Below, piece after piece: positions 1 through 64,000 of a stretch of DNA of 64,000 nt; within the stretch, counting starts at the first letter, position 1, and every line of letters begins with the position of its first letter. Source of the DNA: Haloarcula salina (GTDB lineage Archaea; Halobacteriota; Halobacteria; Halobacteriales; Haloarculaceae); NCBI RefSeq assembly GCF_010119195.1, contig NZ_WRXL01000003.1, positions 124,001-188,000 on the forward strand. Direction: 5' to 3'. A program made the translations under genes and the position numbers. The notes beneath the pieces are model-generated. The model worked only from the letters and a program-made list of their open reading frames with translations. It did no database searches and was not told the origin of the DNA.

Positions 1-260
1 ACGACCGCGAGCGAGAGACGGACGCGACAGATGTGGGCGACGAGACCGACGACGCGGACCGAGACGCCGAGTCCGCGAGCGAAACGACGGAGGCGGTCGC
101 GGCGACGAACGGACGGACCGGCGAGACGGTCCGGGCGAACGGGGCCGGCGGCGACGGCGAGTCGATTCGCGAGCGCCTCGCCGACCTGGACGTGGCGACG
201 ATGACGCCGATCGAGGCGATGAACGCGCTCGCGGCCCTGCAAGAGCGGGTCGACGAGTAG
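1..260 (+). CDS. mutS: DNA mismatch repair protein MutS, C-terminal end (partial)
   Basis: The reading frame is open from the window edge (frame starts at base 3) to a TAG at 258-260, so only the last 86 or so residues are present. The first part is an acidic, Thr/Glu/Asp-rich linker. The last 30 residues carry the pattern IRERLADLDVATMTPIEAMN followed by ALAALQERV. This matches the extreme C-terminus of MutS family ATPases, where an L-x-x-L-D-x-x-x-(M/L)-T-P-x-E-A-(M/L)-N motif precedes a short helix. The ATPase core lies outside the window, so the call rests on this tail alone. It ends 4 bp from the stop of the convergent regulator gene. Confidence 0.65.
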   Translation, partial: DRERETDATDVGDETDDADRDAESASETTEAVAATNGRTGETVRANGAGGDGESIRERLADLDVATMTPIEAMNALAALQERVDE

Positions 261-264
261 CCGG

Positions 265-978
265 TCAGCGGTCGTCGCCCAGCGACGCCTCGTGCGGGCA
301 GGTGAACAGGGCCGCGACGAGTTTCCGCTCGGCCGCCCGCAGGTGCTTGTGGAGCGTCGGCTCGGAGATGTCGAGGACCGTCGCCAGGTCTCCGGCCGTC
401 GCCTCGCGCGGCCAGTGGTAGTAGCCCGCCTCGTGGGCCGCGTCGAGCACCTCCTGCTGTCGGTCGGTCAGCGACTCGGTGAGAGCGGCGTAGTTCTGGA
501 AGCCGAACAGCGGGACGATCGAGTCACACTGCCGTTTCGACGCGAGGTCGGCGTCGGGGTGGTCGTCGAGAAAGGACTCGATGACCGCCGCGACCTCCGT
601 CTGTCGCGGCACGTCCGCCACGACGGTTCCCCGGCCGTCGACACTCCGGGCGGCCTGTGGCACAGCGCCGGCGTCGGCCAGCGAGACGATCGGACAGTTG
701 TCCCGCACGTCGATCTCGACCAGGCCACCGTCGTCGGTCCGTCCCAGCACTCGCGCCGCTCCGTGGCCCTCGTCTTCGATCCGCGCCGTGAGCCGGTCGG
801 GCCGAGCGCCGTCGATGGAGAAGAACTCGGCGTACGTGCCGTCGGTCTGCGGGAGGCACTTCTCCAGCAGCACGGAACACGACTCCCGCTCGGAGACCGT
901 CACGAAGGGGAACTCACCGCCCGAGAGATCGAACTCGACGCGGGCCACCGTCCGCTCGCCACCGGCCTGTGAAGTCAT
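265..978 (-). CDS. Bat-like transcriptional regulator with C-terminal HTH_10 domain
   Basis: 237-residue protein of the haloarchaeal bacterio-opsin-activator-like family. Residues 1-165 form the N-terminal GAF/HTH-associated region seen in these regulators (a beta-rich stretch with VARVEFDLSGGEFPF near the start). Residues about 170-225 are the HTH_10 domain: LTDRQQEVLDAAHEAGYY, then WPREATAGDLATVLDIS and the recognition helix EPTLHKHLRAAERKL. It is expected to bind DNA in the cytoplasm; the regulated genes cannot be read from sequence. A TATA-like box (1001-1010) is centred 27 nt before the ATG, giving a leaderless transcript. It is divergent from the HalOD1 gene. Confidence 0.85.
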   Translation of the reverse strand: MTSQAGGERTVARVEFDLSGGEFPFVTVSERESCSVLLEKCLPQTDGTYAEFFSIDGARPDRLTARIEDEGHGAARVLGRTDDGGLVEIDVRDNCPIVSLADAGAVPQAARSVDGRGTVVADVPRQTEVAAVIESFLDDHPDADLASKRQCDSIVPLFGFQNYAALTESLTDRQQEVLDAAHEAGYYHWPREATAGDLATVLDISEPTLHKHLRAAERKLVAALFTCPHEASLGDDR

Positions 979-999
979 ACCACACGATAGGTAGTGATA

Positions 1000-1011
1000 C
1001 CAGAAAATAGT
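1000..1011 (-). promoter_or_regulatory. TATA box of the Bat-like regulator gene
   Basis: On the minus strand this reads CTATTTTCTG, centred about 27 nt upstream of the ATG at 978, the usual haloarchaeal spacing for a leaderless start. The surrounding 979-1060 stretch is the most AT-rich in the neighbourhood and serves two divergent genes. Confidence 0.5.
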
Positions 1012-1099
1012 CTAGCATGAATCATGAAAATTAATTAAACATACTAGCCACAGGGACCATTAGAATCGTTCGAGAAGGGAACACGAGGGGCCACAAATA

Positions 1100-1348
1100 G
1101 TGTCCAACTCCACTCGATCCGTCACGGCGACGCGCGTGGCCGACCAGTCCGTCGTCAGTGCGATCGTCGAGGCGGTAGCGGCCGCGGAGGGACGGCCCAT
1201 CAGGTCACTCCCGCCGCTGGCGCACAGCATCAACCCGGACGCGCTGACGGCGTGTATCGTCGATTCGAACACCGACGGGCACGTCGCCTTCGACTACTGC
1301 GACCACCGCGTGGTCGTTCACACCGACAGGACCGTCACGGTGGACTGA
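1100..1348 (+). CDS. HalOD1 output domain protein
   Basis: 82 residues, GTG start at 1100. The pattern SVVSAIVEAVAAAEG, then RPIRSLPPLAHSINPDAL and a short beta-strand end (HVAFDYCDHRVVVHTD) is that of the small haloarchaeal HalOD1 output domain. This domain occurs alone or attached to response regulators. It is cytoplasmic and its biochemical role is not established. No better start was found upstream because the region before 1100 is non-coding and AT-rich. Confidence 0.75.
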   Translation: MSNSTRSVTATRVADQSVVSAIVEAVAAAEGRPIRSLPPLAHSINPDALTACIVDSNTDGHVAFDYCDHRVVVHTDRTVTVD

Positions 1349-1388
1349 CGGTGGTGACGTCGACGAACGGCAGTCACGCGGCGGTGGA

Positions 1389-2108
1389 TCAGGGCGGTTC
1401 GACCGCGACGAACTCCAGGCCCTTCCGGGCGAGCAATTGGCGCGCCCGGTCGGTCACCGAGGGAGCGACGAGGACGCCGCGGACCTCGCTGTCGGCGTGT
1501 AAGTCGCGTTCGAGCGCCTCGACGTAGCGGCCCAGTTGGCCGACGGCGTCCGGTCCGACCCGGCGGCGCTTGAGTTCGACGACGACCGTCCGCCCCTCGC
1601 TGTCCTCGCCGTAGACGTCGACCGCTCCCGCGGCCGTCTCGCGCTCGGTCGCCAGCGGCGTGAACCCCTCCTCGACGAGTGCCGGGGTTTCGAGGATACG
1701 TTCCTTCAGGTCGGCCTCGGTCCCGGTGAGCGCGAGGTCCGCGGAGTCGCTCACGTCGAAGGCCGCGGCGTGGGCGACCGTCTCGAAGGCGACTTCGAGC
1801 GACTCGTCGGGCGTCGACCGCGTGGAGCGGACGACGAGCGTGCCGTCGTCGACGGTGACGCTGTGGTCACAGCCCGGCGGCTGCCAGTTCACCGGCTGCT
1901 GGCCCTCGTCGGTGTGGACCAGCGCGGCCCCGTCGGGCTTGAGCATCACGTGGCGGTCCCCCGGACCCAGCGAACTGGCCGCCCGCCCCTCGTACTCGAC
2001 CGTACAGGTGCCAAAGAGCGTCACCAGCGCGCCCCGCTCGGCGTTGCGCGACGCGAGGTCGCAGGCGGCGGCGGGGTCGGGGTACGTCAGCGTCTCGACG
2101 GCGGTCAC
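1389..2108 (-). CDS. nucS: Endonuclease NucS (EndoMS)
   Basis: 239 residues, the usual NucS length. The N-terminal half (1-125) is the beta-rich DNA-binding and dimerisation domain with W75. The C-terminal half is a RecB-like nuclease domain: GAVDVYGED with D164, then TVVVELKRRR with E178 and K180, and Q191-LGRY195. These match the known NucS active-site set. The family cleaves both strands at mismatches (EndoMS activity) or branched DNA, and works with the sliding clamp. The short tail LEFVAVEPP could serve clamp contact. It lies 9 bp downstream of the DUF6735 gene on the same strand, probably co-transcribed. Confidence 0.93.
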   Translation of the reverse strand: MTAVETLTYPDPAAACDLASRNAERGALVTLFGTCTVEYEGRAASSLGPGDRHVMLKPDGAALVHTDEGQQPVNWQPPGCDHSVTVDDGTLVVRSTRSTPDESLEVAFETVAHAAAFDVSDSADLALTGTEADLKERILETPALVEEGFTPLATERETAAGAVDVYGEDSEGRTVVVELKRRRVGPDAVGQLGRYVEALERDLHADSEVRGVLVAPSVTDRARQLLARKGLEFVAVEPP

Positions 2109-2117
2109 GTGTGGCGG

Positions 2118-2552
2118 TTAGCGACCCCCGCGTAAAAAGGACGCGTCGTCCGGCAGGTTGACGGCCGCCGCCCGCTTCCGGAGCGCCGCGAGCAGGTCTG
2201 TCCGGACCCGTTCGGGAGGCCGTCCCGCGTCGACGGCGCGGACGGCCGCCTCTCTGCGGTCGACCCACCAGTCCCGAAGCGCTTCGAGGTCGTCGCTGCG
2301 TGCGAGCGCGACGTCGTCGAAGTCCGAGAGCCCGGGGTCGAGCCAGCAGACCGCGTAGGTTCGGACCGCCTCGTCGCGGACGACCAGTCGCTCGTAGGTC
2401 GCGTCGAGCGCGTCGAGGACCGCCGCGCCGGTCCAGTCGCCTCCGAGCGGGCGGGACTGCGCGACCGGGTCGGCGTCGACCCCCCAGTGGGCGTACCGGC
2501 AGTCGTAGCGGCCGTCAGCCCGGGCGACGGCGACGAGCGTGCGGCGGCCCAT
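2118..2552 (-). CDS. DUF6735-type haloarchaeal protein
   Basis: 144 residues from the ATG at 2552, chosen because the conserved part begins there (MGRRTLVAVARADGRYDCRY followed by AHWG). An open frame extends 20 codons upstream but without family-like sequence. The start resembles the haloarchaeal DUF6735 family; no enzymatic motif is visible. The middle contains several Trp and acidic residues and the C-terminal part is helical and Arg-rich. It precedes nucS by 9 bp in the same direction, so a functional link to NucS is possible but unproven. Confidence 0.7.
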   Translation of the reverse strand: MGRRTLVAVARADGRYDCRYAHWGVDADPVAQSRPLGGDWTGAAVLDALDATYERLVVRDEAVRTYAVCWLDPGLSDFDDVALARSDDLEALRDWWVDRREAAVRAVDAGRPPERVRTDLLAALRKRAAAVNLPDDASFLRGGR

Positions 2553-2743
2553 CAGGGCCCTCCAAGCGCGTTCGCGGACATGGCAGGGTCTGGTCGCGGC
2601 CCCGTATTTCAACGCTGGGCTCGGTCGGTTCGAAGTCGCACCCTCCGCACCGATTCCGGGGGAGCGCGTCCGTGCGACCCGAGATTAGTGTCCCGTGGTA
2701 ACTCGGCACAACCCTCAAGTAGCACGTCACCGTACGTACACAT

Positions 2744-3031
2744 ATGATGGTGAGCGAGTGGCTCTACGGCGCGATCGCGCTCCTCGTCGGGCTCCACGTC
2801 CTGACCATGCTGTACGCCTACCGCCACCGCGGCGATCCGGCCGGGACCAGCGCCAGCAGCGACGGCGAGGCGCGCCGGGGAACGGCCACCGACGACGACA
2901 CCGAAGCCATCAGTTGCCCCCACTGCGGCGCGTCGAACGAGCTCGACTATCAGTTCTGCCGGCAGTGCGTCGCCGACCTGACCAGTGGGTCCCCGCAGAA
3001 CCGGCCGACCGACCGGAGCCAGCCGTACTGA
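2744..3031 (+). CDS. Membrane-anchored zinc-ribbon protein (DUF7577-like)
   Basis: 95 residues. Residues 5-24 form one transmembrane helix (WLYGAIALLVGLHVLTMLYA), followed by a short basic stretch, an acidic/Ser-rich linker, and a C-terminal four-cysteine zinc ribbon: CPHCGASNELDYQFCRQC. The ribbon faces the cytoplasm if the basic YRHR stretch follows the positive-inside rule. The second in-frame ATG (2747) is an alternative start. A paralogue with the same layout lies at 10579-10824. Confidence 0.75.
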   Translation: MMVSEWLYGAIALLVGLHVLTMLYAYRHRGDPAGTSASSDGEARRGTATDDDTEAISCPHCGASNELDYQFCRQCVADLTSGSPQNRPTDRSQPY

Positions 3032-3134
3032 CCACCGAAGACGCGGACCGCGACCGCGGCGACCGACGTTCTCGTCAGGTATTCGACCGTTCTCGACGAC
3101 ACGGTTTTATCCAGGGAGCGTGCGGTTAGGGCGT

Positions 3135-4118
3135 ATGCGCTTCGGAGTCATCTCGACGGCCAAGATCGGACGCGAAGACGTGATCCCCGGCATCCAGAAG
3201 TCTGACCACACGGTGGCGGCGATCAGTTCCCGCGACGCCGACCGCGCGAGACAGGTCGCAGACGACCTCGGCATCGAGTCCGCCTACGGCGACTACGAGA
3301 CGATGTTCGCCGAGGCGGACATCGACGCCGTCTACAACCCGCTTCCCAACGGCCTCCACGCCGAGTGGAGCATGGAAGCGGCCGACCACGGCCTCCACGT
3401 GCTCTGTGAGAAGCCGCTAGCGGTCGACGCCGCCGAAGCAGCGGACGTTTTCGACTACTGCGCCGAGCAGGGCGTCGAACTGATGGAGGCATTCATGTAC
3501 CAGTTCCATCCGCGCACGGAGCGCGCGCGAGAGATCGTCAACGAGGAACTGGGCGAGATACACACCGTCGACGCGTCGTTCAAGTTCCCGCTCGACAATC
3601 CGAACAACATCCGGCTGGACCCGGGCCTCGCCGGGGGGAGCCTGATGGACGTGGGCTGTTACGCCGTCAGCGCGGCGCGGGGCTTCCTCGGAGAGCCGGA
3701 CCGCGCGTTCGCGCACACGCGAGACTCCTGGGATTCGGGCGTCGACACGAATCTCGCGGGCGTGCTGTCCTACGACGACGGGAGCGTCGCGTCGGTCTCA
3801 AGCGGCTTCGACGGCCCGGACCGCGACTACTACCGCGTCGAGACCGACGACGGCTGGCTCGAAGCGCCGAACTGCTTCGGGCCGGAGCACGACCAGTCCG
3901 TGTCGCTGACCTACAGCGTGGACGGCCGCGAGGTCACCGAGACGTTCGACCCCGTCGACCACTACCAGCTCCAGGTGCAGGCGTTCGCCGACGCCGTCGA
4001 GAGCGGGGCGAGCCCGCCGCTCGGCCCCGAGGAGACGCTCGGGAACATGCGCGCCATCGACGCGCTGGCTCAGAGCGCCGAGCGCGGCGAACCAGTCGCC
4101 GTGGCCGGCTCGGAGTAA
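3135..4118 (+). CDS. Gfo/Idh/MocA family NAD(P)-dependent oxidoreductase
   Basis: 327 residues from the ATG at 3135; a TATA box (TTTTAT, 3105-3110) sits 27 nt before it, which settles the start against the longer open frame. The N-terminal Rossmann fold starts FGVISTAKIGR. The EKP motif at residues 92-94 (CEKPLA) is the family signature that places a catalytic Lys near the nicotinamide. A C-terminal beta-sheet domain follows with GGSLMDVGCYAVSA. The family oxidises sugars, inositols or dihydrodiols; the substrate is not readable here. The aldo/keto reductase gene follows after 87 bp, so a joint role in sugar or aldehyde redox metabolism is plausible. Confidence 0.9.
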   Translation: MRFGVISTAKIGREDVIPGIQKSDHTVAAISSRDADRARQVADDLGIESAYGDYETMFAEADIDAVYNPLPNGLHAEWSMEAADHGLHVLCEKPLAVDAAEAADVFDYCAEQGVELMEAFMYQFHPRTERAREIVNEELGEIHTVDASFKFPLDNPNNIRLDPGLAGGSLMDVGCYAVSAARGFLGEPDRAFAHTRDSWDSGVDTNLAGVLSYDDGSVASVSSGFDGPDRDYYRVETDDGWLEAPNCFGPEHDQSVSLTYSVDGREVTETFDPVDHYQLQVQAFADAVESGASPPLGPEETLGNMRAIDALAQSAERGEPVAVAGSE

Positions 4119-4205
4119 CCGAGCGCAGACGACGGGGGACGAGTCCGGCCGTCCGGACGAACGCGGCGCGAAACGGTTTTTGCGGCGGCGAGTGAGGCAC
4201 GTACT

Positions 4206-5045
4206 GTGACACCCCCAACAGTGACACTGCCGAGCGGTGACGAACTGCCGATGGCCGGCGTCGGGACGTGGGACATCGCGGGCGACACCGTCAAATCGTC
4301 CGTCCGAGCCGGCCTCGACGCCGGCTACGGGCACGTCGACACGGCCGAAGGCTACAAGAACGAAGCCGAGATCGGCGAGGCGCTCGCCGACTACGACCGC
4401 GAGGACGTGTTCCTCACCTCCAAGGTACTGCCGAAGCACCTCGACTACGAGTCCGTCGTCGAGTCCTGCGAGGCCTCGCTGTCGCGCCTCGGGACCGACT
4501 ACCTCGATCTCTATCTCGTCCACTGGCCCAACCCCGCGGTCTCCATCCGGGAGACGATGGACGCGATGGCCACGCTCCAGGACCAGGGCAAAGTCCGCAA
4601 CGTCGGCGTCTCGAACTTCAGCGCCTCACAGCTCGGGGCCGCTCAGCACGTCGCCGACGTGCCCATCGCGGTCAATCAGATCGAGTACCACCCCTGGAAC
4701 ACCCAGGACCAGGTGGTCGAGTTCTGCCGCGACACCGACACCGTCGTCGAGGCCGCCGCGCCGCTCGCGCGGACCGAGGTGTTCGCCGACGAGACGGTCC
4801 AGGACGTCGCCGAGAAATACGACCGGTCGCCGGCCCAGGTCGTCCTCAAGTGGGCCGTCGAGAACGGCGTGGTCGTCCTGCCGAAGTCCTCCTCGCCTGA
4901 GCACGTCCGCCAGAACCTCGACCTGTTCGACTGGGACATGGACGACGCCGACCGCGAGCGCATCGACGCCATCGACCGCGAGAAAGCGGTCTACGACACC
5001 GGCGTCTACGACTGGACGCAGGACACCTACGGCATCTCGCAGTAG
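4206..5045 (+). CDS. Aldo/keto reductase (2,5-diketogluconate reductase type)
   Basis: 279 residues, GTG start. The (beta/alpha)8 barrel carries the catalytic tetrad D45, Y50, K73 and H106 (HVDTAEGYKNE; TSKVLP; LVHWPNP), the GVSNFS strand and the NADP-binding end VVLPKSSSPEHVRQN. It should reduce aldehydes or ketones, or run in the opposite direction on sugars, with NADP(H) in the cytoplasm. It follows the Gfo/Idh/MocA gene and is followed after 6 bp by a small membrane-protein gene. Confidence 0.92.
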   Translation: MTPPTVTLPSGDELPMAGVGTWDIAGDTVKSSVRAGLDAGYGHVDTAEGYKNEAEIGEALADYDREDVFLTSKVLPKHLDYESVVESCEASLSRLGTDYLDLYLVHWPNPAVSIRETMDAMATLQDQGKVRNVGVSNFSASQLGAAQHVADVPIAVNQIEYHPWNTQDQVVEFCRDTDTVVEAAAPLARTEVFADETVQDVAEKYDRSPAQVVLKWAVENGVVVLPKSSSPEHVRQNLDLFDWDMDDADRERIDAIDREKAVYDTGVYDWTQDTYGISQ

Positions 5046-5051
5046 GTCGAG

Positions 5052-5237
5052 ATGGTTTCTCCGCCCGCGCTGGACCGCCGGGACGCCGCGGCCGCGGCGT
5101 CCGTCGTCGCCCTGCTTGCAGTCGCGTACGTCATCGTTCCCGACCCGACGGTCCAGTACGGGACGTGGCTCGTGGTCTTTTGCATCTGGATGGCGTGGTT
5201 CGTCTCGTACGGTGCACGATGGTTATACGGCCCCTAA
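5052..5237 (+). CDS. Small two-helix membrane protein
   Basis: 61 residues starting 6 bp after the aldo/keto reductase stop. Two hydrophobic segments (about residues 14-29, ASVVALLAVAYVIVP, and 35-52, YGTWLVVFCIWMAWFVS) suggest a helical hairpin in the membrane. I do not recognise the family. Hydrophobic composition with haloarchaeal codon use and close spacing to the upstream gene make it likely real. Confidence 0.6.
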   Translation: MVSPPALDRRDAAAAASVVALLAVAYVIVPDPTVQYGTWLVVFCIWMAWFVSYGARWLYGP

Positions 5238-5310
5238 CGGCCGCCTCGAAGGTTTTACTCGATTCCGTGTCAGCAGAGATTTATTTACCACCGGCCGGTA
5301 TACACACTCG

Positions 5311-5448
5311 ATGCCCCGTATCGAAGTCTCGGAAAACCTGTACCGGCAGATCGAGAGCGAGACCGCCGACGGCGAGATCAACGACACGCTGTGGAAGATG
5401 GTCGGCTCCTACCGCCGCACCAACAACCCCGAATCGGACCGACGATAG
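5311..5448 (+). CDS. DUF7557-type small protein
   Basis: 45 residues: MPRIEVSENLYRQIESE, then an acidic turn and a basic C-terminal helix ending SYRRTNNPESD. A TATA box (TTATTTA, 5281-5287) is centred 27 nt before the ATG. The pattern (short strand, then two helices) matches small haloarchaeal DUF7557 proteins, which look like antitoxin or CopG-related DNA-binding folds. No toxin gene is adjacent, so an antitoxin role is not supported here. Confidence 0.7.
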   Translation: MPRIEVSENLYRQIESETADGEINDTLWKMVGSYRRTNNPESDRR

Positions 5449-5611
5449 CCCCGTATCGACGAGCGGCGTGAGATGGTGTTCTGCTGATTCGTAGGAGACA
5501 GCTGTCGGTCCGTCGACGAGACAGGAGCCGAGAGCGACGCGTGGGGCCCGGAACGCTCCGAGTGCCGTCGGGACTGATCGGTGTTCGCGACCGACACGCG
5601 GCGTCACAGCG

Positions 5612-5630
5612 GGCGGCAGGTACTGCCGCC
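5612..5630. promoter_or_regulatory. Perfect inverted repeat upstream of the amidotransferase promoter
   Basis: GGCGGCAG, a 3-nt spacer GTA, then CTGCCGCC: an 8-bp perfect inverted repeat. It ends 10 bp before the TATA box (5641-5648) of the glutamine amidotransferase gene. The position suits an operator for a dimeric regulator; a hairpin in an upstream transcript is the alternative. Confidence 0.4.
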
Positions 5631-5638
5631 GAGACGCA

Positions 5639-5648
5639 CGTTTTTAGG
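5639..5648 (+). promoter_or_regulatory. TATA box of the glutamine amidotransferase gene
   Basis: CGTTTTTAGG with the T-run centred 28 nt before the ATG at 5672, predicting a leaderless transcript. The 220 bp before this gene (5449-5671) holds only this promoter and the inverted repeat. Confidence 0.55.
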
Positions 5649-5671
5649 TATCGAGTGTTTGGCTACAGGTA

Positions 5672-6388
5672 ATGAGCCCGCGAATCGCCCTGTTGAACGC
5701 GGCCCACGACGGCGAGGACAACCGCCGGAACTTCCGGCGGGAACTCGACGCCGACCTCGTGGAGTACGACGTGACCGAGCGCGAACTACCCGAGACCGTC
5801 GCGTTCGACGGCTGTCTGGTCACGGGGTCGCGGGCCTCGGTCTACTGGGACGAGCCGTGGATTCGCGACCTCGAATCGTGGGTCGGCGACGCCGTCGACC
5901 GCGGGCTGCCGTTCCTGGGCGTCTGTTTCGGCCACCAGTTGCTGGCCCACGCGCTGGGCGGGACCGTCGAGCCGATGGACGAGTACGAGATCGGCTACCG
6001 GACCGTCGAACACGACGGCGAGAGCGAACTGCTGATGGGCGTCAGCGAGTCGTTCACCGTCTTCACGACCCACTCGGACCGCGTCGCCGAACTGCCGCCG
6101 GGCGCGACCCAGTTCGCCGCGAACGACTACGGCGTCCACGGCTTCCGCAAGGAGAACGTCTTCTCGGTGCAGTTCCACCCCGAGTACGACCCCGAGACGG
6201 CGGAGATGGTGACGAAGGGGAAAGACGACCAGCTCTCCGACGAGCGCATCGAGTCGGTGCTCGACGGCATCACCGAGGAGAACTACCGCGCCGCCTGCGA
6301 GGCCAAGCAGCTGTTCGACAACTTCACCGAGTTCGTCCGCCAGCGGGCCGAGGACAGCGGGACCGCCTCGGCCGCAGCCGACGACTGA
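5672..6388 (+). CDS. Class I glutamine amidotransferase
   Basis: 238 residues, a stand-alone GATase1 domain. The nucleophile is C85 in FLGVCFGHQ; H169 and E171 in QFHPEYD complete the triad. The enzyme releases ammonia from glutamine, but no synthase partner is adjacent, so the acceptor is unknown. The layout is like the GMP-synthase-related stand-alone amidotransferases (gamma-glutamyl hydrolase group). The C-terminal tail is Ala/Glu/Asp-rich and likely disordered. Confidence 0.88.
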   Translation: MSPRIALLNAAHDGEDNRRNFRRELDADLVEYDVTERELPETVAFDGCLVTGSRASVYWDEPWIRDLESWVGDAVDRGLPFLGVCFGHQLLAHALGGTVEPMDEYEIGYRTVEHDGESELLMGVSESFTVFTTHSDRVAELPPGATQFAANDYGVHGFRKENVFSVQFHPEYDPETAEMVTKGKDDQLSDERIESVLDGITEENYRAACEAKQLFDNFTEFVRQRAEDSGTASAAADD

Positions 6389-6439
6389 GACGAGTCGCGT
6401 CGCCGACCCGCTCCGAACCGTCCGGCCGCCTCGCCGTTT

Positions 6440-6907
6440 TCAGGTGAACCGTCCCGTCTCCGCGTCGCATTCGGTACAGCGCGTCAGCAGCGCCTCGCGG
6501 TCGTCCGCCATCTCGACGCGGTTGTGCGTGCGCCCGCCGCAGGCGTCACAGCGGCGGAGCATCTCGGTGTCGCCCATCTCTTTCGGCGAGCCGATGGCGA
6601 GCGCGACGACGCGCTCGTCCCCGTCGTTGCGTCCGAGTTGCCACTCGCCGGGGGCGAAGCGGATCGCCTCGCCGGCCTCGACGCGCACGTCGCCGTCCTC
6701 CGTCTCGAAGGTCGCCGCGCCGGCCCGGACGACGAACACCTCCTCCTGGTTCGGATGGCGGTGATAGCCGAAGCCGAAGCGCTCGCCGGGGTCGAGTTCG
6801 TAGTAGTTCAGCGCGACCCCGTCGGCCTCGAGCGGGTCGGTCAGCGCGCGCTTGACCGACGCGGGCCCCATGCGCGACTCGACGGCGTCGATGGTAACTC
6901 TCTCCAT
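6440..6907 (-). CDS. Cupin-domain protein with C-terminal zinc ribbon
   Basis: 155 residues from the ATG at 6907; a GTG three codons upstream is the alternative. The cupin motif includes YHRHPNQEEVFVV (H49, H51, E55 or E56 as metal ligands), followed by GEAIRFAPGEWQLGRN. After the barrel comes a four-Cys zinc ribbon, C120-x2-C123 and C144-x2-C147. It probably binds a small molecule or metal; fusion to a zinc ribbon suggests a sensory or protein-contact role rather than a classic dioxygenase. No substrate can be inferred. Confidence 0.82.
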   Translation of the reverse strand: MERVTIDAVESRMGPASVKRALTDPLEADGVALNYYELDPGERFGFGYHRHPNQEEVFVVRAGAATFETEDGDVRVEAGEAIRFAPGEWQLGRNDGDERVVALAIGSPKEMGDTEMLRRCDACGGRTHNRVEMADDREALLTRCTECDAETGRFT

Positions 6908-6979
6908 AGCAGACACGTACGGCGCCGGCGTTGTTAATCGTTGGTCGGAATCAATCCAGGCGCGTCCGAAAAGGGGCGG

Positions 6980-7144
6980 TCACTCTCGCCGGTCGATGTC
7001 GAGTTCCTCTTCGAGGTCGTCGAGCCAGTCGGCGTCTTCGAGTTCCGCCATCTGCTCGCGGAAGTGGGTCTTGCACACTCCGACTTTGACGCCGTCGCTC
7101 TCGACGGCGACGTCGGCCTCACGGTCGCAGTAGTGACACTGCAT
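6980..7144 (-). CDS. Small zinc-finger protein (DUF6757 type)
   Basis: 54 residues beginning MQCHYCDREADVAVESDG. One CxxC knuckle and a C-x2-H pair (VCKTHF) form a small zinc site; the C-terminal half is an acidic helix. The start at 7144 is chosen because the zinc motif begins immediately; an upstream in-frame start adds eight non-conserved residues. The layout matches the haloarchaeal DUF6757 family, function unknown. Confidence 0.75.
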   Translation of the reverse strand: MQCHYCDREADVAVESDGVKVGVCKTHFREQMAELEDADWLDDLEEELDIDRRE

Positions 7145-7198
7145 ACCTGAACTGAGGGGCCACGTCACATTGAACCCTCGGGTTCCGTCTGCCGGTCG

Positions 7199-7975
7199 TC
7201 AGACGCCGAGGGTCCGTTCGACCCGCGCCCAGGCGCTCGCGTCGAGGCCGGTGTCGCCGACGGTCTCGCCGTGGGCGTCGCTCCCGCCCGTCGGGACGAG
7301 GTCGTACCGGTCGATCGCGTCGTCGAGCAGCGAGGTGTCGACCGCGCGGCCGTAGGGGTACCATCGCTCGACGGCGTCGAGGGCGTCACAGCGGGCGAGG
7401 GCGGCCTCGGTGTCGGGGTAGCGAAACGGGTGCGCGAGCCCGACGAGCCCGCAGGCGTCGGCGAGGACGCTCGCCCCGCGTTCGAAATCGGGGACCTCCC
7501 GAGGCACGTAGCAGGGGCAGTCCGCGCCGATGAGGTCGTCGAAGGCCTCCTGATAGCCGTACTCGGTCGCCTCGGCGATGGCGCGGGCGATATGGGGGCG
7601 GCCGAGGCCGTCCCGCGGCTCGACCGGCAGCGACACGCCGAGGCGGTCCTCGACGTTGTCGATGATACGCGCGCCGCGCTCGCGGCGGTTCCGCTGGATG
7701 CGCGCACAGACCGCCCGGAGATCGTCCGTCGGGTCGACGCCGTAGCCGAGCAGGTCCAGACGCTGGTCGCCTGCGTCCACGCGAAGCTCGACGCCGTGGA
7801 CGACGGTCACGCCGTCCCGCCGACTGACCGGGCCGTCCAGCCCTGGCTGGAGGCGGTCGTGGTCGGTGACGGCGACGGCTTCGACGCCCGCCCGTTTCGC
7901 GGCCCGAGGCAAGGCGTCGAGCGTCAGCGTCCCGTCCGACCGCGTGGTGTGTACGTGGAGATCAGCGACGACCAT
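7199..7975 (-). CDS. PHP-domain metal-dependent phosphoesterase
   Basis: 258 residues. The N-terminus DLHVHTTRSDG gives H7 and H9, VTDHD gives D38-H39, and the C-terminal GSDAHG supplies the last ligands of the three-metal PHP active site. The closest family pattern is the stand-alone PHP phosphoesterases acting on nucleotides such as 3',5'-phosphoadenosine or short RNA 5' ends (RNase AM/TrpH group). The actual substrate is not decided by sequence. Confidence 0.87.
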   Translation of the reverse strand: MVVADLHVHTTRSDGTLTLDALPRAAKRAGVEAVAVTDHDRLQPGLDGPVSRRDGVTVVHGVELRVDAGDQRLDLLGYGVDPTDDLRAVCARIQRNRRERGARIIDNVEDRLGVSLPVEPRDGLGRPHIARAIAEATEYGYQEAFDDLIGADCPCYVPREVPDFERGASVLADACGLVGLAHPFRYPDTEAALARCDALDAVERWYPYGRAVDTSLLDDAIDRYDLVPTGGSDAHGETVGDTGLDASAWARVERTLGV

Positions 7976-8089
7976 ACCGTCACCTGACCGCCCAGACGGA
8001 AGGCGTTTCGGCCGCGATCACGTCGCGTGTCCACACGCACCCCTCGTCCCTTATACGCACTAGGATTCATTATAATCATAAATAGTTAG

Positions 8090-8098
8090 AGTTTATTA
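8090..8098 (+). promoter_or_regulatory. TATA box of the DUF5789 gene
   Basis: TTTATTA at 8092-8098, centred 27 nt before the ATG at 8122. A second AT-rich block (TTATAATCATAAATA, 8069-8083) lies just upstream and may be an upstream element. Confidence 0.55.
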
Positions 8099-8121
8099 TC
8101 GACCATTACATTTCCACTGAT

Positions 8122-8409
8122 ATGCGAATGCTGACTGACGCAACCGACGCGTTCCAATCGTACGACTACCCGGTCGCCGCCGAGGAGATCATCGACAAGG
8201 ACGGCGACATCGAACTGGAGCTCCCGAACGGCACCGAGAGCCTGGGCGAGGCGCTCAGCCGCTCGGCCCCAGAGACCTTCGAGAGCGCCGAAGACGCCGA
8301 GTTCGCGGCGTTCTCGGGCGTTTCGAGCAAGGCCATCGGCCGCAAGGGCTACTCCGACCGCGACCCCATCTGCATGGGCGAGGACGGGCCCGAGCAGGTC
8401 TCGTTCTGA
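8122..8409 (+). CDS. DUF5789 family protein
   Basis: 95 residues. The central pattern ELELPNGTESLGEALSRS, then ETFESAEDAEFAAFSGVS and the end KAIGRKGYSDRDP are hallmarks of the haloarchaeal DUF5789 (DUF2795-related) family. Function is unknown; it is small, acidic and soluble. A second in-frame ATG two codons later (8128) could be used, but the TATA spacing favours 8122. Convergent with the operon ending at 8654. Confidence 0.8.
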   Translation: MRMLTDATDAFQSYDYPVAAEEIIDKDGDIELELPNGTESLGEALSRSAPETFESAEDAEFAAFSGVSSKAIGRKGYSDRDPICMGEDGPEQVSF

Positions 8410-8513
8410 GTCCCTGACCGCGACCGGGGGCGTGCCCTGCCACGCGCTCTCGGCGACCTCCGTGGGTTCCAACGGCGGTTCGACTGCCGGCCTCGCGCCG
8501 TGCAGTCATCCTC

Positions 8514-8533
8514 GACCGCGCCTTCGCGCGGTC
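8514..8533. other. Short hairpin in a convergent intergenic region
   Basis: GACCGCGC, loop CTTC, GCGCGGTC: an 8-bp perfect stem in the 244-bp space between two convergent genes (8410-8653). A T-run (CGTTTTTCC, about 8566) lies about 35 bp downstream, so it could help end transcription. The rest of this space holds no recognisable gene. Confidence 0.35.
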
Positions 8534-8653
8534 CCAGCTCTGGACGGATCACACCGTCTTCACTCGTTTTTCCACGCCTCCGAGCGACGCGACCGGCGCG
8601 CCGTGTCGTCCCGCCGTCCAGCACGCGGGTTCGCGCCTCGGCGTCCGGCGCGG

Positions 8654-9064
8654 CTACCGCTCCAAAAAGTCCGGGCGGTCGACGGTCTCGGTGCTGTCGA
8701 CGGACTGCCGGTCGAGCAGTTCCGACTTCTCGAGGGCCGACGGCAGGCCGTCGCGGCCGCCCGTCGGCACGTCGTCCTCGTCGACGTAGACCGTCTCGCC
8801 GGTGACCAGGTCGTTCCAGAGGGCCTCGCGGTCGGCGCTGGTCGTCTCCGCCGCCCGCTTGGCCTCGTTTCGCCCCTCGTCGTACGCGAGTTCGACCATG
8901 CTCTTGTGGTACGCGGAGTTCATCTCGGCGTAGATGGCCTCCAGCTCCTCGCGGTTGAACTCGCCGAGGCGCTCGGCGACGCCGATGGCGTAGGCCCGAT
9001 CGGTGGCCTCGTCCTTGTCGAGGGCGTCCCATCCGGTGTCGAACTCGCGCTCGTAGAGGCTCAT
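8654..9064 (-). CDS. Hypothetical acidic protein, partner of the RAD55-like ATPase
   Basis: 136 residues starting with an ATG that overlaps the stop of the upstream ATPase gene (ATGA-type, 4 bp), so translation is coupled. The first 80 residues are helical (YEREFDTGWDALDKDEATDR then NREELEAIYAEMNSAYHKSM). The C-terminal part is polar and probably disordered. I do not recognise a family. The gene arrangement suggests it acts with the ATPase. Confidence 0.7.
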   Translation of the reverse strand: MSLYEREFDTGWDALDKDEATDRAYAIGVAERLGEFNREELEAIYAEMNSAYHKSMVELAYDEGRNEAKRAAETTSADREALWNDLVTGETVYVDEDDVPTGGRDGLPSALEKSELLDRQSVDSTETVDRPDFLER

Positions 9065-9774
9065 GTCTCCACTTTGCGGTCGGCGTGGACCTGCAGTCCG
9101 CTGTCGGAGAAGGAGATCTCGCGGATGTCGCAGTCGATGGCGGTGCCCCGCATCTTGATGACCTGGACGCCGCGGGTCATGCTCCCGCCCTCCAGGAAGT
9201 TGTGGAAGAAGACGACGCCGTGGGCCAGGTAGTGCTCGTCGCTGTACGACGACGGGTCGGTCATCTCTGAGATGAGCAGGGTCGTCGCGTCGGTCTGTTT
9301 CAGCGCGGAGAGAAAGCCGGTGATCTCGTCGTCGACGTTGTTCATGAAGTGCTGGAGGAGCATCGTCGAGTCGATGACCACCCGCTGGATGTCGTTCTGG
9401 CGGATGTACGCCACGAGTCGGTTGGTCAGCCCGCCCTCGCTGCCGAACTGCGTGATGGTTCGTTTGCCGCTCTCGGTGACGAGGTTCAGAAACTGGATGG
9501 CGTCGGACTGCATCGCCCGGTCGAAGCCGAAGTCGTAGCCGGCCATGTCCTGCATGAGTTCCGATTTCGTCTCGTGCATCGTCACGTAGAGGCAGGTTTC
9601 GCCCTCCTTGACGCCCTGCGTGATGAACTGCGAGCAGAACGTCGTCTTGCCGCTACCCGGCGGCCCGCTGATGACGTAGAGTCGGTTCGGGAGAAGCCCC
9701 CCCTCAATGAGATCGTCGAAGCCGGGAACCCCGCTAGAGAGACGCATATCAGCCACCTGTGTCCGTCTGGACAT
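9061..9774 (-). CDS. RAD55/KaiC-like RecA-superfamily ATPase
   Basis: 237 residues: N-terminal RLSSGVPGFDDLIEGGLLP, Walker A G37-PPGSGKTT45, and Walker B with D135 in RVVIDST. It is a single RecA/KaiC core without an N-terminal HhH domain, as in the archaeal RadB/RAD55 and HTR-like group, which act as signalling or recombination-mediator ATPases. ATPase genes of this type in haloarchaea often pair with small partner proteins, as with the coupled 8654-9064 gene here. Role (recombination or signal output) is not decided. Confidence 0.82.
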   Translation of the reverse strand: MSRRTQVADMRLSSGVPGFDDLIEGGLLPNRLYVISGPPGSGKTTFCSQFITQGVKEGETCLYVTMHETKSELMQDMAGYDFGFDRAMQSDAIQFLNLVTESGKRTITQFGSEGGLTNRLVAYIRQNDIQRVVIDSTMLLQHFMNNVDDEITGFLSALKQTDATTLLISEMTDPSSYSDEHYLAHGVVFFHNFLEGGSMTRGVQVIKMRGTAIDCDIREISFSDSGLQVHADRKVET

Positions 9775-9820
9775 ATGCTTTCACCTTCTGTTTTCAGCCG
9801 TGATAACTCATTCGGCCCGC

Positions 9821-10528
9821 TCACAGGTCGACAGCGTCCGGCCCGGCGTCGGCGAGTGCGAGCAGTCGCTCCGTTCCGGCCTCGTCGAACCGCATCGGCC
9901 GCCGCCACCACGGTCCCTTCCCCGAGTCCGAGGACAGGTCGGTGACCAGCGCGTTGGCGTCCGTTCCCCCGCTCGGCTCCGACAGCGGGACGACCGTCTC
10001 GTACAGCCGCGAGCCGTCCTCGCTCCCGCTGATGAGAACGCGGGCGTCGAACGGGTCGCGCTTGACGTGGGCGTTCGACGCGAACGCCGCCCGCTCGGCG
10101 TCGGGAAGCGACCGGTACTCCTCGCCGGTCACCGCGTCGCGGGCGAGGCGGAAGTGGCCGATGACGTACGCGCCCCACTCCGGCGAGGCCCAGGCCGGCG
10201 CGTCGCCGGCGGTCGAAAGCGTCGCGTAGAAGAAGAGGGAGTCACCGGCCGAGAGCTCCGAGAGCGGGCCGGCCTTCACGCCGTGGTCGTCGCCGTACGT
10301 GTAGCGCTCGCCCCCGGCCTCCGGGAACTCCGGGTCGAAGTGGACCGGCCGGTCGGCCACCGCCGACACGTCAGTCGTCAGGTCGAGGTCGCCGTACGTC
10401 GGGACGGGGTCGTTCGTTGGTTTCGACTCGGGAATCGGGATGTACTCGAACGTGCCGTCGGGGTACACCGGGCCGCGAAAGCCCGGTTCGTTGGTGTTGG
10501 CTCCGACGTTGATGGCGACGCCGCGCAT
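9821..10528 (-). CDS. Nmad3-type putative nucleotide-modification protein
   Basis: 235 residues from the ATG at 10528. The start RGVAINVGANTNEPGFRGP, then YPDGTFEYIPIPES, matches the 'nucleotide modification associated domain 3' described by comparative genomics of modified-base systems; the C-terminal half contains SPEWGAYVIGHFRLA. The family role, handling modified nucleotides or DNA, is a prediction only. It lies 50 bp downstream of a zinc-ribbon membrane gene on the same strand. No phage or restriction gene is near, so here it may be a housekeeping version. Confidence 0.72.
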   Translation of the reverse strand: MRGVAINVGANTNEPGFRGPVYPDGTFEYIPIPESKPTNDPVPTYGDLDLTTDVSAVADRPVHFDPEFPEAGGERYTYGDDHGVKAGPLSELSAGDSLFFYATLSTAGDAPAWASPEWGAYVIGHFRLARDAVTGEEYRSLPDAERAAFASNAHVKRDPFDARVLISGSEDGSRLYETVVPLSEPSGGTDANALVTDLSSDSGKGPWWRRPMRFDEAGTERLLALADAGPDAVDL

Positions 10529-10578
10529 GCCTGGCGTTCGGTCGCGGCGGAGAAATGGCTGACGACGTCCGACGCCGG

Positions 10579-10824
10579 CTATCGAAGTTCGGCGACACAG
10601 GCCCGGCAGTACCGGACCGTCGAGTGCGCGTCGTTGACGGTCCCGCACTCCCCGCAGGGAACCCCGGAGCGCGACGACGGCCCCTCGAAACCCGGCCGAG
10701 CGTTCGACGTGCGCTGTGGCGTCGGCTCCGGCGCGGGGGACCGACCCCTGAAGTACCGATACAGCCCGACCTGGAGCGCGGCGAGGACGACGAGGTAGAC
10801 GGCGAGCCAGATCCACACGTTCAT
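10579..10824 (-). CDS. Membrane-anchored zinc-ribbon protein, paralogue of 2744-3031
   Basis: 81 residues. One transmembrane helix right at the N-terminus (VWIWLAVYLVVLAALQVGLY), a Pro/Ser-rich linker, then a four-Cys ribbon: CGECGTVNDAHSTVRYCRAC. Layout and ribbon spacing are like the protein at 2744. It is the likely first gene of a short operon with the Nmad3 gene. Confidence 0.72.
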   Translation of the reverse strand: MNVWIWLAVYLVVLAALQVGLYRYFRGRSPAPEPTPQRTSNARPGFEGPSSRSGVPCGECGTVNDAHSTVRYCRACVAELR

Positions 10825-10889
10825 GCCTCCCGCTTTCGAAAGCAGGTACTTCGCTGTACTGGGCGGAGAATCAGGACTGATACTCGACG

Positions 10890-11792
10890 TTACCGCTCCG
10901 GCGGGGAGCGGTCGCGCTGGAACTCGTCGAACGGTTCGAGGTCGTCGGGGAGGTCGTATTCCAGTTTGCGCTCGGCGCGGCGATCGGCGTTCGCACCGTC
11001 GAGCGGGTCGGCGACGGACTCCCAGCCCTCTTTGACCGCGAGGGACTTCGCCGGCGTGCCGGCGGCGATGTGGTGGGCGGGAACGTCCTTGCCGGCGATG
11101 GATTTCGCCGCGAGGATGGCGTTCTCGCCGACCTTCACGCCGGCCCGGACCATCGAGTCGTAGGTCAGGCGCACGTCGTCCTCGACGATGGTGTGGTAGT
11201 TGTCGACGTGGGTCTGGTCGACGGCGTCGTGGTCGTGGCTGTAGATGTGTGTGTCGTCGGAGATGGAGACGCGGTCGCCGATGGTGAGCTTCCCGCGGTC
11301 GTCTAGGTGCACGTCGTCGTGGACGACGACGTTGTCGCCGACCTCGATGTTGTGCCCGTAGGTGAACGAGATGCCCTTGAAGAAGCGACAGCCCTCGCCA
11401 CAGGAGTCGAAGAGGTGGTCGGCGAGCATCCGCCGGAACCGAAGCGCGAACTCCACGTTGTCGGCCATCGGCGTCGCGTCGAACTGCCGCCAGAGCCACT
11501 GGAGGTGCTTCGAGCGCTTGAACCGTTCCTCGTCTTTCTCGGCGTAGTACTCGCTCTCGAGCGTGGTGTTACAGGGGTCGTACCCCTGGAGTCGGACCCG
11601 CTCGGCCGGCGAGATGTCCGCGCCGTCCTGCCAGCGCTCGTAGGCCTCCCGATCACCGTGTAGGTCGATGAGCACGTCGGTGACCACGTCGCAGGTGTCC
11701 TCGTCACCGGAGAGGCGCTCGTCGACCTCGTCGATGAACGCCCGGAGCCCCTCTTCGGCGAGCGGTGGCAGCGACACGTGGCGCTTCGTCAT
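10890..11792 (-). CDS. Hexapeptide-repeat acyltransferase
   Basis: 300 residues. An alpha-helical N-terminal third is followed by left-handed beta-helix repeats (NIEVGDNVVVHDDVHLDD, then KLTIGDRVSISDDTHIYSHD, then VKVGENAILAAKSIAGKDV), ending in the typical AAGTPAKSLAVKEG. The His in YSHDHD is in the usual catalytic position for acetyl-CoA-dependent O-acetyltransferases of the maltose/galactoside type. Trimeric and cytoplasmic by family precedent. The start at 11792 (MTKRHVSLPPLAEEG) is chosen over a longer frame that lacks family features. Confidence 0.87.
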   Translation of the reverse strand: MTKRHVSLPPLAEEGLRAFIDEVDERLSGDEDTCDVVTDVLIDLHGDREAYERWQDGADISPAERVRLQGYDPCNTTLESEYYAEKDEERFKRSKHLQWLWRQFDATPMADNVEFALRFRRMLADHLFDSCGEGCRFFKGISFTYGHNIEVGDNVVVHDDVHLDDRGKLTIGDRVSISDDTHIYSHDHDAVDQTHVDNYHTIVEDDVRLTYDSMVRAGVKVGENAILAAKSIAGKDVPAHHIAAGTPAKSLAVKEGWESVADPLDGANADRRAERKLEYDLPDDLEPFDEFQRDRSPPER

Positions 11793-11927
11793 GTCCGGTA
11801 CGTGGCCTCGCGGGCAGATAGGGGTTTCCGTTACGCGTTCGAAACCCGGTAACGCCGACGGTACGACACATCTTGTCACATCCTCTGAGAGCCAACAGTA
11901 TAAGCCGCCGCCGTCCCAGGCCACGAC

Positions 11928-12950
11928 ATGGGCAGGTCGGACTTCCTCATCGAGGTGCGGCGCTACATGGTCAACCCCGACGAGCACCGACTGCGAGCGC
12001 CGTGGCGCGTCACCGTCTGGACGGCCGTCGCCGGGTTCGGGGTCGTCCTCCTCTCCGGGTTCGTCTGGGCGCTCGCCGCCGTCTGGCCGCCCCTCGGGAG
12101 CGACGCGGCGGTCGCCGTGGTGGGCCGACAGATCGGGCTCCTCGCCGGGGCGACCGCGCTGGCGGTCGGCGTCGGCTACCTGCTCGATCGCCGGACGCTC
12201 GCGGACTACGGGCTGGAATTCGACCGCCAGTGGTGGCGCGACGCCGCCTTCGGCCTGGCGCTGGGTGCCGGCCTACCGACGGCAGTCCTGCTGATCGAGG
12301 TGGCCGCCGGCGCCGCCCGGGTCAGCGTCGGCCTCGCCACCGTCGCCGGCGGTCCGCTCCCGCTGACGGCGTTCGGCCCGGTCGCGGCCCTGTTTGTCCT
12401 CGGCGCGTTCTTCCTGGTGCAGGCGACCGCGGAGGAGGTCATCGTCCGCGGCTACCTCCTGACGAACGCCGCCGAGGGGCTCGCCGGCTGGGTCGGGCGG
12501 CAACGCGCCGTCCTCGCCGCAGTGGGGCTGACCGGGGCGCTGTTCGGCGTGCTCCACTGGACGAACCCGAGCGCGTCGCTGCTCAGCGTGACCAACATCA
12601 CGCTGTACGGCCTCCTGCTCGGGGCGTGTTACGTCCTGACCGGACGGCTCGGCGTCGCCAGCGGCTTCCACGTCGCCTGGAACTACACGCTCGCCCTGCT
12701 TGGCCTCCCGGTCAGCGGCATCCGCATGGGCGTCAGGCTCTTCTCGACCGAACAGACCGGACCGGCGCTGCTGACCGGCGGGAACTTCGGTCCGGAGGGG
12801 GGCCTCGTCGCGCTCCCGCTGCTGGTCGTCGGCGGGGCCGCGCTGTACTGGTGGGTCCGCCGAGAGTACGGCCGCGTCGACCTGCTGGAGTCGGTGGCGG
12901 TGCCGAATCTCCGGGTGCGCCGCGAGCGCCCCGGGAACCGCGACGGATAA
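11928..12950 (+). CDS. CPBP family intramembrane glutamic endopeptidase
   Basis: 340 residues with about eight transmembrane helices. Motif 1 E169-E170-VIVR174, motif 2 FGVLHW with H210, and motif 3 HVAWN (H248, N252) form the glutamate-protease core of the CAAX/Abi (Rce1-like) family. It resembles the paralogue at 28116-29108, including the D-R-R-x-L-x-D-Y-G-L lead-in at about residue 87. A TATA-like GTATAAGCC lies about 27 nt upstream of the ATG. Substrate unknown. Confidence 0.9.
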   Translation: MGRSDFLIEVRRYMVNPDEHRLRAPWRVTVWTAVAGFGVVLLSGFVWALAAVWPPLGSDAAVAVVGRQIGLLAGATALAVGVGYLLDRRTLADYGLEFDRQWWRDAAFGLALGAGLPTAVLLIEVAAGAARVSVGLATVAGGPLPLTAFGPVAALFVLGAFFLVQATAEEVIVRGYLLTNAAEGLAGWVGRQRAVLAAVGLTGALFGVLHWTNPSASLLSVTNITLYGLLLGACYVLTGRLGVASGFHVAWNYTLALLGLPVSGIRMGVRLFSTEQTGPALLTGGNFGPEGGLVALPLLVVGGAALYWWVRREYGRVDLLESVAVPNLRVRRERPGNRDG

Positions 12951-12975
12951 GTTTCCGTGGCCACAACGGCGATGT

Positions 12976-14028
12976 ATGAAGTACGATACGCTCGGGAACT
13001 CCGGCGTCGAGGTCTCGGAAGTCGGCTTCGGCGCGTGGGTCGTCGGCACCGACTGGTGGGGCGACCGCACCCGCGAGGACGCGGTCGAGATGGTCCAGCA
13101 CGCCCTCGACGAGGACGTGACCTTCTTCGACACCGGGGACGTGTACGGCCACGGCGACAGCGAGGAGATCATCGGCGAGGCGCTCGCCGAGCACCGCGAC
13201 GAGGTGACGGTCTCGACGAAGATCGGCTACGACTTCTACAACAACCCCCAGGCCGGCCACGGCGAACTCCCGAAGAAGATCACGCCCGAGTGGATCCACA
13301 CCGCGCTCGACCGCTCGCTCGACCGCCTCGGCATGGACCACGTCGAGCTGCTGATGCTCCACAACGCGAACGTCGACGAGGTCGACGAGGACGTGCTGGA
13401 GGCCCTCGACGAACTCCGCGAGGAGGGCAAGGTCGAGGCCATCGGCTGGGCGCTGGGCCCCTCCATCGGCTGGCTCGCCGAGGGCGACGCCGCGGTCGCC
13501 GAGGAGTTCGACGCGCTCCAGACCGTGTTCAATCTCTTCGAGCAGACCCCCGGCCAGCACTTCGTCGACACCATCCGCGATCGGAGCGCCGACACGTCGG
13601 TCATCGCCCGCGTCCCCCACTCCTCGGGCCTGCTGAACGAGCAGGTCACCCCGGACACCGAACTCGGCGAGGGCGACCACCGCGCCCACCGGCCGACCGA
13701 GTGGTACGAGACGGGCTGGGAGAAGGTGGAGTCGATTCGATTCTTAGAACGAGACGGCGCGCGGACGATGGGCCAGGCCGCCATTCAGTGGCTCCTCGCC
13801 CACGACGAAGTCGCGTCGGTCACGCCGACGTTCCGGACGACCGCCGACATCGACGAGTGGGCCGGCGCGCCCGACACCCCGCCGCTCAGCGACGAGGAGT
13901 ACGAGCGCGTGCAGGACCTGTACGCCGACAACTTCGGCGTCGACCGCGACGACGGGATGGACGCCCTTCGCTCGTCGGTCGGCGGCGCGGACCTCGAAGA
14001 CACCGGCATGAAGTCCGCCGGCGACTGA
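12976..14028 (+). CDS. Aldo/keto reductase (AKR family, long type)
   Basis: 350 residues starting MKYDTLGNSGVEVSEVGFG. Tetrad D52, Y57, K82 and H129 (FFDTGDVYGHG; STKIGYD; MLHN). It is similar to YajO/general stress AKRs that use NADP(H) on aldehydes. The gene starts 25 bp after the CPBP gene and has its own TATA-like GATAAGTTT centred at about 12950. It is not especially close to the AKR at 4206; the two belong to different AKR subgroups. Confidence 0.92.
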   Translation: MKYDTLGNSGVEVSEVGFGAWVVGTDWWGDRTREDAVEMVQHALDEDVTFFDTGDVYGHGDSEEIIGEALAEHRDEVTVSTKIGYDFYNNPQAGHGELPKKITPEWIHTALDRSLDRLGMDHVELLMLHNANVDEVDEDVLEALDELREEGKVEAIGWALGPSIGWLAEGDAAVAEEFDALQTVFNLFEQTPGQHFVDTIRDRSADTSVIARVPHSSGLLNEQVTPDTELGEGDHRAHRPTEWYETGWEKVESIRFLERDGARTMGQAAIQWLLAHDEVASVTPTFRTTADIDEWAGAPDTPPLSDEEYERVQDLYADNFGVDRDDGMDALRSSVGGADLEDTGMKSAGD

Positions 14029-14470
14029 ACGGCCCTCAGCGGCGACCGCTCACGTCGCCAGCGTATTCTCGACGCCGTCGTGACACTCACCCCACCGTTC
14101 CAGTTGACACGCTATAGTGGCCATTGAAAGTCAATGCACACCCGATCGCACGACGGCAGTGCGATCGGTGTGTAAATCGTTTCAATTGTTACTATAGCCC
14201 TCGACGACGCGGCCTATCGAACTCCGATCCCTCGATTGTTCACCGCCACCCCTCCCTTTCGACAGGAGATCGACCGCTGTCGGGCGATTCGTCGTACGAC
14301 AGTTCACTTTCACTCCGCCCCGTCAGACACTCGCAAGACGCCAGACGGCGGCGGGTTCGAGGTGAAACGAAGGGGTTCGGGTCTCGGGAGCAGTTCGCAT
14401 GACCTGGCCGCGGAGCACGGACACACCGGCGTCGACCGGCCGACCCGGACGCGTCCGCGCCGCCGTGGCG
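14029..14470. other. 442-bp intergenic region holding a palindromic mobile-like element
   Basis: Between convergent genes. It contains the 86-bp inverted-repeat element (14112-14197) and a CAGTTCACTTTCACTC motif (14300-14315) whose complement recurs before radA. The rest shows no coding pattern that I trust. Confidence 0.6.
14112..14197. repeat. 86-bp terminal-inverted-repeat element with internal hairpin (MITE-like)
   Basis: The outer repeats are CTATAGTGGCCATTGAAA (14112-14129) and TTTCAATTGTTACTATAG (14180-14197), complementary at 15 of 18 positions. Inside, CACACCCGATCGCAC (14137-14151) pairs with GTGCGATCGGTGTG (14159-14172) across a 7-nt loop with one bulged C. The composition is far more AT-rich at the ends than the local sequence. 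The shape fits a non-autonomous mobile element or a structured RNA/DNA element. No obvious target-site duplication is seen, and no second copy was found in this window. Confidence 0.7.
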
Positions 14471-15523
14471 TCAGTCGTAGACGGTCACGCCGGAGACGAC
14501 GAACATCGCGCCGCCGTCGGGGCCGTCGGTCACGTCGATCTCCCATCCGTGGGCGGTGGCGATCTCGCGAACGATGAGCAGCCCCAGTCCGGAGCCGCCG
14601 CTGTCGGTCGTGAAGCCGGCTTCGAAGACCTGCTCGCGCTGGTCCGCCGGGATTCCGGGCCCGTCGTCGGCGACGCTGAACCCGTCGTCGCCCACCTCGA
14701 CGGTCAGCGTGACGGCCGTCTCGGTATCGCCGTCCGCGCCGTCGGGCGTGCCGTGCTCGATGCTGTTGCGAAAGAGGTTCTCGAAGAGCTGCAACAGGAG
14801 CGTCCTGTCCGCCGCGATCGACGCGTCCGTCGGCGCGTGGAGTTCGCCGCCGTCGGTCCGCACGTGCGACCAGGCCTCCCGAGCGGCGTCGCCCAGATCG
14901 AGCCGTTCGACCGCCACTACGTCGGTCTCGCGAGCGATGAGCAACGCGTCGTCGATGATGTCGTTCATGCGTTCGAGCGACCGTTCGACCGCGCCGACGT
15001 GTCCGTCGTCGTCGCTCGCGAGCATCTCGTTGCGCGCCAGCGCCACCGACAGCGGGTTGCGCAGATCGTGGCTGAGGATACCGGTGACCAGTTCCAGCAG
15101 GTCGTTGCGCTCCGAGACCGCCTGTTCGGCCAGGAACCGGTCGGTGATGTCGGCGTGGACGACGAGCACCAGCGGGTCGCCGTCGAACTCGAACTCCCTG
15201 ACCCGCATCGTGAACCAGCGCTCTTCCTCGGGAGCGTGACAGGGGTACTCGAGGGAGAACGTCGACTGCTCGCCCTCGATCACGGCCTCGATCCCGTCGG
15301 CGGCCCGGGTCCCGAGTTCGTCGTCGCCGGTCCGACAGACCGTGAGATAGTTCTCGCCGACCATGTCGGAGCCGATCTGTGCGCCGTTCTCGATGCCGAA
15401 CGTCTCCCACGCGCGGTTCGTCGCCTGGATGACGCCGTCGGTGTCGATGACTGCGATCTGGTCGGGGTGTTCGTCGAAAACCGCCTCGGCGAGGCGCGTT
15501 CGATCCGGGAGATCGTCAGTCAC
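14471..15523 (-). CDS. PAS-domain sensor histidine kinase
   Basis: 350 residues with no membrane segment. A PAS domain (about 15-130, DQIAVIDTDGVIQATNRAWE and the C-terminal DITDRF) is followed by the dimerisation H-box with H152 in LSHDLRNPLSVA. The HATPase domain carries the N-box NLFRNSIEHG and the G-box DDGPGIP, ending with GLGLLIVREIATAHGW. It is a soluble haloarchaeal two-component kinase; no response regulator is adjacent, so it may feed a shared regulator. Confidence 0.93.
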   Translation of the reverse strand: MTDDLPDRTRLAEAVFDEHPDQIAVIDTDGVIQATNRAWETFGIENGAQIGSDMVGENYLTVCRTGDDELGTRAADGIEAVIEGEQSTFSLEYPCHAPEEERWFTMRVREFEFDGDPLVLVVHADITDRFLAEQAVSERNDLLELVTGILSHDLRNPLSVALARNEMLASDDDGHVGAVERSLERMNDIIDDALLIARETDVVAVERLDLGDAAREAWSHVRTDGGELHAPTDASIAADRTLLLQLFENLFRNSIEHGTPDGADGDTETAVTLTVEVGDDGFSVADDGPGIPADQREQVFEAGFTTDSGGSGLGLLIVREIATAHGWEIDVTDGPDGGAMFVVSGVTVYD

Positions 15524-15582
15524 GGGGGATCCTAGGGTCCGAGACCGCTAAAAGCGTCCGGTAGATCCGACGGTGACAGCGG

Positions 15583-16632
15583 CTACTCGTCTTTCAGGCC
15601 TTCACCTTCGACGCGCATGACGCCCTCGCCGTCAGGGAGGTTCGGCGCGTCGACCAGTTTGACGATGCGCTTGTTGCCCTTCGACTTGCGGAGGTAGATG
15701 CGGAACGTCGAGGTGTGGCCGAGGATGTTCCCGCCGATGGGCTGGGTCGGGTCACCGAAGAACGAGTCGGGGTTGGAGGCGACCTGGTTCGTGACGACGA
15801 CGGCGGTGTTGTTGAGGTCGCCGACGCGCATCAGGTCGTGGAGGTGCTTGTTGAGCTTCTGCTGGCGGTCGGCCAGTTCGCCGCGGCCGACGTACTCGGC
15901 GCGGAAGTGCGCGGTGAGCGAGTCGACGGCGAGCAGGCGGACGGGGAACTCCTCGTCCTGGCTCTCGCTGGCGATCTCCTGGGCCTTCTCGGCCAGCAGG
16001 ATCTGGTGGTTGGAGTTGAACGCCTTCGCGACGTGGATCTTCTCCAGCACGGAGGCGACGAGGTCGTCGAGCAGGGTCTCGTCGGTCGGGTCGGCGTCTT
16101 CGTCCTCCTCGACGATTCCGTGGAGGGCCATCGTGTCGGCGATGACCTCGTCTTCGAGCCCCTTTACCATCTGCTCGATCCGCTCGGGGCGGAACGTGTC
16201 CTCGGAGTCGACGAAGATGGCGCTGCCCTCCAGTCCGCCGTGCTCGGCCGGGAGCTGGACGTTGACGGCGAGCTGGTGCGTTACCTGGGACTTGCCGGCC
16301 CCGAACTCGCCGTACACCTCGGTGATGGACTGGGTCTCGACGCCGCCGCCGAGCAGGTCGTCGATCTCGTCGACGCCCCAGGTGAGCTTGCCGATCTGCT
16401 CGCGGCGCTCCAGCACCGCCGACCCGGTCTCGAAACCGCCGATGTCGGCGGCCTCGCGGGCGGCGTTGATGATGTCGGCGGCCGACGACTCGCCGATGTC
16501 GGCCGTGTTGGACAGCTCGCCGGGGGAGGCGACGGCGATGCCCTGGTAGGAGTCGAACCCGTTCTCTTTGAGTTTCTCTGCTGTGGCCGGACCGACGCCC
16601 GGCAGCTCTTCGAGGTCCTCGCTTGCGGACAT
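15583..16632 (-). CDS. radA: DNA repair and recombination protein RadA
   Basis: 349 residues, standard archaeal recombinase length. The N-terminal helix-hairpin-helix ([19 protein letters not shown]) leads to the polymerisation linker and the RecA core with Walker A 108-116 (GEFGAGKSQ) and Walker B in LLAVDS, plus loop L1/L2 sequence [14 protein letters not shown] and [11 protein letters not shown]. It forms filaments on single-stranded DNA for homologous recombination. A strong TATA (GCTTTATAC on the minus strand) is centred 28 nt upstream of the ATG. Confidence 0.98.
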
Positions 16633-16655
16633 GGACGTGGCTTGTGCGTCCGGGG

Positions 16656-16665
16656 GTATAAAGCC
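16656..16665 (-). promoter_or_regulatory. radA TATA box
   Basis: Minus strand GGCTTTATAC, centred 28 nt before the radA ATG. Upstream of it (16678-16694) lies a CAGTTTCACTTTCACTC motif, also seen at 14300-14315. Confidence 0.65.
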
Positions 16666-16780
16666 TCGTTAACAGTAGAGTGAAAGTGAAACTGCCGGAC
16701 GTGAACGGTGTCGGTCGAAGGGGAATCGGGAGCTTTAGGTGGGAAGGCGCGGCCGACTGGCTCCGCAACGAGGGGAGATG

Positions 16781-16821
16781 CAGGATGGGGCGAGGTGAGA
16801 TTCAGGATGGGCCGCGGTGAG
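16781..16821. repeat. Short direct repeat (19 bp x 2)
   Basis: CAGGATGGGGCGAGGTGAG (16781-16799) and CAGGATGGGCCGCGGTGAG (16803-16821) match at 17 of 19 positions. The second copy covers the stop codon of the gene ending at 16802. Probably a local tandem duplication. Confidence 0.5.
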
Positions 16822-17266
16822 CGAGATACGCGAGCGCGAGCCCACCCGCGACGACGAGTGCGCTCATCGCCGCATCGGGGAGCGGGACTCGCCCCGCTCC
16901 GAACGCTCCCACGAGAACGAGCGCAACGGCGGTCCCGCCTGCGAGGGGCCGAGCGGCGACGGCCCGCCACAACAGTCGCAGCGACCAGCGGACGCCGTCG
17001 AGCCGCGTAGCGGCCCGTTCAACGACAGACGGGTCAGCGTCCGGGTTCTCGGTGGGCGCGAAGGCGGCGAGGGCGTCGCGGGAGACCGTCACGACCTCGC
17101 CGGTGTGCCCCCGGCGGCCGTCGGCGTCCGCGACGCGAAGCAGCGTCACGCGCTCCGCGCCGGTGCCGACGACACGGTAAATGCCGTCGCTGACGCCACC
17201 GCCGGTGCGGTCGTCGTCATCGGCGGGCCGGAGGTGATCGAAGGCGTCGACGCCGCCGTCGGTCAC
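16802..17266 (-). CDS. Hypothetical membrane protein downstream of pspAB
   Basis: 154 residues. The first 95 are soluble and acidic with a beta-rich part (GIYRVVGTGAERVTLLRVAD). The last 50 hold two transmembrane helices (PLAGGTAVALVLVGAFGAG and AMSALVVAGGLALAYLA). The start lies 1 bp after the pspAB stop, so it is co-transcribed with htpX-pspAB. I do not recognise a family; the context suggests envelope maintenance. Confidence 0.65.
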   Translation of the reverse strand: MTDGGVDAFDHLRPADDDDRTGGGVSDGIYRVVGTGAERVTLLRVADADGRRGHTGEVVTVSRDALAAFAPTENPDADPSVVERAATRLDGVRWSLRLLWRAVAARPLAGGTAVALVLVGAFGAGRVPLPDAAMSALVVAGGLALAYLAHRGPS

Positions 17267-17267
17267 C

Positions 17268-17885
17268 TCACTCCCAGGGGTGGTAGCCGGGGCGGTCGGG
17301 CCACAGCGGGTACCAGTACTCCTTGTCCGACTCGACGGTGAGTTCGTCGCCGAGGTTGCTGTCGAGCTTGAACTCCGCCGAGGTGTTTCGCTCGTGGCCG
17401 TCGTGGGGATCGGGCGCGAACGGGTAGTACGCGCCGCGCCGGAAGGAGTAGACCCAGTAGACGACCTGGTCCGAGCGCGAGTCCTCGAAGGCGAACAGCG
17501 CCGCGAGCAGGCGCGACCCGTAGCGGCGCTCGACGAGCGTGTCGGCGGCGAAGTGGATCGACGTGAGGAGGTCCTCGAAGTCGTCGTCGTGGAGGACGAC
17601 CCACTGGTAGCCGTGGTCGTCGGTCTCGAAGGTGGCCCGCGTGCCCGTCTCGACGCGGCCGGCGTCGAGGATCGACTCCACCTCGTCCATCGCGTCCTGG
17701 AAGTCCGTGCTGTCCACGTCGGCGAAACACAGCGCCGCCTCGCCGGTCGGTTCGTACCCCAGGTCGGCCTCCATCGTGACGTAGGCGGTGCTCATCCCGA
17801 ACAGGTCGTCGGGGTCCGCGTCCCGCGTCGCGTCGGCCTCGGCTTTCACCCCGAGGACGCTCTTGAGTCCGTCGAGCAGTCCCAT
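17268..17885 (-). CDS. pspAB: PspA-associated protein PspAB
   Basis: 205 residues starting MGLLDGLKSVLGVKAEADAT. The conserved blocks DLFGMSTAYVTMEADLGY, DDDFEDLLTSIHFAADTLVE and the C-terminal YWYPLWPDRPGYHPWE match the haloarchaeal PspAB family, named for its association with phage-shock PspA-type membrane stress proteins. The protein is soluble and acidic with many aromatic residues. It sits 72 bp downstream of htpX on the same strand, which fits an envelope-stress operon. The start at 17885 is chosen over an upstream in-frame ATG because family similarity begins there. Confidence 0.82.
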   Translation of the reverse strand: MGLLDGLKSVLGVKAEADATRDADPDDLFGMSTAYVTMEADLGYEPTGEAALCFADVDSTDFQDAMDEVESILDAGRVETGTRATFETDDHGYQWVVLHDDDFEDLLTSIHFAADTLVERRYGSRLLAALFAFEDSRSDQVVYWVYSFRRGAYYPFAPDPHDGHERNTSAEFKLDSNLGDELTVESDKEYWYPLWPDRPGYHPWE

Positions 17886-17957
17886 GTCAGAACGGTAGGG
17901 GCGCGAGACCAAGGTGGTTTGCGTCTCGGAACGGCGCGGTCCGAAAAAATTGCGCGC

Positions 17958-18836
17958 TCAGCGACCTTCGAGTTCGCGTTCGAGGTCCTGCAGTCGGTCG
18001 ATGCGCTTCTCCGTCGAGGGGTGCGTGCTGAACAGGCGGCCGATCCAGCCGACCTTGATGGGAATGATGAAGAAGGCGTTCATCTCCGCCTGGTCGCGCA
18101 TGTCCTCTTTCGGGACCTTGTCCATCCGGCCGTCGATCTTCATCAGCGCGTTCGCGAGCGCCGAGGGCTTGCCGGTGATCATCGCGCCGCCGCGGTCGGC
18201 GGCGTACTCGCGGTAGCGGCTGAGCGCCCGGATGAGCAGGAACGAGACGATCCAGACGACCAGCGAGACGAGGATGGCGACGATGACCGGGACCTGCTGG
18301 CCGCCGCGTTCGCGGCCGCCGCTGAACAGCCAGCCCCAGCGGACGATGAGGAAGGCGATGGTCGAGAGGAACGACGCGATGGTCATCACCATCACGTCGC
18401 GGTTCTTGATGTGGGCCAGTTCGTGGGCCAGCACGCCCTCCAGTTCCTCCTGGTCGAGGGTGTTCATGATGCCCGTCGTCACGCAGACCGCCGAACTCTT
18501 CTTCGACCGGCCGGTCGCGAAGGCGTTGGGGACGCGGCTGTCGGCCACGGCGACCTTCGGTTTCGGGAGGTCGGCCTGCTGGGAGAGCCGGTCGATGGTC
18601 CGGTGGAGCTCGGGGTACTCCTCCGGGTCGACCTCTCTGGCGCCCATCGAGTACAGGGCGAGCTTGTCGCTGAAGAAGAACTGCGCCCCGAGGAACAGTC
18701 CCATGACGACGACGATAGCCGCGAGGTTAGTGAAGTACAGCGTGAGCGCTCCGACGAAGACGATGTACAGCGCGAACAGCAGGAACATCGTCAGGGCCAT
18801 CCGGCCGCGGAGCCCCCAGTCCGTTTGCCACTCCAT
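17958..18836 (-). CDS. htpX: Zinc metalloprotease HtpX
   Basis: 292 residues. Two N-terminal transmembrane helices (about 15-32 and 38-55), then the M48 active site H138-E-L-A-H142, two further helices (about 150-172 and 182-205), and the third zinc ligand E210 in YREYAADR. The C-terminal THPSTEKRIDRL is the family end motif. It degrades damaged membrane proteins. First gene of the htpX-pspAB unit; a TATA box (18861-18867) is centred 27 nt upstream with an inverted repeat next to it. Confidence 0.96.
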   Translation of the reverse strand: MEWQTDWGLRGRMALTMFLLFALYIVFVGALTLYFTNLAAIVVVMGLFLGAQFFFSDKLALYSMGAREVDPEEYPELHRTIDRLSQQADLPKPKVAVADSRVPNAFATGRSKKSSAVCVTTGIMNTLDQEELEGVLAHELAHIKNRDVMVMTIASFLSTIAFLIVRWGWLFSGGRERGGQQVPVIVAILVSLVVWIVSFLLIRALSRYREYAADRGGAMITGKPSALANALMKIDGRMDKVPKEDMRDQAEMNAFFIIPIKVGWIGRLFSTHPSTEKRIDRLQDLERELEGR

Positions 18837-18873
18837 ACTCGGGGCTAGGCGGGCGGCACTCTAAAACCTCGCC

Positions 18874-18896
18874 ATCGTGGGAACGAGGCCCACGAT
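18874..18896. promoter_or_regulatory. Inverted repeat at the htpX promoter (candidate operator)
   Basis: ATCGTGGG, 7-nt spacer, CCCACGAT: perfect 8-bp arms. It lies directly upstream of the TATA/BRE region of htpX (TATA at 18861-18867), a usual site for archaeal activator or repressor binding. It is about 180 bp from the divergent EamA gene. Confidence 0.5.
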
Positions 18897-19076
18897 CGCC
18901 GGCGGCGCCGGTCCACGGCCGCGTTCCGGCCGCCGTCTCGGCGCGTCGGTCGGTTCTGATCTGGACGGGCGGAAGTCGACAGACGGCGGCGACTGGGCGC
19001 GTGACAGCACGTCTCGCACAGCCCTCTTCACGGTCCACGGCGTACAATCTGCAATGACTACCAATCGCTCCAGCGG

Positions 19077-20090
19077 GTGGTTCCGCTGAACTGGCCCGCC
19101 ACTCGCGCCGCGCTCGCGAACCGCCTCTCGGTCGACGCCCGCTACCGCGACGCCGCGCTGTTCGTCCTGCTCGCGGCGCTGTTCGGCGCGTCGTTCGTCT
19201 CCATCAAGACCGGGCTGCGCGAACTGCCGCCGGTGCTGTTCGCCGGCCTCCGGTTCGACGTCGCGGCGGTCGCGCTGCTCGCCTACGTCGCCGTCAGCCG
19301 GCCGCGGTCGGCGTGGCTCCCGCGCACTCGCGGGGACCTGCTCGGCATCGCGTCCGCGGCGGCGTTCCTCATCGCACTCAACAACGGCTTCCTGTTCCTG
19401 GGACAGGAGACGACCACGCCGGCGGTGGCGTCGGTCATGTACGGCCTGAACCCCATCCTGGCTCCCGTCTTCGCGTGGTGGCTGCTGGGCGACCGGCTCT
19501 CGCGGGTCGGCGCGCTCGGCATCGGAATCGCGCTGGCCGGCGTCGTCCTCATCGTCCGGCCGTCGCCGTCGTCGCTCGCCGACGCGAGCGCGGTCGGACA
19601 GGTGCTCGTCCTCGGCGCGGCCGCGGCGGTCGCCGTCGGGAGCGTCCTGCTCCGGCGCGTCGGCCCCCGCATGGAGAGCGTCGCCCTCACGGCGTGGGCG
19701 ATGGCCGTCGGCGCGGTGTTGCTCCACGTCGTCAGCCTCGCGGCCGGCGAGTCGCCGGCGAGCGCACTGGGGGTCGGCCCCGCGACGGTCGCGAGCGTCG
19801 CCGCCCTCGCCATCCCGTCGACCGCGGTGGCCTACGCCATCTACTTCGGCCTCATCGACCGCGTCGGCCCGGTCCGCGCGAACCTCGTCGCGTACGTCGC
19901 GCCCGTCTTCGCGGCGCTCACGGGCTGGCTGGTCCTCGGCGCGGCGGTGTCGCCGTGGACGGTGGTCGGCTTCCTCGTCGTCGTCGCCGGCTTCGCGCTG
20001 ATCGAGCGCCAGACGCTCGCCGCGGAGGTGCGGCGCTTCCGCGAGCGGACGCGCGAGACGCCGACCGCGACGCCGCCGTGTGACGATTAG
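19077..20090 (+). CDS. EamA/DMT family transporter
   Basis: 337 residues, about ten transmembrane helices arranged as two EamA repeats: FVLLAALFGASFVSIKTGL in the first, and a second starting near VGQVLVLGAAAAVAVGSVLL. Glycine-rich helix ends and ASVMYGLNPILAPVFAWWLL are typical of drug/metabolite exporters. GTG start. Substrate unknown. The 240-bp space before it holds the htpX promoter and no gene. Confidence 0.88.
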   Translation: MVPLNWPATRAALANRLSVDARYRDAALFVLLAALFGASFVSIKTGLRELPPVLFAGLRFDVAAVALLAYVAVSRPRSAWLPRTRGDLLGIASAAAFLIALNNGFLFLGQETTTPAVASVMYGLNPILAPVFAWWLLGDRLSRVGALGIGIALAGVVLIVRPSPSSLADASAVGQVLVLGAAAAVAVGSVLLRRVGPRMESVALTAWAMAVGAVLLHVVSLAAGESPASALGVGPATVASVAALAIPSTAVAYAIYFGLIDRVGPVRANLVAYVAPVFAALTGWLVLGAAVSPWTVVGFLVVVAGFALIERQTLAAEVRRFRERTRETPTATPPCDD

Positions 20091-20157
20091 GGTCGCCGGA
20101 ACGGCTCGCTTGCGCCGGAACGCACGGCTTAAACGGCTCAGTACAGTAGGGCGGGTA

Positions 20158-21303
20158 ATGAGCCGGTCGGGAGAGTTCTGTCCGCGCTGTGGCGACGAGA
20201 TACCGGAGGAGGCCGACGAGCGCCCCGACCTCGGCGGGGCCGGCGGCGGCCGCAACACCGAGCGCGTCCTCTGTGACGCCTGTTACTTCGAGGAGTTCGA
20301 CCTCGTGGACGCCCCCGACGTCGTGCAGGTCCGCGTCTGCTCGCGCTGTGGCGCGGTCCACAAGGGCAACCGCTGGGTCGACATCGGGGCCGAGGACTAC
20401 ACCGACATCGCCGTCGAGCAGGTCAGCGAGGCGCTGGGCGTCCACGTCGACGCCCAGTCGGTCGCCTGGCAGGTCGCGCCCGAACAGGTCGACCAGAACA
20501 ACATCCGGATGCACGCCGAGTTCTCCGGCGTCATCCGCGGGACGCCCGTCACCGAACAGGTGGTCGTCCCCGTCCGCATCTCGCGGCAGACCTGCAAGCG
20601 CTGCGGGAAGATCGCCGGCGGCTCCTTCGCCAGCATCGTCCAGGTCCGGGCCGACGAGCGCGACCCCACGGACGAGGAGCGCGAGCGAGCCGAGGAGATC
20701 GCCCGCGAGTACGTCGCCGCCCGCGAGGAGACCGGCGACCGCAACGCGTTCGTCACGGAGGTCAAGGAGGTCGACGACGGCCTGAACATGAAGATCTCGA
20801 CGAACCAGATGGGGCTGGGCATCGCCAAGCGCATCACCGCCCAGCTGGGCGGCTCGTACTCGGACTCGCGCCGCCTCATCACGGAGGACGAGGACGGCCA
20901 GGAGCTGTATCGGATGACCTACGCCGTCCGCCTGCCCCGGTACCGACGGGGCGAGGTCATCGACCCGGATGACGGCGACGGCCCCGTACTCGTGCGCTCG
21001 GTCCAGGGGAACCTCAAGGGCGTGCGGCTGGCGACGGGCGCGGACTACGAGGCCAGCTTCGAGGCGGGCGACGCGCCCGACGCCGAGCGCCTCGGGTTCC
21101 GCGAGGACGCCGTGCCGACGACCCTCGTCGCCGTCGAGGACGAGAACGCGGTGCAGGTGCTCGACCCCGAGACGTTCGAGAGCGTGACCGTCCCGCGTCC
21201 GGACTACCTCGACACCGACGCCGACGAGGTCCCGGTACTGAAGAGCCAGGCCGGACTGCACGTCCTGCCCGACGACGGGGGCGACGCGGGCGACGATGCC
21301 TGA
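20158..21303 (+). CDS. nmd3: NMD3-related ribosome maturation protein
   Basis: 381 residues from the ATG at 20158; a TATA (GCTTAAAC, about 20125-20132) is about 29 nt upstream, which argues against a longer N-terminus. Four zinc knuckle pairs occur in the first 170 residues: CPRCGDE, CDACYF, CSRCGAVHK and CKRCGKIAG. This is the archaeal homologue of eukaryotic Nmd3, which binds the large ribosomal subunit; in archaea it likely helps subunit maturation. The acidic C-terminal tail is haloarchaeal. It overlaps taw2 by 8 bp. Confidence 0.92.
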   Translation: MSRSGEFCPRCGDEIPEEADERPDLGGAGGGRNTERVLCDACYFEEFDLVDAPDVVQVRVCSRCGAVHKGNRWVDIGAEDYTDIAVEQVSEALGVHVDAQSVAWQVAPEQVDQNNIRMHAEFSGVIRGTPVTEQVVVPVRISRQTCKRCGKIAGGSFASIVQVRADERDPTDEERERAEEIAREYVAAREETGDRNAFVTEVKEVDDGLNMKISTNQMGLGIAKRITAQLGGSYSDSRRLITEDEDGQELYRMTYAVRLPRYRRGEVIDPDDGDGPVLVRSVQGNLKGVRLATGADYEASFEAGDAPDAERLGFREDAVPTTLVAVEDENAVQVLDPETFESVTVPRPDYLDTDADEVPVLKSQAGLHVLPDDGGDAGDDA

Positions 21304-22474
21304 GGACGCCGCCGATTCTGGACCGGACGCCGACGGCGGCGACGACCAACGCCTGGCCGCGGTCGTCGCCAAGCCCCGCTCGCAGATCGCCATCGAGTCG
21401 CTCCGTGACGAGGGCGTCTACGACGACGGCCGGAGCGTCGTCGAGTGGACCGACGAGACCGTCGCCGCCCCGGTGACGGCCCCGCCGCGGGAGACGCCGG
21501 TCCGCGAGGTCGTCCGACAGGTCGGCGAACCGCGCCTGCGCACGCTCGACGACCACCTTCGCGAGCGGGGCTGGACCGACGCCGAGATCGACGCCGCGCC
21601 GGGGTCGTGGGCGGTGCTCGGCTCGGTCGTGCTCGTCGACATGGGCGACAGCCCGCGGCCCCGGGAGGTGGGCGAGGCGCTGCTCGCGCTCCACGGGGAG
21701 GCCGACACGGTGCTGGCCCGGCACGGCATCTCCGGCGCTCACCGAGAGCCGAGCGTCGAGGTCGTCGCCGGCGTCGGGGACACGGAAACGGTCCACACCG
21801 AGCACGGGACCCGGTACGCGATGGACCTCGCCGAAGTCATGTTCTCGCCGGGGAACAAGGCCGAGCGGGCGCGGATGGGGGACGTGGTGCGCGAGGGGCG
21901 GGGGACCCGGCCCTCGGGACGAGCGAGCGGTGAAGCCGCGAGCGACGGCGAGCGCGTGCTCGACATGTTCGCCGGCATCGGCTACTTCACGCTCCCGATG
22001 GCCCGCGCCGGGGCCACTGTCACGGCCGTCGAGCGCAACCCGACGGCATTTCGCTACCTCGTCGAGAACGTCAGGCTCAACCGCGTCGACGAGCGGGTCC
22101 ACGCCTACCGCGCAGACTGCCGGGAGGTCGTGCGCGCGGGCCTGACCGACGAGAAGGGCCGCGAGGGGGACGAACGGGACGCGGAGCGGCCCGTGAGTCA
22201 GGGCTTCGCGGCGGAGGCGCGCGCCGACCGCGTGGTGATGGGCTACTACGAAGCACACGAGTACCTCGACAGCGCACTGGCTGCGCTCGCGCCCGGCGGC
22301 GTCCTCCACATGCACGAGGCGACGCCGGACGCGCTGGTGTTCGACCGCCCGCTCGACAGACTCGAAGCGGCGGCGGCCGACGCCGGCCGGTCAGTCGAGA
22401 TCCTCGACACCCGTCGCGTCAAGGCGTACAGCGAGGGCGTCGCCCACGTCGTCGTCGACGCCAGAATCGAGTGA
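21296..22474 (+). CDS. taw2: tRNA-Phe 4-demethylwyosine aminocarboxypropyltransferase Taw2
   Basis: 392 residues. An N-terminal domain (1-150) is followed by the Trm5/Tyw2-type Rossmann core: MFSPGNKAERARMGDVV, motif I VLDMFAGIGYFTLPMA, and VTAVERNPTAFRYLVENVRL. The VVMGYYEAHEYLDSAL and LHMHEATP signatures replace the NLP motif of methyltransferases, which marks the aminocarboxypropyl-transferring Taw2 branch of wyosine synthesis at position 37. Two low-complexity inserts break the core: about 202-220 (EGRGTRPSGRASGEAASDG) and about 283-303 (DEKGREGDERDAERPVSQG). At DNA level both look like palindromic repeats inserted in frame. It overlaps nmd3 by 8 bp. Confidence 0.85.
   Translation: MPEDAADSGPDADGGDDQRLAAVVAKPRSQIAIESLRDEGVYDDGRSVVEWTDETVAAPVTAPPRETPVREVVRQVGEPRLRTLDDHLRERGWTDAEIDAAPGSWAVLGSVVLVDMGDSPRPREVGEALLALHGEADTVLARHGISGAHREPSVEVVAGVGDTETVHTEHGTRYAMDLAEVMFSPGNKAERARMGDVVREGRGTRPSGRASGEAASDGERVLDMFAGIGYFTLPMARAGATVTAVERNPTAFRYLVENVRLNRVDERVHAYRADCREVVRAGLTDEKGREGDERDAERPVSQGFAAEARADRVVMGYYEAHEYLDSALAALAPGGVLHMHEATPDALVFDRPLDRLEAAAADAGRSVEILDTRRVKAYSEGVAHVVVDARIE
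21892..21940. repeat. Palindromic repeat inside taw2
   Basis: CGAGGGGCGGG (21892-21902), loop GGA, CCCGGCCCTCG (21906-21916): an 11-bp stem with one mismatch. Directly after it, GAGCGGTGAAGCCGCGAG (21925-21942) resembles the B-type hairpins of the array at 61776-62081. It encodes the insert at about residue 202 of Taw2. Confidence 0.5.
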
Positions 22475-22795
22475 CTCCCGACTGGGGCGTGGCACCACGA
22501 GCGACGCGAAGTCAGTTCGGGACCGAGAAGTATCGCATCTGATAGGAATCCGGATAACGCCACGGACGGTCACTTCGCGTCCGGGCCTAGAACGAATTGA
22601 CATGTGCTCGTTTTCGGAACCGTCTGTCTCAGGCTTCCTTCGCGAGACGTACCCGAGTACGTTCGATTCGACCGGCCCCGACTCCCGACGAAATTGGGGG
22701 AGAGTCCGGACGGAGTCTCGGCGCAGTTCGGAGACAATCATGTCAGAATTCGGAAAATTGGTTTAGGGCCGGCCTGCCTCGGTCGTGGTGTAGCC
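22475..22795. other. 321-bp intergenic region without a recognised gene
   Basis: Between taw2 and the ferritin-like gene. Only a TATA-like GGTTTAGGG (22760-22768) about 32 nt before the next ATG stands out. No credible coding pattern or structured RNA was seen. Confidence 0.5.
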
Positions 22796-24103
22796 ATGAA
22801 CCCATCCGACGACACGGCAGACCGGACGCGACGCGCATTCCTCGGCACGACCGCCTCGCTGAGTCTGGCCGCGCTGGCCGGCTGCGCGGGGAGCGGCGAC
22901 GGCGGCTCGGCCACCGAAACCGACGCGATGGAGACGGAGACGATGGACACCGAGACGGAGGCGATGGCGACCGAGACCGAGACGCCGACGCCGCCGGCCG
23001 ACGACGTGCCCGTCCTGAACTACGCGCTGACGCTCGAACACTTAGAGAACGCCTTTTACCGCGAGGGCCTGGAGACGTTCAGCGACGACGAACTGATGAA
23101 CGCCGACGTGCTCGCCGACTTCGGCGAGCGCGTGCGCATGGAGGTGCCCGACTACCTGCGGACGGTGGGCGACCACGAGGCCGCCCACGTCAGCGCCATC
23201 AGCGACACCGTCGAGCAACTGAACGGCACGCCGGTCGCGGAGGCCGAGTACGACTTCGGCTACGAGACCCCCAGCGAGTTCCTCGCCGTCGCGGAAGCCC
23301 TGGAGAACACCGGCGTCGCCGCCTACGCCGGGGCCGCACCGATGGTCGTGAACAACGACGTGCTGGCCGCGGCCGCGGGCATCCACAGCGTCGAGGCCCG
23401 CCACGCCGCCTTCCTGAACCTCGTCAACGGTTCGTCGCCGTTCCCGGCGGCCGTCGACGAGGCCAGTTCGATGAGCGAGGTGCTGGAGGTCGCCGGCCAG
23501 TTCGTCACGAACGAGGTCGACGCGAGCGCCTACGAACTCGGCGACGACCGCGCGACCCCCGACCGCAAGGCCGACGACGACACCTCGGACGTGAACGTCC
23601 TGAACTACGCGCTGACGCTCGAACACCTGGAGAACGCCTTCTACCGCGAGGGCCTGGAGACGTTCAGCGACGACGAACTGATGAGCGCCGACGCGCTCTC
23701 GGCCTTCGGCGACGAGGTCCGCGCGATGGTACCCGACCACCTCCGGACGGTGGGCGACCACGAGGCCGCCCACGTCAGCGCCATCAGCGACACCGTGACC
23801 GAACTCGGCGGGACGCCGGTCGAGGAGGCCGAGTACGACTTCGGCTACGAGACCCCCAGCGAGTTCCTCGGAGTCGCGCGGGCGCTGGAGAACACCGGCG
23901 TCGCCGCCTACAAGGGAGCCGCGCCGACGGTGTCGAACGACCAGGTGTTCTCGGCCGCCATCGGCATCCACAGCGTCGAGGCCCGCCACGCCGCCATGCT
24001 CAACGAACTCAACGCCGAATCTCCCTTCCCCGCGGCGGTCGACGAGCCACAGACGATGGCCGAGGTCACCGAAGTCGCCGGCCAGTTCATCGTCGAGAAC
24101 TGA
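22796..24103 (+). CDS. Exported lipoprotein with two tandem ferritin-like domains
   Basis: 435 residues. The N-terminus carries a twin-arginine signal (RTRRAFLGT) and a lipobox LAALAGC, so it is Tat-exported and lipid-anchored on the cell surface. A Thr/Glu/Met-rich linker follows. Two near-identical ferritin-like domains (PF13668 type) span residues about 73-238 and 268-433. Each has the helix pattern LNYALTLEHLENAFYREGLE, then VGDHEAAHVSAISDTV and GIHSVEARHAA, with Glu and His at the di-metal ligand positions. Copies are offset by 585 bp. A di-iron or metal-storage/redox role outside the cell is a family-level inference. Confidence 0.85.
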   Translation: MNPSDDTADRTRRAFLGTTASLSLAALAGCAGSGDGGSATETDAMETETMDTETEAMATETETPTPPADDVPVLNYALTLEHLENAFYREGLETFSDDELMNADVLADFGERVRMEVPDYLRTVGDHEAAHVSAISDTVEQLNGTPVAEAEYDFGYETPSEFLAVAEALENTGVAAYAGAAPMVVNNDVLAAAAGIHSVEARHAAFLNLVNGSSPFPAAVDEASSMSEVLEVAGQFVTNEVDASAYELGDDRATPDRKADDDTSDVNVLNYALTLEHLENAFYREGLETFSDDELMSADALSAFGDEVRAMVPDHLRTVGDHEAAHVSAISDTVTELGGTPVEEAEYDFGYETPSEFLGVARALENTGVAAYKGAAPTVSNDQVFSAAIGIHSVEARHAAMLNELNAESPFPAAVDEPQTMAEVTEVAGQFIVEN

Positions 24104-24161
24104 TCGAGCGCGGCCGGCCGAGTCGACGGTCTTAGGTAGGGCGCTCGAGTGTTTCTGGGCA

Positions 24162-24443
24162 ATGGAGGCGGTCCTCTGGTACGTGCTCGCGGGGACGCGC
24201 GGCGGGTACAACCGCGCCCGGATCCTGCGCCGCATCGACGAGCGGCCCCGGAACCCCAATCAGCTCGCCGAGGACCTGGACCTCAACTACGACACCGTCC
24301 GCCACCACCTCGACGTGCTGGCCGACAACGACGTCGTGACCGCCAGCGGCGACGACTACGGCGCGGTGTACCTACCGACCGAGACGGCCAGGAACCACTG
24401 GGCCGTCGTCGAAGACATCCTCGAGACACTCGACAATGACTGA
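24162..24443 (+). CDS. Winged-helix transcriptional regulator (ArsR-like)
   Basis: 93 residues forming a single winged-helix domain: NRARILRRIDERPRNPNQLA, recognition helix LNYDTVRHHLDVLADNDVV, and wing ASGDDYGAVYLPT. A TATA-like TCTTAGGTA lies about 29 nt upstream. It is followed after 51 bp by a small membrane-protein gene, the same arrangement as at 27049-28014. Confidence 0.87.
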   Translation: MEAVLWYVLAGTRGGYNRARILRRIDERPRNPNQLAEDLDLNYDTVRHHLDVLADNDVVTASGDDYGAVYLPTETARNHWAVVEDILETLDND

Positions 24444-24494
24444 GAACACTCACAGCCCCGAGACGACCGGCGACCCGCCGAGGGAGGCGCGCCG

Positions 24495-24800
24495 ATGAGT
24501 CTCTGGCTCGACCTGGCCCGCATCGCGAGCGCCCTGAACGTCCTGTTGCTCCTCGCGCTCGGCGCGGTGTGGGCGCGGAGCTATCTGCGACTGCGCTCGA
24601 AACACACGCTCGGGATGCTGGTGTTCGCGGCGCTGCTCTGCGTCGAGAACGTGTTCGCGCTGTACGTCTACTTCCTCGATCCGCTCCTGTCGGTGTGGTT
24701 CAGCACGAAGGTCCCCGACCCGGCGTGGCAGGCGATGGTCGCGTTCCACGTTCTGGAGACCGCCGCGCTGGCCTTCCTGACGTGGGTCACCCTCGACTGA
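24495..24800 (+). CDS. Small three-helix membrane protein (DUF7521-like)
   Basis: 101 residues, three transmembrane helices (about 5-25, 38-58 and 72-97). Charged positions between helices (RSYLRLRSKH) and VENVFALYVYFLD in helix 2. The general layout is like the two proteins at 27049-27668, which also follow a winged-helix regulator. Function unknown; pairing with a regulator suggests a membrane signal input. Confidence 0.7.
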   Translation: MSLWLDLARIASALNVLLLLALGAVWARSYLRLRSKHTLGMLVFAALLCVENVFALYVYFLDPLLSVWFSTKVPDPAWQAMVAFHVLETAALAFLTWVTLD

Positions 24801-24843
24801 GTCGGGCGTAACGCCTAATTACGCCAGCGGTCAAAGGGGGGGT

Positions 24844-24930
24844 ATGGATAGACAGCAGGTCATCGCCATCGCGCTCGTCGTGCTGATGCTCGGGTCGTCT
24901 ATGGCCTACGGGCTCACCTTCTTCTTCTAG
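24844..24930 (+). CDS. 28-residue single-helix membrane microprotein
   Basis: The frame reads MDRQQVIAIALVVLMLGSSM, then AYGLTFFF and a TAG stop. A polar start is followed by one hydrophobic helix ending in aromatic residues, as expected for a membrane microprotein. Its stop codon overlaps the stop of the convergent helicase gene (the shared bases are CTAG). I believe similar short proteins occur in other haloarchaea, but that is from memory. Confidence 0.6.
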   Translation: MDRQQVIAIALVVLMLGSSMAYGLTFFF

Positions 24931-26654
24931 TCCCACACGTCCGAGAGGGGATGGCTCCCGTCGCCCGAGCGCGACCGCGAGCGGTCGTGCCGGCGCTTCG
25001 CGCCCGAACTGACGGCCGCGAGCGCCCGGTCCGGTGCGAATCCCGGGAGGTCCGGCTCCGAGAGGCGGTCGACCTGCTCGCGGAACCAGTCGGGCATGTC
25101 GTGGTCGGCGCGCTCGAAGAGGTCCAGCAGCGACGAGTCCGCGAGGTACGTCGCGCCGTGGTCGTCGGGCGCGCGCACGACGCGGCCGCAGGCCTGGATG
25201 ACCGTCCGCAGCGCCGTCCGATAGTACCAGCCCCACTGACCGTCTTCGAGGCGCTGGGCGACGCGGGAGTCTCGCGTGTTCGGGTACGGGGCCTTACACA
25301 GCACCTGCCAGCGACAGAGGTCGCCCTCCAGGTCCAGCGCCTCCTCCATCTTCACCGAGAGGAACACGTCGGGGTTGTCGCTGCGCTTCCACGCCGAGAG
25401 CGCGCCGTCGCGGCCGTCCTTGTCGTGCGTGCGGACCCGGACCCCGACGCCGAGGTCGTCGAGGAGGTCGTTCAACTGCTCCTGAATCGCGTAGGAGTGA
25501 CAGTGGATCAGCCCCTTCTCGTCGGGGTGGCGGGCCATGATGCGGACGATGGAGCGGGCGATCTTCGGGAGCGTGTCGTCGCGGTGCTCGTAGGTCATCT
25601 TCCCCTGGGCCACGTCGTACAGCGGCCGGTTCTCGACGGGGAAGGTGTGGCCGACCTCCACGAGCGCGACGTTGTCCGGGTCGAGACCGACGTTCGCGCA
25701 GAACGCCTCCTTGTTGAGGATGGTCGCCGACAGCAGGGCGAAGCGGTTGCCCCGCTCCCAGACGGTGTGATTGAGGTAGCGCTCGGGGTTCATCGGCTTG
25801 ATCGTGACCGGCGCGCCCTCGCGGTCGGCCTGGTCGACGACCCACGTCGTCGCGCTCTCGGTGTCGGTGTAGTCCTCGCGGAACCACCCGAGGTCCTGGC
25901 GGAGCGTGTTCAGCGAGTCGCGCTCGGCGACTTCGTCGCCAGTCAGTTCCTCCTTCCGGCGTAGTTCCTTCACGCGGCGCTCGGCGAGGTGTTCGACGCG
26001 CTCGGTGAACGAGACGGCCTCGTCCAGCCCGTCGATGGCGGGCACGTCGAGGTCGCGCCACATCGGAATGGTCTCTGGCGAGAGGTCGATGGTGGCGTAC
26101 ATCTCGGCCCACTCGCCCAGGCCGTGGGCCTCGTCGATGACCACCACGTCGCGCTTACCGAACACGTCGCTGCCGGCGGTCTGCATGAAGTACGCCAGCG
26201 TCATCGCGGCGATGCGGCGGTTCGAGGCGATGGCGCGGTCGGAGAAGTACGGACAGCGGTGCTTGACCTGGCAGTCGAACTGTCGCTCGCGCACGCACGG
26301 GGCCTGGTTCACCGGCGTGTCCGTCTCGCCGGGGAGGATGCAGTCGTAGTTGTTCTTCCCGCGGATGACACAGAGGTCTTCGAGCAGGGCGTCCTCGGCC
26401 ACGTCGTCCAGCTGGGACACCTGCGGCGTCGTGTAGTAGGCGTCCACGACCTGCTCCGGAGCCGCCTCGCCCGCGGTCCGGGCGCAGCCGGCGATGGCCC
26501 GCGCGAGCAGGGACTTCCCGCTCCCGGTCGGCGCGCGGACTAGGACCACGTCGTTGCCGCGTTCGAAGGCCGCGCGGATGTCGGCCAGGGCCTGCTTCTG
26601 GTTGCCCCGGTAAGAGGGGGCGGGGAACTCGTCGTGAATCCGCGCGGGGTACAC
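24927..26654 (-). CDS. XPD/DinG-like superfamily 2 DNA helicase with FeS cysteines
   Basis: 575 residues from a GTG at 26654 (VYPARIHDEFPAPSYRG). This start is preferred over a longer frame because similarity begins here and a TTTAGG box lies about 30 nt upstream. Walker A APTGSGKS is at 41-48 and the DEAH box at 174-177. Between them are five Cys (95, 105, 120, 128, 134), fitting the 4Fe-4S cluster of the XPD family. The C-terminal helicase half has the arginine-finger region RTVIQACGRVVRAPDDHGATY. ATP-driven 5'-3' unwinding in repair is the family role. Confidence 0.9.
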   Translation of the reverse strand: MYPARIHDEFPAPSYRGNQKQALADIRAAFERGNDVVLVRAPTGSGKSLLARAIAGCARTAGEAAPEQVVDAYYTTPQVSQLDDVAEDALLEDLCVIRGKNNYDCILPGETDTPVNQAPCVRERQFDCQVKHRCPYFSDRAIASNRRIAAMTLAYFMQTAGSDVFGKRDVVVIDEAHGLGEWAEMYATIDLSPETIPMWRDLDVPAIDGLDEAVSFTERVEHLAERRVKELRRKEELTGDEVAERDSLNTLRQDLGWFREDYTDTESATTWVVDQADREGAPVTIKPMNPERYLNHTVWERGNRFALLSATILNKEAFCANVGLDPDNVALVEVGHTFPVENRPLYDVAQGKMTYEHRDDTLPKIARSIVRIMARHPDEKGLIHCHSYAIQEQLNDLLDDLGVGVRVRTHDKDGRDGALSAWKRSDNPDVFLSVKMEEALDLEGDLCRWQVLCKAPYPNTRDSRVAQRLEDGQWGWYYRTALRTVIQACGRVVRAPDDHGATYLADSSLLDLFERADHDMPDWFREQVDRLSEPDLPGFAPDRALAAVSSGAKRRHDRSRSRSGDGSHPLSDVWD

Positions 26655-26767
26655 GCGAGAAGGCAACGGGCGAGGCGGCCTAAACCTTTCTTGTCGCCCA
26701 ACGAGCCCCGTTCGCTCGTGGGTCGTGTTCACACCCACACGGTCGTGGTACTGCAACTCTCGGAAGC

Positions 26768-26779
26768 CTTATACATATA
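26768..26779 (+). promoter_or_regulatory. cspA TATA box
   Basis: TTATACATATA (26769-26779), centred 28 nt before the cold-shock ATG at 26801; a very strong haloarchaeal TATA, fitting high expression. Confidence 0.7.
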
Positions 26780-26800
26780 CCCCCTGTACGAATATATGCA

Positions 26801-26995
26801 ATGGCAAACGGTAAGGTTGATTTCTTCAACGACACAGGCGGTTACGGTTTCATCTCGACTGACGACGCGGACGATGACGTGTTCTTCCACATGGAAGACG
26901 TCGGCGGTCCGGACCTCGAAGAAGGCGAGGAGATCGAATTCGACATCGAACAGGCCGACAAGGGCCCCCGCGCGACGAACGTCGTCCGCAACTAA
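26801..26995 (+). CDS. cspA: Cold-shock domain protein
   Basis: 64 residues, one OB-fold cold-shock domain. RNP1-like GGYGFIST and RNP2-like DVFFHMEDV are both present; the end GPRATNVV is typical. It binds single-stranded nucleic acid and melts RNA structure. Unusually acidic for the family, as expected in a salt-in archaeon. Confidence 0.96.
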   Translation: MANGKVDFFNDTGGYGFISTDDADDDVFFHMEDVGGPDLEEGEEIEFDIEQADKGPRATNVVRN

Positions 26996-27048
26996 GCAGA
27001 TTTCCGGTCGTCTCAGCGACCACATCTGATACTTGTTCTTATCCGAAA

Positions 27049-27339
27049 TCACTCGACGAGCAGTGCGTACAGCACGGCACAGAGCCCCGCGACGGTCACG
27101 AGTCCTCTGACGAGTAACACGATTCCAGCCCCGGCACCCGTCCAGTCGGCGAGCGTGACGGCGGCGTAGACGCCGGCGGTCAGCGACGCGATACCGACGG
27201 CGAGCCACCGCATCCCCGGCGCGTCGTTGCGCCGGTAGCCGCGGTAGGCAAGCGAGGCGACGAACAGTCCGACGACGGCCGTCAACGCCCGCGAGAGTTC
27301 CGCGACGGCGTCCGGTGCGAGCAGGTCGAGGGGAGCCAT
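27049..27339 (-). CDS. Small three-helix membrane protein (DUF7521-like), copy 2
   Basis: 96 residues from the ATG at 27339 (a GTG one codon earlier is the alternative). Three hydrophobic helices with the loop YRGYRRNDAPGMRWLAVG. The ATG overlaps the stop of the preceding gene. It shares the Y-R-G-Y-R-R loop with its neighbour at 27339-27668. Confidence 0.7.
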   Translation of the reverse strand: MAPLDLLAPDAVAELSRALTAVVGLFVASLAYRGYRRNDAPGMRWLAVGIASLTAGVYAAVTLADWTGAGAGIVLLVRGLVTVAGLCAVLYALLVE

Positions 27340-27668
27340 CACGACGACTCACCCCCGTAGACGGTCCACAGGATCGTTCCGAGCCCCAGCAGTTCGCAGG
27401 CGCTCACGAGGAGCGAGCGCCCGACGAGGCCGACACCGGTGGCCGTGGGGAGCGCGATGCGGAGCAGTTCCGGGACGGTCGTGAGCAAGAGGAGGCCAAC
27501 GGCGAGCGTCAGCATTCCCGTCCGTCCCGGCCCGCGACGGTAGCCGCGGACGAGGACGACGGCGATGGCGGCCGAGAGCCCGACCGAGAGAACCGAGAGC
27601 GCGACGACGGCCAGCGCGATTCCCGGATCGGTTCCGCCCGTACGTATCTGCAGTAGTGTCGCGAACAT
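27339..27668 (-). CDS. Small three-helix membrane protein (DUF7521-like), copy 1
   Basis: 109 residues. Three transmembrane helices; the loop after helix 1 reads VRGYRRGPGRTGMLTLAVGL, close to that of the downstream gene (YRGYRRNDAPGMRWLAVG). This suggests the pair arose by duplication. The start follows the regulator stop by 1 bp, so the three genes form one operon. Confidence 0.72.
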   Translation of the reverse strand: MFATLLQIRTGGTDPGIALAVVALSVLSVGLSAAIAVVLVRGYRRGPGRTGMLTLAVGLLLLTTVPELLRIALPTATGVGLVGRSLLVSACELLGLGTILWTVYGGESS

Positions 27669-27669
27669 C

Positions 27670-28014
27670 TCAGGACAGCCCCTCGAACAGGTCAGTGAAT
27701 CGGTCCGCCGGGTCCTTCGAGGACCGCGTGACCGCCACGTCGCACGTCCCGTCGGCGAACGTGACGGTCACGTCCTCGACGGTCGCCACGTAGCGCTTGT
27801 AGTGGTGGCCGTCGGGGTCGACGGCCTGCCGTTCGGCGACGAGATCGGCCGCTTCGAGTCGGTCGAGGCGGCGATACGCCGTCGGGTCGGACATCTCGCA
27901 GGCCGCACAGAGTTCGGAGACGGACATCGGTCCGGTGGTGAGTTCGGCGATGATGGCCCGCGCGTACTCGTCTTCGAGCAGGGCGAGCAGTTCGTCGTCG
28001 CCGACCGCGTCCAT
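27670..28014 (-). CDS. Winged-helix transcriptional regulator (ArsR/HTH_20 type)
   Basis: 114 residues from the ATG at 28014. The helix-turn-helix is IIAELTTGPMSVSELCAACE, then DPTAYRRLDRLEAADLVAER. A C-terminal strand pair (YVATVEDVTVTFADGTCDV) likely serves dimerisation. A TATA on the minus strand (TTTTTATT, centre 28043) is 29 nt upstream. It heads an operon with two small membrane-protein genes. Confidence 0.88.
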   Translation of the reverse strand: MDAVGDDELLALLEDEYARAIIAELTTGPMSVSELCAACEMSDPTAYRRLDRLEAADLVAERQAVDPDGHHYKRYVATVEDVTVTFADGTCDVAVTRSSKDPADRFTDLFEGLS

Positions 28015-28036
28015 GGTCGCTTCGAGCGAGCGAGAC

Positions 28037-28048
28037 GCAATAAAAACG
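28037..28048 (-). promoter_or_regulatory. TATA box of the wHTH-membrane protein operon
   Basis: Minus strand CGTTTTTATTGC, centred 29 nt before the regulator ATG. The 100-bp gap is shared with the divergent CPBP gene. Confidence 0.6.
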
Positions 28049-28115
28049 TCCCACCGGCTTCCGAAGCGGAAGCGGTGCCCGCGGTGATACGTGGCTACCG
28101 GCCGGCTGTCCGGAT

Positions 28116-29108
28116 ATGTCACCGGAATCACTGGAACAGCGAGACGGCCGAGAGACCCAGAGTGTCGTCGATCGGGTCGTCTCTCGCGTCGTCTGGCCGA
28201 TCTGGAACAGCGCGGACGGCAGGCTCAGAGCGCCGCTTCGCGCGGTGTTGCCGATGGTGCTGTCGTTTCTCGCCCTCGCGGCCCTGCAGTCCGTCGTTCG
28301 AGCGCGGCTCGCGCACCCGATCCGAGAACCGATCGAAGCGGCCGGAATCGGGGCGATCCTCGTCGCGACGATCCTCGGCGGTGCGTGGGTCATCGACCGT
28401 CGACCGATCGGCGAGTACGGCCTGTCGCTCGACCGCCGCTGGTGGCGGTCGTTCGCCGTCGGCGGCGCGATAGCGACCGTCGTCAACGCCGGAGCGCTGG
28501 CCGTCGCGGTCGGCGCGGGCTGGGCCACGGTCGTCGGCATCGCGGAGGGGGCGGGCGACCTTTCGTTTCCGGCGGCGATGGTCGTCGTCTTCAGTTACGT
28601 CGCCCTCGCGTCGGCGTGGGAGGAGGTCGTCTTCCGCGGCGCGATGCTAAAGAACCTCGCCGAAGGCGCGGACGGACCCGTCCCGCAGTGGGCCGCGGTC
28701 GGAATGGCAGTGCTCGCGAGTTCGCTCGTCTTCGCCCTCCTGCACGGGGGCAAGGTCGACCACCCGAGCCAGTACGGCTACTACCTGCTCGCCGGACTGC
28801 TCCTGAGCGGCGCGTACGTGCTCACCGGCGACCTCGCGCTCCCGATCGGCTTTCACGTCTGGTACAACTTCACCCAGAGCGCGGTGTTCGGTCTCGGCCA
28901 CTCACAGCGGACGCCCGAACTGCTCGCCGTCGAGATCGTCGGGCCAGCGCGCTGGGTCGGGGAAGAAGGGATCGTCTACATGCTCTTCGTGGCCCTCGGT
29001 GGCCTCCTGTTACTGGCGTTCGTTCGCTGGCGCGACGGCCGTCTCGGTATCGACGAGCGCGTGACGCGGTGGACGCCACGATCCGAACGCGAGACGCGCC
29101 GTCGTTAG
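28116..29108 (+). CDS. CPBP family intramembrane glutamic endopeptidase, paralogue
   Basis: 330 residues, about eight transmembrane helices. E169-E170 and R174 in WEEVVFRGAM, H210 in FALLHGG and the final HVWYN motif give the family active site; the first residues are at the same numbers as in the paralogue at 11928. Shared lead-in D-R-R-x-I-x-E-Y-G-L-S-L-D-R-R-W-W. Divergent from the regulator operon, so it could be under the same control. Confidence 0.9.
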   Translation: MSPESLEQRDGRETQSVVDRVVSRVVWPIWNSADGRLRAPLRAVLPMVLSFLALAALQSVVRARLAHPIREPIEAAGIGAILVATILGGAWVIDRRPIGEYGLSLDRRWWRSFAVGGAIATVVNAGALAVAVGAGWATVVGIAEGAGDLSFPAAMVVVFSYVALASAWEEVVFRGAMLKNLAEGADGPVPQWAAVGMAVLASSLVFALLHGGKVDHPSQYGYYLLAGLLLSGAYVLTGDLALPIGFHVWYNFTQSAVFGLGHSQRTPELLAVEIVGPARWVGEEGIVYMLFVALGGLLLLAFVRWRDGRLGIDERVTRWTPRSERETRRR

Positions 29109-29308
29109 AGGTCGGCTACGTCCGCCGCCGTCACCTCGCGGTCGTCGGGGAGGCGGTCGATGCAGTCGTAACAGAGGAAGTGTTCGGTGTCGTCGCCCAG
29201 TTCCAGCACGATTCCCTCGGTGGGATCGTTCGTCAGCGACCAGATGTCGGCGATGCCGCCGGCTATCGACACCTTCCGTCCGCATCCGTCGCATGGGCGA
29301 GACGCCAT
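29105..29308 (-). CDS. Small zinc-binding protein (DUF7561-like)
   Basis: 67 residues starting MASRPCDGCGRKVSIAGGIA. One CxxC near the start and a second CxxC (FLCYDCIDRLP) form a zinc site around a beta sheet (IWSLTNDPTEGIVLELGDD). The start at 29308 is chosen where the zinc motif begins. The stop overlaps that of the convergent CPBP gene. Function unknown. Confidence 0.72.
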   Translation of the reverse strand: MASRPCDGCGRKVSIAGGIADIWSLTNDPTEGIVLELGDDTEHFLCYDCIDRLPDDREVTAADVADL

Positions 29309-29418
29309 CTGGGTATAGTTATGGACCGTGTACACTTCAAGGTAGACGGGTCCTTCGAACCGTTCAAAACGGTGAACTCTCGACATACTTTTGTCGTCCG
29401 CTGGGTTGCTTGCACGTA

Positions 29419-30405
29419 ATGCACATTCTCGTTACAGGGGGTGCCGGCTTCATCGGCGGACACCTGGCACAGCGGTTCGCGGCAGACGGTCACGACGTTG
29501 TCGTACTGGACAACCGCGATCCCTTCTACGATCTCGATATCAAGCGACACAACATCGAAGCCGGACAGACAGCCGCCGCGGACGGCGACGGGAGCTACGA
29601 GTTCATCGCGGGCGACGTTCGCGACGCGGAGTTGGTGACCGACCTCGTCGCCGACGCCGACTACGTCTACCACCAGGCGGCCCAGGCCGGCGTCCGCCCG
29701 AGCGTCAAGGACCCGCGCAAGTACGACGAGGTGAACGTCGACGGGACGCTGAACCTCCTCGACGCCTGCCGCGACGAGGGCATCGAGCGGTTCGTGATGG
29801 CCTCCTCGTCGTCCGTGTACGGCAAGCCCCAGTACCTTCCGTACGACGAGGAGCACCCGACGACGCCCGTCTCGCCCTACGGCGCGTCGAAGCTCGCGGC
29901 CGAGCGCTACGCCTGCGCCTACAGCGAGGTGTACGACCTCCCGGCCGTCGCGCTGCGCTACTTCACCGTCTACGGGCCGCGAATGCGCCCGAACATGGCC
30001 ATCTCGAACTTCGTCTCGCGGTGTCACAACGGCGAGCCGCCGGTCATCTACGGCGACGGCACGCAGACGCGCGACTTCACCTACATCGAGGACGTCATCG
30101 AGGCCAACATGACGCTGCTTGACGAGGACGCCGCCGACGGCATGGCCCTGAATATCGGCTCGACGGACAACATCGAGATCAAGACGCTCGCCACCGAGAT
30201 CCGCGACCAGATCGATCCCGATCTCGACCTCGTGTACGAGGAGCGCCACGACGCCGATGCCGAACACACCCACGCCGCGACCGACCGGGCCGAGGAACTG
30301 CTGGGCTACGACCCGGACCACACCATCCGGGAGGGCGTCGCGAGGTTCATCGACTGGTACCGCGAGAACCGCGACTGGTACGAGCCGCTCGTGCGACAGT
30401 CCTGA
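29419..30405 (+). CDS. NAD-dependent sugar-nucleotide epimerase/dehydratase (extended SDR)
   Basis: 328 residues from the ATG at 29419. The NAD site TGGAGFIGGHL is at 6-16, the catalytic Y154-x3-K158 lies in YGASK and S131/S132 in SSSSVYGK. YFTVYGPRMRPNMAI and YGDGTQTRDFTYIEDV mark the UDP-hexose/hexuronate 4-epimerase group. It probably supplies a UDP-sugar for surface glycan or N-glycosylation; no glycosyltransferase is adjacent. Confidence 0.9.
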   Translation: MHILVTGGAGFIGGHLAQRFAADGHDVVVLDNRDPFYDLDIKRHNIEAGQTAAADGDGSYEFIAGDVRDAELVTDLVADADYVYHQAAQAGVRPSVKDPRKYDEVNVDGTLNLLDACRDEGIERFVMASSSSVYGKPQYLPYDEEHPTTPVSPYGASKLAAERYACAYSEVYDLPAVALRYFTVYGPRMRPNMAISNFVSRCHNGEPPVIYGDGTQTRDFTYIEDVIEANMTLLDEDAADGMALNIGSTDNIEIKTLATEIRDQIDPDLDLVYEERHDADAEHTHAATDRAEELLGYDPDHTIREGVARFIDWYRENRDWYEPLVRQS

Positions 30406-30491
30406 GGCGGCGGTTCGGAGAGGCGGCGGTCCTGACACTGAGACGCCAGTCAGACGGCGGCTTTAACCGCGTCCCGACCTGCAGAGTGGGT

Positions 30492-31430
30492 ATGCACGTC
30501 CTGGTGACGGGCGCGACGGGGTTCGTCGGGAGCCACCTCGTTCCCGCGCTCCGCGCGGCGGACCACGAGGTTCGGGCGCTCGTCCGCGACCCCGAGCGAT
30601 ACGACGGGCCCGAGGCCGTCGACGTCGTCACGGGCGATCTGCTCGACGCCGGGAGCTTCGAGGCCGCCCTGGACGGCGTCGACGCCGCGTACTACCTCGT
30701 CCACTCGATGCACGCCGGCGACGACTACGCCGAGCGCGACCGGCGGGCCGCGCGGAACTTCCGGCAGGCGGCCGACGACTCGGGGGTCGACCGCGTGATC
30801 TATCTCGGCGGCCTCGGCGAGGACGACGCCGCGCTCTCGGAGCATCTCCGGTCCCGGCGCGAGGTCGAGTTCGTCCTCGGTGAGGGGACCTACGATCTGA
30901 CGACGTTCCGGGCGGCGATCGTCATCGGCGCGGGGTCGGCGAGCTTCCGGATGATCCGCGAACTGACCGCGCGGCTACCGGTGATGCTGACGCCGCGGTG
31001 GGTCCGGACCGACTGCCACCCCATCGCCATCGACGACGTGATCGCCTATCTCACGCGGGCACTCCGTGCACCGGCGGCCGGCGACGAGACGTACGAGATC
31101 GGCGGACCGGACGTGATGAGCTACGCGGAGATCCTGAAGCGGACGGGGCGACTCGTCGGGGCCGGGGAGCCGGTCATCGTTCCGGTCCCGGTGCTGACGC
31201 CGCGGCTGTCGGCGTACTGGGTCGGACTCATGACGGACGTGCCCTCGACGGTAGCCCGGCCGCTGATTCAGGGCCTGAAGACGCCGGTCGTGGCCGACGC
31301 GGGGCCAGTCCGCGAGGAGTTCGGGGTCGACCTGACGCCCTTCGACGAGGCGGTGGAACTGGCGCTCGACGAGCGGCGGTGTCTGGAAGCGGCCCGGGCG
31401 GCCGCGGTCGCGGGTGGTGCGAGCGGATGA
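30492..31430 (+). CDS. NAD(P)-binding atypical SDR (NDUFA9-like)
   Basis: 312 residues. The NAD(P) motif TGATGFVGSHL is at 6-16; there is no YxxxK pair in the usual place, so it is atypical. The pattern SMHAGDDYAERDRRAARNF and IYLGGLGEDD is that of NmrA/NDUFA9-like sugar-epimerase relatives. It may bind NADP as a sensor or assembly factor. A TATA (CTTTAACC, about 30461) is 30 nt upstream. It overlaps the next membrane gene by 4 bp (ATGA). Confidence 0.85.
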   Translation: MHVLVTGATGFVGSHLVPALRAADHEVRALVRDPERYDGPEAVDVVTGDLLDAGSFEAALDGVDAAYYLVHSMHAGDDYAERDRRAARNFRQAADDSGVDRVIYLGGLGEDDAALSEHLRSRREVEFVLGEGTYDLTTFRAAIVIGAGSASFRMIRELTARLPVMLTPRWVRTDCHPIAIDDVIAYLTRALRAPAAGDETYEIGGPDVMSYAEILKRTGRLVGAGEPVIVPVPVLTPRLSAYWVGLMTDVPSTVARPLIQGLKTPVVADAGPVREEFGVDLTPFDEAVELALDERRCLEAARAAAVAGGASG

Positions 31431-32158
31431 GCGACGACGGCCCGCATCCCGAATACGGCGAGACGTGGGTGTACGAGAGCATCGTCGGCGCGCTCCCCGG
31501 CATCCAGGTACCCACGTGGGCGGCGATGGCGATACAGCTCCTCGTCTTCGAGGTGGCCATCGTCGGCCTGTCGTGGTACTACGGCGTCTGGAGCGCCGCC
31601 GTCGCCGGGACGGCCGTCGTGCTCGTCGCGACCATCGGGAGCGCGGAGATGCTTCGCATCAGCACGCTCGTCCGCCGCATCGACGTGCCAGAGACCTACC
31701 GGGCGCTGCTGTTCTCCTCGAACGTCGAGGTCGTCCTGTCCGTCCTCGCGTACATCGCGCTGTTGACGCACCTGTTCGTCTTCGACCCCCGGGTGAGCAC
31801 CACACCGCTGTTCGAGCGCCTGTTCGGTCCCGAGCCGCCGGTGCTGGTGGTGTACCTGACGCTGCTCATCCTCTGGGACGTGAGCTACCGCATCGGCACG
31901 GGCTGGTGGGCCAGCGTCACGGGCCTGTGGCGGTCGGCGCGCTACCGGTTCGATCCCGAGACGGCGCGCGTGTTCGTCCGCGCCGACCTCGAGACCTGGG
32001 GCTTCGGCGTCCTCCAGCTCGTTCTCCTCCCGTTCGTACTGGACCAGCCGGTCCTGCTCGCGGCGCTGGTCGGTCACGTCGTGGCCGTGACAGTCGTGAC
32101 GGCCGTCTCTGTGACGCTGTTACGAGTCCGGTCGAGAACGGCCGCTAGTCCGAGTTGA
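31427..32158 (+). CDS. Multi-pass membrane protein, translationally coupled to the atypical SDR
   Basis: 243 residues with about five transmembrane helices (for example AMAIQLLVFEVAIVGLSWYY and EVVLSVLAYIALLTHLFVF). The N-terminus is polar (DDGPHPEYGETWVYESIVG). ATGA overlap with the upstream gene implies coupling. I do not recognise a named family; no transport or enzyme motif is visible. Its 3' end overlaps the convergent DUF5786 gene by 14 bp. Confidence 0.75.
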   Translation: MSDDGPHPEYGETWVYESIVGALPGIQVPTWAAMAIQLLVFEVAIVGLSWYYGVWSAAVAGTAVVLVATIGSAEMLRISTLVRRIDVPETYRALLFSSNVEVVLSVLAYIALLTHLFVFDPRVSTTPLFERLFGPEPPVLVVYLTLLILWDVSYRIGTGWWASVTGLWRSARYRFDPETARVFVRADLETWGFGVLQLVLLPFVLDQPVLLAALVGHVVAVTVVTAVSVTLLRVRSRTAASPS

Positions 32159-32318
32159 TCTGCTTGAACTGATCCAGCAGTTCCTCGGTGGATTCGCCTC
32201 CGTCGTAGTCGACGGTCCCGTGATACGCTGTCCGGTCGTCGTCCTCCGAGAGGTCGACCTCGCTGTTCTTGCGCTCACGGCGTTCGTGTTCGTCGTCGTC
32301 ATACGCGCCCATCGACAT
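32145..32318 (-). CDS. DUF5786 family protein (copy 1)
   Basis: 57 residues: MSMGAYDDDEHERRERKNSE, then an acidic middle and the end STEELLDQFKQINSD. The layout (M-G-x-x-Y-D-(D/E)-x-E at the start and a short helix E-L-L-D-x-F/L-K-x-I at the end) is shared with the protein at 48312-48497 and marks haloarchaeal DUF5786. Very acidic, soluble, function unknown. Confidence 0.82.
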   Translation of the reverse strand: MSMGAYDDDEHERRERKNSEVDLSEDDDRTAYHGTVDYDGGESTEELLDQFKQINSD

Positions 32319-32483
32319 AGGTTACCACACTCGAGTTTGGCAGTTAGTACCTATCAATGTAACGGTGGTGTGGCAACAGTTGTTCAATTGATAAGAAAAC
32401 GCGAGCGAACCACGACAGTCCGTGACGGCCGTCCCGTGGAGTTATCCGCGATATACGGCCGTTAGAGGGACGAGCGGAAAGGA

Positions 32484-33962
32484 TCAGTCGTCGGCAACGG
32501 TCGGTTCCCCGGCCGAGCGCGGGTCGGCGTCGCGCCACGTCCCCCGGAAGAACCACGCGGCCGCGATGCCGGCGGCGAGGACGTTCGAGACGCCGAACGC
32601 CAGCCAGATGCCCTGTTCGGCCATCGAGTAGGCGAAGATGTCGACGATCTGCGGGCCGAACCACGCCGGGACGGCCACCGGGCGGGAAGCGATCCAGGCG
32701 ATCGGCAGGCGGATGACGCCGAGCATCAGCACGGCCAGCGCGGCCGCGGTGAGCGTCTTGCCGGCTCCCCGAAAGCTGCCGGAGTAGGCCCTGACGATGC
32801 CGATGAAGCCGAACGTGGGCGCGACCCACTGGAGGAACTCGGCCCCGATGCGGACCACTTCGGGGTCGTCGCTGAAGACGCCGACGACGGCCGGCGCGGC
32901 GAAGAGCGTGACCGCGCCCAGCACCGTCAGTAAGACGAACGACACGCGCGCCGCGAAGTGGGTGGCCGTCGCCGCCCGGTCGGGACGGTCCGCCCCGAGG
33001 TTCTGTCCGGTCATGGTCTCGACGCCGCGGTCCATCGCGATAGCGGGCATGAACACCAGCGAGAACACGCGGATGCCGACGCCGAAGGCCGCGACGACCG
33101 TGACCGAGAACGTGCCGACGACGAACAGCATGGCGTTGACCGACAGCGCCCGGCCGGTGCCCTCGACGGACGCCGGGATACCGAGGCGCAGGAGCTTCGT
33201 GAGATACGACAGGTCGGGGGCCATGTCTCCCGCGCGGATGCGCACGCCGCGCGTGCCCGAGAGCAGGATGCCGAGGCCGACCACCAGCGCCACCGCGCGG
33301 GAGAAGATGGTCGCGATGGCCGCGCCGACGACGCCCATCTCGGGGAACACCCACCAGCCGAAGATGAGGAACGGATCGAGCACGATGTTGAGCACGACCG
33401 TCCCGAACATGACGAGCATCGGCGTGATCGTGTCGCCGGCCCCGCGCATCAGCGAGATGAACACGAAGAAGCCGAACATCGCCGTCAGACCGAGCGAGAC
33501 TACCTGCAGGTAGCCGGTCGCGCCGGGCAGGACCTGCTCGGACGCGCCGAGCAGGCTGAGGAAGTCCTCGACGAAGAAGTAGCCGGTCACGCCGAGCACC
33601 ACCGAGACGAGCAGGGCGAACGTCACCGTCTGGGAGGCGGCGTACTCGGCTTCGCGGTGCTCCTCGGCCCCGGTGTGCTGGGCGACCAGCACGCTCCCGG
33701 CGACCGACAGCCCCATCCCCAGCGAGATGAGCAGGAAGATCATCGGGAACGCGAAGGAGATGGCCGCCAGCGCCGTCGTCGAGTACTGGCCGAGCCAGAA
33801 CGTGTCCGCGAGGTTGTACGCCACCTGGAGCAGGTTCGTGATGACGATTGGCAGCGAGAGGAACAGGAGCGGCTTGCCGATGTCGCCGCTGGTCAGGTCG
33901 AGGTCCTCCTGTCCCTTGAACAGGTCCCCGATCCGGTCGCCGAGGCCGCGGCCGTCGCTCAT
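32484..33962 (-). CDS. MATE family efflux transporter
   Basis: 492 residues, twelve transmembrane helices in two MatE repeats: IGKPLLFLSLPIVITNLLQ, ADTFWLGQYSTTALAAISFA and, in the second half, LRLGIPASVEGTGRALSVN. It exports organic cations or drugs, driven by Na+ or H+. Its start overlaps the stop of the TetR gene by 4 bp, so the two form an operon with self-regulated expression. Confidence 0.94.
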   Translation of the reverse strand: MSDGRGLGDRIGDLFKGQEDLDLTSGDIGKPLLFLSLPIVITNLLQVAYNLADTFWLGQYSTTALAAISFAFPMIFLLISLGMGLSVAGSVLVAQHTGAEEHREAEYAASQTVTFALLVSVVLGVTGYFFVEDFLSLLGASEQVLPGATGYLQVVSLGLTAMFGFFVFISLMRGAGDTITPMLVMFGTVVLNIVLDPFLIFGWWVFPEMGVVGAAIATIFSRAVALVVGLGILLSGTRGVRIRAGDMAPDLSYLTKLLRLGIPASVEGTGRALSVNAMLFVVGTFSVTVVAAFGVGIRVFSLVFMPAIAMDRGVETMTGQNLGADRPDRAATATHFAARVSFVLLTVLGAVTLFAAPAVVGVFSDDPEVVRIGAEFLQWVAPTFGFIGIVRAYSGSFRGAGKTLTAAALAVLMLGVIRLPIAWIASRPVAVPAWFGPQIVDIFAYSMAEQGIWLAFGVSNVLAAGIAAAWFFRGTWRDADPRSAGEPTVADD

Positions 33963-34555
33963 GCTTCGACCTCCGGGGACTCAGCCAGCAGGTGCGTCTG
34001 GACGTACTCCGCGAGCATGCGTCGGGTGCACTCGGTCGGTCGGCCGGCCGTGACGCGCTCGGTCGCGGCCCCGGTCAGGACGGTGACGACGAACCGCGCG
34101 GTCTCCTCGGGGTCGACGCCCTCGTCGAACGTCCCGTCGGCGACCCCGTCTTCGAGGATCGCTTCGAGTTCGTCCACGAGGAACTCGTCGAATCGCGTCA
34201 ATCGCTCCCGAAAGCCCGGTTCGTAGGGTGCCTGCGCGCGGATTTCGAGGATCGCGGTCCCGAACGCCTCGCTGTCGTCCTCGGGCTTGTCGAGCACCGC
34301 GTCCACGAGCGCGAGCAGGCGCGCCCGAGGGTCCTCGCCCTCGGGGTCGCCGACGCGGTCGACGAAGCCGTCGTAGAGGTACTCGAGGAACGCACAGAGG
34401 AGGTCGTGCTTGCTGTCGTAGTGGTAGTGGAGGGAGGCCTTGCTCTTGTCCGACTCGTCGGCGATGTCCTGCATCGTCAGGTCGGCGTAGCCGTGGGAAC
34501 ACAGCGCACGGTAGGTCGCCCCCATGATGTCGTCGGCCGTGCCGCTGTCGCTCAT
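33959..34555 (-). CDS. TetR/AcrR family transcriptional regulator
   Basis: 198 residues. The N-terminal HTH is HGYADLTMQDIADESDKSKA then SLHYHYDSKHDLLCAFLEYL; the rest is the ligand-binding helical domain. It likely represses itself and the downstream MATE gene through the perfect palindrome at 34568-34581, about 20 bp before its ATG. Confidence 0.93.
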   Translation of the reverse strand: MSDSGTADDIMGATYRALCSHGYADLTMQDIADESDKSKASLHYHYDSKHDLLCAFLEYLYDGFVDRVGDPEGEDPRARLLALVDAVLDKPEDDSEAFGTAILEIRAQAPYEPGFRERLTRFDEFLVDELEAILEDGVADGTFDEGVDPEETARFVVTVLTGAATERVTAGRPTECTRRMLAEYVQTHLLAESPEVEA

Positions 34556-34565
34556 TACGGCTAGC

Positions 34566-34583
34566 TAACTGACCGGTCAGTCA
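34566..34583. promoter_or_regulatory. Candidate TetR operator
   Basis: ACTGACCGGTCAGT (34568-34581) is a perfect 14-bp palindrome, with outer T and A also complementary. It lies between the expected TATA position and the start codon of the tetR-MATE operon, where a bound repressor would block transcription. Confidence 0.72.
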
Positions 34584-34738
34584 AGTAGTCGTCGGTTCCC
34601 GGTCTCCGTTCGATTTCGTGACACGATTGCGACGGGGTATCGAACACCACTGCGGTGCTCGGAGGGGGTCGAGCGCGAGCCGAGAGCGGGAGAGTCCCGC
34701 CGGTCAGCGTCGAGCGCGACGGCGAGAAGCGGTTCGGA

Positions 34739-35197
34739 CTACTCTCTGAGGTCGAGTTCGAACTGCTCGTGTTCGCTCGCGGCGTTGAGCACGACGGACG
34801 TGTTCGACTCCTTGATCTCCGGGTCGGTGAGCAGTTCCTTGATCTGGGCGTTCATGCCGTCCGTGTCGGTGAACTTCCCGACGGCGATGATGTCGTAGTC
34901 GCCGGTGACCTCGTAGACGGAGATCATCTGCTTGTGCTCTCTGAGGCTCTCGGTGACCTCGGGGAGCGAGGACCCCTCCACCTTGAGTTGGATGATGGCG
35001 GTCACGTCGTAGCCGAGCTTGTCGTAGTCGACCTTCGGCGTGTAGCCGTTGATGATTCCCTCGTCCTCGAGGTCGGAGAGGTGATTCGAGACGGTCGTCA
35101 CCGAGACGTCGAGGTCTTCGCCCAGGCTTCGGAGGCTCGCGCGGCCGTCCCCCAGAAGGGCATTCACTAGCTCACGGTCGAGATTTTCGTACGTCAT
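34739..35197 (-). CDS. lrp: Lrp/AsnC family transcriptional regulator
   Basis: 152 residues. HTH ([20 protein letters not shown], then [20 protein letters not shown]) plus the C-terminal RAM ligand domain ([18 protein letters not shown]). It is divergent from glnA with a 126-bp shared promoter region; this lrp-glnA pairing is known in haloarchaea. It likely senses an amino acid or nitrogen signal. A TATA-like TCTAAACC is centred about 27 nt upstream. Confidence 0.93.
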
Positions 35198-35323
35198 TAC
35201 ATCCGAGAACGTCCCCCAGGGTTTAGAATTTTACGAATGTCCAAATGTAAGCGAAAGGTCCGAAACCTTTGCGCAAATCAGCAGGGTTTTAGTAGTAGCA
35301 ATGTTCCTATCGACTGTCCAAAG

Positions 35324-36679
35324 ATGACAAGCGAACTCTCAGAGGAGGCACAGGAGGTACTCGACGAGATCGAAGAGAAGAACGTCGACTTCCTGCGACT
35401 CCAGTTCACAGACATCCTCGGCACAGTCAAGAACGTGTCCATCACGGCGGACCAGGCGGAGAAGGCGTTCACAGAGGGCATCTACTTCGACGGCTCCTCC
35501 ATCGACGGCTTCGTCCGCATCCAGGAGTCCGACATGCGTCTGGACCCGGACCCGTCGACGTTCGCTATCCTCCCGTGGCGCGAGAACGTCGAGGGCGGTT
35601 CCAGCGCTCGACTCATCTGTGACGTCATGGACACCTCGACCGGCAAGCCGTTCTCCGGCGACCCGCGAGGCGTCCTGAAGCGCGCCATCGACCGCGCCGA
35701 GGAGATGGGCTATACGGTCAACGCCGCGCCCGAGCCGGAGTTCTTCCTGTTCGAGGAGGACGAAGACGGCCGCGCGACGACCAAGACCAACGACGCCGGC
35801 GGCTACTTCGACCTCGCGCCGAAGGACCTCGCCAGCGACGTGCGCCGAGACATCATCTACGGTCTCGAGGACATGGGCTTCAACATCGAGGCCTCCCACC
35901 ACGAGGTCGCCCAGGGTCAACACGAGATCAACTTCACCTACGACGACGCGCTCTCGACGGCCGACAACGTCGGCACCTTCCGCGCCGTCGTCCGCGCCAT
36001 CGCGGCCCAGCACGACCTGCACGCGACGTTCATGCCTAAGCCCATCGCCCGCATCAACGGCTCCGGCATGCACACCCACATCTCGCTGTTCACCGAGGAC
36101 GGCGAGAACGCGTTCCACGACGACGACGACGAGTTCAACCTCAGCGACACGGCGAAGAGCTTCACCGCCGGCGTCCTCGAGCACGCCGAGGCCCTCGCCG
36201 CGGTGACGAACCCGACCGTGAACTCCTACAAGCGACTCGTCCCGGGCTACGAGGCCCCCGTCTACGTCGCCTGGTCGGACCGCAACCGCTCGGCGCTCAT
36301 CCGCAAGCCGGCCGCTCGCACGCCGGCCGCCAGCCGCATCGAGGCCCGCTTCCCCGATCCGTCGTGTAACCCCTATCTCGCCTTCGCGGCGCTCATCCAC
36401 GCCGGGCTTGACGGCATCGAGAAGGACCTCGACTGCGACGACCCCGTCCGCGAGAACATCTACGAGTTCGACGAGGAGAAGCGCGAGGAGTACGGCATCA
36501 CCACGCTGCCGTCGAACCTCGGCGAGGCCGTCGACGCCCTCGAAGAGGACGAAGTCGTCCAGGACGCCCTCGGCGAGCACGTCTACGAGAACTTCGTCGA
36601 GGCCAAGCGCCAGGAGTTCCAGGAGTACATCGTCGAGGTCTCCGAGTGGGAACTCGACCAGTACCTCGAGACGTTCTAA
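35324..36679 (+). CDS. glnA: Glutamine synthetase, type I
   Basis: 451 residues from the ATG at 35324 ([20 protein letters not shown]). GSI core motifs: DGSSIDGF, the metal site [37 protein letters not shown], and [20 protein letters not shown]. It makes glutamine from glutamate and ammonia with ATP. No clear adenylylation Tyr loop can be judged by eye. A TTTTAG box (about 35285-35290) gives a leader of roughly 10 nt. Regulation by the divergent Lrp is expected. Confidence 0.97.
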
Positions 36680-36690
36680 GCGGACCCGAC

Positions 36691-37584
36691 TCAGTATTTT
36701 TTCGCGAGGCGCTCACCGGCCAGCGGCAGCGCCAGCAGTAGCCCGGTGCCCAGCCCAGCGGCCAGCGCCGTGACGCCCGGCGTCGGATCGAGCCCGAGAG
36801 TCGCGCCGAGGATGACCACGACCGTTCCGAACCCGAGGGCCGTCGTGGCGGCCGCACCGCGGGTCGTCGGTTCGGGGACGCCGTCGGACACCAGCGGCCA
36901 GACGACAGCGCCGGCGACGGTCAGCCCGAGCGCCGCCGCGGTGTCGGTGGTGAATCCCGACGCGAACACGGCGAGGGCCGCGATGACGGCAGCCAGCCCG
37001 AACACCCGCTCGGGCGTTCTGAGCACGCCGACGGCGAGCCAGAGGAACGTGCCTGCGATGGCGAACCCCGCGAGCACGTCGGCGAGGTAGTGGACGCCGA
37101 GCACCAGTCGCGAGAGGCCGACGAGCGCGACGACGGTCCCGGCCACGGCGGCGCGGGTCCGGCGCGTGCCGACCCGGAGCGCCCACGCGAAGCCGCCCCA
37201 GACGAGCAGCGAGACGGTCGCGTGCCCGCTGGGGAAGCCGTAGCCCTCGCCGGTCGCCATCGACTCGTAGACGCCGCGGACCGCGACCGGCAGGAGGTCC
37301 GCGTGAGCCGCCGTGCCCGCCCCCGGCGGACGCGGGAGCGCGAACACCGCCTTCAGCGAGACGGCCAGCGCGACCGCGCCGGCCAGCAGCGCGACGAGCA
37401 TCGCCGCCCGTTCGCGGGTGAGTCCGCGGCCGATTCCGGGCGTCCGCGACCCGACCCAGTACAGCAGGCTACACGAGAGGAACGTGAACCAGAAGTCTCC
37501 GAGCTGCGTGACGAGCGCGAACAGAACGACCACCGCGCCGGGCAGCGCCGACAGCAGCTCGGTGACGCCGGCGGTCCGCGTCAC
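36691..37584 (-). CDS. PAP2-type membrane phosphatase
   Basis: 297 residues from a GTG at 37584 that overlaps the stop of the YihY gene (GTGA). The three-part acid phosphatase signature is present: KAVFALPRPP, then GFPSGHATVS, and later SRLVLGVHYLADVLAG. About eight transmembrane helices. It removes phosphate from lipid phosphates (phosphatidate or polyprenyl pyrophosphate). Co-translated with the YihY membrane protein. Confidence 0.93.
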   Translation of the reverse strand: MTRTAGVTELLSALPGAVVVLFALVTQLGDFWFTFLSCSLLYWVGSRTPGIGRGLTRERAAMLVALLAGAVALAVSLKAVFALPRPPGAGTAAHADLLPVAVRGVYESMATGEGYGFPSGHATVSLLVWGGFAWALRVGTRRTRAAVAGTVVALVGLSRLVLGVHYLADVLAGFAIAGTFLWLAVGVLRTPERVFGLAAVIAALAVFASGFTTDTAAALGLTVAGAVVWPLVSDGVPEPTTRGAAATTALGFGTVVVILGATLGLDPTPGVTALAAGLGTGLLLALPLAGERLAKKY

Positions 37585-38846
37585 TGTCGCCAGTCGCGGA
37601 CGCGGTCGAGCAGGCGACCCGGGAGGCCGGTCGCGGTGACGGTGACGCCGACCGCGATCATCACCACGTACAGCCCGAGCGTCGAGAGCCAGACGACGAG
37701 CATCGCCAGGACGGCCCACAGGCCCTGCAGGTAGTAGAACGCGCCCAGCGTCATCAGAGTCCCGTACAGCAACACGACGTAGGGGCCCCACTGGCGGGCG
37801 TGGCCGCGGCGCATCCGTCGGCGGACGTACTGCTTGAGGTCGGCTCTCACCTCGTCGCGGTGGAGGGTGCGGTCCTCGACGTCGTCGCGGAACGACTCGA
37901 ACTCCTCGCGCAGTTCGCGCAGTTCCGCCTCCGTCAGGTCGTCGGCACCCGGTTCGGAATCGTCGGCCCCCCCGTCCGGCGGGGGCGAATCTGGCTCGTC
38001 AGCGTCCTCGCTCATCGCTTTGCCGGACCGTCGGCGCGGTTCCTGTTGTAGTTGCCGGTCCGACGCGAGCGCCGCGTTGAGCGCCGCCCCGACGAGCAGG
38101 ACCTGGCCGGCGAAGTAGAACCACGTCACCAGCAACAGGACGCCGCCGATGACGCCGTACACCTGATACGAGTCCGCCTGGGCCGCGTAGACGCTGAACC
38201 CCGTCCCGAGGAGCGTCCAGCCGACGCCGGCGAACATCGCCCCGGGCAGCGCGCTCCCGAGCGACATTCCCTCGTCGGGGAACAGGTAGTACAGCGGCAG
38301 AAACGCCACCGTGAGCACGGGCATGAGCGCGAACCCGCCGAGGGCGACCCGGACGCCGAGGACGGCTCCGAGCGCGCTGACGGCCGCGAGTCCCGCCAGC
38401 GCGACGCCGATGCCGGCGAGCGCCGACAGGCCGTCGGCGAGTTCGCCGACGAGGGAACGCTGCTCGTGGGTGCCGTAGACGCGAGAGAACGCCGAGTCGA
38501 GGCCGCGGAACACCTTGAGCGCGCTCCAGGTCGTGACGGCCAGCCCGAGGACCGTCGCGCCACCGCGGCCCGCGCCGCTCGTCAGCGCGTCTTCGAGCAG
38601 TGTCGACGCCGCGGGCGTGAGTACCGCTCCGGCGGCGCTGACGATGCGGGCGGCGAACGCCGCGCCGCCCACCAGCGTCCCGACGACCAGCCCCAGCAAC
38701 AGCAGGGGCAGCAGCGAGACGAACATGTAGTAGGCGATACCGGCGGCGAGGAAGGAGATCTCCTCCTCGCGGACGGTGCGGACGACGCTTCGGGCGACCG
38801 AGACGGCGCGTGTGCGGTCCACGAGCGTCACTGCGGGCGGCGACAC
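37581..38846 (-). CDS. YihY/virulence factor BrkB family membrane protein
   Basis: 421 residues. The YihY domain (1-265, six transmembrane helices) begins EEEISFLAAGIAYYMFVSLL. A cytoplasmic acidic and helical region (about 275-350: DDLTEAELRELREEFESFRD) and two further helices follow, an extension beyond the usual length of about 300. Proposed roles of the family include membrane transport; none is proven. Coupled to the PAP2 gene. Confidence 0.9.
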   Translation of the reverse strand: MSPPAVTLVDRTRAVSVARSVVRTVREEEISFLAAGIAYYMFVSLLPLLLLGLVVGTLVGGAAFAARIVSAAGAVLTPAASTLLEDALTSGAGRGGATVLGLAVTTWSALKVFRGLDSAFSRVYGTHEQRSLVGELADGLSALAGIGVALAGLAAVSALGAVLGVRVALGGFALMPVLTVAFLPLYYLFPDEGMSLGSALPGAMFAGVGWTLLGTGFSVYAAQADSYQVYGVIGGVLLLVTWFYFAGQVLLVGAALNAALASDRQLQQEPRRRSGKAMSEDADEPDSPPPDGGADDSEPGADDLTEAELRELREEFESFRDDVEDRTLHRDEVRADLKQYVRRRMRRGHARQWGPYVVLLYGTLMTLGAFYYLQGLWAVLAMLVVWLSTLGLYVVMIAVGVTVTATGLPGRLLDRVRDWRQ

Positions 38847-38915
38847 AAATATACTGTCGACTGATTGATTGCACGGGCGTGTCGGGGCGTCGCGAGACGC
38901 CGGTCAGCGTCGTCG

Positions 38916-40352
38916 TCAGTCGTCGAGCGCCGCGTCGGGCCGGTACGAGCGGCTGACGATCCGCCACGTCCCCGAGCGAAAGCGGTAGTACGTCACCGCC
39001 GCCGGCACGGCCGTCTCGACGACGAGCGAGGCGTACAGCGCGAGTTCGCCGAGCGGCGTGACGACGCCGAGGTACGCCACCGGAAGCGCGAACAGGTACA
39101 TCCCGGCCAGTTGCGAGTACAGCGGCCAGCGCGTGTCGCCGCTGGCCCGGAGCGGACCGGTGGACCCGCCGTCGACGCCGCGGAAGACGACGCTCGCGCA
39201 GGCGACGGCGACGAACACCGTCACGAGCGGGAGCACCGCGGGGTCGGAGACGAACAGGCGAGCGACGAGCCGCGAGAACGGGAGCAGCGCCGCCGCGACG
39301 ACCAGGTAGACGCCGACGCTCAGCCGGAGGACCGTCTGCGCCCACACCGTCGCTTCGCCCTCGTCGTCCTCGCCGAGGGCCTGCCCGACGAGGCTGCTCG
39401 AGGCGAGGCTCAGCCCCCAGTTCGGCGTGTCGAGCAGCGCACGCACGCGGAGCGCGACGACGTAGGCGGAGACGACGGCCGGGCCGAACAGGCCGACGAT
39501 GAACAGCCGCGGGAACTGCGCCCCGGTCCGCGCGAGGTTCGCGCCGACGAGCGGCGAGCCCGTGGTCGCGAGGTCCCGGACCAGCTCCCCGTCGAAGAAG
39601 GGCCGTGAGATCGGAATCCGAACCGGGAACCGGCCGATGCCGGGGAGCCCGCCGCGGGCCAGGCCGACGGCGAATCCGGTCGAGACCAGCACGTTCGCGA
39701 CGACCGTCCCCAGCGCCGCGCCGACGACGCCCATGCCGAGGACGAAGATGAACACCGCGTTCAGCGCGATGTTGACGACCGCGCCGCCGGCCCGCAGCAC
39801 CATGGGCGACCAGGCGTCGTCGGCCCCCACGAGCGTCCGGCTCGCGATGAGATTCAGTCCGGCGAACGGCGCGCCCAGCGCGACGACGCGCAGGTACCGC
39901 GTGCCGTAGTCGACCGCGCCGGCGCCCGTCCCGACGAGGTCGACGAGGGGGCCGGGCAGGAGCCAGTACGCGGCGGCCAGCGGGACGGTCAGCGCGAGCA
40001 CGACGGCGGCGCTGGTCGTCACCGTCAGCGCCAGTTCCTCGTCGGCGTCGGCCCCGTAACGCTGTGACACCATCCCGATGGTCCCGCCGGCGACGCCGCC
40101 GCCCAGCGCGAACACCAGTTCCCAGAACGGGGCGGCGAACCCGACGCCGGCGATGGCCGTCGGACCGAGCGCGAGGCCGACCATCGCCACGTCGACGGTC
40201 GACTTCGACATCCGCGCCAGCCCCGTGACGATGCGGGGCCAGGACAGGTCCGTGGCCCGGCGGATCCGCTCGCGCTCGACGAGCCCGGCCCGCGCCAGCA
40301 GCGCGCCGACGAACAGCAGGACACCACGCACTGGGTTGAGTGTGGGACGCAC
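38916..40352 (-). CDS. MATE family efflux transporter (second)
   Basis: 478 residues from a GTG at 40352 (RPTLNPVRGVLLFVGALLAR), chosen because the preceding open frame is unlike a protein. MatE features: TDLSWPRIVTGLARMSKSTV then DVAMVGLALGPTAIAGVGFA, and KTLTA-like positively charged loops. Twelve helices. It is not in an operon with a regulator, unlike the MATE gene at 32484. Confidence 0.9.
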   Translation of the reverse strand: MRPTLNPVRGVLLFVGALLARAGLVERERIRRATDLSWPRIVTGLARMSKSTVDVAMVGLALGPTAIAGVGFAAPFWELVFALGGGVAGGTIGMVSQRYGADADEELALTVTTSAAVVLALTVPLAAAYWLLPGPLVDLVGTGAGAVDYGTRYLRVVALGAPFAGLNLIASRTLVGADDAWSPMVLRAGGAVVNIALNAVFIFVLGMGVVGAALGTVVANVLVSTGFAVGLARGGLPGIGRFPVRIPISRPFFDGELVRDLATTGSPLVGANLARTGAQFPRLFIVGLFGPAVVSAYVVALRVRALLDTPNWGLSLASSSLVGQALGEDDEGEATVWAQTVLRLSVGVYLVVAAALLPFSRLVARLFVSDPAVLPLVTVFVAVACASVVFRGVDGGSTGPLRASGDTRWPLYSQLAGMYLFALPVAYLGVVTPLGELALYASLVVETAVPAAVTYYRFRSGTWRIVSRSYRPDAALDD

Positions 40353-40451
40353 GTCTTCGGCGTCGCTTTGCGGTCGACGCCGATAGGTGTTAAGAAAGGG
40401 GCGCCGGTCGCCGCTCACAGGGTTTATGCACGGTCCCGCCAACCACCGGAC

Positions 40452-40868
40452 ATGGACACGGAAGCGGCCATCAGACACGGGACGATGCGGGTGACGGCGC
40501 TGTTGCTCGTCGCCGCCGCACTGGCCATCGGGCTGGGCGTCGGCGGCGTCGGCGCGTCGCTCCCGGTCGTCGCCGGCTTCCTCGCGCTCTCCGGTGGGCT
40601 GTACGCGCTTCGCCCCGACCCTGACCGATTCGGTCCCGTCGCCGGTATCCACGTCGGCGACATCCTGCACTCGCTGTGGCTCGCGCCGCTGCTCGTGGCG
40701 GCCGTCCTCGTCGTCCGCCTGTCGGCCACTCCCGGTGAGGTGCAGGCCATTGGCGGCCTGCTCGGCCTGGCCGGGATGGCGAACTACTTCCTGCGCCCGG
40801 TGTACCTGCTGGGGTACGACCTCGTCTCGGCGGTCAGCGGTGGGGCGGGACGCGCGAACGGTCGGTGA
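40452..40868 (+). CDS. Small membrane protein with four helices
   Basis: 138 residues: MDTEAAIRHGTMRVTALLLV starts the first helix; further helices are near 39-54, 68-93 and 97-118. A TATA (TTTATG, 40423-40428) is centred 27 nt before the ATG. I do not recognise a family. It has no charged motif that suggests transport. Confidence 0.7.
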   Translation: MDTEAAIRHGTMRVTALLLVAAALAIGLGVGGVGASLPVVAGFLALSGGLYALRPDPDRFGPVAGIHVGDILHSLWLAPLLVAAVLVVRLSATPGEVQAIGGLLGLAGMANYFLRPVYLLGYDLVSAVSGGAGRANGR

Positions 40869-40966
40869 CGCGGGCGGCCCCGACGAGAACGTTTTAGTCC
40901 GTTGACGCGTCTAGGCGAACCACGCGCCGCGCCATCGAACAGACCGGAACTGCGGCGTCCCGACAC

Positions 40967-41095
40967 ATGACTCCAGATACCCTTCGCGCCGACGACCGCG
41001 CGCTCTCGCCGGTGCTAGTGATACTGCTGCTCATCGTCGTCACGGCGATCATCTCGATCGTCATCACGGCGTTCCTGCTCGGGCTCGGGAACTGA
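40967..41095 (+). CDS. Pilin-N-terminal-like microprotein
   Basis: 42 residues. After ten polar residues (MTPDTLRADDRALSPV) comes a long hydrophobic helix (LVILLLIVVTAIISIVITAF) ending LLGLGN. This matches the N-terminal class III signal and hydrophobic helix of haloarchaeal type IV pilins (D-R-A-x-S-P-V), with no head domain afterwards. It is either a very short pilin-like subunit, a membrane microprotein, or a broken gene. It ends 6 bp before the convergent trm1 stop. Confidence 0.6.
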   Translation: MTPDTLRADDRALSPVLVILLLIVVTAIISIVITAFLLGLGN

Positions 41096-41101
41096 GCGGG
41101 G

Positions 41102-42205
41102 CTACTCCGCCGTCGCGTCGCGGATCTCGACCACGTCCGCGTCCGTCTTGAACGTCGTCCCGCCGTAGTGCGTCCGCGAGGCGTCGAAGCCGGCCTCGCG
41201 AAGTTTCTCGACGAAGGTATCCATCGCCTCGGCCCCGCGGCCCCAGCGCTTGCAGAGGCGGTGCTGGTCGTAGTGCGTCGGCGTGTCGAGTTCGGCCGAC
41301 AGCGTCGACAGGAGGTCGCGGGCGTTCTCGGCGGTCCCCATGTCGTCGGTCACGTGCTCGGCGACGGCGTCGGTGAAGTCGGGGTCGCAGGTCCGACCGA
41401 GCCAGATGGGACCGGCCGACTGGAGGTGTTCGTCACAGACCGGGCAGGCGTCGGGCGCGTCGGCGATGAGGCCCCGCTCGTGGTCGCGCCAGAGGCAGTG
41501 CTGGCAGTGGTGGACGTAGCCGAGGTCGTCGATACAGTCGTTGGCGACGCGCGCGCCGTGCTCGAAGTCGAGGTAGGTGCGGGCGTAGTGCTTCGTGGCG
41601 TGGCTCAGCACCGGGCGGGCGGCGATGTCGTAGCGGGCGGCGGTGCGGACCATCGCCGAGAGGAGGACGCGCATCCCCATCTCGGCGTGGAACTCCGTGT
41701 TGCGCGGGACCGCGCCGTACGAGCGGACGCCGCTCTCGAAGTGCGCCCCGCACAGCGGGGCCGTGTCGGTGGCCGTCACGCAGAGGAGGCGTTTCGTGCC
41801 CTGGACGGCCGCGTCGGCGAAGGGAATCGGCGTCCCGAACGGGTCCACGTCGACCACGTCGAACGCCTCCGAATGCATGAGGACGTTCGCGTCGGCCCGG
41901 CGGACCTCGGCGGCGAGGTCGTTGCGCGCGAGGTTCGCCTCGCACAGCGCCGTCGCGTCGTCGTCGATGTCACACAGCGTCGTCTCCCAGTCGTTCGCCG
42001 CGGCGCGGACGCCGCGGATGCCGCTGGCCGCGGTGGCGTCGAGGTACGTCGACGCGTCCGGCGTCCGCTCGCGGTAGGCCCGCAGCGCCGCCACGGTGAG
42101 GTCTCGGTTCAGTTCCTGAACGGGGTTGAAGAACACGTCCGCGCCCTTCCCCGCGTCGGGCTGTTCCGGCACCGTGACCGACACCCGGCCCTCGCTGACG
42201 CGCAT
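41102..42205 (-). CDS. trm1: tRNA (guanine26-N2)-dimethyltransferase Trm1
   Basis: 367 residues. The SAM site is [19 protein letters not shown] and the catalytic motif [20 protein letters not shown] carries the DPFG signature. A zinc knuckle set is present in the C-terminal domain ([10 protein letters not shown] and CPVCDEHL). It makes m2G/m2,2G at position 26 of tRNA. Standard archaeal length. Confidence 0.96.
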
Positions 42206-42279
42206 ACTGCTCGGTCCGCGCGAGCGCCGTTAAGTCGTTCGACCTCCGGCGCGACCGCGCCTGGCGACGCCCAGTCGCC

Positions 42280-43992
42280 TCAGGCGTCGGTCGCCCGCGC
42301 GTCGCCCCCCTCCGCGACCTCGCCGCTCGCGGCCCGCTCACGCGGCAGGCGAACGGTCGCGGTGGTCCCGTCGCTCGTGTCGAACTGGAGGTCGGCCCCG
42401 AGCGTCGTCGCCGTCCAGCGGACGAGCCAGAGGCCGATGCCGCTGCCGTGGCGCAGATCCGTCTCGCGGCCGCGCTCGATGACGCCGAGCTCGTGGTCGG
42501 GGACGCCGGGCCCGTCGTCGCTGACCGACAGCACCACGTCCTCGCCCTCGACGGCCGCCGCGACGGTGACCGTCGGGTCCGGCACGTGCTGGAGCGCGTT
42601 CTCGACGAGGTTCGAGAGCAGGACGGAGAGCAGCGCGGGCCGGGTGACCAGATGGAGGTCCGCGGGAACGTCCACCGTCACGGCTCCGTCTGCCGCGGCC
42701 AACGAATCGACCACGTCGCCCACGAGGGAATCGAGCGCGACCGACTCGACACCGGTGTCGTCGGCCGCCGCGTCCGAGAGCGTGCGGGCCTTCTCGCCGG
42801 AGGCGACGAGGCGGTCGATCGAGTCCTCGATGGTCGCCGCGTAGTCGGCGTGCTCGCCGTCCAGTCGCGACGCGAGCAGTTCCGCGCGGCCCCGGATGAC
42901 GACGCCCTCGTTGCGGACGTTGTGACGCAGGAAGCGATTGAGCACTTCGAGGCGGCGCTCGCGCCGGAGCTCGTCGGTGACGTCCTGGAACACGACGGTG
43001 TGTCCGAGCCGCGTCCCCGAGCCGTCGCGCAGCGGCGTCTGCCTGACCTTGAACTCGCGGCGGCGACCGCCGTTCTCGATACCGAGTCGCCCGTCCCCGC
43101 CGTCGGTCGGGACGCCGTCGCCGCCCAGCAGGTCGTTCAGTGGGTCGGTGAGCACGTCGCGCTTGTCCACGGCGAGCATCCGCTCGGCGGCGGGGTTGAG
43201 ATTCACGACGCGGCCTCGCTCGTCGACGATGGCCACCGGCGTGGCGATGTCGTCGATGGCGGCCCGCTCGCCGGCCCGCCGGGTCGCCGGGTGGAACTCG
43301 AACATGTCGCTGCGGACGAACGCGTACAGGTCCAGCGCGACGTGGGGCAGGAACAGGAGCGGCGTGAGATTGACCGCCGAGAGCGGGCCGACACCGCCGG
43401 CCCACAGCAGCACCGCGGCCCCCGGCGGAATCGGACTCAGGCCGACGGCGAGCGCCTCGCGTCGGTACAGCGGCCCGTAGCTGACGACAGTGTCGAGCAC
43501 CAGCAGCGTCCCGAAGCTGACGAACAGCATGGCGACGACGATCGCGAGCAGCCCCAGCGGGAGGACGGCGTACGCGGCACCGGCGGCTCCGAGCGTCGGA
43601 ACGACCGCGAAGTCGCGCCACATCGCGCCGTGAACGGGGTTCGTCACGACCAGGAGCGACCCCGCGAGCGGCAGCGCGGCCGCCGCGAGGTACCACCTGC
43701 TCTCGACGATAGCCGTTCGGCCGGTGTAGCCCAGCGCGAACGAGAGGAAGAAGAACCCGATCCAGAGGACGCAGAGCCACGTGAGCATCTCCAGGGCGAG
43801 GCGCGCGGTCGGATCGAACGTCAGCAGCGCCGCGCCGTAAGCGAGACACCAGACGGTCTGCGTGGCGACCGTCGCGACGAACCACGTCGCGCCCGGCTTC
43901 CGTCTGTGCCCGCGCAACTGGGCGAGCAGATACAGCGAGGCGAGCCCCGAGGCGAGCGACCCGAGCGCGAGCCACGGGACCCCGAATACCAT
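42280..43992 (-). CDS. Membrane-bound PAS sensor histidine kinase
   Basis: 570 residues from the ATG at 43992. A seven-helix N-terminal region (about 5-225) of the histidine-kinase N-terminal 7TM type precedes a PAS domain (about 245-340, IATPVAIVDERGRVVNLNPA). The HisKA-like box has H357 in LNRFLRHNVRNEGVV, a haloarchaeal variant. The HATPase domain ends with LSNLVENALQH and SDDGPGVP. The longer open frame upstream is not protein-like. No adjacent response regulator. Confidence 0.93.
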   Translation of the reverse strand: MVFGVPWLALGSLASGLASLYLLAQLRGHRRKPGATWFVATVATQTVWCLAYGAALLTFDPTARLALEMLTWLCVLWIGFFFLSFALGYTGRTAIVESRWYLAAAALPLAGSLLVVTNPVHGAMWRDFAVVPTLGAAGAAYAVLPLGLLAIVVAMLFVSFGTLLVLDTVVSYGPLYRREALAVGLSPIPPGAAVLLWAGGVGPLSAVNLTPLLFLPHVALDLYAFVRSDMFEFHPATRRAGERAAIDDIATPVAIVDERGRVVNLNPAAERMLAVDKRDVLTDPLNDLLGGDGVPTDGGDGRLGIENGGRRREFKVRQTPLRDGSGTRLGHTVVFQDVTDELRRERRLEVLNRFLRHNVRNEGVVIRGRAELLASRLDGEHADYAATIEDSIDRLVASGEKARTLSDAAADDTGVESVALDSLVGDVVDSLAAADGAVTVDVPADLHLVTRPALLSVLLSNLVENALQHVPDPTVTVAAAVEGEDVVLSVSDDGPGVPDHELGVIERGRETDLRHGSGIGLWLVRWTATTLGADLQFDTSDGTTATVRLPRERAASGEVAEGGDARATDA

Positions 43993-44158
43993 AGCCGTGG
44001 AATGGCCTACACCCTGTTTACCCTTCGGGAAAGTGGATAGCCGGCTGTCACGTGTGCCGACCCAGCGCGTGTGAGGCGGACTCGCTCGCGGTCGCGAAGC
44101 GAGCGGCGGCCCCTTCGAGAGCCGACGCCGTTTTGTCACCCCTTTGCCTATCACGAGT

Positions 44159-44506
44159 GTGACCGCCGTCGAGGAGTGGGTGGCCGACCTGCGCGATGCG
44201 GGGGAGCTGACCCCCGACGCAGTCGCGGCTATCGTCGACGCCCACGGCGACCGGGGCAGCCAGGCCATCGAGGCCGTCGGCGAGAGCCGGGTCAAGCAGT
44301 ACCGCGACTTCACCGTCGTCGTCGGCCACGACGACGAGTACATCGTCGAGGACGACGGCTGCACCTGCGCCGACAGCGAGTACAACCTCGACCCCGAGGA
44401 CCCCGACCAACTGTGCTGGCACGCCATCGCCGTCCGCGTCGCCGAGGCCATCGACGCCGTCGACGAACACGACATGTGGTACTCGGACGTGCGGGACTTC
44501 CTGTAG
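44159..44506 (+). CDS. Small SWIM zinc-finger protein
   Basis: 115 residues, GTG start at 44159 (a TTG five codons earlier is possible). The SWIM pattern is C68-x-C70, then C86-x-H88 (DGCTCADSEYN ... QLCWHAI). SWIM fingers bind DNA or partner proteins; archaeal single-domain versions are linked by distant analogy to Rad51 paralogue complexes. It is followed by a repeat-bearing intergenic region. Confidence 0.82.
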   Translation: MTAVEEWVADLRDAGELTPDAVAAIVDAHGDRGSQAIEAVGESRVKQYRDFTVVVGHDDEYIVEDDGCTCADSEYNLDPEDPDQLCWHAIAVRVAEAIDAVDEHDMWYSDVRDFL

Positions 44507-44567
44507 TACCTTCTTACTTCACCCCCTCTCCTCGCGCGCTCTGTGAGCGCGCTGTGGGGAGCGGGTT

Positions 44568-44614
44568 CGCAAAAATCTACGCCAAAAAGGCTCCGAGTCG
44601 CGGCCTGCGGCCGC
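44568..44614 (+). repeat. 47-nt dispersed repeat, copy A
   Basis: It begins CGCAAAAATCTACGCCAAAA and ends CGGCCTGCGGCCGC. It matches the reverse complement of 55712-55758 at 45 of 47 positions. It lies in the 192-bp space between two convergent genes. This copy lacks the second stem arm present in copy B. Confidence 0.8.
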
Positions 44615-44698
44615 CGTCTGTTCGTGGTTGTACCCGCCACCGCACCGCTACCGCCACGTTCCGCTTCGTTCTCCACTCGAACCCGACGCACATCGCTC

Positions 44699-45433
44699 TC
44701 ACTCGACCGGCCGACCCGCCCCGTACGCTATCTCGCCGTCGAGGGAAAAACCGAGGAACGACCGCGAACCGATGTCGAGCGAGCGGAGCGTGTCCGCGCG
44801 GTCGTGCTCGCCCAAATCGATCGCGACGCGGGCGCTCAGCGGCGCGACGCCGAACTGCCCCCGGAACGAGATCGGGATTTGCAGGAGGCGGTCGGCTCGA
44901 ACAGCGTAGGCGTGGCTCCGCTCCTCGCGGGGCAGGGACTGCGGCCAGTCGATGGCGACCGTCGCCACGCGGTCGCCGTCCTCGACGACCGTCGTCTCGC
45001 GGCGGGTCGCGTCGTCGCGGTGGGTGATGTCGGCCACCGTCTTCGGGAAGCCCCAGACCTCGTCGCCGAGGGCGCGGGCCGGCTCCGAGGTGACCGGGAG
45101 CGACCAGACGTAGCCGCCGGCCGCGCGGGTGAGCAGGGGGAGCAACGGCGCTCGTCGACCATCTGTCGTCGCCGGGAACGCGACAGCGAACTCGTCGTAG
45201 GGGGCCATCGCGTCGTCGCCGATGCGGCGGTACTCGACGCAGAGGACGACGACCCCAGCCCGACGCGGGGTGACGCTGACCGGGTGAAGCCCGTCCGGGA
45301 GCAGGGACGCGACGGCGTCGTCGTCCGCCGGCAGGACCGCGCCGGCCATCGTCGCCTCGGTCACCAGCGGGAGCGTCACCTCGTGGCCGGTCGAGAGGCG
45401 GACGCGGTCGCCGTCGGCGGGGCGGCGCGTCAC
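44699..45433 (-). CDS. Acetoacetate decarboxylase family protein
   Basis: 244 residues from a GTG at 45433 overlapping the SDR stop (GTGA). The pattern GDEVWGFPKTVADI places a Lys where acetoacetate decarboxylase has its Schiff-base Lys, and PYDEFAVAFPA is also family-like. The real substrate may be another beta-keto acid or a hydrophobic ligand. Coupled to an SDR gene, which suggests a two-step reaction on a hydroxy or keto acid. Confidence 0.82.
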   Translation of the reverse strand: MTRRPADGDRVRLSTGHEVTLPLVTEATMAGAVLPADDDAVASLLPDGLHPVSVTPRRAGVVVLCVEYRRIGDDAMAPYDEFAVAFPATTDGRRAPLLPLLTRAAGGYVWSLPVTSEPARALGDEVWGFPKTVADITHRDDATRRETTVVEDGDRVATVAIDWPQSLPREERSHAYAVRADRLLQIPISFRGQFGVAPLSARVAIDLGEHDRADTLRSLDIGSRSFLGFSLDGEIAYGAGRPVE

Positions 45434-46272
45434 AGCCACCGCCCCAGGGCCGCGCTCGCGCGGCCGAACGCCCGGTGAATCGGGTCCTGTACTCGCGCCG
45501 GGAGCCAGTGGGTCCACCGAACGAACGCGGCGAACGGGCCGACGGGGTAGCGGGCCCGCGGCGGGTCGTCGGTCGCCGCGGCGAGCACCGACGCCGCGAC
45601 GGTCTCGGGCGACGCCGCCAGCGGCCCGCCGTCGACGACCCAGCCGTCCTCCAGGGCGTCGTAGGTCCGGTCGTAGGCGGGCGTCCGGTCGGCCGCGTCG
45701 AGGCCGTCGAGCGCGCCGTCGGCGAAGCCGGTGTCGACCCACGCCGGTTCCACGAGCGCGACGTGGACCGGCTCGTCGGCGAGTTCGATCCGGAGCGCGT
45801 CGGTCATCGACTCGACGGCTGCCTTCCCGGCGGCGTACGTTCCGAGGCCGGGCGAGGCGGCCTGACCGAGGACGCTGGAGACGGTGACGATTCGCCCGCC
45901 CCGCTCTCGCATCAGGGGGAGCACGGCGCGAGCGAGGCGGTGCGGGCCGTGGACGAGCACGTCGAACTGCTCGCGGGCGGCGTCGGTCGACACGTCCTCG
46001 ACGGGCCCGGCGACCGCGTAGCCGGCGTTGTTCACCAGGCAGTCGAGCCGTCCGGCCTCGTCGAAAATCCGGTCCACGACCGCGGCGCACCGCTCCGCGT
46101 CGGTCACGTCGAGTTCGAGACATCGACAGCGCTCGGACACGTCGTCGGGGAACTCGGGCCGTACGTCGGTCGCGTAGACGGTCCAGCCCGCGTCGGCGAA
46201 CGCCAGCGCCGTGGCCGCGCCGATGCCCGAGGCGGCCCCCGTGATCAGCGCGACGGCGTCGTCGTCTGTCAT
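45430..46272 (-). CDS. SDR family oxidoreductase
   Basis: 280 residues. TGAASGIG at 11-18, NNAG at 81-84, S133 in VTVSSV and Y146-x3-K150 (TYAAGK) are the classic SDR site. D36 after strand 2 suggests NAD preference (YATDVRPE). It lies 20 bp downstream of hisH and overlaps the decarboxylase gene, so hisH, this gene and the next may share a transcript. Confidence 0.92.
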   Translation of the reverse strand: MTDDDAVALITGAASGIGAATALAFADAGWTVYATDVRPEFPDDVSERCRCLELDVTDAERCAAVVDRIFDEAGRLDCLVNNAGYAVAGPVEDVSTDAAREQFDVLVHGPHRLARAVLPLMRERGGRIVTVSSVLGQAASPGLGTYAAGKAAVESMTDALRIELADEPVHVALVEPAWVDTGFADGALDGLDAADRTPAYDRTYDALEDGWVVDGGPLAASPETVAASVLAAATDDPPRARYPVGPFAAFVRWTHWLPARVQDPIHRAFGRASAALGRWL

Positions 46273-46292
46273 GGCAGCGGATGGTAGCGCGG

Positions 46293-46940
46293 TCAGCGGT
46301 CGATGCAGTAATCGACGAAGTTCCGGAGAATTCGGAGCCCCGTCTCGCCGGACTTCTCCGGGTGGAACTGCGTGCCGAAGACGTTGCCGGCCTCGTTGGC
46401 GACGACGGAGGCGAAGTCGACGCCGTAGTCAGTCGTCGCCACCGTCGCGCCCTCGTCGTCGGGGACGGCGTAGTAGGAGTGGACGAAGTAGGCGTACTCG
46501 CCGTCGACGCCCTCGACGAGCGGGTGGTCGCGCACCACGTCGAGTTCGTTCCAGCCCATGTGCGGGACGGTCTGGTCGCGGCTGAACCGGACGTTCTTCC
46601 CGGGGACGAGGTCCAGCCCCTCGGCGTCGCCCTGGCCCGCGTGGTCGGCCTCCTCGCTCGTCGTCAGGAGCATCTGCATCCCGAGGCAGATGCCGAACAG
46701 GGGCGTGCCCGCCTCGGCCTGTTCGACCAGCGCGTCGCGGAACGGCCCGGCGTTGTCCATCCCCTCGGAGAACGCGCCGACGCCGGGGAGGACGACGCCG
46801 TCGGCCGCGTCGAACTCGGCCGGGTCCTCGGAGAGGGTCACGTCCGCGCCGGCGCGTTCGAGGCCGCGCGTGACGCTCCTCAGGTTCCCCAGCCCGTAAT
46901 CGACGACGACCACGTCCGCGGTCGTCTGTCTGACACTCAT
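46293..46940 (-). CDS. hisH: Imidazole glycerol phosphate synthase, glutaminase subunit HisH
   Basis: 215 residues from the ATG at 46940. VVVDYGLGNLRSV at the start, oxyanion strand LPGVGAFSEGM, nucleophile C85 in LFGICLGMQM, and TQFHPEKSGETGL for the His-Glu pair. It feeds ammonia to HisF in histidine synthesis; hisF is not in the window. hisG lies about 9 kb away. Confidence 0.96.
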   Translation of the reverse strand: MSVRQTTADVVVVDYGLGNLRSVTRGLERAGADVTLSEDPAEFDAADGVVLPGVGAFSEGMDNAGPFRDALVEQAEAGTPLFGICLGMQMLLTTSEEADHAGQGDAEGLDLVPGKNVRFSRDQTVPHMGWNELDVVRDHPLVEGVDGEYAYFVHSYYAVPDDEGATVATTDYGVDFASVVANEAGNVFGTQFHPEKSGETGLRILRNFVDYCIDR

Positions 46941-47018
46941 ACCGGTTCGTTCGCCGACGGCGGATAAGTGACTTCCTGTTCGCGCAAGTCCGTCGCGGGA
47001 CAGCACGCTAGCAGCCGC

Positions 47019-47606
47019 CTAGAACTCGCCGAGCCGCGACTGCCCGCTCCGGGCGTCGGTGAACTCCGCCGCGGTTTCGAGGGCCGCCTCGAACGTCTCC
47101 GACTGGCTCGGGTCGTACAGCGTCGCCGCCGGGTGGACGGAGACGAGGACGCGGCGGGGCTGGCCGGCGACGGCCACGTCGAACACCTCGCCCGCCTCGC
47201 CGGTGACGGCCACGTCGCGCTCGAGCAGGTGCTCGGCCGGGACCTTCCCGAGCGTGACCACGACTTCGGGGTCGACGCGGTCGATCTCGGTCTCCAGGTA
47301 CTCGCGGCAGTTCGCGAGCTCGCCCGTCCGAGGGTCGCGGTTGTCCGGCGGGCGACAGCGCACGCAGTTGGTGATGCGCACGTCGCCGCGGTCCAGTCCG
47401 ACCTCGCGCAGCGTCTCGTCCAGCACGTCGCCGCTCCGGCCGACGAAGGGCTCGCCCCGCTCGTCCTCGTTCGCGCCGGGGGCCTCGCCGACGAACAGCA
47501 GGTCCGCGTCCGCGGGCCCGACGCCGTTGACGATGCGCGAGCGCGACGCACAGAGGTCGTCACAGCGCTCGCAGTCGACCACGTCGAGGCCGTCCATCTG
47601 CTCCAT
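47019..47606 (-). CDS. udg: Uracil-DNA glycosylase, family 4 (FeS)
   Basis: 195 residues. Four Cys at 12, 15, 84 and 100 bind a 4Fe-4S cluster (CERCDDLC; NCVRCRPP; NCREYL). Motif A GEAPGANEDERGEPFVGRSG and motif B SVHPAA are family 4 hallmarks. It removes uracil from DNA to begin base excision repair. Upstream of hisH by 78 bp on the same strand. Confidence 0.94.
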   Translation of the reverse strand: MEQMDGLDVVDCERCDDLCASRSRIVNGVGPADADLLFVGEAPGANEDERGEPFVGRSGDVLDETLREVGLDRGDVRITNCVRCRPPDNRDPRTGELANCREYLETEIDRVDPEVVVTLGKVPAEHLLERDVAVTGEAGEVFDVAVAGQPRRVLVSVHPAATLYDPSQSETFEAALETAAEFTDARSGQSRLGEF

Positions 47607-47683
47607 GCCCGCCGTTCGTGCCGGGGCCTATCAAACGCGGCGGTCCGGGGCTCGATCGAGGCGCACAGTGACTGCGGTCGATC

Positions 47684-48232
47684 TCACTCGGCGTCGCGCG
47701 CCCGGGCGGCGAGCCTGGCGACCCGCAACGGTTCCGGCCGGCCGCCCTCTGGCGTGAACGCGCGGACCACGTCGGCCGCCTCGGCGTCGCCGAGACCGAC
47801 CGCCCGGACGTACACGGTCTCGTCGTTCACCGACACCGCCCGCCGGTCGGGCTGGGCGCGGTAGGTCGACAGTCTGTCCCGGACGGTCTCGGGGTCGTCG
47901 AACGCCTCGCGGATGGCCCCCTCCAGCCCGGGCGAGGACTCGAAGGTGACCGAGACGACCGGCAGGTCGGTGCGGTCGGCGATTTCCGGGAGGTCGAGGA
48001 CGTTGAACCACGCCGGCGCGATGCCGGCCGCCAGCAGGTAGCGGACGTCCTCGCGGCCGAGGCGGTCGACCATTCCGCAGACGGCGTCGGTCGCGTCGCT
48101 CCCGCCGACCGCACACCTTCCGAAAACGAAGCCGTCGACCACCCGACTGGCGCGGACGACCGCGCCGGCGAGGCGGCTGGTCTCGTCGCTGTACGACTCG
48201 GCGATGCCGAGGGCGCGAACCCCCGCTTTCAT
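47684..48232 (-). CDS. DUF99 family protein (endonuclease V-like fold)
   Basis: 182 residues. The start GVRALGIAESYSD and the phrase VRYLLAAGIAPAWFNVLDL match the archaeal UPF0215/DUF99 family, which is related in fold to endonuclease V. The active-site acids of endonuclease V are not clearly kept, so nuclease activity is uncertain. Located just upstream of udg on the same strand (77 bp gap), which hints at a repair role. Confidence 0.85.
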   Translation of the reverse strand: MKAGVRALGIAESYSDETSRLAGAVVRASRVVDGFVFGRCAVGGSDATDAVCGMVDRLGREDVRYLLAAGIAPAWFNVLDLPEIADRTDLPVVSVTFESSPGLEGAIREAFDDPETVRDRLSTYRAQPDRRAVSVNDETVYVRAVGLGDAEAADVVRAFTPEGGRPEPLRVARLAARARDAE

Positions 48233-48311
48233 CCGGCCCGTCGCGGCCGCTTCCCGGGACGACCGCGAGACTGCGCGCGGTCGCGGCCGGGACGACGCAC
48301 GGCGGTCCGCG

Positions 48312-48497
48312 TCACGTGTTCTGGTCGTTCTTGATGTCTTTCAGCCTGTCGAGGAGCTCGTCGTTCGAGGCCGTGAACTCGAACTCCACGTCTCCCTCGT
48401 GGGCGTTTTCTTCAGCATCGAGGCCGTCCTCGTCCTCGAAGTCTGTGTCGTACTCCTGGTTGTCTTGTTCCGACTCATCGTAGCTCCCGAACCCCAT
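48312..48497 (-). CDS. DUF5786 family protein (copy 2)
   Basis: 61 residues: MGFGSYDESEQDNQEYDTDF, then an acidic stretch and the end ASNDELLDRLKDIKND. Paralogous in layout to 32145-32318. The start at 48497 follows from the conserved M-G-x-G-S-Y. Function unknown. Confidence 0.85.
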   Translation of the reverse strand: MGFGSYDESEQDNQEYDTDFEDEDGLDAEENAHEGDVEFEFTASNDELLDRLKDIKNDQNT

Positions 48498-48702
48498 GGT
48501 ACGTGTGGGACTATGACGTTCACAGTGAAAAATCACTCGCCGGTTCGTCCGTATCGCGGCCCCTGCGGGCCGTTCCGGTCCGCTGAGCGAGGTCAGAACC
48601 CGAATAACCGCGAGACGTCGCGGGGATGGCGAGTGGCGATGGCCGTCGCCGGGAACGGGCGCGGACAGTACACTCAAGCGGGCCGCGCCACTGGTCTCGG
48701 AC

Positions 48703-49314
48703 ATGGACGTTCACAACGTCACGGCCGACGCGGATACGTTCACCTGCAACGCCTACCTCGCGGTCGGCGAGCGGACGACGCTGGTCGACGCGGGCGCGAT
48801 GGACGGCGTCGTCGACGCGATCCGCGAGCGCGCCGACTCGCTCGACGCCGTCGTGCTGACGCACCAGCACGGCGACCACGTCCAGCAACTCGACGCCGTG
48901 CTCGACGCCTTCGACGCGCCGCTGTACGCCTACGCCGCCCACCCGCGGCGGGACCGCGCGCTCGACGACGGCGACACCCTGCTGGTCGGCGACGAGGAGT
49001 GCGAGGTCGTGTACACGCCGGGCCACGCCGACGACCACGTCTCGCTGGTCTCGGACGCGTCGCTGTTCTCGGGCGACGTGGTCGTCCACGACGACGGCGC
49101 GTTCGACGACGGCTCGTTCGGCCGGACGGACCGGCCGGGCCAGTCCCGCGAACGGCTCATCCAGAGCGTCGAGGCCCTGCTCGCACGGATGCCCGACAGC
49201 GTCGAGCACATGTACTCGGGCCACGGCGGCGTCTTCCACGGCGACGTCCGCGCGGTGGTCGAGCGGGCGCTGGAGCGCGCCGAGCGCCGGGAGCCGAAGT
49301 ATCCCGACGAGTGA
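48703..49314 (+). CDS. MBL-fold metallo-hydrolase
   Basis: 203 residues. The metal site H54-x-H56-x-D58-H59 (LTHQHGDH), TPGHADDH and the FSGDVVV Asp are glyoxalase II-like. The C-terminal SGHGG gives the last His. It hydrolyses thioesters, phosphodiesters or lactones; the substrate is not readable. It starts 205 bp from a divergent gene; that gap contains no gene. Confidence 0.9.
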   Translation: MDVHNVTADADTFTCNAYLAVGERTTLVDAGAMDGVVDAIRERADSLDAVVLTHQHGDHVQQLDAVLDAFDAPLYAYAAHPRRDRALDDGDTLLVGDEECEVVYTPGHADDHVSLVSDASLFSGDVVVHDDGAFDDGSFGRTDRPGQSRERLIQSVEALLARMPDSVEHMYSGHGGVFHGDVRAVVERALERAERREPKYPDE

Positions 49315-49377
49315 GGGGGGCCGGCGGCCGTCCGAGCGCGGCGTAACGCTCTCCTCGCTCGGGCGTCAGGTACGGGC

Positions 49378-50280
49378 ATGAATCAGCGACGGGGGACGGG
49401 AGCGGCGCTCGCCGTCGCCGGCGTCGCGCTGGCCGCCATCCAGGTCCTGCACGCGCTTCAGCAGACCGACATCCCGGTGGCGATCGCCCTCGACGCGCTG
49501 CCGTTCGCCGCGATGGGGCTCGCCGTCGCCTACGCCGGCGTCTGGCTGGCCCGGGACTCGACGTTCGAGGGGGCGGCGACGCGGGTCGCGGCGTGGGCGG
49601 TCGGCGGCACGGTCGCGCTCGCGGCGGTCGCGGCGCTGGTGCTGTTCGGCCAGCGCGTCGCCACCGGCTCGCTCGCCCGGGCGTCGGTGCTCACCGTCGA
49701 TCTCGCCACGGTCGGCGCGCTCGCGGGCGTGCTGGTCGGCCTCTACGACGCCCAGAGCCGGGCCCGGCTCCGCGAACTCGAACGCGAGCGCGACCGAATC
49801 GAGGCGTTCGCCGGGAAAGCCGCGGACGTGAACAACTACGGCCGGGCGATCGCCAGCGCCCAGAGCGTCGACGGCGTGGCCGCCTTCGTCGTCGAGGCGC
49901 TCGGGACGATGACGGGGATGGAGGAGACCGCGGTCGTCCGGGTCGGCGACGGCGGCGCGGTCCCGCTCGCGAACACGGTTCGGACCGTCGAACGCGACGC
50001 GGTCGGGCGACTGGCCGGCGCGCTCCGGTCACAGCAGCAGGGGGACGTGGTCGTCCACGCCGACGGCTTCCCGGTCGACCTCCCCGAGGACGTGGCTGGC
50101 GGCGTGTCCGCGGTCGTCCACGACGACGGAGCGACGGCCATCGTGGTGGTCTCGCTGACGACCGGCGACGCCGCCGTCGCCGAGGAGGACCGCAAGCTGC
50201 TGGAGCTCATCGTCTCGCACGCGTCGGTCCGCATCGGGACCCTCGGCGCGGGCGCGGCCGACGAGCGACGGGTGGGGTAG
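49378..50280 (+). CDS. Four-helix membrane sensor with GAF-like domain, no kinase
   Basis: 300 residues. Four transmembrane helices (about 9-24, 38-56, 70-90 and 104-122), a coiled linker (RARLRELERERDRIEAFAGK), the phrase ADVNNYGRAIASAQSVDGVA, and a GAF-like domain to about 290. In haloarchaea this membrane/GAF layout is often followed by histidine kinase domains, which are missing here. It could be a receptor that acts through a partner, or a degraded kinase. Confidence 0.75.
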   Translation: MNQRRGTGAALAVAGVALAAIQVLHALQQTDIPVAIALDALPFAAMGLAVAYAGVWLARDSTFEGAATRVAAWAVGGTVALAAVAALVLFGQRVATGSLARASVLTVDLATVGALAGVLVGLYDAQSRARLRELERERDRIEAFAGKAADVNNYGRAIASAQSVDGVAAFVVEALGTMTGMEETAVVRVGDGGAVPLANTVRTVERDAVGRLAGALRSQQQGDVVVHADGFPVDLPEDVAGGVSAVVHDDGATAIVVVSLTTGDAAVAEEDRKLLELIVSHASVRIGTLGAGAADERRVG

Positions 50281-50358
50281 CGGCTCGGGCGGTGGGGCCC
50301 CGGCGGCGGGCGGCGCGGCTCGGCGCGTCGCAGTGTCGACGAGAGAAAGACGGCGGCG

Positions 50359-50508
50359 TTATGCGCTGCGCGGTTCCTTGGCCTTCGGGCGGAGATTGCC
50401 GTAGCCGCACTTGCGGCACTGGCGTGCGCGCTGGGGGTTGCGGGCGTTACAGCGCATGCAAATCTGCTTGCTCAGGATTCGGTCGGACGCTTTCTCGAAG
50501 CTAGCCAT
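50359..50508 (-). CDS. rpl40e: Large ribosomal subunit protein eL40
   Basis: 49 residues: [20 protein letters not shown], then N-A-R-N-P and the second knuckle [13 protein letters not shown]. Four Cys zinc ribbon, basic, the archaeal stand-alone version of the protein fused to ubiquitin in eukaryotes. TATA on the minus strand (CTTAAA, 50533-50538) is centred 27 nt before the ATG. It is divergent from the translation cluster starting at 50713. Confidence 0.97.
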
Positions 50509-50530
50509 GCGCGACCCTTTCCGGTCCGCG

Positions 50531-50540
50531 CGTTTAAGTT
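50531..50540 (-). promoter_or_regulatory. rpl40e TATA box
   Basis: Minus strand AACTTAAACG centred 27 nt before the eL40 ATG. Confidence 0.6.
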
Positions 50541-50665
50541 TTGAGTTTCCACGCCGGACGGACAGTCGCCGGAACCGCGCCGTCCGGGCGTCCCGTCGTC
50601 CGACGAGCGAGCGTCTCGGCGGCCGCGGCCCTGTCTCGACGGGCGGTCTCCGGGCGCAAACAGTA

Positions 50666-50675
50666 GGTTTATCAG
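50666..50675 (+). promoter_or_regulatory. TATA box of the aIF2-gamma cluster
   Basis: GGTTTATCAG; transcription should begin near 50697, giving a leader of about 16 nt before the ATG at 50713, so this mRNA is probably not leaderless. Confidence 0.5.
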
Positions 50676-50712
50676 TTGCACGTGGCGAAACTCAACCAAG
50701 ATTACTCTCGAA

Positions 50713-51942
50713 ATGACATCGAACAAACAACCGGAGGTGAACATCGGACTCGTCGGGCACGTCGACCACGGCAAGACCACGCTCGTACAGGCGCTGTCCG
50801 GCGAATGGACCGACCAGCACTCCGAGGAGATGAAGCGCGGTATCTCTATCCGACTCGGCTACGCCGACGCGACGTTCCGTCGCTGCCCGGAGGCCGAGGA
50901 GCCAGAGGCGTTCACCGTCTCCGAGCACTGCGAGGACCACGACGTCGACACCGAGCACCTCCGGACGGTGTCGTTCGTGGACGCCCCCGGCCACGAGACG
51001 CTCATGGCGACGATGCTGTCCGGCGCGGCCATCATGGACGGCGCGGTGCTGGTCATCTCGGCGACCGAGCCCGTCCCGCAGGCCCAGACCGAGGAGCACC
51101 TGAGCGCGCTCGACATCATCGGCATCGACAACATCGTCATCGCCCAGAACAAGGTCGACCTCGTCGACGAGGAGCGGGCGAAACAGAACTACGAGCAGAT
51201 CCAGGAGTTCGTGGAGGGGACCGTCGCCGAGGGCGCGCCGGTCGTCCCCATCAGCGCCGGCCAGGAGGCCAACATCGACCTGCTCATCGAGGCCATCGAG
51301 GAGGAGATCCCCACCCCCGAGCGCGACCCCGACGCGGACGCCCGCATGATGGTCGCGCGCTCGTTCGACATCAACCGCCCGGGCACGACCTGGGAGGACC
51401 TGATGGGCGGCGTGCTGGGCGGTTCGCTCGTCAGCGGGGAACTGGAGGTCGACGACGAGATCGAACTCCGTCCCGGCCGCGAGGTCGAAGAGGGCGGCAA
51501 GACGGAGTGGCAGCCCGTGACGACGACGGTCCGCTCGCTCCAGTCGGGCGGCGACTTCGTCGACACGGTGACGCCGGGCGGCCTGCTCGGCGTCGGCACC
51601 GGGCTCGACCCCTCGATCACGAAGGGCGACGCGCTGGCCGGCCAGGTCGCCGGCCCGCCCGGCAGCCTCCCGCCGACCCGCGAGACGTTCACGATGGACG
51701 TGGACCTGCTCGAACGCATCGTCGGCGACGACGGCGGCGAGGTCGACGAGATCTCGACCGGCGAGCCGCTGATGTTGACCATCGGGACCGCGACCACCGT
51801 CGGCTCGGTCACGAGCGCCCGGGACGACGAGTGTGAAGTCGCACTCAAGCGCCCCGTCTGTGCGGAGTCGGGCGCGAAGATCGCCATCAACCGCCGTGTC
51901 GGCGCGCGGTGGCGGCTCATCGGCGTCGGCACGCTGCGGTGA
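50713..51942 (+). CDS. eif2g: Translation initiation factor aIF2 subunit gamma
   Basis: 409 residues. The GTPase G1 GHVDHGKTT is at 15-23, G3 DAPGHE, G4 NKVD and G5 SA (PISAGQEAN). Two beta-barrel domains follow, as in EF-Tu. It delivers Met-tRNAi to the small ribosomal subunit with the alpha and beta subunits. The knuckle region ([12 protein letters not shown]) keeps only part of the usual Cys set. First gene of a conserved archaeal cluster. Confidence 0.97.
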
Positions 51943-52316
51943 TGCTCGTGCTGGACACGAACGCGCTGATGATGCCGGTCGAATGTAACGTCCGCCTGTT
52001 CGAGGAACTCGAACGGGTCGTCGACGCGGCGGAGTACGTCGTGCCGGCGGCCGTCCGCGACGAACTGGAGAAACTGGCCGACGGCGCGGGCGAGGAGGCC
52101 ACCGCGGCCGCCGTCGGTCGGGACCTGCTCGACCGCTGTACGGTCCGCGAGACGACGGCCGACTACGCGGACGACGCGGTCCTCGAACTCGCGCGGCGCG
52201 ACGACGCGACGCACGCGGTCACGAACGACAAGCCCCTCAAACGCCGCCTGCTCGACGCGGGCGTTCCAGTAATTAGTTTAAGGGGCCGGAACAAACTGGG
52301 TATCACTCAACCATAA
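51942..52316 (+). CDS. PIN-domain nuclease (Fcf1/Utp24-like)
   Basis: 124 residues; the ATG overlaps the aIF2-gamma stop (TGATG). The acidic PIN centre is seen: D5 in LVLDTNALM, DDAVLELARR and VTNDKPLK. It is not a VapC-type toxin by context: it always sits between aIF2-gamma and rpo7, and similar archaeal proteins are considered rRNA-processing nucleases. Confidence 0.9.
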   Translation: MLVLDTNALMMPVECNVRLFEELERVVDAAEYVVPAAVRDELEKLADGAGEEATAAAVGRDLLDRCTVRETTADYADDAVLELARRDDATHAVTNDKPLKRRLLDAGVPVISLRGRNKLGITQP

Positions 52317-52319
52317 CAC

Positions 52320-52898
52320 ATGTATAAACGGGTACGCCTACGCGATACGGTCGAAGTCCCGCCGCGGTTTCTGGCGGATGTCAGTCCGGGGCTGGTCAAG
52401 AAGCTCCTGCAGGAGAAACTCGAAGGTCGAATGGACGAGGACGTTGGTAGCGTCGTCTCCGTCATCGAGGTCCACGACATCGGCGACGGGGCCGTCCTGC
52501 CGAACGAGCCCGGCGTCTACTACGAGGCCGAGTTCGACGCGCTGACCTTCGACCCGCAGATGCAGGAAGTGGTCGACGGGGAGGTCGTCGAGGTCGTCAA
52601 CTTCGGGGCGTTCATCGGCATCGGGCCGGTCGACGGCCTGCTGCACGTCTCGCAGATCTCCGACGAATACCTCGCCTACGACGAGGAGAACCAGCAGCTC
52701 GCCTCTCGGGAGTCCAACCGGACGCTCACCGTCGGCGACGCCGTCCGGGCGCGGATCGTCACGAAGAGCATCGACGAGCGAAACCCGCGCGACTCCAAGA
52801 TCGGCCTCACGGCCAAGCAGGTCGGGCTGGGCAAGCACGGCTGGCTCCAGGAGGAGCGCGAGCGCCGCGAGGGGACGGCCGAGGCCGGTGATAGCTGA
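52320..52898 (+). CDS. rpoE1: RNA polymerase subunit Rpo7 (E')
   Basis: 192 residues: N-terminal RNP-like domain (YKRVRLRDTVEVPPRFLADV) and C-terminal S1 domain (VVDGEVVEVVNFGAFIGIGP, then DGLLHVSQIS). With Rpo4 it forms the stalk of RNA polymerase, helping open-complex formation and RNA binding. The Rpo4 gene is not here. Stop overlaps the spt4 start by 1 bp. Confidence 0.97.
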   Translation: MYKRVRLRDTVEVPPRFLADVSPGLVKKLLQEKLEGRMDEDVGSVVSVIEVHDIGDGAVLPNEPGVYYEAEFDALTFDPQMQEVVDGEVVEVVNFGAFIGIGPVDGLLHVSQISDEYLAYDEENQQLASRESNRTLTVGDAVRARIVTKSIDERNPRDSKIGLTAKQVGLGKHGWLQEERERREGTAEAGDS

Positions 52899-53095
52899 TG
52901 GCTGACCGACTCGTCTGTCGCGACTGTCACCGCGTCCAGGGCGCGGAGATCGAGAGCCAGTGCGAGGCCTGCGGCGGCACGTCGCTGACCGAGGACTGGG
53001 CCGGCTACGTCGTCATCGCTCATCCCGAGCGCTCGGACATCGCCAAAGAGATGGAAGTCACCAAGCCGGGCAAGTACGCGCTGAAAGTCCGCTGA
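52898..53095 (+). CDS. spt4: Transcription elongation factor Spt4 (RpoE'')
   Basis: 65 residues. Four Cys zinc ribbon: C7-x2-C10 and C22-x2-C25 (RLVCRDCHRV; QCEACGG), followed by LTEDWAGYVVIAHPERSDIA. Partner of Spt5/NusG in processive elongation. Confidence 0.96.
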   Translation: MADRLVCRDCHRVQGAEIESQCEACGGTSLTEDWAGYVVIAHPERSDIAKEMEVTKPGKYALKVR

Positions 53096-53096
53096 C

Positions 53097-53636
53097 GTGT
53101 CCGACACCGTTCTCGAACTCCCGCGCGGCCTGCGAGACGAACTGAAGGAGCCGCTCGGCCCGATTTACACCGATACGGCGGCGCTGCTCGCAGACGCCGG
53201 CGAGCCGCTGATCGCCGTCGGCGACATGGTCACCTACCACCTGATCGAGGGCGGCCGTATTCCCGATCTGGCGCTCGTCGACGAGCAGACCAAGCGCTCG
53301 GCCGTCGACGGCGAGGTGACGGCCGCCATCGGCGGCTTCGACGACGAGCGGACCGTCGAGAACCCGGCGGCGACGCTGACCGCGGCGCTGCTTTCGGCGA
53401 TCCGGGACGGCGTCGAGAGCGACGAGACGACGCTGCTCGACGTGGACGGGGAGGAAGACCTCGCCGCGCTCCCGGCCGTGGTCGTCGCGCCCGCCGGGGC
53501 CAGCGTCGTCTACGGCCAGCCGGACGAGGGGATGGTGCTGACCACGTGCGACGAGGCGGCCAAGGAGCGGGCGCGGTCGCTGCTGGAGCGAATGGACGGC
53601 GACACGGAACGCGCGTTCGAGCTACTCGGCGAATAG
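53097..53636 (+). CDS. GTP-dependent dephospho-CoA kinase
   Basis: 179 residues, GTG start 1 bp after the spt4 stop. The DUF359 pattern is present: GPIYTDTAALLADAG, then PLIAVGDMVTYHLIEGGRIP and VENPAATLTAALL. The family performs the last step of coenzyme A synthesis using GTP, shown in Thermococcus. It closes the aIF2-gamma to Spt4 cluster. Confidence 0.92.
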   Translation: MSDTVLELPRGLRDELKEPLGPIYTDTAALLADAGEPLIAVGDMVTYHLIEGGRIPDLALVDEQTKRSAVDGEVTAAIGGFDDERTVENPAATLTAALLSAIRDGVESDETTLLDVDGEEDLAALPAVVVAPAGASVVYGQPDEGMVLTTCDEAAKERARSLLERMDGDTERAFELLGE

Positions 53637-53653
53637 CCGCCACCGGCCGATTG

Positions 53654-53809
53654 TTACTCCGGCCGCGGGACGCTGAGGTTCTGCATCTCCGTCTCGCAAC
53701 GGTCGCACGACACTGCCGAAAGGTCGCTACAGAGGCGCTTCCCGCAGTCCGGGCACTCGAAGAGCCGTTCGTCGTCGTCACAGGGTGCCGGATCTGACCA
53801 GGTAGGCAT
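53654..53809 (-). CDS. Small zinc-ribbon protein (rubrerythrin-like, DUF7129)
   Basis: 51 residues: MPTWSDPAPCDDDERLFECP, then two zinc knuckles (ECPDCGKRLC; SCDRCETEM). The ATG at 53821, four codons upstream, is an alternative start and fits the TATA (GGTTTATAC on minus, about 53837-53845) about as well. Convergent with the kinase gene. Confidence 0.78.
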   Translation of the reverse strand: MPTWSDPAPCDDDERLFECPDCGKRLCSDLSAVSCDRCETEMQNLSVPRPE

Positions 53810-53898
53810 ACTTATACGCATGTGGCACTCGTTATCGTATAAACCTTGCTCACAGTGCGGTTTTTGCGACCGTACGTCCACGGAAAGTGGACGAGCGT

Positions 53899-54957
53899 TC
53901 ACTCCAGGACGTGGATATGCCTGACGAGCGAGCGGTGGACGCGCCGGCGGAAGTAGCCGTCGACGGTCCACCCGGCGTCGGTCGCGGCGTCGCGCCAGTC
54001 GCGGTCGGCGACGAGCACGCAGCGCGACGCCACCCGGTTCGCGTCGCCGAGCGCACCGGAAACGAGGGGGTCGAGATCGCCCTCGATGCGTGACTGACGG
54101 CCGTAGGGGGCGTCGAAGACGACGGCGTCGACGCCGTCCTCGCCGACCGGCAGCGAGGCCGCGTCGGCCCGGAACACGTCCCAAGCGCCCGGTTCGGGGT
54201 AGGCGGCCCGGTCGGGGTGCCCGTCGCCGTCGAGGGCGTAGCGGAGGTTCTCGCGCGTCCCGCGGACCATCTTTTCCTGTGCGTCGCCGCCGACGGCGCG
54301 AGCGCCGACCAACCCCGCTTCGAGCAGGAGGCCGCCGGTGCCACACATCGGGTCGAGCACCGTCGCGCCCGGCCGAGCGCCGGCGACGTTGACCAGCGCG
54401 CGGGCTTCGAGCGGGTCCATGCTCCCGGGCTGGAAGAAGGGGCGGTCAGTGGGCTGGCGCTCGCCGAAGTCACGGACGCTCTCTGCGTCGAGCCAGCCGA
54501 GGGCGCAGCAGGCCTCGCCGGTTCCGCCCTCCTCGTCGCCGTCGGGGTCCGAGAAGTAGGCGTAGAGAACGTGGTCCGGGGTTTCGAGGTCCACGTCGAA
54601 GCCGCGGTCGGTCAGGACGCCGCCCAGCGTCCGCTCGGCGCGCTGGGTGTCGGTCCCGGTGCTCGCTCGCACGTCGACTGCGCGGACCGCGACGCTCCCA
54701 GCGCGATCTATCGTGGCCGCGTCGAGCAGCGCCTCGGCGCTCTCGAGGTCTGGCGCTGTGGTCCCGACCAGGTCGCAGGCACGGTGGGTGAACGCGAGGT
54801 GGCGGACGCGATCGCTGACGCCTCGCGCCGTCGCGAGGCCGGGCGCGAGCAGGTCGACCGCGGTGGCGGCGCTCGCCGCCTCCCGCGCCGCGAAGGCGTC
54901 GTCCTGCCCGCCGAGTTCGAGGACGTACACGCCCGAGCGGTGTGGGCGAGCGGGCAT
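53899..54957 (-). CDS. trmG10: tRNA (guanine10-N2)-dimethyltransferase (THUMP, TrmG10)
   Basis: 352 residues from the ATG at 54957. The N-terminal THUMP domain covers about 1-150 (VYVLELGGQDDAFAAREA). The SAM methyltransferase has VLDPMCGTGGLLLEAG and the catalytic DAPYGRQS (a variant of N/D-P-P-Y). It makes m2,2G10 in tRNA, as in Pyrococcus Trm-G10. The upstream open frame lacks protein features. Confidence 0.92.
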   Translation of the reverse strand: MPARPHRSGVYVLELGGQDDAFAAREAASAATAVDLLAPGLATARGVSDRVRHLAFTHRACDLVGTTAPDLESAEALLDAATIDRAGSVAVRAVDVRASTGTDTQRAERTLGGVLTDRGFDVDLETPDHVLYAYFSDPDGDEEGGTGEACCALGWLDAESVRDFGERQPTDRPFFQPGSMDPLEARALVNVAGARPGATVLDPMCGTGGLLLEAGLVGARAVGGDAQEKMVRGTRENLRYALDGDGHPDRAAYPEPGAWDVFRADAASLPVGEDGVDAVVFDAPYGRQSRIEGDLDPLVSGALGDANRVASRCVLVADRDWRDAATDAGWTVDGYFRRRVHRSLVRHIHVLE

Positions 54958-55025
54958 GAGCGTGCCGGTCCGCCGCCGGGCGGCGCGAACACAACGCACA
55001 AACGCCGCCCCGCCGTACCCCGGGT

Positions 55026-55415
55026 ATGCTCCAGTCCGGGTCCCCGAGCCTGACCGGCGGCGGCGTCGTCGCCGTCCTCGTGACCGTCCTCGTCACCTGG
55101 CTGTTCTACGGCGTCACGCTCCATCTCGCCGCGACGTTCTTCATCGGCGACGTGCCGAGCCAACTGGCCGCGAAGGCGGCCGTCGCGCCGGCGCTCGTCT
55201 CGCTGATCCTCCAGCGCTGGGGCGTCGAGTCCGGCCTCGTCTCGGCCGACCTCGGCGTGGCGGTCGTCCTGTTGCTCACCCTCGTCGCCGACGGCATCGC
55301 CATCAGCCTCTCGTACCGGCTCTCGACCCGGTCGACGGCCCCGCTCGTCGCGTTGCACCTGGCGTTCGCCGCGGTACTCGGGTTCGCGCTGAACAACATC
55401 TTCCGCTTCTTCTGA
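55026..55415 (+). CDS. Small membrane protein (DUF7473-like)
   Basis: 129 residues, four hydrophobic segments (GGGVVAVLVTVLVTWLFYGV, KAAVAPALVSLILQ, VAVVLLLTLVADGIAISLSY and VALHLAFAAVLGFALNNIF). The end ALNNIFRFF is distinctive. Recalled as haloarchaeal DUF7473. Divergent from trmG10. Confidence 0.7.
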   Translation: MLQSGSPSLTGGGVVAVLVTVLVTWLFYGVTLHLAATFFIGDVPSQLAAKAAVAPALVSLILQRWGVESGLVSADLGVAVVLLLTLVADGIAISLSYRLSTRSTAPLVALHLAFAAVLGFALNNIFRFF

Positions 55416-55702
55416 GCCCCAGAGCCCGGAATGAACTGAGAGGGGTAGGCGACGAAAGCCCTCGGCCGGTTCCGGTCCCGCGGCTCGCTGCGCGCTTCGG
55501 CCGCGTTGCGGCCTGCAGTCCTTTCTTCGCCGGGGTTCCCGGAACCGACCTCGCCCTTTCAATCCACCAGGGACGGCCAGTTCGATCCGCAGACTCCGGT
55601 CTCCTCGACCAGTGAGTAGCCGCACATCCCGATTCAAGCTGTGATTCACGGCGGCTGCGGGGCAGAGCGCGGATAACGTACCGCGCCTCCGGCGCGGTTT
55701 CA

Positions 55703-55735
55703 CTCCGAGCCGCGGCCGCAGGCCGCGGCTCGGAG
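55703..55735. terminator. Long hairpin with T-run (possible terminator)
   Basis: CTCCGAGCCGCGGCC, loop GCA, GGCCGCGGCTCGGAG: a perfect 15-bp stem, then CCTTTTT on the plus strand. Archaeal terminators mostly need only T-runs, so the stem may serve another purpose. The element also belongs to the dispersed repeat. Confidence 0.45.
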
Positions 55736-55758
55736 CCTTTTTAGCGTAGATTTTTGCG
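55712..55758 (-). repeat. 47-nt dispersed repeat, copy B
   Basis: On the minus strand it begins CGCAAAAATCTACGCTAAAA and ends CGGCCTGCGGCCGC, 45 of 47 identical to 44568-44614. Here it continues into the second stem arm, giving a full hairpin. Confidence 0.8.
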
Positions 55759-55814
55759 ACGGGGGTGCCCGCAGGCCGCTTCGCGGCCGAGGACACCCCC
55801 ACCGTAAAAAGGTA

Positions 55815-56663
55815 CTATTCGACCAGCCGCTCGATCTCGGTCACGAGCACGTCGCTCGCGCCCACGTCCTTGAGCGCGCTGATGGTCTCGAAGACGGCGC
55901 GCTCCTCGACGACGGCGTGGACGGCGACCTGGTCGGAGCCGGCGATGTCCATCACGGTCGGCCCGCCCATGCCCGGCAGGACCTCCTCGACGTCGTCGAG
56001 GGCGTCCTCGGGGGCGTTCATCATGAGGTAGCGCTTGTCCTCGGCGGCGAGGACGGAGCCGAGCGCGGTGTCGACCTGCTGCACCTTCTCGTCGTCGGCC
56101 GTCTCGGGTCGGGCGAACAGTCGCACGGAGCTCTCGAGCACCTCGGAGACGACTTCGAGGCGGTTCATCCGGAGCGTCGTCCCGGTCGAGGTGATGTCGA
56201 CGATGCCGTCGGCGATGTCGACGTGCGGCGTGAGTTCCGTCGCGCCGGAGACCTCGGTCACGTCCACGTCCACGTCGACGCGGTCGAAGTACCGGCGGGT
56301 GATGGTCGGGAACTCGGTGGCGATGCGGCCGCCCTCGAAGTCGTAGACCGTCTCGATGCGGCTGTCCTCCGGCGCCGCGAGGACGAGCCGACAGGAGCCG
56401 AACTCCAGGTCGCGCAGTTCGACGAGTTCGTCGGGGACGGACTCGCGGACCTGGTCGAGGCCGGTGATGCCCACGTCGGCCGCGCCGTCGGCGACGTACT
56501 CCGGGATGTCGGCGGCGCGGGCGTACAGCACGGTCACGTCGGGATCGACGGTCTCTGCGTGCAGCTGGCGGTCCGCGCCGTTGACCAGGTGGAGGCCGGC
56601 CCGTTCCAGCAGTTCCTCGCTCGGCTCGTGCAGGCGGCCCTTGTTGGGGACGGCGATTCGCAT
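55815..56663 (-). CDS. hisG: ATP phosphoribosyltransferase HisG (long form)
   Basis: 282 residues from the ATG at 56663 ([20 protein letters not shown]). PRPP-binding and catalytic stretch: [20 protein letters not shown]; the C-terminal ACT-like regulatory domain runs from about 205 to the end, including MGGPTVMDI. First and histidine-inhibited step of histidine synthesis. It lies 41 bp downstream of the MFS gene on the same strand. Confidence 0.96.
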
Positions 56664-56704
56664 ACCCACACTGGCACCCCGCGGGGCAACTGTCTTTCCC
56701 CTCG

Positions 56705-57907
56705 CTACGATTCGCGGCGCGGCAGGACGGCGAACGCGCCCGCCGCCAGCAGCGTCAGGCCGGCCAGCAGATAGAAGGCGGTGTCGAACAGGCCGCGGTC
56801 GGCGAGCAGGCCCACGGCGGTCGAGCCGAGCGAGCTGACCGCGAAGAAGGCCGTCCGGAGCAGGCCCCAGCCGGTCCCCTGGACGGCGTCCGGGAGCGAG
56901 TCGACCATGTACGCGTTCGACAGCGGGCCGGCGCTCATCCGGACGCCGATGGCCGCGGCGACGGCCGCGAGCGGGAGCAAGCCCTCGACGGACGGAACGA
57001 GCGCGAGCGGGACGACGCTGACGATCGCGACGGCGGTCAGGACGGTCGGCGTCCCGTAGCGGTCGGCGAAGCGGCCGGTGACGGTCTGTGAGAGCGCGCC
57101 GCCGACGAACAGGACCGACAGGAGCGCGCCGGCGGTCCCCTGCGGGAACTCCCTGACCGTGACGAGGTAGGTCGTCAGAAACGCGGTCACGGCCTGGAAG
57201 GCGAACAGCATGAGCGTCTCGCCGGTGACGGCGAGCAGGAGCGGCCGGTGGCGGAAGCCGGCGACGGCGGCCCGCAGGTCCGCTCGGAGGCTGCGCGTCG
57301 CCTCGCTGGCGGGGCGGTCGGAGACGGTCAGCCAGAGGGCGACGGCGACGAGGGCGAACAGCGGCGCGGTGGCGGCGAAGGCCAGCCGCCAGCCGTAGCG
57401 GGTCGTGACCAGCGCGACGACCGCAGGCAGGGCGGCCGCGCCGACGGACCCGGCGGCCATGACGACGCCGAAGGCCGTCCCCTCGCGGGCGTCGAACGTG
57501 CGGGCGAGGACGGTCCCGCGCGTCGGCCCGTACAGGCCGCTGCCGAACCCGAACGCGGCCGTCGCGAGGAGGAACAGCGAGAACACCGGCGCGAAGAAGT
57601 AGCCGAGCAGGCCGGCGGCCGACAGGAGCGCCGCGGCCACCAGCAGCGTCCGCTCGCCGATCCGGTCGATGAGGACGCCCGCGGGGAACTGCATCGCGGC
57701 GTAGGTGAGCCAGAGGACCGTCACCGCCAGCCCCGCCTGGGCGTTCGAGACGGCGAACTCCTCGCGAATCGTCGGCAGGACGGCCGGGACGACGAAGCGC
57801 ATCCCGAGGACGAGGAACCACCCGGCGGCGACGACCCCCAGCAGTCGACCCGGGCTCTCGCGGCGGAAGCCGCGGACGCGCCGGTGGATGCGGTCGGCGA
57901 TGGCCAT
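56705..57907 (-). CDS. Major facilitator superfamily transporter
   Basis: 400 residues, twelve transmembrane helices. The loop 2-3 motif is [19 protein letters not shown] and its repeat in the second half is [13 protein letters not shown]. Family-wide features suggest a proton-linked antiporter or exporter; substrate unknown. Precedes hisG by 41 bp and may be co-transcribed. Confidence 0.92.
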
Positions 57908-58059
57908 CTGTACCGACCGAACGGGACGGAGGCGAAAGACCGCTACGGAAGCGGCGGCGGTCCGGCAGGCGACAGCGGGTGTGGCGGCGGTCCGACACCC
58001 GACAGCGGGAAGCGGCGCGGACCCGTCGAACTAAGACCGGCGACGGCGAAGCCCCGGCC

Positions 58060-59358
58060 ATGACCGAACTCCTCCTCACCGGCGGACGGGTCCTCCGGCC
58101 GGACCTGACCGTCGAGCGAGCGGACGTACTGGTCTCTCAGGACAGCGGCGAGATCGTCGCGGTCGACGAACCCGGGGCGCTCGACGGCGACGACGAACTT
58201 GACGCCGAGAGCGGCCTCGTCATCCCGGGACTGGTCAACGCCCACACCCACGTCGCGATGACGATGCTTCGCGGTCTGGCGGACGACAAGCCCCTCGACG
58301 CGTGGCTCCGCGAGGACGTCTGGCCGGTGGAGGCGGAACTGACGCCCGAGGACATCCGCGCCGGCGCGGAACTCGGGCTGGTCGAGATGATTCGGTCCGG
58401 GACGACCGCACTGTCTGACATGTACTTCGAGGTCGAGGAGATCGCCGAGGCCGTCGATCAGGCCGGGATGCGGGCCGTGCTCGGGTTCACCGCGGTCACG
58501 GTCGGCAAGGACGAGGAGGGCGCGCGAGCGGACCTACAGGAGAGCCTCGACGTGGCGAAGCGTCTCGACGGCGCGGCCGACGGCCGGATCAAGACGACGT
58601 TCCAGCCCCACTCGCTGACGACGGTGGGCGAGGGGTACCTCCGGGAGTTCGTCCCCGAGGCGTTCGACGCGGGCCTCTCGATGCACTTCCACGCCAACGA
58701 GACGCGCGACGAGGTGACGCCCATCCTCGACGAGCGCGGCGTGCGCCCGCTCGCCTACGCCGAAGAGGTCGGCCTGCTGGACGGCGACGCGTACGTCGCC
58801 CACGGCGTCCACGTCGACGAGAGCGAGATCGACCTGCTGGCCGAGACGGACACCGGCGTCGCCCACTGCCCGGCCTCGAACATGAAACTCGCCAGCGGGA
58901 TGGCCCCCGTCCAGGACCTGCTCGACGCGGGCGTCACCGTCGGCATCGGGACCGACGGCGCGGCCTCGAACAACGACCTCGACATGTTCGACGAGATGCG
59001 CGACGCGGCCATGCTCGGGAAACTGGCGGCCGACGACGCGAGCGCCGTCGACGCCGGCACGGTCGTGGAGATGGCGACGGCGAACGGCGCGGACCTGCTC
59101 GGCTTCGACAGCGGGCGCATCGAGGCCGGCGCGAACGCCGACCTCGCCGTCATCGACCTCGACGCGCCGCACCTGACGCCGGCCCACGACCTCGTCTCGC
59201 ACCTCGCCTACGCCGTCCGCGGGAGCGACGTGCGCCACACGGTCTGCGACGGCGAGGTGCTCATGCGCGACCGCACCGTCGAGGTGTTCGACGAGGCGGC
59301 GGTGCGCGAGCGGGCCGCCGAGCGCGCCGCGGCGCTGGTCGAACGCGCGGAGGACTAG
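58060..59358 (+). CDS. mtaD: 5'-methylthioadenosine/S-adenosylhomocysteine deaminase-like amidohydrolase
   Basis: 432 residues from the ATG at 58060. The metal motif H62-x-H64 (VNAHTHVAM), HFHANET, the fourth His in HGVHVDE and GTDGAASNN with the metal-binding Asp are those of the MtaD/DadD/TrzN group. It deaminates MTA, SAH or adenosine. ahcY (SAH hydrolase) is 1.1 kb downstream on the same strand, which supports a role in SAM by-product salvage. Confidence 0.88.
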
Positions 59359-59508
59359 CCAATCGAAGCGAAGTGGTAACTAAACTACGAGAACAGCGCA
59401 TAAACGGTATGGGCCGTTCTCGGACGGTCTCAGCGTCGCCTCGAACGGGGTGAACGAGTTGAACGAGAGGGGGTGTTTATCGCCGTCTCGGGGAACGTAC
59501 AGGGTACG

Positions 59509-60453
59509 ATGCGCACGAAACTGTTTGCCCTGTACGCCGCCGTCGGACTGGTCGCACTGGCCGCCGGCCCGGGACTCGTCGCCGGTGCCGACACGGCCGG
59601 AAACACCGCGGGGAACGCGCTCGCGGTCGGCGTCACCCAGGCCGACGACGGGAGCGCGACGGTATCGGTCACGGCGAACGAGACGGGCGTCGCGAACGCC
59701 TCGGTCGCCGTCGAGGCGGTCGACAACGCGTCCTACGCCGGAACGGGCGACTACACGACCGGCGAGAACGGCACGGTCGGGCTGCCCGCGCCCGAGCGGA
59801 ACGTCACCGTCGAGGTGACCGCGACCGCCGACAACCGGACCACCGCGACGACGGCCGACCTGACGGTCGCACCCGCGAACGCGACGAACGAGACGGAGTT
59901 CGCGACCTTCGGACTCGAAGTGTCGGCGTTCGTCTCAAACCTGCTCGGCGACGAGAACCGAACGGGCGGCATCGGGCCGGCCGTCGCCGGCTTCGTCACC
60001 GCGAACAACCCCGGCAACGCGCCGGACCACGCCGGCCCGCCGGCGCACGCGACGGACGAGAGCGAGAACGCGACCAATCCAAGCGAACGCCGCGGCCCGC
60101 CGGCCGACATCTTCGGTGACGACGGCGACAACGAGACCGACGACACGCGCCGCGGCCCGCCGGAAGACCGCGGCCCGAACGCGGCTGACGACGACACCGA
60201 AGGCGACAACGAGACCGAGGAGCGCGACCGGCGCGGCCCGCCCGAGGACCGCGGCCCGGACGGCGAGACGGACGAGGAGACGGAGACCGAGGAAGAGACC
60301 GAAGCTGAAGCGGACGATGACGACGCGTCGGACGAGCGCGGGAACGACGGGTCCAGCAGTGAGAACGGCAACGGCGGCGGGAACGGTGGCGGCAGCGGCA
60401 ACGCCGGTGGAAACGGTGGCGGCAACGGCCCGCCGAGCGACCGCGGCAACTGA
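59509..60453 (+). CDS. Secreted, Asn-glycosylation-rich protein with RRGPP repeats
   Basis: 314 residues from the ATG at 59509; a TTTAT box is centred about 31 nt upstream. A Sec signal (MRTKLFALYAAVGLVALAAG, then PGLVAGAD) precedes an Ig-like beta-rich region (about 30-125) with many N-x-T/S sequons. A Pro/Glu/Asp-rich tail has repeats of RRGPPEDRGP, and a Gly/Asn tail ends GGNGPPSDRGN. I do not recognise a family. Likely cell-surface or released; the tail looks intrinsically disordered. Confidence 0.8.
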   Translation: MRTKLFALYAAVGLVALAAGPGLVAGADTAGNTAGNALAVGVTQADDGSATVSVTANETGVANASVAVEAVDNASYAGTGDYTTGENGTVGLPAPERNVTVEVTATADNRTTATTADLTVAPANATNETEFATFGLEVSAFVSNLLGDENRTGGIGPAVAGFVTANNPGNAPDHAGPPAHATDESENATNPSERRGPPADIFGDDGDNETDDTRRGPPEDRGPNAADDDTEGDNETEERDRRGPPEDRGPDGETDEETETEEETEAEADDDDASDERGNDGSSSENGNGGGNGGGSGNAGGNGGGNGPPSDRGN

Positions 60454-60497
60454 GCGGCTTCGGTAGGACTTTACGACATCTATGCTACTGTTCGGGC

Positions 60498-61775
60498 ATG
60501 ACGTCCCCTATCTCTGAGCGTCTCGACGACGCCGACGCGGCCCGCGAGTCGGGCCGCAAGAAGATGGACTGGGCAATCCAGCACATGCCGATCTGCGGTG
60601 CGCTCCGCGAGCGCTTCGAAGCGGACCAGCCGTTCGCCGACGAGCGCATCGGGATGGCGATGCACGTCGAAGCGAAGACCGCCGTGCTGGCCGAGATTCT
60701 CGCCGTCGGCGGCGCGGAGGTCGCCATCACCGGCTGTAACCCCCTCTCGACGCACGACGACGTGAGCGCCGCGCTCGACGCCGTCGACGGCGTCACCTCC
60801 TACGCCGAGCGCGGCGTCGACGACGAGGCGTACTACGACGCCATCGAGGCCGTGATCGACCACGAGCCGACAATCACCGTCGACGACGGCATGGACCTCG
60901 TCGCGGCCATCCACGAGGACTACCCCGAACTCATCGACACCATCGTCGGCGGGGCCGAGGAGACCACCACCGGCGTCCACCGCCTGCGCGCCATGGACGA
61001 GGACGGCGAACTGAAGTACCCGGTGTTCGCCGTCAACGACACGCCGATGAAGCGCCTGTTCGACAACGTCCACGGCACCGGCGAGTCCTCGCTGGCCTCG
61101 ATCGCCATGACGACGAACCTCTCGTGGGCCGGCAAGACCGTCGTCGTCGCGGGCTACGGTTACTGCGGCAAGGGCGTCGCGAAGAAGGCCGCCGGCCAGA
61201 ACGCAGACGTGGTCGTCACGGAAGTCGAGCCCCGCCGCGCGCTCGAAGCCCACATGGAGGGCTACGACGTCATGCCGATGGCCGAGGCCGCCGCCGAGGG
61301 CGACGTGTTCATCACGACGACGGGCAACCGCGACGTGATCGTCGAGGAGCACTTCGAGGCCATGCAGGACGGCGTCCTGCTCGCCAACGCCGGGCACTTC
61401 GACGTGGAGATCGATCTCGACGCGCTGTCGGACCTCGCCAGCGACACCTACGAGGGCCGCGACGGCGTCCAGACCTACGAGATGGCCGACGGCCGCCGGC
61501 TGAACGTCCTCGCCGAGGGCCGACTCGTCAACCTCGCGACCCCCATCGCGCTGGGCCACCCGGTCGAGGTCATGGACCAGAGCTTCGGCGTGCAAGCCGT
61601 CTGCGTCCGGGAACTGGTCGAGAACGGCGACGACTACGACGCCGGCGTCCACGCCGTCCCGGACGAACTGGACAAGGAGGTCGCCGAGATCAAACTGGAC
61701 GCCGAGGGAGTCGCGTTCGACGCCCTGACCGACACCCAGGCCGAGTATATGGATTCCTGGCAGCACGGGACGTAG
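60498..61775 (+). CDS. ahcY: Adenosylhomocysteinase
   Basis: 425 residues. MHVEAKTAVLAEILAVGGAE, the NAD-binding VVVAGYGYCGKGVAKKAAG, and TGNRDVIVEEHFEAM with NAGHFDVEIDLD are standard. It cleaves SAH to homocysteine and adenosine, relieving inhibition of methyltransferases. A TATA (CTTTACG, 60469-60475) lies 26 nt upstream. Its last codons (H-G-T-stop) run into the hairpin array. Confidence 0.97.
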   Translation: MTSPISERLDDADAARESGRKKMDWAIQHMPICGALRERFEADQPFADERIGMAMHVEAKTAVLAEILAVGGAEVAITGCNPLSTHDDVSAALDAVDGVTSYAERGVDDEAYYDAIEAVIDHEPTITVDDGMDLVAAIHEDYPELIDTIVGGAEETTTGVHRLRAMDEDGELKYPVFAVNDTPMKRLFDNVHGTGESSLASIAMTTNLSWAGKTVVVAGYGYCGKGVAKKAAGQNADVVVTEVEPRRALEAHMEGYDVMPMAEAAAEGDVFITTTGNRDVIVEEHFEAMQDGVLLANAGHFDVEIDLDALSDLASDTYEGRDGVQTYEMADGRRLNVLAEGRLVNLATPIALGHPVEVMDQSFGVQAVCVRELVENGDDYDAGVHAVPDELDKEVAEIKLDAEGVAFDALTDTQAEYMDSWQHGT

Positions 61776-62081
61776 GGCGGTCCGAGCGTAGCGAGGACCG
61801 CCGTATAGTCGAGCGGCGAAGCCGTGAGACGTAGGGAGGTTCTGAGCGTAGCGAAGAACCTCCGACCGAAACGGCGAGTGGAGTGAGCCGTTGAGGACGT
61901 AGAGTGGTCTGAGTGCAGCGAAGACCACTTCTCAGTCGAGCGGTGACCGAAGGGAACCGCGAGCAATAGCGAGGCCGACCAGAGGGAGGCCTCGAATGCC
62001 CGAGCGGGGAGGAACGACCCGCGAGGCGTAGAGTGGTTCGAGCGGAGCGAGAATCACTGAAACGTCGAGCGGCGGAGCCGC
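61776..62081 (+). repeat. Tandem hairpin array with near-constant 11-nt loop
   Basis: A-type stems flank loops close to GAGCGTAGCGA. A1 is GGCGGTCC/GGACCGCC (61776-61802), A2 GGAGGTTCT/AGAACCTCC (61835-61863), A3 AGTGGTCT/AGACCACT (61903-61929) and A4 AGTGGTTC/GAATCACT (62032-62058, one G-T pair). Further 11-nt-loop stems are AACGGC/GCCGTT (61870-61892) and GAGGCC/GGCCTC (61971-61993). B-type hairpins begin GTCGAGCGG and end (A/G)CCG(T/C)GAG (61808-61828, 61935-61963, 62064-62084). Each A unit is preceded by a G-(A/G)CGTAG box. Stems differ in sequence but stay paired. Purine-rich remnants continue to about 62188. Confidence 0.8.
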
Positions 62082-62188
62082 GAGCCAAGCGCGTGAGAGA
62101 GCGAGAAAAGGACCGCAGACCGCAGAGAGCGAAGCGAGAAGGGCCGAAGCGGTGTGAGGGCTCCGTAGTGTCGGTGAGCGGACGGCCG

Positions 62189-62341
62189 TTATCGCCGCAC
62201 GTCGACGGAGACAGTCGACTGGATCCAGGCCGACCGGTTCTCGGGGTCGCCGATGTGGGCGACCGTGCTCTCGCCAACGTCGTACTCTTCGAAGGTCGCT
62301 CGGATGCCAGACCGTGAATCGGTGTCGTGTTGGTGCGTCAT
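62189..62341 (-). CDS. DUF7331-like small protein
   Basis: 50 residues from the ATG at 62341: MTHQHDTDSRSGIRATFEEY, then DVGESTVAHIGDPENRSAWI and a short end. The pattern '(D/E)xENxxAWIQS' near the C-terminus is familiar from haloarchaeal DUF7331. Soluble, acidic, function unknown. Divergent from priL across 276 bp that holds only promoter-like sequence. Confidence 0.7.
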   Translation of the reverse strand: MTHQHDTDSRSGIRATFEEYDVGESTVAHIGDPENRSAWIQSTVSVDVRR

Positions 62342-62584
62342 GTGTGCCTGTGTGGGGCAGTTACCCGTCGAGGGGCGGCGTCCCAACCACCACCCCTCTC
62401 GTCCTTACCACACGTCGATAGAGAGGGGTGACGGGTATCCGCTTGTCCGCTAGCTGTATTGGGTCGGGCGCCCGACGACGCTACGTGTATAGCCCTGCCT
62501 GAGAGGTCCGGGACAGTCGCTGGCGTCGCGGCCGGCTCCGGCGGGGCGCGACCGCCGCTCGCGACGGGTCGTTCGGTGACGGCA

Positions 62585-62593
62585 ATTTTATTC
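62585..62593 (+). promoter_or_regulatory. priL TATA box
   Basis: ATTTTATTC, centred 29 nt before the priL ATG at 62618. Confidence 0.6.
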
Positions 62594-62617
62594 GCCCCCG
62601 TCCGAAAGGTGCTGGCA

Positions 62618-63697
62618 ATGGAACCGCTGCACGCGCGCTATCCGTTTTTAGAGCAGTCTCGGGCGGCCGTCGAGGCGGCAGCGGTGGACCTCGGTGAGGT
62701 GGTCGCGACGAACGAGGCGGTCACGACGCGGGCGCTGGAGCGCGTCGAGTCGGCCATCACCGACGGGACCATCGGCGAGCCCCACCGCCGGACCCGCGTG
62801 GAACTGCTGTCCTACCCCGTCGCGCGCGTCCTGGTGTCGCTCGTCGACGTGCACATCTGCACCCGCCGATACGCGCAGGCGGAGGCCGCGACGGCCTACG
62901 AGCGCTTCACCGAGGAGTTCGCGACGACGACGGAGCTGAAATCGACCCAGAGCGCCCGACTGGACCGCGACGAACTGCTCGCGGAGTTCGACCTCGCGAG
63001 CGCGGTCCGGGAGGCTGGCGACGGCTTCCGCGTCGAAGTGGGGGCGTACCTCGACCTGGCGGCCGACCAGCGCGGCGACGCCTGGCGGCTGGTCAACCGG
63101 GCGCTCGCAGACGGGTGGGTCCGGGTCACAGCCGAGGAACTGAACGTCCTGCTGAAGCAGGCCATCCGCCACCGCGTGACCGAGGGACTGCCCTTCGACG
63201 TGCCCGACGCCATCGCCGCGGAACTGGAGGAAGAAGTCGAGTATCTTCAGGAAATCCTCTCCGACCTCGACCTGACGCGGGAGATCGACACCGTCGTCCC
63301 GGACCTGTTCCCGCCCTGCATGAAGGCGCTCCTCGACCAAGTCCAGAAGGGCGAACACCTCGAACACCACTCCCGGTTCGCCATCGCCGCGTTCCTCACC
63401 GGCATCGGCATGACGACCGACGAAATCGTCGACCTGTTCCAGGTCAACCCCGGCTTCGGCGAGGAGGCGACCCGCTACCAGGTCGACCACATCCGCGGGG
63501 AGACGAGCCCGACGGAGTACTCGACGCCGGCGTGTTCGACGATGCAGTCGTACGGCGACTGCGTCAACAAGGACGACCTCTGCGAGACGATTTCCCACCC
63601 GATGGGCTACTACGAACAGAAGCTAGACGACGCCGAAGAAGACGAACTGGTCGACTGGCGCGAGGACGGGGAGAGCGAAGACGAGGCCGACGCCTAG
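62618..63697 (+). CDS. priL: DNA primase large (regulatory) subunit PriL
   Basis: 359 residues from the ATG at 62618 (MEPLHARYPFLEQSRAAVEA). The four FeS cysteines are C234 (FPPCMKALL), C306, C315 and C322 (PACSTMQSYGDCVNKDDLCE). PriL supports primer synthesis by PriS at replication forks; the FeS domain is at the C-terminus. The acidic tail is typical of haloarchaea. priS is not in the window. Confidence 0.95.
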   Translation: MEPLHARYPFLEQSRAAVEAAAVDLGEVVATNEAVTTRALERVESAITDGTIGEPHRRTRVELLSYPVARVLVSLVDVHICTRRYAQAEAATAYERFTEEFATTTELKSTQSARLDRDELLAEFDLASAVREAGDGFRVEVGAYLDLAADQRGDAWRLVNRALADGWVRVTAEELNVLLKQAIRHRVTEGLPFDVPDAIAAELEEEVEYLQEILSDLDLTREIDTVVPDLFPPCMKALLDQVQKGEHLEHHSRFAIAAFLTGIGMTTDEIVDLFQVNPGFGEEATRYQVDHIRGETSPTEYSTPACSTMQSYGDCVNKDDLCETISHPMGYYEQKLDDAEEDELVDWREDGESEDEADA

Positions 63698-63903
63698 AAC
63701 TGCTGGCGCTCCAGCCAGAGGCCGGCGACGGTCATCACGACGATGAACAGCCCGATGACGCCCACGAGCGCGACGCCGCCGGTGGGACCGATGCTGGTGT
63801 CGACCATGTAGGTCTGCGAGACGAACGCGGCCGCGGCGACGAAGATCACCACGGCGATCGCCGAGATCACGATTTGCAGGACCGTCTCCCGCTCGATATC
63901 CAT
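63694..63903 (-). CDS. Small two-helix membrane protein (DUF7472-like)
   Basis: 69 residues: MDIERETVLQIVISAIAVVI opens the first helix; a second spans about 45-63 (GGVALVGVIGLFIVVMTVA). Starts at 63903, where the conserved pattern begins. The stop overlaps that of priL (4 bp, convergent). Function unknown; the family name is from memory. Confidence 0.72.
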   Translation of the reverse strand: MDIERETVLQIVISAIAVVIFVAAAAFVSQTYMVDTSIGPTGGVALVGVIGLFIVVMTVAGLWLERQQF

Positions 63904-64000
63904 GTGGCGCGCTTCCGCAGGGCCGGCAAAAAGGGTATCGAAGCGCGCGGGCGAAGGCGGCTCGCCGAGCGATTTACTTCCGTGGAGCACCTACGTTTCG

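Follow-up and report, generated by a model that had tools for sequence, protein, structure and literature searches.

The 86-bp palindrome at positions 14112-14197 of the analysed stretch of DNA, i.e., 64,000 nucleotides from Haloarcula salina that will be referred to as the window, is very probably a MITE moved in trans by a transposase of the IS630/Tc1-mariner type, the likeliest candidate being an ISNma7/ISNpe3-like enzyme or a close relative of it. It has the traits that are typical of MITEs: it is short and non-coding, it has terminal inverted repeats related to the ends of transposons, and it is dispersed in many copies, for which empty sites are found in related genomes. It would therefore represent an ordinary kind of mobile element, namely an IS630-type haloarchaeal MITE, and the family itself seems undescribed: no description was found in the open-access literature, to which the search was confined.

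The movement would involve a transposase supplied in trans that recognises the two ends of the element, each of roughly 26 bp, excises it, and reinserts it in a CTAG sequence, at its TA, which becomes duplicated, so that the product reads C-TA-[80 bp]-TA-G. The haloarchaeal ISNma7/ISNpe3-like IS630 group, or an undetected close relative, would most likely be the source of this enzyme. Both the cut-and-paste mode and the particular transposase involved are inferred from sequence comparisons. A preliminary description of the locus had offered two readings, a MITE mobilised by a transposase encoded elsewhere and a conserved intergenic structure, and the copies, the empty sites and the insertion-sequence-like ends described below support the first of them.

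Architecture of the Element

The near-perfect palindrome is flanked by an aldo/keto reductase gene (12976-14028, + strand) and a histidine kinase gene (14471-15523, - strand), at distances of 83 and 273 bases from the respective gene ends. As single-stranded DNA, it folds at -25 kcal/mol vs a mean of -11.55 for its shuffled versions (z = -5.95), and none of 200 shuffles folds as well. The sequence and the coordinates first given for it hold, as does the count of 15 of 18 Watson-Crick positions paired in the outer arms; the inner hairpin that these arms were said to enclose is also present, with a stem slightly longer than originally drawn, where 14135-14151 pairs with 14159-14174 and one base is bulged. 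The arm pattern has two matches in the 64-kb window, with 0.04 expected, and both are the ends of the element. Its parts are as follows, the assignments of the target bases anticipating the comparison with empty alleles.

14112, unstranded: probable C of the former CTAG target (empty alleles of relatives are CTAG; the base outside TA is mostly C)
14113..14114, unstranded: probable left TA of the target-site duplication (filled and empty alleles compared at other copies of the family)
14115..14194, unstranded: mobile element proper, 80 bp, TAGT...ACTA (net gain of 82 bp at empty sites)
14195..14196, unstranded: probable right TA of the target-site duplication (filled and empty alleles compared)
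14197, unstranded: probable G of the former CTAG target (empty alleles and flanking-base counts)
14112..14129, + strand: left terminal inverted repeat, GCC-type arm (consensus 22/28 against the right end of the ISNma7 group)
14180..14197, - strand: right terminal inverted repeat, AAC-type arm (15/18 paired with the left arm)
14135..14151, + strand: inner hairpin stem, 5' side, TGCACACCCGATCGCAC (folding, and pairing in aligned copies)
14152..14158, + strand: hairpin loop GACGGCA (inverted in 3/71 aligned copies)
14159..14174, + strand: inner hairpin stem, 3' side, GTGCGATCGGTGTGTA (folding, and pairing in aligned copies)

The element proper (14115-14194) is non-coding; its 80 bp contain no transposase gene and are too short for one. 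Rfam covariance models gave no match, neither locally nor across the whole window. Elsewhere in the window, 31899-31991 holds a tRNA-Pro (CGG) of 93 bases, a length that suggests an intron.

Abundance and Distribution of the Copies

The genome of the organism (3.79 Mb in 14 contigs) contains about 27 distinct places homologous to the element, many of them more than 90% identical, which rules out a chance palindrome. Matches occur in 30 of 60 relatives, with copy numbers going from none to dozens per genome, and in 52 named haloarchaeal plasmids (from Haloarcula, Natrinema, Natronorubrum, Halomicrobium, Natrialba, and others), so that the occurrence of similar sequences in haloarchaea, as suggested in the preliminary description, proved correct. 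The distribution is patchy within Haloarcula, and homologues are present in many other haloarchaeal genera as well. Intact copies are nearly constant in length, at 85-86 bp including CTA/TAG, and two pHH400-type plasmids, i.e., of the Har. hispanica type, have all nine copies in common, so that comparing them revealed no direct instance of movement. Phage records contained no match to the element, and eight pattern matches in viral contigs were set aside as chance, all of them being single ends with no partner. One locus (L302:1435-1600) has a tandem pair of copies arranged around one CTATAG, 166 bp in all, which is 2 bp shorter than predicted for two TA-flanked insertions.

Of the 25 copies scored in the own genome, a simple gene-finding heuristic places none inside a gene, and the orientation of the neighbouring genes is mixed, with four uncertain cases. 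This placement bears on the SMRs of Haloquadratum walsbyi (HqIRS40-43/55, PMC3119063), to which the element is alike in size (80-110 bp), non-coding nature, prominent terminal inverted repeats, and high copy number. It is very unlikely to be one of them, that is, a repeat unrelated to transposons, lacking a target duplication and mobilised in an enigmatic manner: by description (PMC3119063), SMRs have neither target duplication nor transposon-like ends and target mainly other mobile elements, whereas copies of the present element lie between genes, its ends resemble those of a transposon group, and the TA at its target is consistent with a duplication.

Empty Sites and Target

To read the target, the joined flanks of ten copies from a Har. 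hispanica-like genome (G011), one contig of which has copies at the coordinates known from pHH400 of Haloarcula hispanica, were searched against the genus and the matching loci were aligned. Every comparison opposed a filled allele of 86 bp to an empty allele of about 4 bp. Four independent sites have precisely CTAG there (L132 in G027; L135 in G004 and G008; L136 in G004 and G031; L141 in G005), and the remaining cases have CTGA, CTAA, CTGG, CCAG or TAAG, which mutation or relaxed targeting would explain. In addition, C is the base next to the TA on its outer side in 155 of 176 element ends. Because the empty alleles have 4 bp and are CTAG at four independent sites, the data are most simply read as an insertion at the TA of CTAG in which the TA was duplicated, which leaves an element of 80 bp (14115-14194); on this alignment-based reading, the TA would be duplicated target sequence and not belong to the element. 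CTAG itself is rare in the 64-kb window, with 23 occurrences vs 181 expected from base composition.

A TA duplication inside CTAG, as presumed here, is known from the literature as the signature of IS630/Tc1-mariner transposition, to which the 4-bp empty sites, CTAG at four of them, and the TA at both ends correspond. Insertion into TA with TA duplication has been reported for the IS630 family and likewise for ISY100, a Tc1-mariner element (PMC2170065), and a preference of IS630 for the TA in CTAG is on record as well (PMC2170065, with the title by Tenzen and Ohtsubo cited therein); these elements differ from ours in being autonomous and bacterial (PMC2170065). A further parallel is MITEPsy1 of Pseudomonas syringae (PMC3189936), a MITE of about 100 nt with 18-nt inverted repeats and a CTAG or YTAA target, which differs in its 4-bp duplication, its ends derived from ISPsy2 (family listed as IS5?), and its bacterial host. 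Being short, palindromic, intergenic and multicopy, the element also recalls REP/REPIN or PATE-type elements, moved by the single-strand transposase (TnpA/RAYT) of IS200/IS605. An assignment to these is extremely improbable, as PATEs, marked by near-terminal palindromes, have neither terminal inverted repeats nor duplications (PMC3119063), whereas the present element has true terminal inverted repeats, IS630-like ends, and TA at each end of the insertion into CTAG; the empty sites disfavour this assignment too.

At the window's own locus, the end of the reductase gene and a block downstream are conserved throughout the genus. An element end is missing from all 19 relatives fetched there, the best partial match having at least 5 mismatches, and the copy is thus absent at this locus in those relatives. 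The divergence of the intergenic sequence is too high for the exact target to be read, and the same holds for the flanks of another own-genome copy (L011), whose orthologues are empty. A conserved intergenic structure, in the sense of orthology, accordingly found no support. A single copy with neither relatives nor empty sites had been named as the case against mobility, and what emerged is about 27 copies together with precise empty alleles at other members of the family.

Candidate Source of the Transposase

A DDE_3 search identified a group of 1059-bp IS630 elements with ends of the form C-TA-TAGTA...TTAGAA, whose transposase (PF13358 and HTH_33) is encoded in two frames, and whose copies in named plasmids are annotated as IS630-like ISNma7 or ISNpe3; the sample was enlarged by 80 more loci from named genomes. 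As in the element, the flanking base is mostly C (138 of 164 ends). Comparing the element's arms with insertion-sequence ends, as the preliminary description had proposed, revealed a resemblance to this group: in ungapped comparisons of consensus ends, the GCC arm and the ISNma7-group right end agree at 22/28 positions, with a shuffle P < 5e-5. Beyond column 7 the agreement is 15/21, and the AAC arm matches the left end of the group at 19/28. Shuffled letters hardly ever score as high, although the P values are rough because such shuffles ignore how the ends were chosen, and other haloarchaeal IS630 groups match the element end at 2-13 of 22 positions. Since the ends match those of this group and the CTAG flanks are the same, the MITE is most likely moved by an ISNma7-type transposase or one closely related to it. 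The two share the C-TA-TAGTA edge and the CTAG-type target, and they differ in length, in the two-frame transposase gene of the autonomous group, in their interiors, which are unrelated, and in the TTAGAA of the group vs the TTGAAA of the element.

This last difference makes it conceivable, if rather doubtful, that the mobiliser is a different transposase, from an element with TTGAAA in its own ends, and that the ISNma7 group is a mere cousin of similar ends; such a reading overlaps with the one preferred here, which is not tied to one particular IS630 transposase. TTGAAA is present in every hairpin subfamily found by pattern and absent from all of the roughly 82 ISNma7-group copies whose ends are clear. 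Some MITE-rich genomes have no ISNma7-type genes, and three copy-rich ones (G029, G041, G057) gave no match to a DDE_3 transposase. Against this, two pattern scans of 392 haloarchaeal genomes, with patterns that miss some continuations, found no autonomous element with TTGAAA ends, the matches to long TTGAAA-ended elements being short hairpin elements or unpaired ends, and the homology with the ISNma7-group ends reaches well past the first 7 bases. The failure to find an exact partner in these scans weighs on the preferred reading as well. Some candidates were rejected on inspection. Candidates of 1.2 kb bounded by such ends, from G011 among others, proved in each case to be two separate MITE copies, and an end at L303 (1502 onward) beside a transposase-like ORF, IS5-like by eye, probably reflects a nested insertion and not a partner.

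It also counts against an ISNma7-like source that all the own genome contains of this kind is a single decayed IS630 copy, ISNma7-like (contig C11, about 253200-254250; L197, L322), in which the HTH part is open and the DDE part is broken by stops.

Hairpin Pairing and Subfamilies

An alignment of 71 copies shows the drawn stems paired in 95% of the cells, and shifting the stem partners in the alignment abolishes the pairing. Stem pairs changed on both sides number 10 vs 4.2 in shuffles, with none of 500 shuffles as high, in counts that are inflated by kinship among the copies; they support, rather than prove, that the pairing is maintained by double compensatory changes. The pairing itself thus does appear maintained across the copies. 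The loop is opposite in orientation relative to the arms in three copies (L017, L134, L294), which suggests that the inner palindrome can flip.

The maintained stems, together with the lack of copies inside genes, would also suit a structured RNA, a terminator or a regulatory hairpin conserved at fixed loci for a host function. We consider this highly improbable in view of the widely varying copy number, the orthologous loci without the element, the precise empty sites, the lack of an Rfam match, and the mixed orientation of the genes around the copies; the element may have a host role in addition to mobility.

In related subfamilies, the ends and the CACAC/GTGTG step are retained around central hairpins that are unrelated. 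This variety, together with the compensatory stem changes, is more than an ordinary MITE would show. The subfamilies comprise a second 86-bp type, 110-114 bp types, and a 124-bp type, and such alternative hairpins were found in G133, G297, G345, and G067/G306 (L292, L313, L339, L343, L299).

Implications

An apparently undescribed and widespread family of archaeal MITEs now has CTAG/TA as its defined target and a likely group of transposases, and annotators have a simple explanation for the recurrent intergenic palindromes of Haloarcula, Natrinema, Natrialba, and their relatives. In haloarchaea, CTAG shows strong depletion and is a methylation target of a conserved orphan methyltransferase, to which the literature assigns no known function (PMC6471742, PMC6606915). 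By inserting into CTAG sites and destroying them, the present family touches on that question. A broader and speculative proposal, which we regard as unlikely, is that Halobacteria harbour an order-wide set of modular hairpin transposable elements, with constant transposase-binding ends and a replaceable hairpin that has to stay paired, their spread being confined to the rare CTAG sites, which in haloarchaea carry m4C methylation. If so, the hairpin would be under selection for transposition or for a host role, and the methylation or avoidance of CTAG may relate to IS630-type elements.
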